A DNA stretch of 42,139 nt, taken from NCBI GenBank assembly GCA_016870055.1, contig VGCQ01000003.1, positions 1 to 42,139 of the forward strand, in the 5' to 3' direction. A model generated the notes under the pieces. That model did no database searches, had not been told where the DNA came from, and worked only from the letters and a program-made list of their open reading frames with translations. Made by a program: the position numbers and the translations under genes. Positions 1-42,139 of the stretch are shown in pieces; position 1 is the first letter of the stretch; every line of letters starts with the position of its first letter. This stretch comes from Alphaproteobacteria bacterium. Lineage in GTDB: Bacteria; Pseudomonadota; Alphaproteobacteria; Reyranellales; Reyranellaceae.

Positions 1-463
1 AGGGAAACTTGTCGAACAGCCCGTCCTTGACCATTGCCTCGGCGCCGCCGCGGCCTTCCTCGGCGGGCTGAAAGATGAAGTGCACCGTGCCGTCGAAGTC
101 GCGCGTCGCCGACAGGTACTTGGCGGCGCCGAGAAGCATGGTGGTGTGGCCGTCATGGCCGCAGGCGTGCATGCGGCCATGGTGGCGGCTGCGGTGGTCG
201 AAGGTGTTGTGCTCGTCCATCGGCAGCGCATCTATGTCGGCGCGCAGCCCGATGGCGCGCGGGTTGTTGCCGACCCGGATGGTGCCCACCACGCCGGTCT
301 TGCCGATGCCGGTAGTGACCTCGCAGCCCCACTCCTTGAGTCTGTCGGCGACGATCCGCGAGGTGCGCTCCTCCTCGAAGCCGAGTTCAGGGTGGGCATG
401 GATATCGCGGCGGATGGCGGTGAGCTCGGCCGCCGCGGCGGCGATCTTGGGTTCGATCTTCAT
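1..463 (-). CDS. M20 family amidohydrolase, N-terminal part (cut by window edge)
   Basis: This is the first 154 codons of an M20-type metal-dependent amidohydrolase (hippurate hydrolase / N-acyl-amino-acid amidohydrolase group). The family cleaves N-acyl amino acids or related amides in the cytoplasm with two metal ions. Visible motifs are IHAHPELGFEE near residue 20, LRADIDALPM, the metal-binding MHACGHDGHT and QPAEEGRGGAEAM. The C-terminal part lies outside the window, so completeness cannot be judged. The ATG at 463 is six bases after the stop of the upstream alpha/beta hydrolase gene, so the two are probably co-transcribed. Family assignment is firm. Substrate is unknown. Confidence 0.9.
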   Translation of the reverse strand, partial: MKIEPKIAAAAAELTAIRRDIHAHPELGFEEERTSRIVADRLKEWGCEVTTGIGKTGVVGTIRVGNNPRAIGLRADIDALPMDEHNTFDHRSRHHGRMHACGHDGHTTMLLGAAKYLSATRDFDGTVHFIFQPAEEGRGGAEAMVKDGLFDKFP

Positions 464-469
464 GTTGCT

Positions 470-1264
470 TCAGGACTCCAAAAGGAAGGACGTGATTACA
501 CGACGAAATTCGGCGCCATGCACGTTCGGATATGCATGGCCGCCGTCGGGCAGGACATAGGCCCGAGCGCCTGGGATCAGGCGCACCAATTCCTCGGTGA
601 AATAGAGCGGCGTCACGGTATCGTCACGCGCGCAGACGGCAAGTGTCGGCGCGCGGACCTTCTGCAGTTCGGCACGCCGGTCGTGCGCCACGATGGCGGC
701 GATGCGGGAGAGCACGATCTCAGGCACCGGGATGGTTTCGTGCGCCCTTTGCTCAGCAGCGGCCAAGTCGGCATCGTGGTCGCGCACCCAGGCCGGCGTA
801 TTGAGGGCAAGGGCGCTGCTCTTGAGATAGGCTGCCGGGCCCAGCTCCTTCAGCATCAGCGACCGGACCTCGAACAGGCGGCGGAAGAAGGCATCAGTCT
901 TGGCCCAGGTGGCGCTCAGCACCAGCCGATCGATGCGGTCGGCACGGTCGATCGCCAACACCTGCCCGATGGCGCCGCCGGTCGAATGGCCGCACCAATG
1001 GACGCGCTCGAAACCCAGGGCATTCATGAGCTGCAGGGCATCATCGGCCATCTGCTCGACCGAGTAGGTGATGCGCGACAGCGTGCTGCGCGCGGTGCCG
1101 CGGTGGTCGTGCACGACCACGGTGAAGTGTCGGGCGAGCGCCTCGACATTGGCTCCCCAGAAGCGGCCATCGCCGCCCAGGCCCGGCACCAGGAACAGGG
1201 CCGGTCCGCTGCCATGCTTCTCGTAGTAGAGTTCCGCTCCGTCGCGCAGTCTGACGTGTGGCAT
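470..1264 (-). CDS. alpha/beta hydrolase (RutD/3-oxoadipate enol-lactonase-like)
   Basis: A 264-residue alpha/beta hydrolase, normal length for the PcaD/RutD/haloperoxidase-like group. Visible features are the oxyanion region LVPGLGG near residue 26, the nucleophile elbow GHSTGG with Ser94, an acid in CARDDTVTP, and the catalytic His in PDGGHAYP. The chosen ATG at 1264 follows a GGTGGGTGAGGG purine-rich stretch and starts at the conserved beta strand. An upstream in-frame ATG at 1318 would run into the divergent gene. It precedes the M20 amidohydrolase by six bases, so the pair may cleave an acylated or cyclic amide together (inference). An ester, lactone or carbamate substrate is equally possible. 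Confidence 0.88.
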   Translation of the reverse strand: MPHVRLRDGAELYYEKHGSGPALFLVPGLGGDGRFWGANVEALARHFTVVVHDHRGTARSTLSRITYSVEQMADDALQLMNALGFERVHWCGHSTGGAIGQVLAIDRADRIDRLVLSATWAKTDAFFRRLFEVRSLMLKELGPAAYLKSSALALNTPAWVRDHDADLAAAEQRAHETIPVPEIVLSRIAAIVAHDRRAELQKVRAPTLAVCARDDTVTPLYFTEELVRLIPGARAYVLPDGGHAYPNVHGAEFRRVITSFLLES

Positions 1265-1309
1265 CCGACCCTCACCCACCTTTATAGTCCGCCAGGAGGA
1301 GAGCGCACG

Positions 1310-1657
1310 ATGAAGCATCTGTCGATTGCCGCAATCACGCTCCTGGCAGCGTGCGCGCCCGAGCAGCAGCCCGTGACCGCCTTGATCGCCCGGCCGGCAC
1401 CGGACGATCCGACGCCGGCTGGCATCGCCTACCTTTGCGATGGCCGCAAGGAAGTCACCGTCGTCTACGCCAAGAACCGAGCATCGGTGACCCTCGACGG
1501 CCGGACCTGGCGCATGGAGTACAAGCCGACCGACGGCGGATTCCGCTACGTCGATACCGCCAACGAATGGGTCGGCCGCGACGACCTCGCCTCGTTACGC
1601 CAGAATGGCACGGCCAAGCCGATTGCTTTCAACTGCCGGCCAACGCGTCGGACGTAG
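1310..1657 (+). CDS. MliC-like small lipoprotein
   Basis: A 115-residue protein with a lipoprotein signal: a short charged N-terminus, a hydrophobic core and lipobox LAAC with the lipidated Cys near residue 15. The mature part has the layout of the MliC/PliC domain (C-type lysozyme inhibitors): YLCDGRKEVTVVY, then a DGRTWRM strand, a GGFRYVD strand and a final Cys (FNC) that could pair with the first. A perfect AGGAGGA ribosome site sits nine bases before the ATG. It is divergent from the alpha/beta hydrolase (45 bases between starts), and its stop codon abuts the 3' end of the cyd operon. Lysozyme inhibition is family knowledge, not shown here. Confidence 0.8.
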   Translation: MKHLSIAAITLLAACAPEQQPVTALIARPAPDDPTPAGIAYLCDGRKEVTVVYAKNRASVTLDGRTWRMEYKPTDGGFRYVDTANEWVGRDDLASLRQNGTAKPIAFNCRPTRRT

Positions 1658-1759
1658 TCAGCTCAGCCACAGCTTGATCGAGTAGCCTACCAGGGCGGTG
1701 ACGCCGACGCCGCCGGCCCACAGGCCGATGAACCACAGCCACTGCCTCACCTTGGGCAT
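1658..1759 (-). CDS. DUF2474-like small membrane protein of the bd oxidase operon
   Basis: A 33-residue single-span membrane protein, starting MPKVRQWLWFIGLWAGG and ending with a short charged/aromatic tail. Its start overlaps the cydB stop (TGATG), which is typical translational coupling. Position, size and the W-x-x-GLWAGG pattern fit the DUF2474 family found at the 3' end of CioAB-type cytochrome bd operons, and the gene is analogous to CydX/CydP accessory subunits. It would help assemble or stabilise the oxidase in the inner membrane. It is easily missed by automatic annotation. Function is by family and position only. Confidence 0.8.
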   Translation of the reverse strand: MPKVRQWLWFIGLWAGGVGVTALVGYSIKLWLS

Positions 1760-2763
1760 CAGTGATAGCCCTCGTGCCCGGTCTTGCCGCGGAACACCCA
1801 GTAGGAGTAGCCGGTGTAGGCGAGGATGATGGGCACCATCACCAGCGCGCCGGGCAGCATGAATTGCAGGCTGGCGGTCGGTGCCGCTGCATCCCAGATC
1901 GTGATCGTGGGCGGCACGACATAGGGGAACAAGCTGACGCCGAGGCCCGCGAGGCTCAGGGTGAAGATTGCGAGCGTCGCAATGAACGGCGTGTAGTGGT
2001 GACGTCGCATCAGGCTCCTGAAGAAGATCACGGTGACGACAGTGACGACCAGCGGCACCTGCGCCGTGAACAGGACCTGCGGCCAGGCAAACCAGCGCAG
2101 CCAGTAGGCCTGGCTCAGGAACGGCGTCGCCGCACTCACTGCAGCGATGGCCAGGATCGTGGCAATGCCGAGCCTGAAGGCCAGGCGGTAGCCGCGCGCT
2201 TGCAGGGTACCCTCGCTCTTCATGATCAGCCACGTGGCGCCCAGCAGTGCATAGCCGCAGATCAGGCTCGCGCCCACGAGGACAGTGAACGGCGTCAGCC
2301 AATCGAACCAACCGCCGGCATAAGCGCGGTGCTCGATCGCGATACCCTGGAGCAGCGCGCCAAGGGTGATGCCTTGCGTGAAAGCCGCTCCGATCGAGCC
2401 GACGGCGAAGGCGATGTCCCAATAGGCCCGATGGCCGGGATCGCGCCAACGGAAATCGAAGGCGACACCGCGGAACACCAGGGCCAGCAGCATCGCCACG
2501 ATCGGTGCGTAGAGCGCCGACAGGATGGTGCTGTAGGCGAGTGGAAATGCCGCCAACAGGCCGCCACCCCCCAGCACCAGCCACGTCTCGTTGCCGTCCC
2601 ATACCGGTGCGATACTGTTCATCGCCGTGTCGCGCTCGCGGCCGATCGGCAGCCAGGGAAACAGGATGCCGACCCCAAGATCGAAGCCGTCCATCGCGAC
2701 ATAGGCAAAAATCGCAAAGGCGATGATGAACGCCCAGACGGTGGGCAGGTCGACCGTGGCCAT
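1759..2763 (-). CDS. cydB: cytochrome bd-type quinol oxidase subunit II (CydB/CioB)
   Basis: A 334-residue polytopic membrane protein starting MATVDLPTVWAFIIAFAIFAYVAMDGFDLGVG, which contains the family hallmark MDGFDLG. PVWDGNETWLV near residue 55 is the second hallmark. About eight hydrophobic segments follow. CydB pairs with CydA to make the quinol:oxygen oxidoreductase that works at low oxygen or resists cyanide. The ATG overlaps the cydA stop by TGATG, and its own stop overlaps the small DUF2474-like gene. The gene is intact although the upstream cydA is interrupted, so a loss of function, if real, is recent. Confidence 0.95.
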   Translation of the reverse strand: MATVDLPTVWAFIIAFAIFAYVAMDGFDLGVGILFPWLPIGRERDTAMNSIAPVWDGNETWLVLGGGGLLAAFPLAYSTILSALYAPIVAMLLALVFRGVAFDFRWRDPGHRAYWDIAFAVGSIGAAFTQGITLGALLQGIAIEHRAYAGGWFDWLTPFTVLVGASLICGYALLGATWLIMKSEGTLQARGYRLAFRLGIATILAIAAVSAATPFLSQAYWLRWFAWPQVLFTAQVPLVVTVVTVIFFRSLMRRHHYTPFIATLAIFTLSLAGLGVSLFPYVVPPTITIWDAAAPTASLQFMLPGALVMVPIILAYTGYSYWVFRGKTGHEGYH

Positions 2764-4166
2764 CAGTTGGCTCCCTCGGCGACCTGCGGGGCAGGCGTTA
2801 TGCCGGCAGCGCGCATGGGCTGGTCGTGGGCCGGGCCAGCCTCGCCGGGCTGCGGCGGCCGGTTCATCAGCCGCAGGATGTAGAAAACGCCGGCGCCGAA
2901 CACGATGAAGTAGACGACAATGAAGGCAAGCAGGGAAGCGGCAACGGCCGGCGCGTCGAGCGGCGAGGCGGAGTCTGCGGTACGCAACAGGCCATACACC
3001 GTGTAGGGCTGGCGACCGACCTCAGTGGTGATCCAGCCGGCGATCACCGCAACGAAACCCGCTGGCCCCATGACGAGCGCGAACCGATGCAGCAGTGACC
3101 ATTCGAAGAGCCGACGGCGAAGCCGTGCCAGAAGGCTCGCCGCTGCCAGAAGCAGCATGAGCAGACCCAGTCCCACCATGATGCGGAAGGCCCAGAAGAC
3201 GATCGCTACCGGCGGCCACTCCCGGCGATCGACGGTATCGAGGCCGGCGAGCGGGGCGTCGAGCGAATGCTTCAGGATCAACGACGAGGCTTTGGGAATC
3301 TCCACTGCATAGAGGTTCTTGCCTTGCGTCTGGTCGGGCTACGCAAACAGCACGAACGGCGCTCCATCGGGGTAGCTCTTGAAGTGGCCTTCCATGGCCA
3401 TGATCTTCACCGGCTGATGCTGTAGCGTGTTCAGCCCGTGCTGGTCGCCGGCCAGGATTTGTAGCGGTGCCACGACAGTGATCATGCCCATGGCCATCGA
3501 GAACATGGTCCGCGCACCCGGGTTCGCTCGCGCACGCAACAGATGCCAGGCGCCGACCGCGCCCACGACCAGCGCGGTGGTGAGATAGGCGGCGAGCACC
3601 GTGTGAACCAGACGGTATGGAAAGGACGGATTGAAAATGATGGCCAGCCAGTCGACCGGCACGAACTGGCCGCTCTCGCTGACGGCGTGCCCGGATGGCG
3701 TGTGCATCCAGCTGTTGGCTGCCAAAATCCAGAACGCCGAGATGAACGTGCCGACAGCGACCGCGAGCGTCGCAACAAAATGCAACGTCCTGCCGACGCG
3801 GTTCATGCCGAACAGCATGACGCCGAGAAAACCCGCTTCGAGGAAGAACGCCGTCAGCACCTCGTAAGCCATCAACGGACCGATCACCGGCCCCGCCTTG
3901 TCGGCGAACACCGACCAGTTGGTGCCGAACTGGCAGGACATGACGATGCCCGACACCACGCCCATGCCGAAGCAGAGCGCGAAGATCTTCAGCCAGTACT
4001 TGAAGAGGTCGAGATAGATCGAGCGGCCAGTCCACAGCCACAGCCCTTCGAGCATGGCAAGGTAGCTCGCGAGCCCAATGGTGAAGGACGGGAAGATGAA
4101 ATGGAAAGAGACCGTGAACGCGAACTGCAGCCGGGCCAGCAGAGTGGCATCCAGGGCTTCGAGCAT
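2763..4166 (-). pseudogene. cydA: cytochrome bd oxidase subunit I (CydA/CioA) with in-frame amber codon
   Basis: The full frame of 468 codons matches CioA-type subunit I from start to stop, except for a TAG at 3339-3341 (codon 276). The part before it runs from MLEALDATLLARLQFAFTV with the heme ligand His in VSFHFIF, through RLVHTVLAAY, to the quinol loop GDQHGLNTLQ, KIMAMEGHF and APFVLFA. The part after it resumes in the same frame with PDQTQGKNLYAVEIP and contains the GRQPYTVYGLLRT motif that holds the heme b558 methionine region. Family members have Trp (FGWPD) where the TAG is, so TGG to TAG fits a single substitution. The ATG at 4166 has a GAGGTG site seven bases upstream. As written, the product would lose the C-terminal helices. 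A sequence error or amber readthrough is possible. Confidence 0.88.
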
Positions 4167-4192
4167 GACAAACACCTCGATAGTCAATTTAG

Positions 4193-5209
4193 TCAGCCGA
4201 AAGCGTCGAATACCTCGGCGATAGTGTCGCGCGACACCCCGGCACGCAGGCAAGCCTCGAGCAGCACGCGCGCCTTCAAGGGATGCAGGCGGCCGCCCCA
4301 GATCAGCCCGGCCTTGCGCAGCTCGATCTCCGCCGACGCCCCGCCATAGGTGTGGCGCAGCAGGGGTCCGCCGCCGGCGCGCGGCGATACGACGGTCGGC
4401 AGGACCGCGGCGAGGCGCGCCACCGACCCGGCCATACGCTCGGGAACGTGGCCGCCACCCATCGCGCCGATCACCGCGCCGCGATAGCCCAGCCGGTCGG
4501 GCGCGTTGAGCATGGCTTCCAGCAACGCGCCCGGCTCATCGAGCCCCAGCCACAGCAGCGCTACCGGCTGCGCCCGCCCGGCGACCTTGCCGAGCTTGTT
4601 GCGCGCGATGTCGATCGGATCGCGCACCGGCAAGCCGAGCGGCACAACGCGTCCTTCGACCAGGGCGGCGAGCGGTCCGGTCTGCGGCGCGGCGAAGGCG
4701 TCGAGGCGCGTCGGATGAGCCTTGATCACGTCGGCCGCGGCATAGACCTCGTCCAGCATCACAGCCATGACGCCGAGCGACCGTGTATGTCGCCGAATCC
4801 AAGGATCGCAGGCGACGCGCACCGCCGCCAGGAGGTTGCCTGGCCCGTCCGGCGAGGTGAGCGCGGGGTTGCGCATCGCCGCCGTCACGATCACCGGCTT
4901 GTCGCCGCGCAGCAACAGATCGAGCAGGAAGCCCGTCTCCTCCAGCGTGTCGGTGCCCTGGGTCACGATCACACCGTCGGCTCGCGACGCGGCGATCTTC
5001 GCTGCCAGAGCGTGGATCTGGTCGAAGGAAAGCGAATGGCTGCCAACCCGCGATACTGTCTCGGCCTCGATGTCGGCCAAGCCGGCGAGCGCGGGGACTG
5101 CCGCCACCAGATCGTCGGCACCCGCCCCCATTTGCATGACGCCGCTGGCGTCCGGCCGCGTGGCGATGGTGCCGCCAAGCGCAAGAATGTGAATGCGCCG
5201 CTTGCTCAT
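4193..5209 (-). CDS. L-asparaginase (type I/II asparaginase family)
   Basis: A 338-residue asparaginase-family enzyme that hydrolyses L-asparagine (or glutamine) to the acid plus ammonia. The N-terminal LALGGTIATR carries the nucleophilic Thr14. VTQGTDTLEET near residue 82 carries the second Thr-Asp pair. TAAMRNPALTSPDGPGNL follows. No signal peptide is visible, so it is probably cytoplasmic. Its ATG overlaps the stop of the preceding exported-protein gene (ATGA), and its own stop is 26 bases before the cydA start, so it lies inside the minus-strand run leading to the bd oxidase. The functional link with a respiratory oxidase is unclear. Confidence 0.92.
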   Translation of the reverse strand: MSKRRIHILALGGTIATRPDASGVMQMGAGADDLVAAVPALAGLADIEAETVSRVGSHSLSFDQIHALAAKIAASRADGVIVTQGTDTLEETGFLLDLLLRGDKPVIVTAAMRNPALTSPDGPGNLLAAVRVACDPWIRRHTRSLGVMAVMLDEVYAAADVIKAHPTRLDAFAAPQTGPLAALVEGRVVPLGLPVRDPIDIARNKLGKVAGRAQPVALLWLGLDEPGALLEAMLNAPDRLGYRGAVIGAMGGGHVPERMAGSVARLAAVLPTVVSPRAGGGPLLRHTYGGASAEIELRKAGLIWGGRLHPLKARVLLEACLRAGVSRDTIAEVFDAFG

Positions 5210-5745
5210 GTCCCGAGCCTCATCGATTTGAAGAAGCGCTCGGCCTCCGGGGTGCGCAACGTATCGGCTGGAGCGAGGTAGGCGAGCGAGACGAAGCGCC
5301 GCCCTTTCAGGATGACGAGCTGGCGCAGCACTGTGCCACCGGGCACCGATCCCATCGAGTCGACGGCCGGCGCGCCCTGTACGTCACGCCACTCGACGCT
5401 GGCCCACTTGCCGCCGGCCAGTCGTTGGGCACGGTCGTCGAGCACGGACTGCAGGTAGGGGCGCGGCTGGCGTGCATCGATATCGGGGGGCAACAGCGCC
5501 GTCTGCGCCACGAAAGACAGCCGTCGATACTCTAGACTGTAGGAGTGATAGGCAAAGCTCGCGCCGCCCGGCGAGCGCGTGTCGATCACCTTGTAGACGG
5601 GTTCGCCCGGCATATCGACGACGAAGGCATTGCCGGGCCCGCGCACGGCATACCAAGTCGATTGCGCGGCAACGCTGGACGTCATCAAAAGCGGCAGGCA
5701 AACGAACATCCGTCGGGTCGTCCCGAGCGAGGCGAAGGACCTCAT
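5206..5745 (-). CDS. exported protein of unknown function
   Basis: A 179-residue protein with a plausible Sec signal: MRSFASLGTTRRMFVCLPLLMTSSVAAQS in outline, cleavage expected after the AAQ region. An internal Met at residue 13 (start 5709) would give a shorter signal. The mature part has YAVRGPGNAFVVDMPGEPVYK near residue 32 and a C-terminal EAERFFKSMRLGT, a pattern common in small periplasmic proteins of alphaproteobacteria. I do not recognise a characterised family. It overlaps the asparaginase start by four bases and is therefore probably translated in the same operon. Function unknown. Confidence 0.8.
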   Translation of the reverse strand: MRSFASLGTTRRMFVCLPLLMTSSVAAQSTWYAVRGPGNAFVVDMPGEPVYKVIDTRSPGGASFAYHSYSLEYRRLSFVAQTALLPPDIDARQPRPYLQSVLDDRAQRLAGGKWASVEWRDVQGAPAVDSMGSVPGGTVLRQLVILKGRRFVSLAYLAPADTLRTPEAERFFKSMRLGT

Positions 5746-5803
5746 GACAGGTCAGCAAGCACGCTGGTGGTAGTCACCACGGGATCCTTTCCTTCGACCT
5801 TGC

Positions 5804-7516
5804 TCAGGACAGACGTTGTGCTTGGGACGACGGCGGGCGACCGAACTTCTCGCGCGCCTCGGCATCGCTGTAGTAGCCGAGTGCCACGTCGCGGGCGACC
5901 GCAGCGCGATCGCGCCTGGCCGGGTCGCCGAAACCTCCACCGCCTGGAGTCGATACGCGCACGACGTCGCCGACGCCAATTTCGATGTCCTGGTCCTTGG
6001 AGAGGTGCGGCGGCCGGTAGGTCTTGCCGCCCTGGGTCACCTCGACGGTATTGGTGCCGCCATCCTCGCCACCCAACACGCCTTGCGGGCCGGTGCGGCC
6101 GTGGTCCATCACCATGGAGACGCGCGCCTCGCCGCGGCGCAGCTTGATCGCATAGTTGATGCCGAAACCGCCGCGGAACTCGCCGGCGCCACCGGATCCT
6201 TCACGCAAGGAGAACTCCTCGAACAGCACGGGATAGAACTGCTCCAAGACCTCGACCGGCGGCATCTTGGAGATGCCGATGGTCGAGCAACCGTTGCTGA
6301 GACCATCGCCGCCCTGGAAGCCGCCATAGCCGCCACCGGTGAAGAGGTACATGATGTAGTTGCGCTGGCGCTCCGGATCGTAGCCGCCGACACCGAGATT
6401 GCCCGAGGTGCCGGCCGGTGCGGCGAACAACAGGTCGGGAATCGCCTTGGTCAGCGCGGCGAACACCGCCTCGGCGATTCGCTGGCTCACTTCGGCAGCA
6501 CAGCCCGATACCGGTCGTGGGTACTTGGCGTAGAGGAAGGTGCCTTCCGGTTCGACGATCTTCAACGGCTCGAAGGTACCAGCATTGATCGGCACGTCGG
6601 GGAAGACATGCTTGACCGCCAGGTAGATCGCCGACTTGGTGGTGGCGATGACGCTGTTCATCGGGCCACGGCAGGGCGGGCTGGAGCCGGTCATGTCGAA
6701 CGACAGCTCGTCGCCCTTCTTGGTGACCTTCATCTCGATGACAAGCGGCTCGTCGACCACACCGTCACTGTCGACCTGTGAGGAACCTTGATAGACACCG
6801 TCGGGAATGGCCGCGATCTTGGCCCGCATCTGCCGCTCGGCGCGATGGCGCATCTCGGCGATGGCTTGGCGTACCAAGCCGGCGCCATAGCGGTTGATCA
6901 ACGCCGTCAGACGCTGCTCGCCGGTGGCGAGCGCGGCGGCCTGAGCCTTGATGTCTCCGATCCGCTGGTCGGCGATGCGGATGTTGCTCAGGATGATCGA
7001 TAGAATCTCCTGATCCATCTCGCCCTTCTTGAAGAACTTCACCGGCGGCAGACGCAGGCCCTCCTGCTCCACTTCCGTCGCGCTGGCCGAGAAGCCGCCC
7101 GGCACCATGCCACCGACATCCGGCCAATGGCCGGTGTTGGCGAGCCAGGCAAAAAGCTCACCCTTGTAGAAGAACGGCTTCACGAAGCGGACGTCCATCA
7201 GATGCGTGCCGCCGAGGTAAGGATCGTTGACGATGAAGACGTCGCCTGGATCGACCTTGCCAGCGTAGTGCGACTTCACGCGCTCGATCACCGCCCGAGT
7301 CGAGAACTGCATGGTGCCGACAAATACCGGCAGCCCCAGCTCACCCTGGGCGATCAGCGCGCCGTCGGTCGCATCGTAGATCCCGTCGGACCGATCCATG
7401 CCTTCGGAAATCACCGGCGAGAAGGCCGAGCGCACGAAGGCCAGGTCCATCTCGTTGCAGACCTGGATCAAGCCGTTCTGGATGACCGTAAGGGTGACGG
7501 GGTCGAGGTTGGACAT
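5804..7516 (-). CDS. hyuB: hydantoinase B/oxoprolinase family protein (HyuB)
   Basis: A 570-residue protein of full family length, beginning MSNLDPVTLTVIQNGL, with SPVISEGMDRSDGIYDA, VFIVNDPYLGGTHLMDV, NTGHWPDVGGMVPGG and, near the C-terminus, STPGGGGFGDPARRD. These are hallmarks of N-methylhydantoinase B, the B subunit of ATP-dependent hydantoinases/oxoprolinases, related to acetone carboxylase subunits. Such proteins normally work with a HyuA ATPase encoded next door. None is found in this window: the upstream neighbour, 22 bases away, is an acyl-CoA dehydrogenase. The partner may be elsewhere in the genome. The substrate (hydantoin, oxoproline or carboxylation target) cannot be told from sequence. 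Confidence 0.9.
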   Translation of the reverse strand: MSNLDPVTLTVIQNGLIQVCNEMDLAFVRSAFSPVISEGMDRSDGIYDATDGALIAQGELGLPVFVGTMQFSTRAVIERVKSHYAGKVDPGDVFIVNDPYLGGTHLMDVRFVKPFFYKGELFAWLANTGHWPDVGGMVPGGFSASATEVEQEGLRLPPVKFFKKGEMDQEILSIILSNIRIADQRIGDIKAQAAALATGEQRLTALINRYGAGLVRQAIAEMRHRAERQMRAKIAAIPDGVYQGSSQVDSDGVVDEPLVIEMKVTKKGDELSFDMTGSSPPCRGPMNSVIATTKSAIYLAVKHVFPDVPINAGTFEPLKIVEPEGTFLYAKYPRPVSGCAAEVSQRIAEAVFAALTKAIPDLLFAAPAGTSGNLGVGGYDPERQRNYIMYLFTGGGYGGFQGGDGLSNGCSTIGISKMPPVEVLEQFYPVLFEEFSLREGSGGAGEFRGGFGINYAIKLRRGEARVSMVMDHGRTGPQGVLGGEDGGTNTVEVTQGGKTYRPPHLSKDQDIEIGVGDVVRVSTPGGGGFGDPARRDRAAVARDVALGYYSDAEAREKFGRPPSSQAQRLS

Positions 7517-7538
7517 GATCTATGACTATCACAAGCCG

Positions 7539-8774
7539 CTACAGCTCGACATCGCCCTTGAGCAGCCGCTGTACGATGCTGCGGTTCAGGATCTCATTGG
7601 TACCGTCGGCGACATTGACGATGCGCAGCGCGTGCCAGGCATGGTGCAGGCCGACCTCATTGGTGAAGCCCATAGCACCGTGGGTCTGCATGGCGCGATC
7701 GACCGCCTTGTAGCCGACCTGTACGGAGTAGGCCTTGGCCATCGACAGCTCCTTCACGGCCGGCGCACCTTGGTCGAGCAGCGTTGCGGCGTTCAGCCCC
7801 ATGAGATGGGCGGCATGCAGCTCGGTTGCGCTCTCGGCCAACGGAAAGGTCACGCCCTGATAATCGGCGATCGGCCGACCAAACGCCTGGCGAGTCTTGG
7901 CATAGTCGAGGGCAAGCTCCAGCGACCAACGGCCGTAGCCGACAGCACGCGCCGAATTGTAGATCCGGCCGAGCGACACGCCGTACAGTGCCGCGGCGAA
8001 GCCGTCGTGCAGCTCACCCACGATCTGCCAAGGCTCGACCCGAACGTCTTCCAGGCGCAATTCGGCTTCGTCGCCGCCGATATGGCCGAACAGGCGGATA
8101 ACGCGCTGAACCTCGAAACCCGGCTGGTCGGTCGGCACCAGAAAGGCGCTGATGCCGCCTCGGCGTTGTGCGGCGCGCTCAGGATCGGTGATGGCGAAGA
8201 CAATGCAATAGTCCGCGACCGGCGCGTTGGAGGTCCAGATCTTGCGACCGCTCAACCGCCAGCCATTGCCGTCCGGCTGGGCGCGCGTCGCCAATGCCGC
8301 GGCATCGGAGCCCGCCCCCGGCTCGGACAGGCCGAAGCACATCGACGCTTCGCCCGCCATCATCGGCGCCAGGATGCGCGCTCGAGCCTCGTCGGTCACC
8401 CGCTCGAGCAGGCGGCTGGGCCCGAACGCCCAGTGGCTGATGACATAGAGCATCAGCCAGTTCTGCGGGCCACACAGTCGGAACAAGGCCTCCCAGCCGA
8501 CATAGTAGGCGAGGTGGCCGAGCCCACCGCCACCCAACGATTGCGGCACGCACATGTTGTAGTAGCCGGCCTTGGCCGAAACGCGGCGTACGTCACCGAT
8601 CAACGATCTGAGGGCATCGGAGAAGCGGCCGTCCTCGCGGTACAGCCGACGTGGGTCCTCGAACAGATCGCGATGGTCGGCATGGCGCGGCAGGATCTCC
8701 TTGCGCGCGAAGTCGATCAGGCCCTCGCGCGCGGCGCGAACATCCTCAGGCAGTTCCCAGGCTATCGCAGACAA
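7539..8774 (-). CDS. acyl-CoA dehydrogenase (ACAD10/11-like base)
   Basis: An acyl-CoA dehydrogenase of about 411 residues. It has the FAD/substrate loop MCFGLSEPGAGSDAA, the WRLSGRKIWTSNA strand, YAKTRQAFGRPIADYQ and a C-terminal QTHGAMGFTNEVGL. The catalytic base position reads ADGTNEI, with Asp (about residue 390) where most members have Glu. Asp there is known from ACAD10/11-type enzymes and a few others. I chose a TTG start at 8774: GGAGGT lies five bases before it, whereas the upstream ATGs (8825, 8819) have no ribosome site and add an unconserved tail. It would oxidise an acyl-CoA to the enoyl-CoA and pass electrons to ETF. It heads the minus run that includes hyuB. Confidence 0.9.
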   Translation of the reverse strand: MSAIAWELPEDVRAAREGLIDFARKEILPRHADHRDLFEDPRRLYREDGRFSDALRSLIGDVRRVSAKAGYYNMCVPQSLGGGGLGHLAYYVGWEALFRLCGPQNWLMLYVISHWAFGPSRLLERVTDEARARILAPMMAGEASMCFGLSEPGAGSDAAALATRAQPDGNGWRLSGRKIWTSNAPVADYCIVFAITDPERAAQRRGGISAFLVPTDQPGFEVQRVIRLFGHIGGDEAELRLEDVRVEPWQIVGELHDGFAAALYGVSLGRIYNSARAVGYGRWSLELALDYAKTRQAFGRPIADYQGVTFPLAESATELHAAHLMGLNAATLLDQGAPAVKELSMAKAYSVQVGYKAVDRAMQTHGAMGFTNEVGLHHAWHALRIVNVADGTNEILNRSIVQRLLKGDVEL

Positions 8775-8779
8775 CGGGC

Positions 8780-8785
8780 ACCTCC
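8780..8785 (-). promoter_or_regulatory. ribosome binding site deciding a TTG start
   Basis: On the minus strand this is GGAGGT, five bases before a TTG at 8774-8772. It is the best Shine-Dalgarno match near the 5' end of the acyl-CoA dehydrogenase gene and is the reason for choosing TTG over upstream ATG codons. Confidence 0.6.
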
Positions 8786-8985
8786 GACTCGATTGGCCGA
8801 GCAATGTTGCCAGGGACATCGCCAAGAATCAGTGTCATCGGGCTCAAGCAAGCCGCGATACGAGACCCACTCCGGCGAGGTAGCACCGCTGGCTAAGCAC
8901 CAGGAGCGGCTTCCAATCCCTGTCGGCCAGGATCAATATCCGAATGTTGGGCGCCAGGGCATCGGCCGGCGCGGCGCAGACAGGC

Positions 8986-9975
8986 ATGAAGATGAGCAAC
9001 GCGAGCCAGGATATCCCGATCATCGACATTGGCAGCCTTTGGGCATCGCCCGGCCTTTCGGATGTCGCCGCGCTGGCGCGCCAGGTGGATGCCGCTTGCC
9101 GCTCGATCGGCTTCTTCTATGTCGTCAACCACGCGGTGCCGCCAGCCATCGTCACCGAGACGTTTGCCGCCAACCTTTGGTTTCACGCCAAACCCTTCGA
9201 GGAGAAGATGCTTCTCAAGCTGAACAAGTGGCATCGCGGCTATCAAGCCATCGGCGGCTCGACGCTTGTTTCCTCACAGCGCTTCGCGGCGGCGCGCCAC
9301 GCCAATCAACTCGAATCGTTCTTCATGCGCCACGAGGTCGATCCCGACGATCCGGCGTACATGAGCGAGCCGCTCCAGGGCCCCAACCAGTGGCCCGGCG
9401 ATCCCTGGTTCCGCCGCGTCGTGGAGGCTTACGACCACGCCCTCAAGGATCTCGGCATGAAGTTGCTGCAGGTGTTTTCGACCGCAGTCGGCGAGCAACC
9501 CGGCTACTTCGATCGACGCTTCGCGCCACCGTCGACGGCCTTGCGACTGATCCACTATCCGCCAGCCCCGCAACGACGGCCGGAGGATCTCTACGGCATC
9601 CATCCGCATACCGACTACGGCTTCCTGACGATCCTTGCCCAGGACGACGTAGGCGGCTTGGAAATCCAGCGTCGCGACGGGCAGTGGGTGGCGGTACCAG
9701 CGATCCCCGGGACGTTCATCATCAATATCGGCGATGCGCTGGCGCGGTGGACCAACGATCAGTTCAACTCCACGCCCCACCGCGTGATCAACCCGTCGAC
9801 CGAGCGCCCTCGCTATTCCATCGGCTACTTCTTCGATCCCAGTCTCGGTACCGAGGTTCGATGCCTGCCGAGCTTCGTCGGCGGCTCCGCGCCGGCCAGG
9901 TACGATGCCATCCGATACGGCGATTATTTCAGCATGAGGCTCGATGCCAACTACGCCGACCGGATCGGTGTCTAG
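8986..9975 (+). CDS. 2-oxoglutarate/Fe(II) dioxygenase, isopenicillin-N-synthase family
   Basis: About 329 residues with the full fold of the IPNS-like 2OG-Fe(II) oxygenases. The N-terminal DIOX_N part starts IPIIDIGSLW and contains CRSIGFFYVVNHAVP. The iron ligands are His208 and Asp210 (HPHTDYGFLTIL) and His265 (NSTPHRVIN). RPRYSIGYF (Arg276, Ser278) would bind the 2-oxoglutarate carboxylate. All catalytic residues are present. The enzyme would hydroxylate or desaturate a small molecule using O2. The start is uncertain: ATG 8986 or ATG 8992, with no strong ribosome site. It is followed directly by an FAD monooxygenase gene, so two oxygenases probably act in one pathway. Confidence 0.9.
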   Translation: MKMSNASQDIPIIDIGSLWASPGLSDVAALARQVDAACRSIGFFYVVNHAVPPAIVTETFAANLWFHAKPFEEKMLLKLNKWHRGYQAIGGSTLVSSQRFAAARHANQLESFFMRHEVDPDDPAYMSEPLQGPNQWPGDPWFRRVVEAYDHALKDLGMKLLQVFSTAVGEQPGYFDRRFAPPSTALRLIHYPPAPQRRPEDLYGIHPHTDYGFLTILAQDDVGGLEIQRRDGQWVAVPAIPGTFIINIGDALARWTNDQFNSTPHRVINPSTERPRYSIGYFFDPSLGTEVRCLPSFVGGSAPARYDAIRYGDYFSMRLDANYADRIGV

Positions 9976-10011
9976 TTGGCACGTCCCTCCGGTCGGCCTC
10001 GTGCGTTCGCC

Positions 10012-11421
10012 ATGACGTCAGGGCGTGCAACGGCCGACGTCGCCATCGTCGGCTGCGGACCGGTCGGCGCGCTTCTGGCGAATCTACTGGGCCAAGCCGG
10101 CATTGCTGTCGAGGTCTACGACCGCGAACGCGACGTGTACCCGCTCCCTCGGGCCGTGCATTTCGACGGCGAGGTGATGCGCATCTTCCAGATGGCAAGG
10201 CTGGTCGACGAGATCGCTGCGTTCGCCCGCGCCTCGTCTAAAGGCATGCACTTCGTCAATGCCGAGGGCCGCACGTTGATGATCCGACGCGGCATCGAAG
10301 GCCCTGGGCCACATGGCTGGGCCGGCAACTGGTACTTCCATCAACCGTTGCTCGAGCAAGTCCTGCGCGAGGGTCTTGGCCGCTTTCCCAACGTTCGGAT
10401 CCACCTTGGCCACGAGGTTGGATCGGTCGACGAACTCGGCGCGCGCTTCGTCGTCGGCTGCGACGGCGCGCGTTCGCTGGTGCGTCAGGCGATCGGCAGC
10501 AGGCGGGTCGATCTCGGCCTACATCAGCCTTGGCTGGTCGTCGATCTTCTCTGCGACCTCGGCCGGCCCCGCGTACAGGCCTTGCCCGATCACACGATCC
10601 AACTCTGCGACCCGGAGCGGCCGATGACGGTCGTGAATGTCGGCGGCGAGCGGCGGCGCTGGGAGATCATGCTGATGCCGGGCGACGATCCCGAGCGTCT
10701 GGCCGAACCTGCAATCTTCTGGCCGATGATGGCACGCTGGCTTGGCCCCGAGGATGCTCGCTTGGAACGCGCCGCGGTCTACACCTTTCACTCGGTGGTG
10801 CAGCAAGGTTGGCGCAAAGGTCGGCTTCTGCTGGCGGGTGACGCCTGCCACCAGACTCCACCTTTCCTGGGTCAGGGCATGTGTGCGGGCATGCGCGACG
10901 CGGCCAATCTCGCTTGGAAGCTCGCGGCGGTGATCAAGGACGGCGCCGGCGAGTCAGTGCTCGACACCTATGAAAGTGAACGCCTGCCGCACGCGCAGAC
11001 CTTCATCGAGCTTGCCGTCAGATTGGGTGGTGTGCTGCAGGAGACCGACCATGCGGCCGCCGCCGCGCGCGATCGTCGTTTCGCGGCGGGCGTCGAAATG
11101 TTCGACTTCCCACAGCCACAGCTCGGCCCCGGTCTTCGCCTCGATGCACCGCCGCCCGTCGGGACGATCTTCCCGCAACCGCGCCTCACCGATGGCCGGC
11201 TGATGGACGAGGCGATCGGCCGGCGCTTTGCCGTGGTCGGTGACCACAGCTTGCTCGAAGACCTCCGGGCCGATGCTGTTTTGCTCCCCGACGTCGGCCT
11301 CGACTGGCTGAAGCGACACGGTGTGCGGGCAGCGATCCTGCGGCCGGATCGTTACGTCTTCGGCGTAGCGCAGGACCGCACTGAACTCGCTGCCGGACTC
11401 GCTGCCGCTAAGCTGGCGTAA
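10012..11421 (+). CDS. FAD-dependent monooxygenase (MhpA/phenol hydroxylase-like)
   Basis: A class A flavoprotein hydroxylase of about 469 residues. The N-terminal Rossmann motif is VAIVGCGPVGALLANLLGQAG. The FAD DG motif is VGCDGARSLVRQAIG, and the second FAD motif is LLLAGDACHQTPPFLGQG. The C-terminal domain resembles that of 3-(3-hydroxyphenyl)propionate hydroxylase (MhpA) and related aromatic-ring hydroxylases. A TTG directly after the dioxygenase stop (9976) is an alternative start, but homologous sequence begins after the ATG at 10012. The 3' end overlaps the convergent DUF35 gene by 14 bases. Substrate is probably an aromatic or polycyclic phenol. This is inference. Confidence 0.88.
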   Translation: MTSGRATADVAIVGCGPVGALLANLLGQAGIAVEVYDRERDVYPLPRAVHFDGEVMRIFQMARLVDEIAAFARASSKGMHFVNAEGRTLMIRRGIEGPGPHGWAGNWYFHQPLLEQVLREGLGRFPNVRIHLGHEVGSVDELGARFVVGCDGARSLVRQAIGSRRVDLGLHQPWLVVDLLCDLGRPRVQALPDHTIQLCDPERPMTVVNVGGERRRWEIMLMPGDDPERLAEPAIFWPMMARWLGPEDARLERAAVYTFHSVVQQGWRKGRLLLAGDACHQTPPFLGQGMCAGMRDAANLAWKLAAVIKDGAGESVLDTYESERLPHAQTFIELAVRLGGVLQETDHAAAAARDRRFAAGVEMFDFPQPQLGPGLRLDAPPPVGTIFPQPRLTDGRLMDEAIGRRFAVVGDHSLLEDLRADAVLLPDVGLDWLKRHGVRAAILRPDRYVFGVAQDRTELAAGLAAAKLA

Positions 11422-11803
11422 ACATCGGCAACGGTGGGCCGCCGTCGGTCGGCCGGAAGACCAACCTCACCGGCAGCTCGCAACGCAGCTTGTCGAAATC
11501 ACAGTCGACGATGTTGGTCACCATGCGCGGCCCCTCGGCCAGGGTCACATAGGCCATGGCGTACGGCACCGGCGCACGACGCATGACGCTGTAGGAATAG
11601 ATCGTGCCCTTGCCCGACGCCTCGATCCACTCGGTCTTGTCGCTGAAGCAGAACGGGCAGATGGTGCGTGGATAGTGGTGTGCTTCGCCGCAGCTCGTGC
11701 ACTTGCGCACCAGAAGCTTGCCCTTGGCGGCGGCATCCCAATAGGCCTGCGTTTCGGCACTGATGGACGGCGCCGGCAGCTTTCGCTCTTTGGTGTCGGC
11801 CAT
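11408..11803 (-). CDS. Zn-ribbon/OB-fold DUF35 protein, partner of the thiolase-fold enzyme
   Basis: A 131-residue DUF35 protein. A rubredoxin-like zinc ribbon (Cys35-x2-Cys38 and Cys49-x2-Cys52) precedes an OB fold beginning GKGTIYSYSVMRRAP and containing VTLAEGPRMVTNIVD. DUF35 proteins bind acyl-CoA and form complexes with thiolase-fold enzymes, for example ChsH2 with the aldolase Ltp2 in steroid side-chain breakdown. Here the gene sits three bases downstream of the thiolase homologue, as expected for an obligate pair. Confidence 0.9.
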   Translation of the reverse strand: MADTKERKLPAPSISAETQAYWDAAAKGKLLVRKCTSCGEAHHYPRTICPFCFSDKTEWIEASGKGTIYSYSVMRRAPVPYAMAYVTLAEGPRMVTNIVDCDFDKLRCELPVRLVFRPTDGGPPLPMFTPA

Positions 11804-11806
11804 GAC

Positions 11807-12979
11807 CTATTCCCTCCCCAGGATGACAGTGGCGCTGCCGTGTCGCAGGCCGAGCGAGCCGCCAGTACCATGCGCCAGCGCGAAATCGCAGTTCTTCACC
11901 TGCACCGCCGGATGGGCCTCGCCACGCAGTTGGCGCACGGCCTCCAGAACCTTGGTGAGACCGCCGCGGTTGCCGGGATGGTTGCTGCACAGTCCGCCGC
12001 CGTCGGTGTTGAACGGCAGCTTGCCGACCCCCGAGATCAGATTGCCGTCGGCCACCAGCCGGCCGCCCTTGCCCTTCTCCGCGAAGCCCAGGTCTTCGAG
12101 CTGCATCAGTACGGTGATGGTGAAGCTGTCGTAGATCGACACGTACTTCATGTCGGAAGGCTTCACGCCGGCCTCGGCGAAGGCCGCCTGACCGGTGAAC
12201 CGGGCGCCCGAGTAGGTGAGGTCGACCTTGCCGCCCATCTGCGTCTTGATGAACTCCGATGCGCCGAGCAGCTTGACTTTCGGTCGCTTCAACGACCGCG
12301 CGATCTCAGGGGCCACCACGACGATGGCGCCGCCGCCGTCGGTGATGACACAGCAGTCGAGGCGGCGCAGCGGGTCGGAGATCATCGGCGAGTTCACTAC
12401 GTCCTCGACCGTGACGACCTCGCGCAGCAAGGCGTGCGGGTTGTGCTGGGCGTGATGCGAGGCGGCGACCTTGATCCACGCAAGCTGCTCGGCGGTGGTG
12501 CCGAACTCGTACATGTGGCGCATGGCGCACATCGCATACATGTTCACCACCGTCGGCCCGTAGGGAAACTCGAACGGCTCGTCCGGTGTCGGCGTGCCGC
12601 CGCGACTGCGTGGCACCGTGCCGGTCGCCATGCCCTCGGCGCGCGGTCGGCCGGCCAGGGTGATCAACGCTACTTTGCATTTGCCCGCTGCGATCGCCTC
12701 AGCGGCGTGACCGACATGCAGGACATAGGACGAGCCGCCGGTATCGGTGGAGTCGACGTGGCGCGGCCGCAGCCCCATGTACTCGACCATCGACATCGGC
12801 CCCAGACCTGGTGCGTCGCCGGCGCAGAAGTAGCCGTCGACATCGTCCTTGGTGAGGCCGGCATCTTCCAGCGCCTCCTTCGCCACTTCGGCATGGATTT
12901 GCGCCAGCGAGAGGTCCTTCGCGAGCCGCGTCGGATGCTCGTAGATGCCGGCAATGTAGGCTTTGCCCTTGATACTCAT
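11807..12979 (-). CDS. thiolase-fold enzyme lacking the catalytic cysteines (Ltp2-like aldolase candidate)
   Basis: A 390-residue thiolase-superfamily protein of the SCP-x/lipid-transfer type, starting MSIKGKAYIAGIYEHPTR. Overall length and the C-terminal SNHPGNRGG and GTGGSLGLRHGSATVIL blocks fit the family. However, the nucleophilic Cys position reads DSTDTGGSS (Asp79), and the second active Cys near the C-terminus is His (FALAHGTGG). Thiolase condensation or cleavage through an acyl-Cys is therefore unlikely. With its DUF35 partner it resembles Ltp2-type retro-aldolases, which cleave beta-hydroxyacyl-CoA without Cys. A Tyr in SIYDSFT is conserved in that group. The start at 12979 has a GAGGAG upstream. 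Aldolase activity is inference. Confidence 0.85.
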   Translation of the reverse strand: MSIKGKAYIAGIYEHPTRLAKDLSLAQIHAEVAKEALEDAGLTKDDVDGYFCAGDAPGLGPMSMVEYMGLRPRHVDSTDTGGSSYVLHVGHAAEAIAAGKCKVALITLAGRPRAEGMATGTVPRSRGGTPTPDEPFEFPYGPTVVNMYAMCAMRHMYEFGTTAEQLAWIKVAASHHAQHNPHALLREVVTVEDVVNSPMISDPLRRLDCCVITDGGGAIVVVAPEIARSLKRPKVKLLGASEFIKTQMGGKVDLTYSGARFTGQAAFAEAGVKPSDMKYVSIYDSFTITVLMQLEDLGFAEKGKGGRLVADGNLISGVGKLPFNTDGGGLCSNHPGNRGGLTKVLEAVRQLRGEAHPAVQVKNCDFALAHGTGGSLGLRHGSATVILGRE

Positions 12980-13107
12980 CGGCGGGCGAACTCCTCTTTC
13001 CTGTTGCACGGCATCGTGAGCGAACAGGCGCTCACGGAAAAGCGACGCCTTCCGCCCTGAAGAACCATGCTAGGCTCGACCCAACCGACAACTTTGAGGG
13101 AGGATAC

Positions 13108-13919
13108 ATGCTGGGTCGTCTAGTGACGTTCGTCATCGCGGGCTTGGCACTGATCGCCGGCACCGCCCATGCCCAAGGCAAGGCCGAGCTGCTGTGGTAC
13201 AGCCAGGCCGCCTTCAAGCTCACCACGCCGGCGGTAAGGTGATCATGATCGATCCGTGGATCATGGGCGCCACCCGGATTCCGCCGGAACTCAAGGACCT
13301 CGACAAGATCGGCAAGGTCGACCTGATCCTGGTAACCCACGGTCATGGCGACCACCTGGGCGATGCACTGGAAATCTCCAAGCGCAACAATGCGCCGATC
13401 TGGGCGCCGGCCGGACTCAACCAAATGCTCCTGACGCTCGGCCTGATGCCAGCCAATCTCGTGCCGCGCATGAACAAGGGTGGCGTCATCGAGCCCTTCC
13501 CCGGCGTGAAGATCACCATGGTCCGCGCCGAGCATTCATCGGAGATAATCCTGAAGGATCCGGCGACCGGCAAGGACATGAGCTATGCCGCAGGCGAACC
13601 GGTCGGCTTCATCATCCAGCTCGAGAACGGCTTCAAGATCTACCACATGGGCGATACCGGCTTGTTCGGCGACATGAAGTTCATCGGCGAATACTACAAG
13701 CCCGATTTGCTCCTGGTACCGATCGGCGGCCACTTCGTCATGGACCCCAAGGACGCGGCCTATGCCACCAAGGAGCTGATCAAGCCCAGGATGGCCTGGC
13801 CAATGCACTACGCCAGCAACCCCTTCCTTCGCGGCACGCCGGCCGAGTTCAAGGCTGCGCTGGGCCAGACCTCGATCGAGGTGATCGACGCCGTGCCGGG
13901 CACGAAGAAGGAGTTTTAG
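13108..13919 (+). pseudogene. exported UPF0173/MBL-fold metal-dependent hydrolase, frameshifted
   Basis: The 5' part (ATG 13108, GGGAGGA just upstream) encodes a signal peptide, MLGRLVTFVIAGLALIAG to AHAQ, followed by ELLWYSQAAFKLTTP. The frame then hits TGA at 13240. The rest of the protein continues in another frame from about 13233 with GKVIMIDPWIMGATR, the metal site VTHGHGDHLGDA, AEHSSE, HMGDTGLFGD and GGHFVMDPKDA, and ends at 13919. Adding one G in CCGGCGG (about 13228-13234) restores TTPGGKVIMIDP, the family sequence. So a one-base deletion, real or from sequencing, separates the signal peptide from the catalytic domain. The intact protein would be a periplasmic metallo-hydrolase. Substrate is unknown. 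Confidence 0.85.
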
Positions 13920-13926
13920 GCTTCAA

Positions 13927-13986
13927 TGGACCGCTGGCCTCCAGGCCACTCCTTTTCATGACGCGGACTTGGAGGCTCGCGGTCCA
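13927..13986. terminator. inverted repeat between convergent genes, possible bidirectional terminator
   Basis: The arms 13927-13943 and 13970-13986 are 17-base inverted repeats (TGGACCGC, two mismatches, GCCTCCA) around a 26-base loop. They lie between the stops of the plus-strand hydrolase and the minus-strand LLM oxidoreductase. There is no clear T-run, so this is a terminator candidate by position and structure only. Confidence 0.5.
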
Positions 13987-13997
13987 ATGAGCTCCAA

Positions 13998-15209
13998 TCA
14001 CTCCGCCACGTCGCGCGCGCCGACGGTGCGCGCGCGGAACTCCTCCGGCACCGCGCGACCGACGTCGGTGAAGGCCTTCTTCACCGCCGCCACGGTCGGG
14101 CCGAACACCGCCTTGCGGTTCTCGCGCGCCCAGGCATTGGAGGCGACGATGGTATCGAGCGCGCCCTGAAAGCGCGGCATGACGTAGCGGGCGAACAGCT
14201 CGTAGGAGCGTAGCGTGGCCTCGCGGCTCGCCCACTCATGGGCACGGAACAGGACGCCGCCAAATCCGCCCTGGGAGTAGCCGAGCAGCCGTTCGATGCC
14301 TTTGGTCACCGTATCGGGCGTGCCGACCAAAGTCGTGCCCTGGGCGACACCTTCCCGCAGCGGGTCGTCGGAGCGGCCGGGCGGCCGACCCAGTGTATCT
14401 TCGAAGTAGGTCACGGTCTCACGCCGCTCCCCGACATGGACCTCGCGCAGGGCCTGCTCGTCATCCTCAGCGACATGCGCATTGACCACGATGCGCCACT
14501 TCGAGCGGTCGGCTTTGTAGCCGTGCTTGGCCGCCGTCTCCTCATAGATCGCCCATTGCTTGGCCATGGCTTCGGGGCCGCCCGGCAGGCCGGCGCCGAT
14601 CGACAGCACGCCGAGCCCGTGCTTGCCGGCCGCGATCATGCCGGAGGGCGTGATGGTGCTGGCGCAGGCGATGGGGAAGTGCGGATAGGTGTAGGGGGCG
14701 AGGTGCAGTCGTGCCTCGCGGAGCTCGAACCAGTCTGTCTTCATGGTGACCGGCTCCTCGCACTTCAGTAGCTGCATGATGGCGGCGAGCGACTGCTCCA
14801 TGCGGTCACGCTGGGTCGACGGCTCGATGCCCATCATATAGGCGTCTGACGGCAAGGCGCCGGGGCCGCAGCCCAGCATGGTCCGGCCGCGCGACATGTG
14901 ATCGAGCTGCACGAAGCGGTTCGCCACTATCAACGGATGATGATAGGGCAGGCTGGTGACGCCCGAGCCCAGTCGGATATAGCGCGTGCGCTCGATGGCG
15001 GCGCCGATGAATACCTCGGGCGACGCGATGGTCTCCCAGCCGGCCGAATGGTGCTCGCCGATCCAGGCCTCGTCGTAGCCCAGCCCGTCGAGCCATTCGA
15101 TCAACTCCATGTCGCGAGCCATGCCGAGGGTGGGGTTCTCGCCCAGCCGATGGAACGGGGCGAGGAAAATTCCGAACTGCAGCCCCTTGTGATTGCCGGT
15201 CTGTGCCAT
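13998..15209 (-). CDS. LLM class flavin-dependent oxidoreductase
   Basis: A 403-residue bacterial luciferase-like monooxygenase. It has the TIM-barrel opening LQFGIFLAPFHRLGENP, then LGYDEAWIGEHHSAGWETIASPEVF, RYIRLGSGVTSLPYHHPL, RGRTMLGCGPGALPSDA and, near the C-terminus, LVGTPDTVTKGIERL and GGFGGVLF. Such enzymes use reduced FMN supplied by a reductase to oxygenate carbonyl compounds, sulfonates, alkanes and others. ATG 15209 is preceded by GGAGGG four bases upstream. It stands alone on the minus strand between the thiolase/DUF35 genes and the CoA-transferase run. Substrate unknown. Confidence 0.9.
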   Translation of the reverse strand: MAQTGNHKGLQFGIFLAPFHRLGENPTLGMARDMELIEWLDGLGYDEAWIGEHHSAGWETIASPEVFIGAAIERTRYIRLGSGVTSLPYHHPLIVANRFVQLDHMSRGRTMLGCGPGALPSDAYMMGIEPSTQRDRMEQSLAAIMQLLKCEEPVTMKTDWFELREARLHLAPYTYPHFPIACASTITPSGMIAAGKHGLGVLSIGAGLPGGPEAMAKQWAIYEETAAKHGYKADRSKWRIVVNAHVAEDDEQALREVHVGERRETVTYFEDTLGRPPGRSDDPLREGVAQGTTLVGTPDTVTKGIERLLGYSQGGFGGVLFRAHEWASREATLRSYELFARYVMPRFQGALDTIVASNAWARENRKAVFGPTVAAVKKAFTDVGRAVPEEFRARTVGARDVAE

Positions 15210-15285
15210 AGGACCCTCCGTCGCGGGCGACCGTAACACGCACCTACCGTTGACCGAAGCTGTGGCTTGCGCCGATCATTGCGCG

Positions 15286-16392
15286 ATGGTCAATGCTTCC
15301 CTGCCGCTGTCGCGCTTCACCATCGTCGAAGTGAACGACAGCGACGTGCCGCTCTGCTTGCGGCTTGCGACTTCCCTCGCCGCCAAGATCGCGGCCGATC
15401 TCGGCGCCGATGTCATCAAAGTCGAGCCGCCGGACGGCGATCCGGCGCGCGCCGCTCCGCCGTTCTTGCCGTCCGGCGCCAGTGCGCTGTTTCAGTTCCT
15501 GAACACTTCCAAACGCGCCTTGGTGCTGGACCTGGCGACCGCGGCCGGCCGAGGCCGCCTGTCGCAGCTCCTCGATCGTGCCGACGCCTGCCTGTTCGAA
15601 GAACCGGCGTCCGTCGCACCGATGCTGCGCGCCGGGCGCGCGACACCGATCGAGATTGCAGGCTTTCCGTCGCAGATGGCCGCTGCCCGACGCCCGGTCA
15701 GCGAACTCGCCATTCAAGCGCTGGGCGGGCTGATGCACATGATCGGCGAGCCCGACCGCAAGCCCCTGAAGCTCGGCGGGCATCAAGCCTCCTATGCGGC
15801 AGGACTCACCGCGTTCACCGGGCTCGCTGTCGCCCTCGCCAGCCGCGACTTCGGCCGGCGCGCACCGTCGGTCCGTGTCTCGCTGGCGGAAGTCATGCAG
15901 TGGGTGAACTGGAAGGCGGCGTCGGGTGCCGCCGCAACCGGCATTTCGCCTGGCCGCGAGGGTCTCAAGTCGGAATTCCAGGTCGTACCCTGTCGCGATG
16001 GGCACATCGCGGTGGTCTACACGGTGACGCAATGGTCCGCGCTATGCGACTTGATCGGCGATGCCGGACTTCGTGATGGCCGGTTTGAAACGCGCGCCGG
16101 GCGGCGGCGGCACGTCGCCGACCTCTACGCCATCATCGCTCCCTGGTTTGCCGGCAAGACGCGCGCCGAGATCCAAAAGCAGGCCCAGGCCAAGGGCGTC
16201 CCCTTCGGACCGGTCTTCACGCCGGCTGAGTTGCTGACGACCGAGCAGTACCTCGCGCGCTCCTTCCTCGCCGAGATGATGCACCCCGATCTCGGCCGTA
16301 TGCGGATGCCGCAGCTTCCTGTTCAATGGAACGGGCGCTCCTTCGCGCCGCGTCCCGCGCCGTCGCTCGATCGCAGGGAGATCGCGGCATGA
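15286..16392 (+). CDS. CaiB-family CoA-transferase subunit without catalytic Asp
   Basis: A 368-residue type III CoA-transferase. It has SLAAKIAADLGADVIKVEPPDGDPAR, FLNTSKRALVLDL, LAIQALGGLMHMIGEPDRKPLKLG and GVPFGPVFTPAELL. At the place of the nucleophilic Asp (VADLAAG in typical members) it reads QASYAAG, with Ser169. The subunit is therefore probably not catalytic alone. Its TGA overlaps the ATG of the next CoA-transferase gene, which keeps the Asp, so a heteromer of active and inactive subunits is likely (compare the two-gene BbsEF benzylsuccinate CoA-transferase). The ATG at 15286 is chosen because family sequence starts soon after. The upstream frame is unconserved. Confidence 0.88.
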   Translation: MVNASLPLSRFTIVEVNDSDVPLCLRLATSLAAKIAADLGADVIKVEPPDGDPARAAPPFLPSGASALFQFLNTSKRALVLDLATAAGRGRLSQLLDRADACLFEEPASVAPMLRAGRATPIEIAGFPSQMAAARRPVSELAIQALGGLMHMIGEPDRKPLKLGGHQASYAAGLTAFTGLAVALASRDFGRRAPSVRVSLAEVMQWVNWKAASGAAATGISPGREGLKSEFQVVPCRDGHIAVVYTVTQWSALCDLIGDAGLRDGRFETRAGRRRHVADLYAIIAPWFAGKTRAEIQKQAQAKGVPFGPVFTPAELLTTEQYLARSFLAEMMHPDLGRMRMPQLPVQWNGRSFAPRPAPSLDRREIAA

Positions 16393-17513
16393 CGGCCCCG
16401 CTGTCCGGCGTGCGCGTGCTCGACTTCGGCTTGCTGACCGCCGGCGCCAACACGTCGGCCATGCTGGCCGATCTCGGCGCCGACGTCCTGAAGATCGAAT
16501 CGGGAGCGTATCTCGATCCCTTTCGCGTAGTCGGCAAGATGGACGACGCCGACGGCTGGTGGAACCGCTCGCCGCAATTCCGCTTCACCAACCGAAACAA
16601 GCGCGGGCTGGCAATCAACCTCAAGGATCCCGAAGGCCAACGCGTGATCCGCGCCCTTGCGACGCACTGCGATGTCGTGGTCGAGAACTTCCGGCGCGGC
16701 GTGCTCGACCGCGCCGGGCTGGGCTATGCGGCCTTGAAGGCGGTCAATCCGCGGCTGGTGTTCGCCGCTATCTCCAGCCAGGGCGACACCGGGCCTGAGC
16801 GCATGAACGTCTCGTTTGGCTCGACGCTCGATGCCACCTCGGGCATCGCCGCGCTGACCGGCTATGAAGGTGAAATACCACGCATCTCCGGGATGGACGT
16901 CAACTACCCCGACCAGATCGTGTCTCTGTTCGCGGCTGGCATCGTGATCGCCGCCGTCATGGAAGCGCGCCACACGGGCGAGGGCGCCTTTCTCGACTTC
17001 TCCCAGCGCGAGGTCGCCTCCTTCACCCTGGGGGAGGAAATTCTTGCCGCCTCGGCCTGCCCGGCACATCAGCTCGAGCCCCGCGGCAACGCCGAAGCAG
17101 GAGTGGCACAGCAAGACGCCTATCGCTGCAAGGATGGACGATGGATCGCGGCAACGCTGCCCAAGGTCGATCACGCCGTTGCGTCGTTCTGTGCGACGAG
17201 AGATAGCCCGGAGGTAGTGGCAACATTGCTGTCGCGCGGCATCGCCGCGGCGCCCTGCCACGATGGCGGCGACCTCCTGCACGATGCCACTCTCGCGGGC
17301 GTCACGTTGGCGAGGGCCAGCGACGGTGGGCTGGTCAAGGGTCTGCCCTACGAGCTCGATGGCAAAGGCGTCGCGATCGTGCGCATCGCACCTGACCTTG
17401 GACAGCACACCGACGAGGTGCTGCGTGAGCTCCTGGGATTCGGCGACGCCGACTTGGCGATACTCAGGAAATCCGGCGTGACATCGACCATGCCGACGGT
17501 GGGAGAGGTTTGA
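16389..17513 (+). CDS. CaiB-family CoA-transferase, catalytic subunit
   Basis: A 374-residue type III CoA-transferase beginning MTAPLSGVRVLDFG. It has MLADLGADVLKIESG, FRFTNRNKRGLAINLKDPEGQ, VVVENFRRGVLDRAGLGY and ISSQGDTGP. The catalytic Asp175 lies in NYPDQIVSLFAAG, followed by ARHTGEGAFLDFSQRE. It moves CoA from a donor thioester to a carboxylic acid through an Asp-acyl anhydride. It is somewhat short compared with about 400 residues for many members. The start overlaps the preceding CoA-transferase stop (ATGA), and the following oxidoreductase starts one base after its stop. Substrate is unknown. Confidence 0.9.
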   Translation: MTAPLSGVRVLDFGLLTAGANTSAMLADLGADVLKIESGAYLDPFRVVGKMDDADGWWNRSPQFRFTNRNKRGLAINLKDPEGQRVIRALATHCDVVVENFRRGVLDRAGLGYAALKAVNPRLVFAAISSQGDTGPERMNVSFGSTLDATSGIAALTGYEGEIPRISGMDVNYPDQIVSLFAAGIVIAAVMEARHTGEGAFLDFSQREVASFTLGEEILAASACPAHQLEPRGNAEAGVAQQDAYRCKDGRWIAATLPKVDHAVASFCATRDSPEVVATLLSRGIAAAPCHDGGDLLHDATLAGVTLARASDGGLVKGLPYELDGKGVAIVRIAPDLGQHTDEVLRELLGFGDADLAILRKSGVTSTMPTVGEV

Positions 17514-17514
17514 G

Positions 17515-18495
17515 ATGCCGCGCGCCGAGGTCCACAAGCTGATGGAGCGAATGGCGATCCCCGCCATCGCCGCCCCGATGTTCCTGGTCTCCAATCCCGC
17601 CTTGACCCTCGCCTGCTGCGCCGAAGGCATCATGGGCAGCTTTCCGGCGCACGGCACACGCAGCCGCGAGGAATTCCAGGCCTGGCTGGACGAAATGCGC
17701 GAGGGCATCAAACGACTGGAGGACGCCGGCAGGACGCCGTCACCATGGGCCGTCAACCTGGTCGTCCACGCCTCGAACCCGCGCTACCCCGACGATCTCG
17801 AACTGGCCGAGAAGTACAAAGTGCCGGTTGTTCTGACGTCGAAGGGCGCACCAGGCGATGCGATCAAGCGCATTCACGGCTGGGGCGCCGTCGCCCTGCA
17901 CGACATCGCCAACCGCCGCCATGCCGAGAAGGCGCTGGAAGCGGGCGTCGACGGCGTGATTGCGGTGGCGGGCGGCGCCGGAGGCCATACCGGCACGATC
18001 AACCCGTTCGCCTTGATGAACGAGGTGCGCCAGCTCGGCGATCATTTCGCGATCGTGCTGGCCGGCGGCCTGACGACCGGTCGCGACGTGTTGACCGCCC
18101 TGACGATGGGCGCCGACCTTGCCTATATCGGCACACGCTTCATCGCGACACGCGAGGCGATGGCGGCGGATGGCCACAAGGACATGATCCTGAAGACGTG
18201 CGCCACCGACATCTTCCTGTCGGCCTCGATCGACGGCGCGCCAGCCAATTGGTTGACGCCGAGCCTACTCGCCGCCGGCATCGATCTTGATGTTCTGCGC
18301 ACTACCCTGCCCGGCAAGGTCGTTTCAGCACAGGACAACAAGAAGCGTTGGAAGGACATCTATACTGCCGGGCACGGCGTCGGGAACATCGAGGACATTC
18401 CGCCGGCTGCCGAGCTATGCCGCCGGCTGATACGGCAATATCGCGAGGCGAAGTCAGAAATGACGCACGTGCTGGCCAATACCGCCGCAGCGTAG
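17515..18495 (+). CDS. nitronate monooxygenase family flavoprotein (NMO/IpdC-like)
   Basis: A 326-residue FMN TIM-barrel protein of the 2-nitropropane dioxygenase/nitronate monooxygenase family. It has IAAPMFLVSNPAL at the N-terminus, NLVVHASNPRY, VAVAGGAGGHTGTINPF with the family His158, and VLAGGLTTGRDVLTALTMGADLAYIGTRF for FMN phosphate binding. Although labelled NMO, members such as IpdC act on CoA thioesters in steroid ring catabolism. Sitting one base after a CoA-transferase gene, it more likely oxidises or isomerises a CoA-bound intermediate than detoxifies nitronates. That role is inference. Confidence 0.85.
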   Translation: MPRAEVHKLMERMAIPAIAAPMFLVSNPALTLACCAEGIMGSFPAHGTRSREEFQAWLDEMREGIKRLEDAGRTPSPWAVNLVVHASNPRYPDDLELAEKYKVPVVLTSKGAPGDAIKRIHGWGAVALHDIANRRHAEKALEAGVDGVIAVAGGAGGHTGTINPFALMNEVRQLGDHFAIVLAGGLTTGRDVLTALTMGADLAYIGTRFIATREAMAADGHKDMILKTCATDIFLSASIDGAPANWLTPSLLAAGIDLDVLRTTLPGKVVSAQDNKKRWKDIYTAGHGVGNIEDIPPAAELCRRLIRQYREAKSEMTHVLANTAAA

Positions 18496-18507
18496 ACGGT
18501 GCCGCCT

Positions 18508-18541
18508 CCCCTGCTCTAGGCTTCGCGCCTAGACTGAGGGG
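18508..18541 (+). promoter_or_regulatory. stem-loop covering the ribosome site of the class III ADH gene
   Basis: An inner stem CTAGGC/GCCTAG (18516-18521 with 18527-18532, loop TTCGC) and an outer stem CCCCT/AGGGG (18508-18512 with 18537-18541) are separated by a small internal loop. The 3' outer arm is the purine-rich ribosome site of the GTG start at 18548. It could act as a translational control element or a weak attenuator within the operon. Confidence 0.5.
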
Positions 18542-18547
18542 GAAAGC

Positions 18548-19660
18548 GTGAAGACGAAAGCGGCAGTCTGCTTCGAGGCCGGCAAGCAGCTCGAGATCGA
18601 GATGGTCGACCTCGACGGCCCGAAATTCGGCGAGGTACTGGTCGAGATCAAGGCGTCGGGTGTCTGCCACACCGACGAGTTCACGCGCTCGGGCGGCGAC
18701 CCTGAAGGCCTGTTCCCGGTGATCTTCGGCCATGAGGGAGCGGGCATCGTGGTCGATGTCGGCCCCGGTATCGTGTCGCTGAAGAAGGGCGATCATGTGA
18801 TCCCGCTCTACACACCCGAATGTCGCGCCTGCAAAAGTTGCCTGTCGGGCAAAACCAACCTTTGCACGGCGATCCGCGGCACGCAGGGCCAGGGCGTCAT
18901 GCCCGACGGCACTTCCCGCTTCTCGCTCAATGGCAAGAAGGTCCACCACTACATGGGCTGCTCGACCTTCTCGAACTACACCGTTCTGCCGGAGATCGCG
19001 CTCGCCAAAATTCGATCCGACGCACCGTTCGACAAGGTCTGCTACATTGGCTGCGGTGTCACCACTGGCATCGGTGCGGTGATCAACACTGCCAAGGTCG
19101 AGCCCGGTGCCAATGTTGTCGTGTTCGGCCTGGGCGGCATCGGGCTGAACGTCGTGCAAGGCGCCCGCATGGTCGGCGCCAACATGATCGTCGGCGTCGA
19201 CATCAATCCGGATCGCGAAGCGCTTGGACGCAAGTTCGGCATGACCCACTTCGTCAATCCTGGAGCGCTCGGCGACATGGATCTGGTGGCGCACCTGGTC
19301 GAGCTGACCGACGGCGGGGCCGACTACAGCTTCGAATGCGTAGGCAACACCAAGCTGATGCGTCAGGCGCTGGAGTGCTGCCACCGCGGCTGGGGCAAGT
19401 CGGTCATCATCGGTGTGGCGGGTGCCGGCCAGGAGATCGCCACGCGGCCGTTCCAACTCGTGACCGGCCGGCAATGGATGGGCACGGCGTTCGGCGGCGC
19501 CAAGGGCCGGCGCGACGTGCCGAGGATCGTCGACTGGTACATGGACAAGAAGATCGATATCGACTCACTCATCACCCACGTGATGCCGGTCGACAAGATC
19601 AACGACGCCTTCGATCTCATGCACAAGGGTCAGTCGATCCGAAGCGTCGTAACGTTCTAG
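18548..19660 (+). CDS. frmA: class III zinc alcohol dehydrogenase (S-hydroxymethylglutathione dehydrogenase-like)
   Basis: A 370-residue medium-chain Zn dehydrogenase. Catalytic Zn ligands are Cys40 (SGVCHTD), His62 (GHEGAG) and Cys169 (IGCGVTTG). Structural Zn ligands are Cys92, 95, 98 and 106. NAD binding is FGLGGIGLNVVQGA. The segment GTQGQGVMPDGTSRFS then HHYMGCSTFSNYTV is typical of class III enzymes, which oxidise S-hydroxymethylglutathione made from formaldehyde and also reduce S-nitrosoglutathione. The start codon is GTG after GAGGGGGAAAGC. It is followed 12 bases later by an MBL-fold hydrolase gene. A pathway-specific role on a longer alcohol is possible. Confidence 0.88.
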   Translation: MKTKAAVCFEAGKQLEIEMVDLDGPKFGEVLVEIKASGVCHTDEFTRSGGDPEGLFPVIFGHEGAGIVVDVGPGIVSLKKGDHVIPLYTPECRACKSCLSGKTNLCTAIRGTQGQGVMPDGTSRFSLNGKKVHHYMGCSTFSNYTVLPEIALAKIRSDAPFDKVCYIGCGVTTGIGAVINTAKVEPGANVVVFGLGGIGLNVVQGARMVGANMIVGVDINPDREALGRKFGMTHFVNPGALGDMDLVAHLVELTDGGADYSFECVGNTKLMRQALECCHRGWGKSVIIGVAGAGQEIATRPFQLVTGRQWMGTAFGGAKGRRDVPRIVDWYMDKKIDIDSLITHVMPVDKINDAFDLMHKGQSIRSVVTF

Positions 19661-19672
19661 GAGGAGGTCGAC

Positions 19673-20554
19673 ATGACGGTGCGCACGCTGGGGGCAGCCA
19701 CCATCGAGAAGGTCGAAGAAATCTGCGGCCCGGGCTTCAAGCCCAACCGCATGTTCCCCAAGTTCGACCAGCAGGCCTTCGACGCGCAGAAAGGTTGGAT
19801 GGTGCCGGACCACGTCGAACCCGGCTCCGACCGACTGGTGGGGTCGGTCCATACCTGGATCGTCAAGACGCCCAGGCACACGATCCTGATCGACACCTGC
19901 CTTGGTAACCACAAGCAACGCACCAATCCGGGATGGCGCAATCTCGACACGCCGTTCCTCGATCGCCTTCGGGCGTGTGGTTGCCCACCCGAATCGGTCG
20001 ACTTCGTGATGTGCACGCATCTGCATGTCGACCATGTCGGCTGGAACACGCAGCTCGTCGATGGGCGCTGGGTGCCGACCTTCCCCAACGCCAAGTACCT
20101 TTTCGCCAAGCGCGAGTACGCACATTGGGAGGCTGAGCGCGGCAGGCAAGGCGACGGCAAGGTCAATGACGGCTCGTTCGACGATTCAGTGCTACCCGTG
20201 GTCGAGGCGGGTCGGGCGGTGATGATCGACAGCGACCACCAGCCCGACTCGATGCTCATCATCAAGGACTATCCCGGCCACACGCCCGGTTCGATCGCCG
20301 TCAACCTCGCCGACGGCGGCCGCCGCGCCTGCTTCTCGGGTGACATCATGCATCATCCGATCCAGGTCTATCATCCCGACTGGTCGAGCCAATTCTGCTG
20401 GGATCAGGAAATGTCGGCGCGGTCGCGGCGCAAGCTGCTCGAAGACTGCGTCGAAGCCAACGCTCTGCTCTGCCCGGCCCACTTTCCGGGGGCCAACGCC
20501 GGCTACATCAAGCCGAACGGCGATGCCTTTCGCATCGAGTGGGATCGACCATGA
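19673..20554 (+). CDS. MBL-fold metallo-hydrolase
   Basis: A 293-residue metallo-beta-lactamase-fold hydrolase. The metal site is CTHLHVDHVGWNT (His116, His118, Asp120, His121), with further ligands in YPGHTPGS, FSGDIMHHP and CPAHFPG. No signal peptide is visible, so it is cytoplasmic. GGAGGAGGT stands just before the ATG. MBL hydrolases next to thiol-dependent formaldehyde dehydrogenases are also known in actinobacteria, where they may cleave thioesters. Here it could hydrolyse S-formylglutathione or a pathway thioester or lactone (inference). Its stop overlaps the next SDR start (ATGA). Confidence 0.9.
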   Translation: MTVRTLGAATIEKVEEICGPGFKPNRMFPKFDQQAFDAQKGWMVPDHVEPGSDRLVGSVHTWIVKTPRHTILIDTCLGNHKQRTNPGWRNLDTPFLDRLRACGCPPESVDFVMCTHLHVDHVGWNTQLVDGRWVPTFPNAKYLFAKREYAHWEAERGRQGDGKVNDGSFDDSVLPVVEAGRAVMIDSDHQPDSMLIIKDYPGHTPGSIAVNLADGGRRACFSGDIMHHPIQVYHPDWSSQFCWDQEMSARSRRKLLEDCVEANALLCPAHFPGANAGYIKPNGDAFRIEWDRP

Positions 20555-21369
20555 GAGGGCCGGAGGACGACGCAGGGCTGGCCGGCAAAGTCGCCATAGT
20601 CTCGGGCGGTGGAGCAGCGGGCGACGGCATCGGCAACGGCCGCGCCGCGGCGATCCTGCTGGGGCGCGCTGGCACCAAGGTGGTCGTGGCCGATCTCGAC
20701 CGCAAGCTCGCCGAACAGACCGTCGCGATGATCAAGGCCGAGGGCGGCACCGCCCTCGCCCATGCCGGCGACATGACCAAGGAGGCCGAGTGCAAGCGGC
20801 TGGTCGACGCCGCCGTCGATCACTGGGGGCGCCTCGACTTCCTCGACAACAACATCGGCATCGGCAGTCGCGGCAGCGTGGTCGACGAGAAGCCCGACGA
20901 GTTCCGCCGCGTCATGCGGGTCAATGTCGAGACGATGTTCCTGCTCAGCAAGCACGCCATCCCGGCCATGATCAAGACTGCCAAGGGCGGCTCGATCGTC
21001 AACATATCGTCGATCTCCGCACTGCGGCCGCGCGGCCTCACCACCTACACCGCGTCCAAGGCCGCGGTGATCGGCCTCACCCAAGCCATGGCGGTCGATC
21101 ACGGCAAGGATCACATCCGCGTCAACTGCATCTGCCCGGGGCCGGTCTACACGCCGATGGTCTATGCCCGTGGCAACGGCATGAGCGAGACCGCCCGCGC
21201 GCAGCGGGCCAAGGCTTCGGTGCTGAAGGTCGAGGGCACAGGATGGGACATCGGCCATGCCGTGCGGTTCCTGCTGTCGTCCCATGCCCGCTACATCACC
21301 GGCCACGTACTTGTAGTCGATGGCGGGGTGACGTTACAGGGGCCGGAGCGCGATTCGGAGAGTCATTGA
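20551..21369 (+). CDS. SDR family oxidoreductase with GIGNGRA-type cofactor motif
   Basis: A 272-residue short-chain dehydrogenase. The cofactor loop is VSGGGAAGDGIGNGRAAAI, longer than the usual TGxxxGIG. NNIGIGSRG stands for NNAG. The catalytic Ser is in VNISSISALRPRG, with Tyr and Lys in YTASKAA. The C-terminal VLVVDGGVTLQGP is typical. It would use NAD(P) to oxidise or reduce a hydroxyacyl or related substrate. The ATG overlaps the MBL hydrolase stop by four bases. The next SDR (21500) shares the same unusual GIGNGRA signature, so the two probably arose by duplication. Confidence 0.9.
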   Translation: MRGPEDDAGLAGKVAIVSGGGAAGDGIGNGRAAAILLGRAGTKVVVADLDRKLAEQTVAMIKAEGGTALAHAGDMTKEAECKRLVDAAVDHWGRLDFLDNNIGIGSRGSVVDEKPDEFRRVMRVNVETMFLLSKHAIPAMIKTAKGGSIVNISSISALRPRGLTTYTASKAAVIGLTQAMAVDHGKDHIRVNCICPGPVYTPMVYARGNGMSETARAQRAKASVLKVEGTGWDIGHAVRFLLSSHARYITGHVLVVDGGVTLQGPERDSESH

Positions 21370-21410
21370 CGGCGTGCGGGCCGGTCCTCGCGCTCCGACA
21401 CGGAGGAAGA

Positions 21411-21509
21411 ATGGCCCACCTGCCCGATCGCGAGCCCGACCAGTTCTTGCCCGAGCATCACGACCGGCTGTCATGCCGAAGATTCAGGAGTGAGCTGACA
21501 TGCGCTTGA
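21411..21509 (+). CDS. possible small open frame before the second SDR
   Basis: A 32-codon frame (MAHLPDREPDQFLPEHH...) with a strong GGAGGAAGA site directly before its ATG, ending inside the first codons of the next SDR gene. The peptide is hydrophilic and unrecognised. It could be a coupling leader, a remnant of a lost gene, or chance. The good ribosome site and the overlap with 21500 are the only support. Confidence 0.25.
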   Translation: MAHLPDREPDQFLPEHHDRLSCRRFRSELTCA

Positions 21510-22300
21510 AAGACCGCATCGCCATCGTCGTCGGCGCGGGCCAGAGCCCCGGCGAAGGCATCGGCAATGGCCGCGCCACGGCCATCACCTTCGCTCGCGA
21601 AGGCGCCAAGGTGCTGTGCGTCGATCGCAACCTCGCCAGCGCCCAAGAGACGGCCGACATCGTCAGGCAAAGCCAAGGCACGGCCGTCGCCATTCAGGCC
21701 GACGTCACCAAGGAAGCCGACATCGAGGCGATGGTCGCCGACGCCCATCAGCGCTGGGGCCGCATCGACATCCTGCACAACAACGTCGGCGTCTCGATCT
21801 CGGGCGGCGATGCCGAGCTTCTCGACATCACAGAGGAGGCGTTCGACCGCTGCGTGGCGATCAACCTCAAGAGCTGCATCCTCGCCTGCAAGCACGTGAT
21901 CCCGATCATGCGGGCGCAGAAGAGTGGCGCGATCATCAACATCTCTTCGATGGCGGTGATCACCACCTACCCCTACGTCGCCTACAAGGCGACCAAGTCG
22001 GCAATGGTATCGTTCACCGAACAGCTCGCCTATCAGAACGCGCAGTACGGTATCCGGGCCAACGTCATCCTGCCGGGCCTGATGAACACGCCGATGGCCG
22101 TCGACACGCGGGCACGCGAGTTCAACAAGACCCGCGCCCAGGTCGAAGCCGAGCGCGATTCCAAGGTCCCGCTGCGCCGCAAGATGGGTACCGGCTGGGA
22201 CGTCGCCAATGCCGCTCTATTCCTCGTCTCCGACGAAGCCAACTTCATCACCGGTGTCACCCTGCCGGTCGACGGCGGCGCCAGCGTCCAGCGCGGATGA
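21500..22300 (+). CDS. SDR family oxidoreductase, second GIGNGRA-type enzyme
   Basis: A 266-residue SDR. The cofactor loop is VVGAGQSPGEGIGNGRATAI, an acidic residue in LCVDRN suggests NAD preference, and NNVGVSISGG follows. The catalytic Ser is in NISSMAVITTYP, and Tyr-x3-Lys is YVAYKATKSA. The C-terminal LPVDGGASVQRG is canonical. Close in design to the SDR at 20551 but clearly diverged, so the two may act on successive intermediates or different stereoisomers (inference). It lies in the same plus-strand run. Confidence 0.9.
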   Translation: MRLKDRIAIVVGAGQSPGEGIGNGRATAITFAREGAKVLCVDRNLASAQETADIVRQSQGTAVAIQADVTKEADIEAMVADAHQRWGRIDILHNNVGVSISGGDAELLDITEEAFDRCVAINLKSCILACKHVIPIMRAQKSGAIINISSMAVITTYPYVAYKATKSAMVSFTEQLAYQNAQYGIRANVILPGLMNTPMAVDTRAREFNKTRAQVEAERDSKVPLRRKMGTGWDVANAALFLVSDEANFITGVTLPVDGGASVQRG

Positions 22301-22367
22301 ACAGGCTTCTATGACCGCTTGCACGCTGGGTGGCCAAGCCGAAGCACGACATGATCGAGAGGCAACA

Positions 22368-23126
22368 ATGAGACGACTGGCAGGCAAGACAGCCCTGGTC
22401 ACCGGTGCTTCCTCAGGCATCGGCCGCGCCATCGCGCGCAAATTCGCGGATGAAGGCGCAACGCTGCTATTGATGGACGTGACCGAAACGGTCCGCGAAG
22501 GCGGCGAGCCCACTCATCGCGTCCTTGGCGTACCCTTCTTCCAAGGCGATGTGTCGAGTGAAGCCGACGCCGAGGAAGCCGTACGGCGGGCGGCGGCTCC
22601 AACCGGCCGTTTGGACGTTCTGGTCAACGATGCCGTGATCAATCTCGGTGGCAAGCTCGCCGACACCAACCTGGACGACTGGAACAGGTCGTTGGCGGTC
22701 AACTTGACCGGCGTCTTCCTGATGTGCCGCGCCGCCATACGTCGAATGCAGAGTCAGGAGATCAGGAACGAGGTGCGTGGACGCATCGTCAACATCTCCT
22801 CGCAGCACGGCATGATCGCCGCCCCGGAGAATGCCGCCTACGGTGTCACCAAGGCAGGCGTCGTCTATCTCACCCGCCAAGTCGCGGTTGACTACGCCAA
22901 GGACGGCATCGTCTGCAACGCCGTTGCGCCGGGCAAGATCCTGACCGGCAAGACTGGCCGCGCCATCGAGCCGCGCTGGATCGACTACAGCCATGCCCGC
23001 ACACCTCTACCGCGGCTCGGCCGCTCAGAGGACGTGGCCAATGCCGTGCTGTTTCTCGCCTCCGACGAGTCCACTTTCATCACCGGCGAGAATCTGATGG
23101 TCGATGGCGGTTGGATGGCCGGCTGA
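22368..23126 (+). CDS. SDR family oxidoreductase, classical TGASSGIG type
   Basis: A 252-residue SDR with the standard TGASSGIGRAIARKF cofactor loop, SSQHGMIAAPENAAYGVTKAG (Ser, Tyr and Lys present) and ENLMVDGGWMAG at the C-terminus. The usual NNAG motif reads NDAV. That is an uncommon variation near the active-site Asn but does not by itself mean inactivity. GAGAGG precedes ATG 22368. An upstream in-frame ATG at 22311 is possible but unconserved. Last gene of the plus-strand catabolic run, ending eight bases before the convergent LysR gene. Confidence 0.88.
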   Translation: MRRLAGKTALVTGASSGIGRAIARKFADEGATLLLMDVTETVREGGEPTHRVLGVPFFQGDVSSEADAEEAVRRAAAPTGRLDVLVNDAVINLGGKLADTNLDDWNRSLAVNLTGVFLMCRAAIRRMQSQEIRNEVRGRIVNISSQHGMIAAPENAAYGVTKAGVVYLTRQVAVDYAKDGIVCNAVAPGKILTGKTGRAIEPRWIDYSHARTPLPRLGRSEDVANAVLFLASDESTFITGENLMVDGGWMAG

Positions 23127-23134
23127 GCCGAGCA

Positions 23135-24037
23135 TCAAAGCAGCGAGGCCCGCTTCGATCGGATGGGCGTGGGCGGCAGCAGTCCCTTCACCACCCGCAG
23201 GAACGCGCGGACCATGCGAGCATTCTGCCGTTCGCCGAGATGGACGACGTGGGCATAGGTAAATATCTCGGCGTCCGATACAGGTAGCGCCCGAAGACGC
23301 GGATCAGGCACATATTCCGCCTCGGAAACTACGCCCAGCCCGATGCCTTTGGCCACTGCCTCACGGATCGACTCGCGGCTGCCGATCTCCATCACGACGT
23401 GAGCTTCGACCCCTGCATCACGCATCGCTTGATCGAAGGCTCGCCGGGTCGTCGACCCGGCTTCGCGAACGATCAGGCGTTGGCCGTGCATGTCGCGAAT
23501 GCGAAGACCGCGTCGACGCGCAAAGGCGTGAGCAAAGGGGCACATCACGACCACGCGATGCCGACTATAAGGAATGGCGACCAGCCGCGGATCGGGATCG
23601 ACATGTGCCAGCACAGCAATGTCCGTGCGGTAGTCGAGCAGATCGGCAACGGTCTGACGCGAGTTGCCGACGGTCACCGAGACGTAGAGGCCGGGATAGC
23701 GGGCGTTGAAGGCAGCCAGCATATCGGTCACGTGGTAAGGGCCGACGGCACCGACCCGTAGGTGACCCGACCTCAGCTCGCGCGTTTCGTTGAGATAGTC
23801 GGAAGCATCCCTCTCGTCGGCGAACAGACGGCGCGTGATGTCGAGGAGACCGGCACCGGTGTCGGTGAGCTCGATCCGCCGGCCGCGGCGTATGAACAGA
23901 TCGATGCCAAACTCGCCTTCGAGCGACTTCACCTGTGTAGTGATCGTCGGCTGGCTGACACGCAGCTCTCGTGCAGCGGCAGTGAAGCTGCCGCTTTCAG
24001 CGACGGCGTGGAAGGAGCGGAGCTGAGTATGCCTCAT
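23135..24037 (-). CDS. LysR-family transcriptional regulator of the phosphonate/ADH locus
   Basis: A 300-residue LysR protein. The N-terminal winged helix-turn-helix spans about residues 3-60 (QLRSFHAVAESGSFTAAAR, LRVSQPTITTQVKSLE). A CysB/NAC-like effector domain begins at LRVGAVGPYHVTDML. It is divergent from the iron-containing ADH and phn transporter genes, so it probably regulates them and itself from the shared AT-rich region. Two palindromes (24038-24052 and 24073-24083) lie there. LysR proteins next to phosphonate genes are often activators responding to the substrate. Effector here is unknown. Confidence 0.92.
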   Translation of the reverse strand: MRHTQLRSFHAVAESGSFTAAARELRVSQPTITTQVKSLEGEFGIDLFIRRGRRIELTDTGAGLLDITRRLFADERDASDYLNETRELRSGHLRVGAVGPYHVTDMLAAFNARYPGLYVSVTVGNSRQTVADLLDYRTDIAVLAHVDPDPRLVAIPYSRHRVVVMCPFAHAFARRRGLRIRDMHGQRLIVREAGSTTRRAFDQAMRDAGVEAHVVMEIGSRESIREAVAKGIGLGVVSEAEYVPDPRLRALPVSDAEIFTYAHVVHLGERQNARMVRAFLRVVKGLLPPTPIRSKRASLL

Positions 24038-24052
24038 ATTGATTTATTCAAT
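24038..24052. promoter_or_regulatory. LysR-type T-N11-A palindrome
   Basis: ATTGA-TTTAT-TCAAT is a perfect 5-base dyad with a T-N11-A core, immediately before the lysR start codon and in AT-rich DNA within a GC-rich region. It is a likely recognition site for the LysR protein, which would also give autoregulation. Confidence 0.6.
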
Positions 24053-24072
24053 AGATTATCGATGAACTTTCA

Positions 24073-24083
24073 ATTGGATCAAT
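24073..24083. promoter_or_regulatory. second ATTG/CAAT palindrome, possible activation site
   Basis: ATTG-GAT-CAAT, with its centre 33 bases from the centre of the first palindrome and the same ATTG/CAAT arms. It would lie at or near the promoter of the iron-ADH gene, like the activation-binding half of a LysR operator. It also covers the ATG at 24082, which argues for the downstream start at 24124. Confidence 0.45.
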
Positions 24084-24123
24084 GGAAAACCTGCCCGGAA
24101 AGTCAGACTCTGGGAAACAGGAG

Positions 24124-25254
24124 ATGCCGAAGACGGCACAGATGTGGCGCTATCGCAATCCGGTCGAGGTCAAGTTCGGCGCCGGCGTCCTCGACGAGCT
24201 GGGACACACGCTCGCCGGCCGCGCCTACTGCCTCGTGACCTATGACGACGAAAACGGTGGCAGGGTCTTCACCGACCTTACACGTCGGGTGATAGCGATG
24301 GCCGGCGCACCCGCCGCAATGGTGCGCAACATCGGTCCCAATCCCGATTTCGTCGGCCTCGCCCGGTCTTGCCGCCTCTACGCCTCGGCGTCACAGCCGA
24401 TCGAAGTCATCGTGGCGTTGGGTGGCGGCTCAGTCATCGATGCCGCCAAAGTGCTGGCCGCGGCCGACGGCGATTTTGACAAGGTGCAGCGCCATCTTGA
24501 AACAGGCGCCGGCGGTGACCGGCTTGGCCGTACGCCGATCATTGCCGTCCCCACGACCGCCGGCACCGGCAGCGAGGTCACGTCGTGGGCGACGGTATGG
24601 GACACCGTGGCGATGAAGAAGTACTCGTTGTCGCGCGAGACGCTCTATCCCGAAGTGGCCTTGGTCGATCCTTTGTTGACGCTTGGGCTGCCGCGCGGCA
24701 TCACCGTCAGCACCGGCCTCGACGCGCTGAGCCACGCGCTGGAAAGCATCTGGAACGTCAATGCCAACCCGGCCTCGAGCTCGCTTGCCGAGGTTGCTGC
24801 ACGCGAAGTGCTCGAGGCCCTGCCACTGCTGGCCGACGACCTCGGCAACCAGCAACTACGTTCGCGGTTGGCGCGCGCCAGCCTGCTCGCCGGGCTAGCC
24901 TTCTCGAACACACGCACCGCACTTGCCCACGCGCTGTCCTATCATTTGACGCTGCATCATGGTGTGCCGCACGGCATCGCCTGCTCTTTCAGCCTGCCGA
25001 TGGTGATGCGCGCCGTCGCCGGTTGCGATGCGGATTGCGACGCCGCCCTGCGGCGTATCTTCGGATCCGATCTTGGCGCAGGCGCGGTCCAGCTCGAGAA
25101 TTTCCTGCAGCGCCTCGGGGTGTCGACGGACGCGACTGAGCACGGCATTGCCTCGCGCGACTGGCAGGCGCTGGTCGATGACGCATTGGCCGGCGACCGC
25201 GGCCGCAACTTCATTGGGCGCAGGGAGACATTGCTGGCCGAAATGGCCGCCTGA
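24124..25254 (+). CDS. iron-containing alcohol dehydrogenase of phosphonate metabolism type
   Basis: About 376 residues of group III Fe-ADH. The opening is WRYRNPVEVKFGAGVLDELG. NAD binding is VALGGGSVIDAAK. The fingerprint VPTTAGTGSEVTSWATVWD follows. The metal ligands fall in GLDALSHALES (Asp, His) and ALAHALSYHLTLHHGVPHG (His, His). This fits the subgroup found beside phosphonate genes (phosphonoacetaldehyde reductase-like). The neighbours phnD, phnC and phnE support that. It would interconvert phosphonoacetaldehyde and 2-hydroxyethylphosphonate or similar (inference). The start is uncertain: 24124 (AGGAG directly against the ATG), 24082 or 24142. Confidence 0.88.
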   Translation: MPKTAQMWRYRNPVEVKFGAGVLDELGHTLAGRAYCLVTYDDENGGRVFTDLTRRVIAMAGAPAAMVRNIGPNPDFVGLARSCRLYASASQPIEVIVALGGGSVIDAAKVLAAADGDFDKVQRHLETGAGGDRLGRTPIIAVPTTAGTGSEVTSWATVWDTVAMKKYSLSRETLYPEVALVDPLLTLGLPRGITVSTGLDALSHALESIWNVNANPASSSLAEVAAREVLEALPLLADDLGNQQLRSRLARASLLAGLAFSNTRTALAHALSYHLTLHHGVPHGIACSFSLPMVMRAVAGCDADCDAALRRIFGSDLGAGAVQLENFLQRLGVSTDATEHGIASRDWQALVDDALAGDRGRNFIGRRETLLAEMAA

Positions 25255-25280
25255 CACAAAAAACGACAACGGAGGAAGCC

Positions 25281-26144
25281 ATGACCAAGATGACACGTCG
25301 CACACTGGGAGCTCTCGCCGTCGGCACGCTGCTGACCGGCGGTGCCCAAGCCCAACAAGTTCTCAAAGTCGGGTTGATCCCCTCCGAGGACTCGCGCGCC
25401 ATGCTGGCCCAAAGCAAGGATATTCTAGAGGCGTTGGAGAAGAACCTCGGCATGAAAGTTCAGGGCTTCGTTGCCAGCGACTACAACGGCGTCATCGAAG
25501 CCCTGCGCGCCAAGCACCTCGACATCGCCTATTTGGGGCCGTTCTCCTATGTGCTGGCGACCACAGTGACGCCGGTCGAAGCCTTCGCCATCGCCGAGAC
25601 CGCAAAAGCCGGCCGCACCTACTATCACAGCCAAATCATCGCCCTGAAATCGAGCGGCATCAAAAAACTCGACGATCTCAAGGGCAGGAACTTCGCCTTC
25701 GTCGATCCCGCTTCGACCTCGGGATACGCTTTCCCGCTGGCCGGCCTGCTCAAGGCCGGCATCGAGCCCAAACGCGACTTCAAGACCGTGATCTTCACCG
25801 GTGCGCACGATGCCAACGCCGTCGCTGTCGCCAACGGCAAGGTCGACGCGGCCACCATCGCCGACCGTATCCTCGACGCGGCGATCGCCAAAGGTCACAT
25901 CAAGGGTGATCAAATCGAAGTCGTATGGCGTTCAGCGCCGATTCCGGAGTCACCGATGGTCTGGCGGAAAGACCTGTCGCCCGAGCTCAAGGCGAGGGTG
26001 AAGGCCGCCTTCCTCGCCATCAACGATCTCAATTGGTCCGACCAGGGTAAACTAAACGGTTTCAAGGAAACCAACGACCAAGCCTACGACGTCGTGCGTG
26101 ACACCGCCAAGCTCGCCAACATCGACCTCAAGAAACAGAAATAG
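25281..26144 (+). CDS. phnD: phosphonate/phosphite ABC transporter substrate-binding protein
   Basis: A 287-residue periplasmic binding protein of the PhnD family. It has a signal peptide (MTKMTRRTLGALAVG, cleavage about AQAQ) and the opening VLKVGLIPSEDSRAML. YNGVIEALRAKHLDIAYLGPFSY, LKGRNFAFVDPASTSGYAFPLAGLL and FTGAHDANAVAVANGKVDAATI follow. GGAGGAA lies before the ATG. It starts the transporter part of the operon, followed by phnC after four bases. The ligand (phosphonate, phosphite or a phosphonate ester) cannot be deduced from sequence alone, but the adjacent phosphonate-type ADH points to a hydroxy- or amino-alkylphosphonate. Confidence 0.93.
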   Translation: MTKMTRRTLGALAVGTLLTGGAQAQQVLKVGLIPSEDSRAMLAQSKDILEALEKNLGMKVQGFVASDYNGVIEALRAKHLDIAYLGPFSYVLATTVTPVEAFAIAETAKAGRTYYHSQIIALKSSGIKKLDDLKGRNFAFVDPASTSGYAFPLAGLLKAGIEPKRDFKTVIFTGAHDANAVAVANGKVDAATIADRILDAAIAKGHIKGDQIEVVWRSAPIPESPMVWRKDLSPELKARVKAAFLAINDLNWSDQGKLNGFKETNDQAYDVVRDTAKLANIDLKKQK

Positions 26145-26148
26145 GGCG

Positions 26149-26979
26149 ATGATCGAGATCCGAGGCCTTGCCAAATCCTACGGCGCTCATCAAGCGCTGA
26201 AGGGCATCACGCTCTCGATCCGGCCTGGGGAGTTCGTCGTCGTGCTGGGTCCTTCGGGCGCCGGCAAGTCGACGCTGCTGCGTTGCATCAATCGGTTGGC
26301 TACGCCAACGGCCGGTGACATCGTGGTCGACGGCACGCCGTTCCGCTCGAGCGCGCGCGACCTGCGTCTGCTGCGGCGCAACGTCGCCATGATCTTCCAA
26401 CAGCACAACCTCGTGAAACGGTTGAGCGTCCTGAAGAACGTGCTGGTCGGCCGCATGGCCGACTTGTCGCCGATTTTGAGCAGCTTACAGCTCTTCCCTG
26501 AGGCCGACGTCAAGATCGCGCGTCACTGCCTCGAACAGGTCGCCATGGCCCACAAGGCGGACAGCCGCGCCGACGCGCTGTCTGGCGGTGAGCAACAGCG
26601 TGTCGGCATCGCTCGGGCGCTGGCTCAACAGCCGAAGTTCATGCTGGCCGACGAGCCGGTGGCGAGCCTCGATCCCAAGACGTCGCGCATCGTGCTGAGC
26701 TATCTGAAGAAGAGCTGCAAGGAATCGAACATCGCCGTGCTCTGCAATCTGCATCAGATCGACTATGCGTTGGAATTCGGTGAGCGCATTGTCGGCCTCT
26801 CCGCCGGCGAGGTCGTCTATGATGGCCCGCCGAGCGGCGTGTCGGGCGACGTGATCCGCCGCATCTATCCCGGTCTCGACGACCCCAATGTGCTCGATGC
26901 CGCGCAGCGCCTCACAGAGCGTCGGCGCGCCGCCGCCGAATCCGTCATCGCCGCCGAAGCCGCCGAGGAAAGGGCCTGA
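26149..26979 (+). CDS. phnC: phosphonate ABC transporter ATP-binding protein
   Basis: A 276-residue ABC ATPase. Walker A is GPSGAGKST near residue 34, the Q-loop is MIFQQHNLV, the signature is LSGGEQQR, Walker B is FMLADEP, and the switch His is in CNLHQIDYAL. The segment QQHNLVKRLSVLKNVLVGRM is typical of PhnC. The C-terminal tail is Ala/Arg/Glu rich. It starts four bases after phnD and ends two bases before phnE. Confidence 0.93.
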   Translation: MIEIRGLAKSYGAHQALKGITLSIRPGEFVVVLGPSGAGKSTLLRCINRLATPTAGDIVVDGTPFRSSARDLRLLRRNVAMIFQQHNLVKRLSVLKNVLVGRMADLSPILSSLQLFPEADVKIARHCLEQVAMAHKADSRADALSGGEQQRVGIARALAQQPKFMLADEPVASLDPKTSRIVLSYLKKSCKESNIAVLCNLHQIDYALEFGERIVGLSAGEVVYDGPPSGVSGDVIRRIYPGLDDPNVLDAAQRLTERRRAAAESVIAAEAAEERA

Positions 26980-26981
26980 CC

Positions 26982-27776
26982 ATGTCCCTGCAGTTCGTTG
27001 TCACTCGGCCACGCGGTCCGCTCGGCTGGTGGATCCTCATTCCCTTCATTGGCGCCTCGATCGCCGTGCTGTGGTGGTCTGCAGTCGGCACAAAGCTCAG
27101 CGTATCGGACTTCATCTCCGGCCTGCCGTGGATCGCCGACTTTCTCGGCCGCATGCTGCCGCCCAATTTCGCCTTCATGGAAAAGCTGATCAAGCCGGCC
27201 GTGGAGACCGTGCAAATCGCCCTTTGGGGCACGCTTCTGGGCATCGTCCTTGCGCTACCGGTCTGCTTCTTTGCGGCTCGCAACCTCTCGCCCTACGCCT
27301 GGGTGTTTCATGGGTTGCGCCAGGTGCTGAACGTGATGCGCGGCATCAACGAAATCATCCTGGCTTTGATCTTCGTCGCGGCGGTCGGCCTCGGCCCGTT
27401 TGCCGGTGTCCTGGCGATCGCCCTGCATGGCGCCGGAATGCTGGGCAAGTTCTTCGCCGAGGCGATCGAGGAAATCGACGAAGGCCCGCTCGACGCCCTG
27501 CGAGCGGCCGGTGCCGGCACACTGCAGCGCATCGTGTTCGGCGTGCTGCCGCAAGTCCTGCCGGCCTGGATCGGCGTCGTTCTCTACCGGTTCGAGACTA
27601 ATATCCGCGTCTCGACGGTGCTCGGCATGGTCGGCGCCGGCGGCATCGGCTTCGAGCTGATCAGCTCGATGAAGCTGTTCGCCTACGAAGACACTGCCGC
27701 CTGCGTGATCGTGATCCTGGTCTTGGTCCTGGCAGCCGACCTTCTGTCATCGAAGCTCCGCGCCATGATTCGCTGA
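26982..27776 (+). CDS. phnE: phosphonate ABC transporter permease
   Basis: A 264-residue inner-membrane permease with about six hydrophobic segments. The PhnE pattern is ETVQIALWGTLLGIVLALPVCFFAARN, and the EAA loop is EAIEEIDEGPLDALRAAGAG, which docks on PhnC. FETNIRVSTVLGMVGAGGIG is a further family block. A single permease gene is present, whereas some phn transporters have two. Its 3' end overlaps the convergent nadC by 30 bases, so no terminator space exists between them. Confidence 0.93.
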   Translation: MSLQFVVTRPRGPLGWWILIPFIGASIAVLWWSAVGTKLSVSDFISGLPWIADFLGRMLPPNFAFMEKLIKPAVETVQIALWGTLLGIVLALPVCFFAARNLSPYAWVFHGLRQVLNVMRGINEIILALIFVAAVGLGPFAGVLAIALHGAGMLGKFFAEAIEEIDEGPLDALRAAGAGTLQRIVFGVLPQVLPAWIGVVLYRFETNIRVSTVLGMVGAGGIGFELISSMKLFAYEDTAACVIVILVLVLAADLLSSKLRAMIR

Positions 27777-28631
27777 AGAAGCGTCCTGCCAGTCGAGGCC
27801 GATATCGAGCACCTGAGCGCTGTGCGTCAGCCAACCAGCCGAGATGAGATCAACGCCACTCGCCGCAACAGCCGGTGCAGTGACAGGGGTGATACGCCCC
27901 GACGCTTCGGCAACCGCGCGCCCGGCGATATGGCGCACCGCTTCGGCCAGCGTGTCGGGGGCCATGTTGTCGAGCAACATGGCATCGGCCTTCTCGGCCA
28001 GCGCCTCATCGAGCTGATCGAGCCGGTCGATCTCGACCTCGACTTTGACCAGGTGGCCGACGCCGGCCCGCGCGGCACGGATCGCCGCCGCGACGCCGCC
28101 CGCCGCAGCCACATGGTTGTCCTTGATCAGCACGGCATCGTCGAGGCCGAAGCGGTGATTGACGCCGCCGCCGGCCCGCACGGCGTATTTCTGTAATGCC
28201 CGTAGGCCGGGCAAAGTCTTGCGCGTGCAGCAGATGCGCGTCTTGTGGCCGCGCACCGCCTCGACCAGCGTCGCGGTTGCCGTCGCCACGCCGCTGAGAT
28301 GGCCGAGAAAGTTCAGTGCCACCCGCTCCGCCGTGAGCATGCTGCGTGCCGCACCGGCAATGACGGCGATGCAGTCGCCCTGCTCGACCCGGCTGCCGTC
28401 CGGCCGATCGACGCGGACCTCGATCGTGGGATCGACCAGGCGAAAGGCGAGTGCCGCCAGGTCGAGACCGGCCACGGTGCCAGGTTGTCGCGCCACCAGC
28501 GCGGTTTTCGCCTTGAGCGTGGCGGGTACGATGGAATCGGTGGTGAGATCGCCGGCCCGGCCGAGATCCTCCAGCAGGGCGGCGCGCACCGGCGCCTCGA
28601 TCAGCAGCAGCGGCAAGGGCGAGAGCGTCAT
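27747..28631 (-). CDS. nadC: nicotinate-nucleotide pyrophosphorylase (quinolinate phosphoribosyltransferase)
   Basis: A 294-residue NadC, which makes nicotinate mononucleotide from quinolinate and PRPP with release of CO2. It has EDLGRAGDLTTDSIVP at the N-terminus, ERVALNFLGHLSGVAT, ICCTRKTLPGLR, KYAVRAGGGVNHRFGLDDAVLIKDNH and VKVEVEIDRLDQLDEAL. The C-terminus extends slightly past the usual end and overlaps phnE. It starts three bases after the nadB stop, as the third gene of nadABC. Confidence 0.95.
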   Translation of the reverse strand: MTLSPLPLLLIEAPVRAALLEDLGRAGDLTTDSIVPATLKAKTALVARQPGTVAGLDLAALAFRLVDPTIEVRVDRPDGSRVEQGDCIAVIAGAARSMLTAERVALNFLGHLSGVATATATLVEAVRGHKTRICCTRKTLPGLRALQKYAVRAGGGVNHRFGLDDAVLIKDNHVAAAGGVAAAIRAARAGVGHLVKVEVEIDRLDQLDEALAEKADAMLLDNMAPDTLAEAVRHIAGRAVAEASGRITPVTAPAVAASGVDLISAGWLTHSAQVLDIGLDWQDASSANHGAELR

Positions 28632-28634
28632 GGC

Positions 28635-30197
28635 TCATGCTCCGATGACAAGAGGTCGCGGGACGGCGGCAAGTGGTGCGGCGCCGCAGACAAGGCGTGT
28701 CCCTGTGTCGTGGACGCGCTGCACCAGCCGACGCGCCCAGGCAGGCGACGTGCGCGGAAAGTCACGGCGCCAATGCCCGCCACGGCTTTCCTCGCGGGCC
28801 AGCGCCGCCGTGGCGATCATGAGCGCGACCAAGGCGGGATCGGCCGCGCTGCCGCCCTTGAAGGCGAGCGGCTGCAAGCGATCGATTGCCCCCTGCAGCG
28901 CGTCGCGATCGCGTGCAACGCCCAACGTGCCGCTGACCAGGCCGCGCAAAGATTCAGCGCGTGGCGCGGCTGGCAGGGCTACCGGGCGCTGTCCCGGCGT
29001 CGGCGCTTCTTGCGTGCCGGCAATGCTTGCCGCCACCGCCCCCGCCATCACGACCGCCTCGAGCAGCGAATTGCTGGCCAGGCGATTGGCGCCGTGCAGG
29101 CCCGTCGCCGCCGCCTCGCCGCAAGCCCATAGGCCTTCGACGGTGCTGCGACCCTCGGCGTCCACGGCGATGCCGCCCATGTGATAGTGAACGGCCGGCC
29201 GCACCGGAATCGGCTGGCGCGCGGGATCGATGCCGACGGAACAGCACCGTGCGGCGATACGCGGGAAGCGATCAGTGAAGCCCGCGCCGAGTGCCGCGCG
29301 GGCATCGAGGAAGACGCGATGGCCGACCGCCATGCGAGCTGCGACGGCACGTGAGACGACATCGCGCGGCTCGAGCTCGCCCCGGCCGTTGCCTGCCATG
29401 AAGCGCGCACCGGTCTCGTCGATCAGCACCGCGCCTTCGCCGCGCACCGCCTCGCTGACCAGCGGCATGGGGTCGAGCCCGATGTCGAGCGCCGTCGGAT
29501 GGAACTGCACGAACTCCATGTCGGCGAGCGCCGCGCCGGCGCGTGCCGCCAGCGCCAGTCCCTGGCCCACGGCGCTCAGCGGGTTGGTGGTGTGGGCGAA
29601 GAGCCCGCCCAGGCCACCGGTTGCCAGCACGACGTGACGGCTGGGCAGCAGGCAGGCCTCGGACCGACCGGCCGCCAGCACCCCGGCGACGCCGCGGTCG
29701 TCGACCAGCAGGCGGCGCGCCTCCAGTCCCTCGATCACTGCGATCGAGGGCGTCGCTCGCACCGCAGCCACCAAGGCGGTCATGATGGCGGCTCCGGTGC
29801 CGTCGCCGGTGACGTGGACGATGCGGCGGCGGGTATGGGCCGCTTCCAGGCCAAGCACGAGGCGACCTGACGCGTCGCGATCGAAGGCAACGCCGTGGCG
29901 CTCCAGCTCGACAATGGCGGCGGGTGCTGCGGTGGCGATGCGGTTGGCCACGACAGGATCGCAGAGCCCGTCGCCTGCCGCCAAAGTGTCGGCTGCGTGG
30001 AGCGACGGACGGTCATCGTCGCCCACGGCAGCTGCGATGCCGCCTTGCGCCCAGGCCGAAGCGGCGCCTTCAGTCAGCGGCACCTTGGCAAGCAGGACGA
30101 CAGGCTGCGGAGCGAGTCTGAGCGCCGTCATCAGGCCAGCGAGCCCGCCACCGACGACGATGGGACAGCCGGCGTGGCCAGAGTTTCCGATCTGCAT
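28635..30197 (-). CDS. nadB: L-aspartate oxidase
   Basis: A 520-residue flavoprotein that oxidises L-aspartate to iminoaspartate for quinolinate synthesis. FAD binding is PIVVGGGLAGLMTALRL. Other blocks are TEGAASAWAQGGIAAAV, HVTGDGTGAAIM, VVLATGGLGGLF, FVQFHPTALDIG and VHYHMGGIAVDAEGR. EGLWACGEAAATGLHGANRLASNSLLEA lies in the C-terminal half. Gene order nadA-nadB-nadC, with 12 bases between nadA and nadB. Confidence 0.95.
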   Translation of the reverse strand: MQIGNSGHAGCPIVVGGGLAGLMTALRLAPQPVVLLAKVPLTEGAASAWAQGGIAAAVGDDDRPSLHAADTLAAGDGLCDPVVANRIATAAPAAIVELERHGVAFDRDASGRLVLGLEAAHTRRRIVHVTGDGTGAAIMTALVAAVRATPSIAVIEGLEARRLLVDDRGVAGVLAAGRSEACLLPSRHVVLATGGLGGLFAHTTNPLSAVGQGLALAARAGAALADMEFVQFHPTALDIGLDPMPLVSEAVRGEGAVLIDETGARFMAGNGRGELEPRDVVSRAVAARMAVGHRVFLDARAALGAGFTDRFPRIAARCCSVGIDPARQPIPVRPAVHYHMGGIAVDAEGRSTVEGLWACGEAAATGLHGANRLASNSLLEAVVMAGAVAASIAGTQEAPTPGQRPVALPAAPRAESLRGLVSGTLGVARDRDALQGAIDRLQPLAFKGGSAADPALVALMIATAALAREESRGGHWRRDFPRTSPAWARRLVQRVHDTGTRLVCGAAPLAAVPRPLVIGA

Positions 30198-30209
30198 GGT
30201 CCGTCCCCC

Positions 30210-31184
30210 TCAGCGAACGGCGAGCATGCGCTCGACAGCGCGACGTGCCGCGGCAGCGACGGCGGGATCTACGGTCACCTCGTGCCGCATGGTCTCCAAT
30301 GCCCGGCGGATCTTGGCCAGGGTGATCCGCTTCATGTGCGGGCAAAGATTGCAGGGCCGCACGAAGTCGACGTCGGGATTGAGCGCGGCGACATTGTCGC
30401 TCATCGAGCATTCGGTCATCAGCACGACACGGCCCGGCTTCTCGCGCGTCACGTAGTCGGCCATCGCCGCCGTGGAGCCGGCAAAGTCGGCCTCAGCGAC
30501 GACCTCGGGCGGACACTCCGGATGGGCCAATACGACGATGCCGGGATGGCCGGCGCGCAACAGGCGCACGTCCTTGGCGGAGAAGCGCTCGTGGACCTCG
30601 CAGTGGCCCGCCCAGGTGACGATCTCGACGTTGGTCTCCTTGGCGATGTTCTGCGCGAGGTATTCGTCGGGCAGCATGATCACCTTGGGCACGCCCAGGC
30701 TCTCGACGATCTTTCGGGCATTGCTCGAAGTGCAGCAGATATCGCTCTCGGCCTTCACCGCCGCCGAGGTGTTGACGTACGTCACCACCGGCACGCCGGG
30801 CCAGCGCTGGCGCAGCAGGCGGACGTCCGCCGCCGTGATCGAGGCGGCAAGCGAGCAGCCGGCGCGCAGGTCGGGGATCAGCACGCGCTTGGCAGGGTTG
30901 AGGAGCTTGGCGGTCTCGGCCATGAAGTGAACGCCCGCCAGCACGATCACCTCGGCATCGACTTTCATGGCCTCGCGCGCCAGGGCCAGGCTGTCGCCGA
31001 CGATGTCAGCCACGCCGTGGAAGATCTCGGGTGTCTGGTAGTTATGGGCAAGAACGACGGCTTTTCTTTCACGCTTCAGCCGGTTGATGGCATCGACATC
31101 GGGAGCGAACTCCGACCATTCGGCCGGCAGGATCACCGACTTGACCCGGTCATAGAGTTGGTCGGCCGGTGCAATGATTGTCAT
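30210..31184 (-). CDS. nadA: quinolinate synthase
   Basis: A 324-residue quinolinate synthase, which condenses iminoaspartate with dihydroxyacetone phosphate using a [4Fe-4S] cluster. The three cluster cysteines fall in [19 protein letters not shown] and [22 protein letters not shown] lies near the start, and [11 protein letters not shown] and ECSMSDNVA are further family blocks. The ATG at 31184 has an AGGTG site. It is the first gene of nadABC, and the promoter region just upstream contains three copies of a TGCTCA-type palindrome. Confidence 0.96.
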
Positions 31185-31196
31185 ATGACACCTATA

Positions 31197-31211
31197 TGCT
31201 CTTTATGAGTA
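31197..31211. promoter_or_regulatory. nad operator copy 1 (TGCTCT-TTA-TGAGTA)
   Basis: Imperfect copy of the 15-base palindrome TGCTCA-N3-TGAGCA, 13 bases before the nadA start and about at the expected transcription start. Together with copies 2 and 3 it forms a phased array, the probable binding site of the NadQ-type repressor encoded just upstream. Confidence 0.65.
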
Positions 31212-31216
31212 TATTA

Positions 31217-31245
31217 ATGCTAATTGTGAGCATAAGAGAAGTCAA
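31217..31245 (-). promoter_or_regulatory. candidate sigma-70-type promoter of nadABC
   Basis: On the minus strand, TTGACT (31245-31240), 17 bases of spacer, then TAGCAT (31222-31217), pointing to nadA. It overlaps operator copy 2 and is flanked by copies 1 and 3, a layout expected for repression. Confidence 0.5.
31218..31232. promoter_or_regulatory. nad operator copy 2 (TGCTAA-TTG-TGAGCA)
   Basis: Second copy of the palindrome, one mismatch from the TGCTCA-N3-TGAGCA form, beginning 21 bases after copy 1 (two helical turns). It overlaps the predicted -10 and spacer of the nadA promoter, so protein bound here would block RNA polymerase. Confidence 0.7.
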
Positions 31246-31248
31246 GGG

Positions 31249-31263
31249 TGCTCACTATGAGCA
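31249..31263. promoter_or_regulatory. nad operator copy 3 (perfect TGCTCA-CTA-TGAGCA)
   Basis: A perfect inverted repeat, beginning 31 bases after copy 2 (three helical turns) and just upstream of the predicted -35 box. As the best copy it is probably the strongest site. The spacing puts all three copies on one face of the helix. Confidence 0.75.
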
Positions 31264-31285
31264 TTTCACCTGACTTCAGCGGGTG

Positions 31286-32206
31286 CTAAGCGCGCGCGAG
31301 CGGCAGTTTGGAACCGGCCACGGCCCGCTCGAGCACGATTTCGCGCCGGAACCGATAGAGCTTGGCCGGCCGGCCGCCGGTGTCGGCCGTCATGGCACCG
31401 GTCTCCTCGACCAACCACTGCTGCTCGACCAAACGACGGAAATTCTGCTTGTGCAGGAGGCGCCCCGCCAGCGCTTCGACGGCACGCTGAAGTTGGCCCA
31501 AGGTGAAGTCCGGCGGCATCAGTTCGAAGACGACCGGGCGGTACTTGATCTTGGCCCTGAGCCGCGCGATGCCGGTGGCGAGGATGCGCCGATGGTCGTA
31601 GCGCATGGGCTCGCCCGGCACCGGATCGACGATGGCGTCGCGCGGCCGGCTGGCCTCCGGCACCAAGCCCGCCTCGTAGAGCAGTTCATAGCGCTGCAGG
31701 GCGAGTTCCTCGTTCCAGCTGGAAACATCGAAGTTGCCCTCGACCCTTTGCTGGCGCCGGCGCTTGGCGTCGTCGGAAGCAGCCTCGACCCAGCTCTTGA
31801 GCCGCGGCAGGACGGTGCGTGTCAGGATCTTCGGCGGACCTTCTCGCCAGTCCTCCCAAGGAAAGTAACGATAGAAGCTCTGCCAGCCGAGTTCGTGCTG
31901 GCCGGCGGCAGCGCGTTCGCGCGTCAGCCCAAGATACGAGATCGATACGATGCGATAGCCCAATGTCGATTCGCGGTAGCGATCGGCGAAGGTATAGAGC
32001 TGCTCGACATAGCCCAACGGATGATGGGTCTGGTGCTCGACCCAAGCGCGCACACCGGCCTGCAGAGTGGGATGATCGCTTTCGAAAGGGCCGGACGGCA
32101 GCAGGGCGCCGTTCTCCAGAGTGAGGACCTGCGGTTCATCGCCGATCAACGCGACCAGCACGGCATTGAGCTCGACGGCGACAGGACGAGGTTCGGCGAC
32201 CATCAT
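31286..32206 (-). CDS. nadQ: Nudix-like transcriptional regulator of NAD synthesis (NadQ/NrtR type)
   Basis: About 306 residues. The N-terminal half is Nudix-like (VAVELNAVLVALIGDEPQVLTLEN, TLQAGVRAWVEHQTHHPLGYVEQLYTF, YRIVSISYLGLTR) but shows no complete catalytic Nudix box. The C-terminal winged-helix half has FELMPPDFTLGQLQRAVEALAGRLLHKQNFRRLVEQ and PAKLYRFRREIV. This matches the NrtR/NadQ (COG4111) group, which represses nad genes in response to NAD-related metabolites. Location directly upstream of nadA, with a three-copy operator between them, fits well. Two adjacent ATGs (32206 and 32203) are possible starts. Confidence 0.82.
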   Translation of the reverse strand: MMVAEPRPVAVELNAVLVALIGDEPQVLTLENGALLPSGPFESDHPTLQAGVRAWVEHQTHHPLGYVEQLYTFADRYRESTLGYRIVSISYLGLTRERAAAGQHELGWQSFYRYFPWEDWREGPPKILTRTVLPRLKSWVEAASDDAKRRRQQRVEGNFDVSSWNEELALQRYELLYEAGLVPEASRPRDAIVDPVPGEPMRYDHRRILATGIARLRAKIKYRPVVFELMPPDFTLGQLQRAVEALAGRLLHKQNFRRLVEQQWLVEETGAMTADTGGRPAKLYRFRREIVLERAVAGSKLPLARA

Positions 32207-32399
32207 GGGCCTACCGCTCGGCCGACAAGCCGAGACACCGGGCCGCGACGCGTGGTGACGATCTGCTCGCCGCGATCTGCACACTCGAGCAGGGCGGAGA
32301 AGTCGATCCTGGCGTCGAGCGAACCGATGGTCGCCATGGGATTTCGGCCATCGAGCTAGTCTATCGCAGAGGCTGGATTTTCCAAGGAACCACAAAGAC

Positions 32400-33599
32400 T
32401 TATGAGTCGAGCCCGTTGCCACCGTAGAGCCATTCCAGCGTGTCCAGCCACTCAGCCTGGGTCTTGCCACTCATGATGGCATTGCGCAGAGCGGCGCGCG
32501 GGCCCGCGGGGTGGTAGACGTGGTCGCCCATGGCGCGCGACATCAGCTGCAGGCGTGTCGTACGCAAGACACGTCGGTCACGATAGGTAGCAAGACCTTC
32601 TTCCGGCGTCTCGGTGCGATGGAGCGAGTCGGCCAAACAGACGGCATCTTCTATCGCCATGCAGGCGCCCTGCGCCATGTACTGCAACATTGGATGCGCG
32701 GCGTCACCCAACAATGCCACGCGGCCGTCGAGCCACCTGTCCGTCGGCTCACGATCGCACAGCACCCACATGCGCCAATCCTTGCCATGACTGATGATGC
32801 TCTGCGCACGCGCGCAGACATGGGAGAAGCCCTTGCGCACCTCCTCGGTGGGCACCGGCTTGCCGGCCACCGGCTCGGGAGCATCGCTATGATAAGTCAC
32901 GACCAGGTTGAAGACCTTCCAGCCCGATAGCGGGTAGTGGACGATGTGGCACTTCGGTCCGGCCCACAGCGTGGCGGCGTTCCAGCGCAAATCCTCCGGC
33001 ATGCGCTCGGTCGGAATCACCGAGCGATAGGTCGTGTGTCCCGAGACGCGTGGCGGGCCGTCGGCCGTAACCTGCCGACGGATGTTCGACCACAATCCGT
33101 CGGCGCCGATCAGAGCCGCGCCGCGGACCTCGCCGCCGCTTGCAAGCCGCGCTGCGACACTGCTGCCGTCCTGAGCGTAGCCCACGATCTCGGCGCTGGT
33201 GCGCAGCTCGATCAGCGCGCTGTCGCGACAGCCCTGCAGCAACACGCCATGCAGGTCGCCGCGATGAACGACGGCGTAGGGATTGCCGAAGCGTGCGCGG
33301 AATGCTTGGCCGAGATCGATACGTGTGATCTCGCCGTCCGCCAGGGCATCCATCAGCCGCAGCTGGTCGATATAGACCGCCATACCACGCGCCGCCTCGC
33401 CGACGCCCAGGCGATCAAAGCAGTGGAAGGCGTTGGGTCCGAGCTGGATGCCGGCGCCGATCTCGCCGAGCTGCGCGGCCTTCTCCAGCACCAGCGAGGC
33501 CATGCCCTTCTGCGCCAAGGCAAGCGCTGCGGCGAGCCCGCCGATGCCGCCGCCGGCAATCAGGATCCTATCGTGGGCCACCGACGACCTTGTCGTCAT
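32400..33599 (-). CDS. FAD-dependent monooxygenase, 3-hydroxybenzoate 6-hydroxylase-like
   Basis: A 399-residue class A flavin hydroxylase. FAD binding is ILIAGGGIGGLAAALALAQKG. The segment EIGAGIQLGPNAFHCFDRLGVGEAARG is followed by RARFGNPYAVVHRGDLHGVLL, ALIGADGLWSNIRRQV, EDLRWNAATLWAGPKCHIVHYPL and VALLGDAAHPMLQYMAQGACMA. The C-terminal DTLEWLYGG block is present. These blocks match 3-hydroxybenzoate 6-monooxygenase, which makes gentisate. No gentisate ring-cleavage gene is in the window, so the substrate could be a different hydroxyarene. It overlaps the CoA-transferase gene upstream by 32 bases. A GTG at 33581 with AAGG upstream is an alternative start. Confidence 0.88.
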   Translation of the reverse strand: MTTRSSVAHDRILIAGGGIGGLAAALALAQKGMASLVLEKAAQLGEIGAGIQLGPNAFHCFDRLGVGEAARGMAVYIDQLRLMDALADGEITRIDLGQAFRARFGNPYAVVHRGDLHGVLLQGCRDSALIELRTSAEIVGYAQDGSSVAARLASGGEVRGAALIGADGLWSNIRRQVTADGPPRVSGHTTYRSVIPTERMPEDLRWNAATLWAGPKCHIVHYPLSGWKVFNLVVTYHSDAPEPVAGKPVPTEEVRKGFSHVCARAQSIISHGKDWRMWVLCDREPTDRWLDGRVALLGDAAHPMLQYMAQGACMAIEDAVCLADSLHRTETPEEGLATYRDRRVLRTTRLQLMSRAMGDHVYHPAGPRAALRNAIMSGKTQAEWLDTLEWLYGGNGLDS

Positions 33600-34782
33600 G
33601 AAGCTTGCCGATCTCGCGATCCGACAGACCTAGGATGCCCGACAGGATCTCGTCCGTATGCTGGCCGAGCAGGGGCGCGGGGCGGGGCGGCTCGCGCGTC
33701 ACGGCGCCGAACTGCAGCGGGGTCGCCGCCACCGGATAGCGGCCAATGCCCGGCTGGTCGACGATCGTGAACATCGGATTGTCGAGTACGTTCGTCTTGT
33801 CGGCGGCAAGCTCGCGGAAGCTTTGATAGGGCGCCCACAGAGCACCCGCCTTCTTGAGCGCCGCCGCTACGTCGGCAGCGTTCAACGACGCCACCCATGG
33901 CTCGATGACGGCACAAAGCTCGGTGCGCGCCTGCCAACGGCCGGCGTCGGTCTTGAGATCGACGCCCTTGGCCACTTCGATCTTCTCGAAGGCCTCGACA
34001 AAACCGCCGGCGGCCGCCAGGGCATCGACGTGGCGGTCAGAGAAGATGCAGATCATGACGAAGCGGCCATCCTTGGTTCTGAAATCGCGCCCGAAGGTGC
34101 CAAAAATCTCATTGCCGAACCGCGGGCGGTCGACATCGTTGATGGCAGCCTCGCCGATGTAGCCCAGCGCCGAGGTGGCGGCGAGCGCCATATCCTGCAG
34201 CGGCAGCACGATGCGCTGGCCCTGGCCGGTCATCCGTCGGTGCCGCTCGGCCACGACGATTGCCAGCGCTCCGGCGTAAGCGGTCGCAAGATCCCAAGGT
34301 GGCGCCACGGCATTCACCGGACCGCGATGGCCGACCGGGCCGGTGACCATGGGAAAGCCGGTGATGGCGTTCACCGTGTAGTCGACATGCGCACCGCCAT
34401 CGCGCGCACCGACGATGTTGAGGGCGATCAGGTCGGCGCGCTTCTTCGACAGCTCCTCGTAGGAAAGCCAGCCACGGGCCGGCATGTTGGTCGTGAAGAT
34501 GCCAGCGCCCTCGCCCGGTGCGGTGATCAGGGCTGTCAGCAGCTCGCGGCCACGCGGGCTGCGCAGATCGACGGCGATCGAGCGCTTGCCCTTGTTGAGG
34601 CCAGCCCAGTAGATCGACCGGCCGTCTTCGGTGATCGGCCAGCGGTCGTTATCGAGGCCGCCCTTGATGTCGTCGAAGCGGATCACGTCGGCGCCGAGCT
34701 GCGCCAACGTCATGCCGCCCAGAGGGGCGGCGATGAACGCCGAGCCCTCGACGATGCGAAGGCCGGTCAGAATTCCTGTCAT
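33568..34782 (-). CDS. mct: Mct-like CoA-transferase (2-methylfumaryl-CoA isomerase family)
   Basis: A 404-residue type III CoA-transferase that resembles the mesaconyl-C1-CoA to C4-CoA transferase (Mct) of the 3-hydroxypropionate bi-cycle along its whole length. It shares GLRIVEGSAFIAAPLGGMTLAQLG, YWAGLNKGKRSIAVDL, ITAPGEGAGIFTTNMPARGWLS, VDYTVNAITG, NPMFTIVDQPGIG and PLLGQHTDEILSGILGLS. The catalytic Asp164 is in APPWDLATAYAG. Mct moves CoA within one molecule. The other bi-cycle genes (mcl, mch, meh) are not in this window, so the substrate here may be another unsaturated dicarboxylate. It lies 19 bases after the OYE stop, in an operon with the hydroxylase. Assignment is from remembered family sequence. 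Confidence 0.85.
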   Translation of the reverse strand: MTGILTGLRIVEGSAFIAAPLGGMTLAQLGADVIRFDDIKGGLDNDRWPITEDGRSIYWAGLNKGKRSIAVDLRSPRGRELLTALITAPGEGAGIFTTNMPARGWLSYEELSKKRADLIALNIVGARDGGAHVDYTVNAITGFPMVTGPVGHRGPVNAVAPPWDLATAYAGALAIVVAERHRRMTGQGQRIVLPLQDMALAATSALGYIGEAAINDVDRPRFGNEIFGTFGRDFRTKDGRFVMICIFSDRHVDALAAAGGFVEAFEKIEVAKGVDLKTDAGRWQARTELCAVIEPWVASLNAADVAAALKKAGALWAPYQSFRELAADKTNVLDNPMFTIVDQPGIGRYPVAATPLQFGAVTREPPRPAPLLGQHTDEILSGILGLSDREIGKLHDDKVVGGPR

Positions 34783-34801
34783 CGTGCGCTTCCCGTCGTC
34801 T

Positions 34802-35944
34802 TCAGCTTACTCTCTGATGCCGCTTGATGTCGGCAAGGTTGTTCCGGCGCTTGTCCAACCACCATCCGTACTCGGGCGTCCACATGTCGAAAGCATCATC
34901 GCAGCCCAGTTCCTGAGCGGCGTGCAGGGCCCAGAACGGGTCGTACAGCGCCTGCCGGCCGATCGCGATCAGGTCGGCGTCGCCCGCCTGCAGGATCGCT
35001 TCGGCCTGCGGACCATCGAGGATCAGGCCCACCGCCATGGTCGAGATACCTGCTTGACGCTTCACCGCCGCGGCGAACGGCACTTGGAAGCCGAGGGTGC
35101 GCTTGACCGGCAGCGCGGTCGACAGGCCCGTCAGGCCGCCCGAGGAGCAGTCGATCACGTCGACGCCCAGCTCCTTCAGCGCCTTGGCGAAGATCACCGT
35201 GTCGTCGACCTCCCAGCCGCCTGCGCCATCCACCGCCGAGACGCGGATGAACATCGGCTTGTGGGCGGGCCAGCTTTCGCGCACTGCGCGGGCGGCGGCG
35301 AGAGGAAAGCGCATGCGGCCGGCACGATCGCCGCCATACTGGTCGTTGCGCTTGTTGCTGACCGGCGACAGGAACTCGGCCAGCAGATAGCCGTGCGCGC
35401 CGTGGATTTCGATCACGTCATAGCCCGCCGCATCAGCGCGGCGCGCCGCCTCGCCGAACTTCCCGACCAGGGCTTCGATCTCGGCGGCCTCGAGTTGGCG
35501 CGGCACCAACCAGCCCTCGCCGGCCGGCAGTGCGGAGGGACCTACCACCTGCCATTTCTGCCAACCTGCTCCCTCGGGCCCGAGCTGGCCGGGCTTGTCG
35601 AACGAACGCGGCGTGCTGCCCTTGCGGCCGGAATGGGTGATCTGGGTGGCGGCAAGCGCACCTTCCTGCTTGAGGAATCGCACCAGCCGCTTGTGGCCTT
35701 CGACCTGCCGGTCGTCCCACAGGCCGAGATCGCCTTGCGTGACCCGTCCGCGCGGCTCGACGGCGCAATTCTCGGTGAACACGATCCCGAACTTACCCAA
35801 GGCGAACTTGCCGAGATGCACCAGGTGATAGTCGTTCACCTGACCGTCCGTTGCCCGATACTGCACCATCGGCGACACGACGCAGCGGTTGGGCGCTGTA
35901 ACGCCGCGCAGCGGCAAGGGCGAGAAGAGGAGCGGTTTCTGCAA
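34802..35944 (-). CDS. Old Yellow Enzyme family NADH:flavin oxidoreductase (YqjM/XenA-like)
   Basis: A 380-residue FMN TIM barrel. It has LLFSPLPLRGVTAPNRCVVSPM, the substrate loop ITHSGRKGST, EIHGAHGYLLAEFLSPVSNKR with the paired His residues, and FIRVSAVDGAGGW. ADLIAIGRQALYDPFWALHAAQELG carries the FMN phosphate site. The redox-tuning Cys after the PM motif of YqjM/XenA (PMCQY) is Val here (PMVQY), which could change the flavin potential. The likely start is TTG 35944, with GGAG seven bases upstream. No ATG lies at the conserved N-terminus. It would reduce an activated C=C bond, perhaps of an enoyl intermediate used by the downstream Mct-like enzyme. Confidence 0.88.
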   Translation of the reverse strand: MQKPLLFSPLPLRGVTAPNRCVVSPMVQYRATDGQVNDYHLVHLGKFALGKFGIVFTENCAVEPRGRVTQGDLGLWDDRQVEGHKRLVRFLKQEGALAATQITHSGRKGSTPRSFDKPGQLGPEGAGWQKWQVVGPSALPAGEGWLVPRQLEAAEIEALVGKFGEAARRADAAGYDVIEIHGAHGYLLAEFLSPVSNKRNDQYGGDRAGRMRFPLAAARAVRESWPAHKPMFIRVSAVDGAGGWEVDDTVIFAKALKELGVDVIDCSSGGLTGLSTALPVKRTLGFQVPFAAAVKRQAGISTMAVGLILDGPQAEAILQAGDADLIAIGRQALYDPFWALHAAQELGCDDAFDMWTPEYGWWLDKRRNNLADIKRHQRVS

Positions 35945-36022
35945 GGGTCGGTCTCCGCGACGGGATGGCTTGTCGAGCCCCGAACATAGACCGACGGCCC
36001 GGCTGCGGCCTATCCTGCCGCC

Positions 36023-37729
36023 ATGTTTGACCTCGTCATCCGAAACGGCACGGTGATCGACGGCAGCGGCGCCCCGCGGCGGGTCGCCGACGTGGCCGTG
36101 GACGCCGGCAGGATCGCCGCCGTCGGTCCTCGGCTGGGCACCGGCCGACGCGACATCGACGCCGACGGTCTGATCGTCACGCCGGGCTTCGTCGACATCC
36201 ACACCCACTATGACGGCCAGGCGACCTGGGATCCGTTCGTCACGCCATCGTCGTGGCATGGCGTGACGACCACGGTGTTCGGCAATTGCGGCGTCGGCTT
36301 CGCGCCGGTGCGACCGGGCCAGTCGCCCTATCTCGTCAATCTGATGGAAGGCGTCGAGGACATCCCTGGCACGGTGCTGGCCGAAGGCGTCAAGTTCGAC
36401 TGGGAGTCCTTTCCCGACTATCTCGATGCGCTTGCGGCGATGAGCCGTTCCGTCGATGTGGCCGCCCAGCTCCCGCACGGCGCGCTGCGTTTCTACGTCA
36501 TGGGCGATCGCGGCGCCGATCACGCCGAGGCACCGACCGAGCGCGAGATCGAGGAGATGGCGCGGCTCACCGAGCAGGCGCTACGCGCCGGTGCACTGGG
36601 TTTCACGACCTCACGCACGACCAAACACAAGGCGAAGGACGGCCGTTTCACGCCCTCGCTCAGCGCCTGCGAAGCCGAGCTCCTGGGCATCGCCCAAGGG
36701 ATGAAACGCGCCGGACGCGGCGTGCTGCAGGTCAACTCCGACTTTGGCCCTGGCGAATTCGAGGCGTTGTCAGCGGCGGCGGCATTAGCCGGGCGGCCGC
36801 TGTCCTGCCTGCTGGTCCAAGTCGATGCCCAACCGACCTTGTGGCGCGAGACGCTCGACCAGATTCACGCCGTCCGGCAAACCGGCCGTGCCGCCAACGC
36901 CCAGGTGGGCTCGCGGCCGATCGGCGTTCTGATGGGGCTCGAGACGACGGTCCATCCTTTCGTCGCCCATCCGGCCTGGCTCGAGTTGCGCAAGCTCACG
37001 CCCGCCCAGCGCTACCGGCGGCTCGCCACCGACACCGAACTTCGCCGTCGATTGATCGAAGAGGAAGCGCCCAGCGGACCGCGCGCCGTCATGGCCGCCT
37101 CCTTCCACAAGATGTTCGTCGTCGGCGAGCGGCCCGACTACGAACCCGACGCCAACGACTCGATTGCAGCGATCGCCCGGCGCAGCGGCCGCCCACCCCG
37201 GGCCGTAGCCCTCGACGCGCTGATGGCGCACGACGGCAAAGGTCTGTTGATGCTGCCGTTCGAGAACTATGCCTATGGCAGTCTCGATGTCGTCCACGAG
37301 ATGCTGACCGATCCGGCCACGGTGCTGGGCGTGGCCGACGGCGGCGCCCATGTCGGCGTGATCTGCGATGCCTCATCGCCGACTTCTTTGCTCGCGCTAT
37401 GGGGCCGTGACCGCCGGCGCGGCCCGAAGCTTGCCTTGGAATTTCTGGTCGCCAAGCAGACGCACGGCACCGCCGAAGCCTACGGGCTTCGCGACCGCGG
37501 CCTGCTGGCGCCGGGCCACAAGGCAGACATCAATGTGATCGACTTCAACGCCCTCGCGCTCGAGCGGCCCGAGGTGATCTACGATCTGCCGGCCGGCGGC
37601 CGCCGCTTGATCCAGCGGGCGACCGGCTATCGCCATACCTTCAACGCCGGCATCGAAACGGTGAGCAACGACGAGCTGACCGGGGAACTGCCGGGCCGGC
37701 TGGTGCGAGGGGCTCAGACCGTCATGTGA
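36023..37729 (+). CDS. amidohydrolase family protein, N-acyl-D-amino-acid deacylase type
   Basis: A 568-residue amidohydrolase of the D-aminoacylase group. The opening is MFDLVIRNGTVIDGSG. Metal ligands His60 and His62 are in FVDIHTHYDGQ. Cys89 is in VTTTVFGNCGVGFAP. GVADGGAHVGVICDAS holds the catalytic Asp region. The C-terminal part is GLLAPGHKADINVIDF. Full length and all key blocks are present. It would deacylate N-acyl-D-amino acids or a related cyclic amide in the cytoplasm. It is divergent from the OYE operon (78 bases between starts) and converges with urtE, overlapping it by 16 bases. Confidence 0.9.
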   Translation: MFDLVIRNGTVIDGSGAPRRVADVAVDAGRIAAVGPRLGTGRRDIDADGLIVTPGFVDIHTHYDGQATWDPFVTPSSWHGVTTTVFGNCGVGFAPVRPGQSPYLVNLMEGVEDIPGTVLAEGVKFDWESFPDYLDALAAMSRSVDVAAQLPHGALRFYVMGDRGADHAEAPTEREIEEMARLTEQALRAGALGFTTSRTTKHKAKDGRFTPSLSACEAELLGIAQGMKRAGRGVLQVNSDFGPGEFEALSAAAALAGRPLSCLLVQVDAQPTLWRETLDQIHAVRQTGRAANAQVGSRPIGVLMGLETTVHPFVAHPAWLELRKLTPAQRYRRLATDTELRRRLIEEEAPSGPRAVMAASFHKMFVVGERPDYEPDANDSIAAIARRSGRPPRAVALDALMAHDGKGLLMLPFENYAYGSLDVVHEMLTDPATVLGVADGGAHVGVICDASSPTSLLALWGRDRRRGPKLALEFLVAKQTHGTAEAYGLRDRGLLAPGHKADINVIDFNALALERPEVIYDLPAGGRRLIQRATGYRHTFNAGIETVSNDELTGELPGRLVRGAQTVM

Positions 37730-38409
37730 CGGCGTACCGTGTCGATATCGAAAGCCTCGCGAGTACCTTTCATCACGATCTCGCCGCGGTCCATCACCGC
37801 GAAGTCGTCGGCGAGCTCGTGGGCGAAGTCGAGATACTGCTCGACCAGCAGGATCGCCATGTCGCGCCGCTGGCGCAGGAAGGTGATGGCACGGCCGATA
37901 TCCTTGATGACCGACGGCTGGATGCCCTCGGTCGGCTCGTCGAGCACCAGGAGCTTGGGCCGCATGGTGAGGGCGCGGCCGATCGCGAGCTGCTGCTGCT
38001 GACCGCCCGACAGATCGCCGCCGCGCCGCCGCAACATAGAGGCGAGCACGGGGAAGAGCTCGAACACCTCGTCGGGGATCTTCTTCTGATCGCGGCCGAG
38101 CGGTGCGAATCCGGTCTCAAGATTTTCCTTCACCGTCAGCAGCGGGAAGATCTCGCGACCTTGCGGCACCAACGCCACGCCGCGCCTGGCCCGCTCATAG
38201 GGCGGTAGGCGCGAGACGTCGTGGCCGTCGAGCACGATCGAGCCCGCGGCGATTGGCTGCAAGCCGCAGATGGCCCTCAGCAGGCTGGTCTTGCCGACGC
38301 CGTTGCGGCCAAGCAGGCAGGTCACGCGGCCGACGGCTGCGCCAAGCGACACCAAACGCAAAGCCTGGGCGGCGCCGTAGGACAGGTCGACGTTCTGGAC
38401 CGAGAGCAT
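37714..38409 (-). CDS. urtE: urea ABC transporter ATP-binding protein UrtE
   Basis: A 231-residue LivF-type ATPase. Walker A is GRNGVGKTS, MLSVQNVDLSYGAAQAL is the N-terminus, VALVPQGREIFPLLTVKENL follows, the signature is LSGGQQQQ, and Walker B is LLVLDEP with TEGIQPSVI. TEGIQPSVI and the QGREIFPLLTV block fit UrtE. Last gene of the urt run. It starts two bases after the urtD stop. No urease genes follow in this window. Confidence 0.93.
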   Translation of the reverse strand: MLSVQNVDLSYGAAQALRLVSLGAAVGRVTCLLGRNGVGKTSLLRAICGLQPIAAGSIVLDGHDVSRLPPYERARRGVALVPQGREIFPLLTVKENLETGFAPLGRDQKKIPDEVFELFPVLASMLRRRGGDLSGGQQQQLAIGRALTMRPKLLVLDEPTEGIQPSVIKDIGRAITFLRQRRDMAILLVEQYLDFAHELADDFAVMDRGEIVMKGTREAFDIDTVRRHMTV

Positions 38410-38411
38410 GA

Positions 38412-39173
38412 TCAGCGCCCGAGATAGACTTCGACGACGCGCGGATCGGCGCTCACCTGGTCGAAGGTGCCTTCAGCCAGCATGGAACCCTCATGCAGCA
38501 CCGTCACCTTGACGCCGAGCGCACGCACGAAACTCATGTCGTGCTCGACCACGACGACCGAATGCGTCTTGTTGATCTCGCGCAGCACCTGGGCGGTCGT
38601 CTCGGTCTCGACATCGGTCATGCCGGCGACCGGCTCGTCGACCAGCAGCAGCTTGGGGTCTTGGGCGAGCAGCATGCCGATCTCCAGCCACTGCTTCTGA
38701 CCGTGGCTGAGACGCGCCGCCAGCATGTTCTGCTGCGCTTCCATACGGACGATCGACAGGATCTCGTTCAGCCGGTCATTCTCGAGCTTGGTCGGCGATG
38801 CCAGCAGAAGCTTGTACCAGCTGCGCAAGCCCGCCAGCGCCAACAGGAGGTTGTCGCGCACCGTGTGATTCTCGAACACGGTGGGCTTCTGGAACTTGCG
38901 TCCGATGCCCAACGTGGCGATGTCGGCCTCGTCGAGCTTGGTGAGGTCGGCCTTGCCGTCGAACACGACCTCGCCTTCGTCCGGTCGGGTCTTGCCGGTC
39001 ACCACGTCCATCATGGTCGTCTTGCCGGCGCCGTTGGGGCCGATGATGGCCCGCATCTCACCCGGTTCGACCAGCAGCGAGAGGTTGCTCAGCGCCTCGA
39101 ATCCGTCGAACGACACCGTCACACCGCTGAGATAGAGCAGCGCCGAGGTGCTTCTCTGATCGGCCATGCTCAT
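38412..39173 (-). CDS. urtD: urea ABC transporter ATP-binding protein UrtD
   Basis: A 253-residue LivG-type ATPase. Walker A is GPNGAGKTT, TLGIGRKFQKPTVFENHTVRDNL is typical of UrtD, the signature is LSHGQKQW in the family's unusual form, Walker B is LLLVDEP, and VEHDMSFVRAL carries the switch His. The ATG overlaps the urtC stop (ATGA). The Met at codon 3 is an alternative start. Confidence 0.93.
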   Translation of the reverse strand: MSMADQRSTSALLYLSGVTVSFDGFEALSNLSLLVEPGEMRAIIGPNGAGKTTMMDVVTGKTRPDEGEVVFDGKADLTKLDEADIATLGIGRKFQKPTVFENHTVRDNLLLALAGLRSWYKLLLASPTKLENDRLNEILSIVRMEAQQNMLAARLSHGQKQWLEIGMLLAQDPKLLLVDEPVAGMTDVETETTAQVLREINKTHSVVVVEHDMSFVRALGVKVTVLHEGSMLAEGTFDQVSADPRVVEVYLGR

Positions 39174-40288
39174 GCTGGGACTCTCGCCTTTCGCGTGACG
39201 CCACGCGACCGGACCTGCGACCACAGGCCGACCACACCCTTCGGCAGGAACAAGGTGACGGCAACGAACAGCGTGCCCAGCGCGAACAGCCAGACCTCGG
39301 GCAGTGCACCCGTGAGGTAGGTCTTGCCCCAGTTGACCAGGAACGCGCCGATCACCGGCCCGATCAGCGTGCCGCGGCCGCCCACTGCCACCCAGATCAC
39401 CGCTTCGATCGAGTTGGCCGGCGAGAATTCGCTGGGATTGATGATGCCGACCTGCGGCACGTAGATCGCGCCCGCGACGCCTGCCATGGCCGCCGACAGC
39501 ACGAACACGAAGAGCTTGTAGCCCTCGACGCGATAACCGAGGAAGCGCATGCGGCTCTCGGCGTCGCGCACCGCGGTCAGTGCCTTGCCGAAGCGTGAGC
39601 CCACGACGGCAGCCGAGATCACCAGGCCCAGCGCCAGGGCCAGCGCGGACGCGAAGCACAGCGCTGCGCGCGTACTGTCGGCTTGCACCGAGAAGCCCAA
39701 AATGTCCTTGAAGTCGGTCATGCCGTTGTTGCCGCCAAGACCCATATCGTTGCGGAAGAAGGCCAGCATCAGCGCGAAGGTCATGGCCTGGGTGATGATC
39801 GAGAGGTAGACGCCGGTGACACGGCTTCTGAAGGCGAACCAGCCGAGCGCCAACGCCAGCAGGCTCGGCACCACGACGATCATGATGGCGGCGAACCAGA
39901 ACTGATCGAAACCGTGCCAAAACCAGGGCAGCTCCTTGTAGTTCAGGAACACCATGAAGTCGGGCAGGATCGGGTTGCCGTAGACGCCGCGGCTGCCGAT
40001 CTGACGCAAGAGATACATACCCATGCAGTAGCCGCCCAGTGCGAAGAAAGCGCCGTGACCGAGCGAGAGAATGCCGCAGAATCCCCACACCAGGTCGACC
40101 GCCAGCGCCAACAGCGCATAGCAGAGATATTTGCCAATGAGCTGGAGCATCCAGGCTGGTACGTGCAGCGGCTGGCTCGGCGGCACGAGCTGATTGAGCA
40201 CGGGCAGAGCGACCCCGACCAGCAGCACCAACAATACGAACAGGCGCAGGTTGCGGCTCAGCCCTTGCCAGAGGAAACGCGTGATCAT
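39170..40288 (-). CDS. urtC: urea ABC transporter permease UrtC
   Basis: A 372-residue LivM-type permease with about ten hydrophobic segments. It has LAVDLVWGFCGILSLGHGAFFALGGYCMGMYL, RSRVTGVYLSIITQAMTFALMLAFFRNDMGLGGNNG (a UrtC hallmark in two adjoining parts) and the cytoplasmic loop ALTAVRDAESRMRFLGY. VAVGGRGTLIGPVIGA lies near the C-terminus. The ATG at 40288 overlaps the urtB stop by four bases, and family sequence begins there. Confidence 0.93.
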   Translation of the reverse strand: MITRFLWQGLSRNLRLFVLLVLLVGVALPVLNQLVPPSQPLHVPAWMLQLIGKYLCYALLALAVDLVWGFCGILSLGHGAFFALGGYCMGMYLLRQIGSRGVYGNPILPDFMVFLNYKELPWFWHGFDQFWFAAIMIVVVPSLLALALGWFAFRSRVTGVYLSIITQAMTFALMLAFFRNDMGLGGNNGMTDFKDILGFSVQADSTRAALCFASALALALGLVISAAVVGSRFGKALTAVRDAESRMRFLGYRVEGYKLFVFVLSAAMAGVAGAIYVPQVGIINPSEFSPANSIEAVIWVAVGGRGTLIGPVIGAFLVNWGKTYLTGALPEVWLFALGTLFVAVTLFLPKGVVGLWSQVRSRGVTRKARVPA

Positions 40289-41898
40289 TCGACGGCCCGC
40301 CCCTTGAGCGCAAACAGACCGCGCGGCCGCCGTTGGATGAACAAGATGATGAACACCAGCACCAGGATCTTGCCGAGCACGGCGCCGGCGTAGGGCTCGA
40401 GGAACTTGTTGACGATACCGAGCGAGAGCGCGCCGACCAGCGTGCCGAACAGATTGCCCACGCCGCCGAACACCACAACCATGAAGGAGTCGATGATGTA
40501 GCCCTGCCCCAGATTGGGACTGACGTTGTCGATTTGGCTCAGCGCCACGCCGGCAAGGCCTGCGATGCCGGAGCCCAGACCAAAGGTCAGCGCATCGACA
40601 CGAGGCGTGCGGATGCCCATCGCCGACGCCATCGGCCGGTTCTGCGTGACGGCGCGCATGTACAGGCCAAGCGGCGTCTTGCGCAACACCAGGATCAGAG
40701 CGGCGAACACCACCAGTGCAAAGATCACGATCCACAGACGGCTGTAGGTGACGGTGATCTGGCCGACCTGAAAGGCGCCCGACATCCACGACGGCGCCCC
40801 GACCTCACGGTTGGTCGGGCCGAAGATCGAGCGCACCGCCTGCTGCAGGACCAGCGACAGGCCCCAGGTGGCGAGCAAGGTTTCGAGCGGCCGGCCGTAG
40901 AGGAAGCGGATGACGCCGCGCTCGATCGCGATGCCGACCGCACCGGCGACCAGGAAGGCCAGCGGCAGGGCGATCAGCAGCGAGGCGTCGAACAGGTGCG
41001 GGGCGGAGGTGCGGATCACGTCCTGCACCACGAAGGTCGTGTAGGCGCCCAGCATCACCATCTCGCCGTGCGCCATGTTGATGACGCCCATGGTGCCGAA
41101 GGTGATGGCAAGCCCGATTGCCGCCAGCAGCAGAACCGAGCCCAGCGAGATGCCGTACCAGACGTTCTGAGCCGCCTCCCAGACGGCAAGTGTCTGGCGC
41201 ACCGAAGCCGACGCGTCCGCCGCGGCCACCTTGATCTCGGGATCGGTCGCGACGTTGGCTGCCGCCTGCAGGGCGCTCAACGCATCGCGGTCGCTGCGGT
41301 CGCGCAGCACCTGCAACGCCGCGAGCTTGTCGGCCTTGGATGCATCCGATGCCAGCACCACCGCGGCACGGGCTTGGCTGAAGGCGGCCTTGACGCGAAC
41401 GTCCTTCTCGGCGGCGAGCGCGGCATCGAGGGCAGCGAGCGCCGCCGGATCGGGCCGCTTCAGCAGCGACTCGGCGGCGCCGCGGCGCACGCGCGGATCG
41501 GGATTCATCAAAGTGAGTGAACCGACCGCCGCGTCGATGACGCCGCGCAGCCGATTGTTGACCCGCACGCGGTCGAGTTCGGCCTCGATCGCGCTGCCTG
41601 CAGCCTTGCCGGTCACGGCGTCGGTCAGGACAAGCTGATTGCCCTCGGACTTGGCGATGACCACGACCTTGTCGGCCTTGCGCACATAGAGCCGGCCCGC
41701 GCCCAACGCCTCAAGGATCGGCGCCGCGCGCGCATCGCCCGAGGCCGCCAGCGCACCGATCGCCGCTTCACGTTCGCCGAAACCGCCGACGGTTAGGTTG
41801 GCGACCAGGGCCGTCAGATCGGCCGCCATCGTCGCCGTGCCGATCGACAGGGCGGTCAGCGCCGAGAGCAGCACCGCTAGCCTGCGCAGAAGGTTCAT
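40285..41898 (-). CDS. urtB: urea ABC transporter permease UrtB
   Basis: A 537-residue protein: signal peptide (about residues 1-25, ending TMAAD), a repeat-rich soluble region of roughly 220 residues with alpha-helical HEAT-like character (DPRVRRGAAESLLKR, DPAALAALDAALA), then a LivH-type permease from WYGISLGSVLLLAAIGLAITFG. The region GTMGVINMAHGEMVMLGAY and the C-terminal VVFGGVGNLFGTLVGAL are diagnostic. The N-terminal extension is normal for UrtB. A stem-loop separates it from urtA. Confidence 0.93.
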   Translation of the reverse strand: MNLLRRLAVLLSALTALSIGTATMAADLTALVANLTVGGFGEREAAIGALAASGDARAAPILEALGAGRLYVRKADKVVVIAKSEGNQLVLTDAVTGKAAGSAIEAELDRVRVNNRLRGVIDAAVGSLTLMNPDPRVRRGAAESLLKRPDPAALAALDAALAAEKDVRVKAAFSQARAAVVLASDASKADKLAALQVLRDRSDRDALSALQAAANVATDPEIKVAAADASASVRQTLAVWEAAQNVWYGISLGSVLLLAAIGLAITFGTMGVINMAHGEMVMLGAYTTFVVQDVIRTSAPHLFDASLLIALPLAFLVAGAVGIAIERGVIRFLYGRPLETLLATWGLSLVLQQAVRSIFGPTNREVGAPSWMSGAFQVGQITVTYSRLWIVIFALVVFAALILVLRKTPLGLYMRAVTQNRPMASAMGIRTPRVDALTFGLGSGIAGLAGVALSQIDNVSPNLGQGYIIDSFMVVVFGGVGNLFGTLVGALSLGIVNKFLEPYAGAVLGKILVLVFIILFIQRRPRGLFALKGRAVE

Positions 41899-41924
41899 GG
41901 TCGAGGACTGGCCTGGAGATGGGA

Positions 41925-41950
41925 ACGGGGCGACCAGTCAGTCGCCCCGT
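41925..41950. terminator. perfect 10-bp stem-loop between urtA and urtB
   Basis: ACGGGGCGAC, loop CAGTCA, GTCGCCCCGT. It lies 37 bases after the urtA stop and before the urtB start. There is no T-run after it on the minus strand, so it more likely protects the urtA mRNA 3' end or gives partial termination than acts as a full terminator. Confidence 0.65.
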
Positions 41951-41987
41951 CCTGCCGGTTGTCGAATGGCCTGGACGGACAGGCGTT

Positions 41988-42139
41988 CTACTTGCCCTTG
42001 CCGCCGCACTTGCCTGTGGCGGCGTTGAAGTTGCCGCAGTTCATCGGCTTGCGCCAATCGGCGATCAGATCCTTGGAGTCGGGCAAATAGGGCGACCACT
42101 CCTCGGCGACCACCGTGCCGGCCGTCTGCCACACCACGT
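41988..42139 (-). CDS. urtA: urea ABC transporter substrate-binding protein UrtA, C-terminal end (cut by window edge)
   Basis: The last 50 codons of a periplasmic binding protein. They read VVWQTAGTVVAEEWSPYLPDS, then DWRKPMNCGNF, ending in a Gly/Lys tail with a second Cys (GKCGGKGK). The TAGTVVAEEWSPYLP block is typical of UrtA, and the downstream urtB-urtE genes confirm it. The N-terminal part is outside the window. Confidence 0.92.
   Translation of the reverse strand, partial: VVWQTAGTVVAEEWSPYLPDSKDLIADWRKPMNCGNFNAATGKCGGKGK

Follow-up and report, generated by a model that had tools for sequence, protein, structure and literature searches.

NadQ has been proposed as a regulator of the nadABC genes, with the motif ttATRCTCannntGAGYATaa, and these genes constitute its core target, with 67 sites reported in 30 genomes (Leyn et al., 2016; PMC5343134). 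The locus described here lies in a window of 42,139 nucleotides, which is the whole stretch of DNA that was analysed, and shares with the NadQ regulon (COG4111; structures 7q91-7q94) the regulator family, the palindromic motif, the nadABC target and the adjacency of nadQ and nadABC. It differs in that three sites occur at one promoter in the window's clade, whereas most relatives have a pair (O1 and O2), and in that the window combines a short 21-bp O1-O2 spacing with the lack of a leader hairpin. The NrtR regulators of NAD metabolism have a winged-helix DNA-binding domain (NrtR_WHD) homologous to that of the window NadQ, but the latter matches the NCBIfam NtrR model at residues 201-287 only and, with 54 bits, does not reach its cut-off of 400. 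Steric repression from multiple operators is also known for bacterial repressors in general. The window likewise has predicted operators overlapping the -10 box, the start and the upstream region, and appears to show nothing distinctive in this respect beyond the arrangement itself.

As the original prediction had proposed, a NadQ/NrtR-type regulator is encoded directly upstream of nadA: PDB 7q91_A ('NADQ transcription factor') matches its residues 11-305 (E 3.2e-108), and NrtR_WHD (Pfam PF21906) is found at its C-terminal end with 76.7 bits against a cut-off of 27. Both nadQ and nadA are on the - strand, separated by 101 bp, and nadABC lie immediately 3' of nadQ, linking the regulator with the genes of de novo NAD synthesis (Table 1). 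Neither a terminator nor an autoregulatory NadQ site was found near nadQ in the window. Upstream of nadQ, window positions 32400-34782 (- strand) hold a 3-hydroxybenzoate 6-monooxygenase-like gene and a CoA-transferase family III gene, the latter 2-methylfumaryl-CoA isomerase-like with a score below the cut-off; neither is evidently tied to NAD.

Table 1. Genes and predicted regulatory elements of the nadQ-nadABC locus (window coordinates)
Feature	Position	Strand	Basis or description
nadQ	31286..32206	-	repressor NadQ, NrtR-type winged helix, 306 aa
O3, ATGCTCATAGTGAGCAC	31248..31264	-	upstream of -35; clade-specific third predicted operator
-35 hexamer TTGACT	31240..31245	-	promoter scan; conserved TTGAC in relatives
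O1, ATGCTCACAATTAGCAT	31217..31233	-	ancestral predicted operator; 3' arm (TAGCAT) doubles as -10 box
-10 hexamer TAGCAT	31217..31222	-	promoter scan
O2, ATACTCATAAAGAGCAT	31196..31212	-	ancestral second predicted operator; covers inferred start, shortly before ribosome site
Likely nadA ribosome-binding site AGGTG	31189..31193	-	sequence inspection; kept in relatives
nadA, quinolinate synthase	30210..31184	-	TIGR00550, 310 bits, above cut-off
nadB, L-aspartate oxidase	28635..30197	-	TIGR00551, 470 bits, above cut-off
nadC, quinolinate phosphoribosyltransferase	27747..28631	-	TIGR00078, 319 bits, above cut-off

On the - strand the gap reads ...ATGCTCATAGTGAGCAC-CC-TTGACT-TCTCTT-ATGCTCACAATTAGCAT-TAAT-ATACTCATAAAGAGCAT-ATAGGTGTCAT-ATG. 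Palindromes had been predicted at 31197, 31218 and 31249 with spacings of 21 and 31 bases, and all three are present as described; the pattern TGCTCA-N3-TGAGCA given for them is exact at 31249, while the copies at 31218 and 31197 carry one and two mismatches, respectively. Each of O1, O2 and O3 has exactly one mismatch in 14 to the published NadQ core ATRCTCANNNTGAGYAT, and no other place in the genome, which comprises 5.01 Mb in 648 contigs, comes within one mismatch of it. Since a mean of 0.00055 such sites is obtained when the 101-bp gap is dinucleotide-shuffled, the three sites lie far beyond chance. Two mismatches to the core are found at G000:C1:73764-73780 and eleven other genome places, which are possible extra targets; the control pattern for the core occurs at 5 genome places with up to two mismatches. 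The sole promoter-like site in 30900-31600 is the predicted TTGACT-N17-TAGCAT (- strand), with its -10 inside the copy at 31218 and its -35 between that copy and the one at 31249. The proposal that NadQ operators lie over the nadABC promoter is thus supported at the sequence level, as the best matches of the genome to the published motif sit here, and the window array is a predicted NadQ operator array with one site more than the usual pair.

It is very likely that this is a NadQ-repressed nadABC promoter, with NadQ on three operators, a steric block at O1 and O2, and O3 as an extra operator. From the position of the -10 box, we infer that nadA transcription starts within O2. NadQ, encoded next to the array, would bind the three palindromes, and a dimer on O1, which holds the -10, or on O2, which would cover the start, would exclude RNA polymerase. 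O3, on the upstream side of the -35, could be a lineage-specific operator, increasing occupancy or providing one more position for a block. We infer binding, repression and the role of O3 from genes, sites, promoter-like sequence and conservation that are themselves observed. The title of the 2022 NadQ structure paper by Minazzato reportedly names the protein as Nudix-like and ATP-responsive, and the effector would presumably be the ATP/NAD-related signal reported for NadQ.

Conservation was assessed over 80 named nadQ loci, the nearest of which belong to Reyranella and relatives, together with searches of whole genomes. Sites upstream of nadA are conserved in relatives, as the original prediction would lead one to expect, but the conserved unit is the O1/O2 pair: two sites are found in nearly every locus with a readable nadA or nadC, and in alpha- and betaproteobacteria some 100 loci have the pair upstream of nad genes. 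The third copy of the window array is clade-specific. The 3' arm of O1 in relatives is TAGCAT or TAGTAT, with the first T replaced by C or A in a few, a tendency favoured by those searches that used O1 with a TAGCAT-type arm, although an independent symmetric-consensus scan agrees. The O1 palindrome is broken consistently at the base that creates the -10 hexamer, and a TTGAC hexamer, conserved in alpha- and betaproteobacteria, mostly lies 16-18 bp ahead of it. Because of this altered arm and this TTGAC distance, the -10 box seems to be built into the operator. O2 is a near-perfect palindrome in relatives and in most loci lies directly ahead of the ribosome site. A second promoter at O2 was considered and rejected: by eye, no consistent -35/-10 was seen, and G is kept where a -10 needs T. 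Judged by sequence conservation, O1 and O2 are an ancient pair at the nad genes of alpha- and betaproteobacteria.

Among the same-genus genomes, ten had no nadQ match; nadA was likewise unmatched in eight of these and only partially matched in two. The eight with neither gene (G001, G005, G012, G017, G022, G027, G033 and G036), some of which are near-complete, suggest that in these Reyranella-type genomes de novo NAD synthesis and its repressor were lost together. In addition, NadQ of L052 (Rhizobium sp. Q54), L059 (Enhydrobacter aerosaccus) and L071 (Asaia bogorensis) falls inside the Reyranella group, and these names may be misleading.

The third site was found in the window, L040-L045 and L076, and not in relatives outside one NadQ clade; its exact pattern occurs in 9/65 same-genus (Reyranella) genomes. 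In the NadQ tree the O3 carriers fall in one clade of nine (support 100/98), and O3 is conserved in 8/8 readable members, unlike the sequence on its upstream side; the ninth member (L061) ends before nadA and so falls outside the scoring. This is the pattern expected of a gained and retained site, and O3 is probably a recent, clade-specific addition. Because all members have a final GAGCAC in place of GAGCAT, O3 may be a weaker site. That departure from consensus at the last base, the position of O3 next to the -35 on its upstream side (with its centre at about -46 from the inferred start), and its absence from most relatives, which would regulate without it, could all fit an auxiliary site for NadQ storage, or for NadQ contact with polymerase upstream of the -35, rather than a repressing operator. 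We consider this quite unlikely, as O3 carries only one or two mismatches in 14 and its conserved core inside an unconserved upstream flank resembles a real operator. It is highly improbable that the palindromes work in RNA as small hairpins and not as DNA operators: O2 belongs at least in part to the transcript and, in relatives that have it deep in the leader, could form a 7-bp hairpin beside the ribosome site, but O3 and O1 are upstream of the inferred start and would be outside nadA mRNA from that promoter, and the palindrome motif is identical to the published NadQ DNA motif.

Helical phasing had been offered as the point of the array, with one-face placement allowing cooperative binding of NadQ dimers. 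The window spacings of 21 and 31 bp do correspond to 2.0 and 2.95 turns, and both 21 bp and 31-32 bp (O3-O1, one clade only) are retained among clade members. However, other Reyranella groups have O1-O2 spacings of 22, 24, 26 or 27 bp, of which 26-27 bp (2.5 turns) is common in the genus, and most loci outside the genus have 51-103 bp; near-integral turns are limited to the O3-O1 distance and to those clades with an O1-O2 spacing of 21-22 bp. The 34 distinct O1-O2 spacings showed no phase preference (Rayleigh test, 10.5-bp period, R 0.11, p 0.65), and the value over all loci (R 0.19, p 0.025) is inflated by relatedness and its phase is off integral turns. As spacings vary without phase preference, phasing is no general requirement, and closely packed sites can repress sterically without it. 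Phasing as functional design is therefore unlikely, although it may have a local role within the window's clade. Steric repression by NadQ from packed operators is the reading that we retain.

The promoter region of the window has no leader hairpin, but in longer-spaced loci outside Reyranella (L142-L164, L082, L083, L092, L093 and many of L094-L119) O1 and O2 flank a GC hairpin and the T-run that follows it. Under a relaxed definition, a terminator-like hairpin is present in 39/53 long-spaced pairs, which share ancestry and are not phylogenetically independent, against 3.8% of mononucleotide shuffles; another definition gives 36/57 against 6.5 expected from dinucleotide shuffles. The hairpins occur in both alpha- and betaproteobacteria, differ in loop length, and their stems do not align. 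Despite the widely varying O1-O2 distance, the gap from the end of the stem to O2 is 17.3 +/- 1.2 nt, compared with standard deviations of 6.6 for the hairpin-to-O1 distance and 10.1 for the whole O1-O2 segment. Similarly, T frequency reaches 0.95 at -15 when loci are anchored on O2 and is smeared when they are anchored on O1. A search of the window and 11 loci against Rfam gave no family at gathering threshold.

The hairpin is unlikely to be the terminator of nadQ or another upstream gene, since it also occurs at loci with an apparently divergent upstream gene, namely nadQ itself in L093 and other genes in L146, L147 and L160; in L146 and L147 the upstream frames are without a Pfam match and are regarded as genes on the strength of two similar open frames. 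In L154, where the upstream gene is also apparently divergent, a stem occurs without a full T-run. RNA polymerase stalls roughly 14 bp ahead of a DNA roadblock, and a coupling between NadQ at O2 and the terminator is suggested because the stem-O2 distance places a stopped polymerase approximately at the start of the U-tract. NadQ bound at O2 would hold polymerase in or near that tract, giving roadblock-coupled attenuation in relatives. Alternatively, the hairpin may be an ordinary attenuator, or the T-tract before O2 may aid NadQ binding. It is a tentative and rather doubtful proposal that in most sampled relatives NadQ acts twice, at O1 on initiation and at O2 as a roadblock at a leader terminator 17 +/- 1 nt before it, and that the window lineage lost the terminator and gained packed operators and O3. 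The literature searched contained no relevant account of attenuation at nad genes or of a repressor whose roadblock is coupled to termination, and the leader hairpin of relatives has apparently been overlooked so far.

To conclude, the regulator, predicted operators and promoter of nadABC have been identified in a Reyranella lineage, and the window's clade illustrates an operator array growing by one site. The leader terminator of relatives is the best lead to emerge from this work. An operator-terminator-operator leader on NAD genes is conserved across two classes with a fixed terminator-operator distance and, if the proposed coupling is true, would offer a natural system in which the coupling of a repressor to intrinsic termination could be tested.
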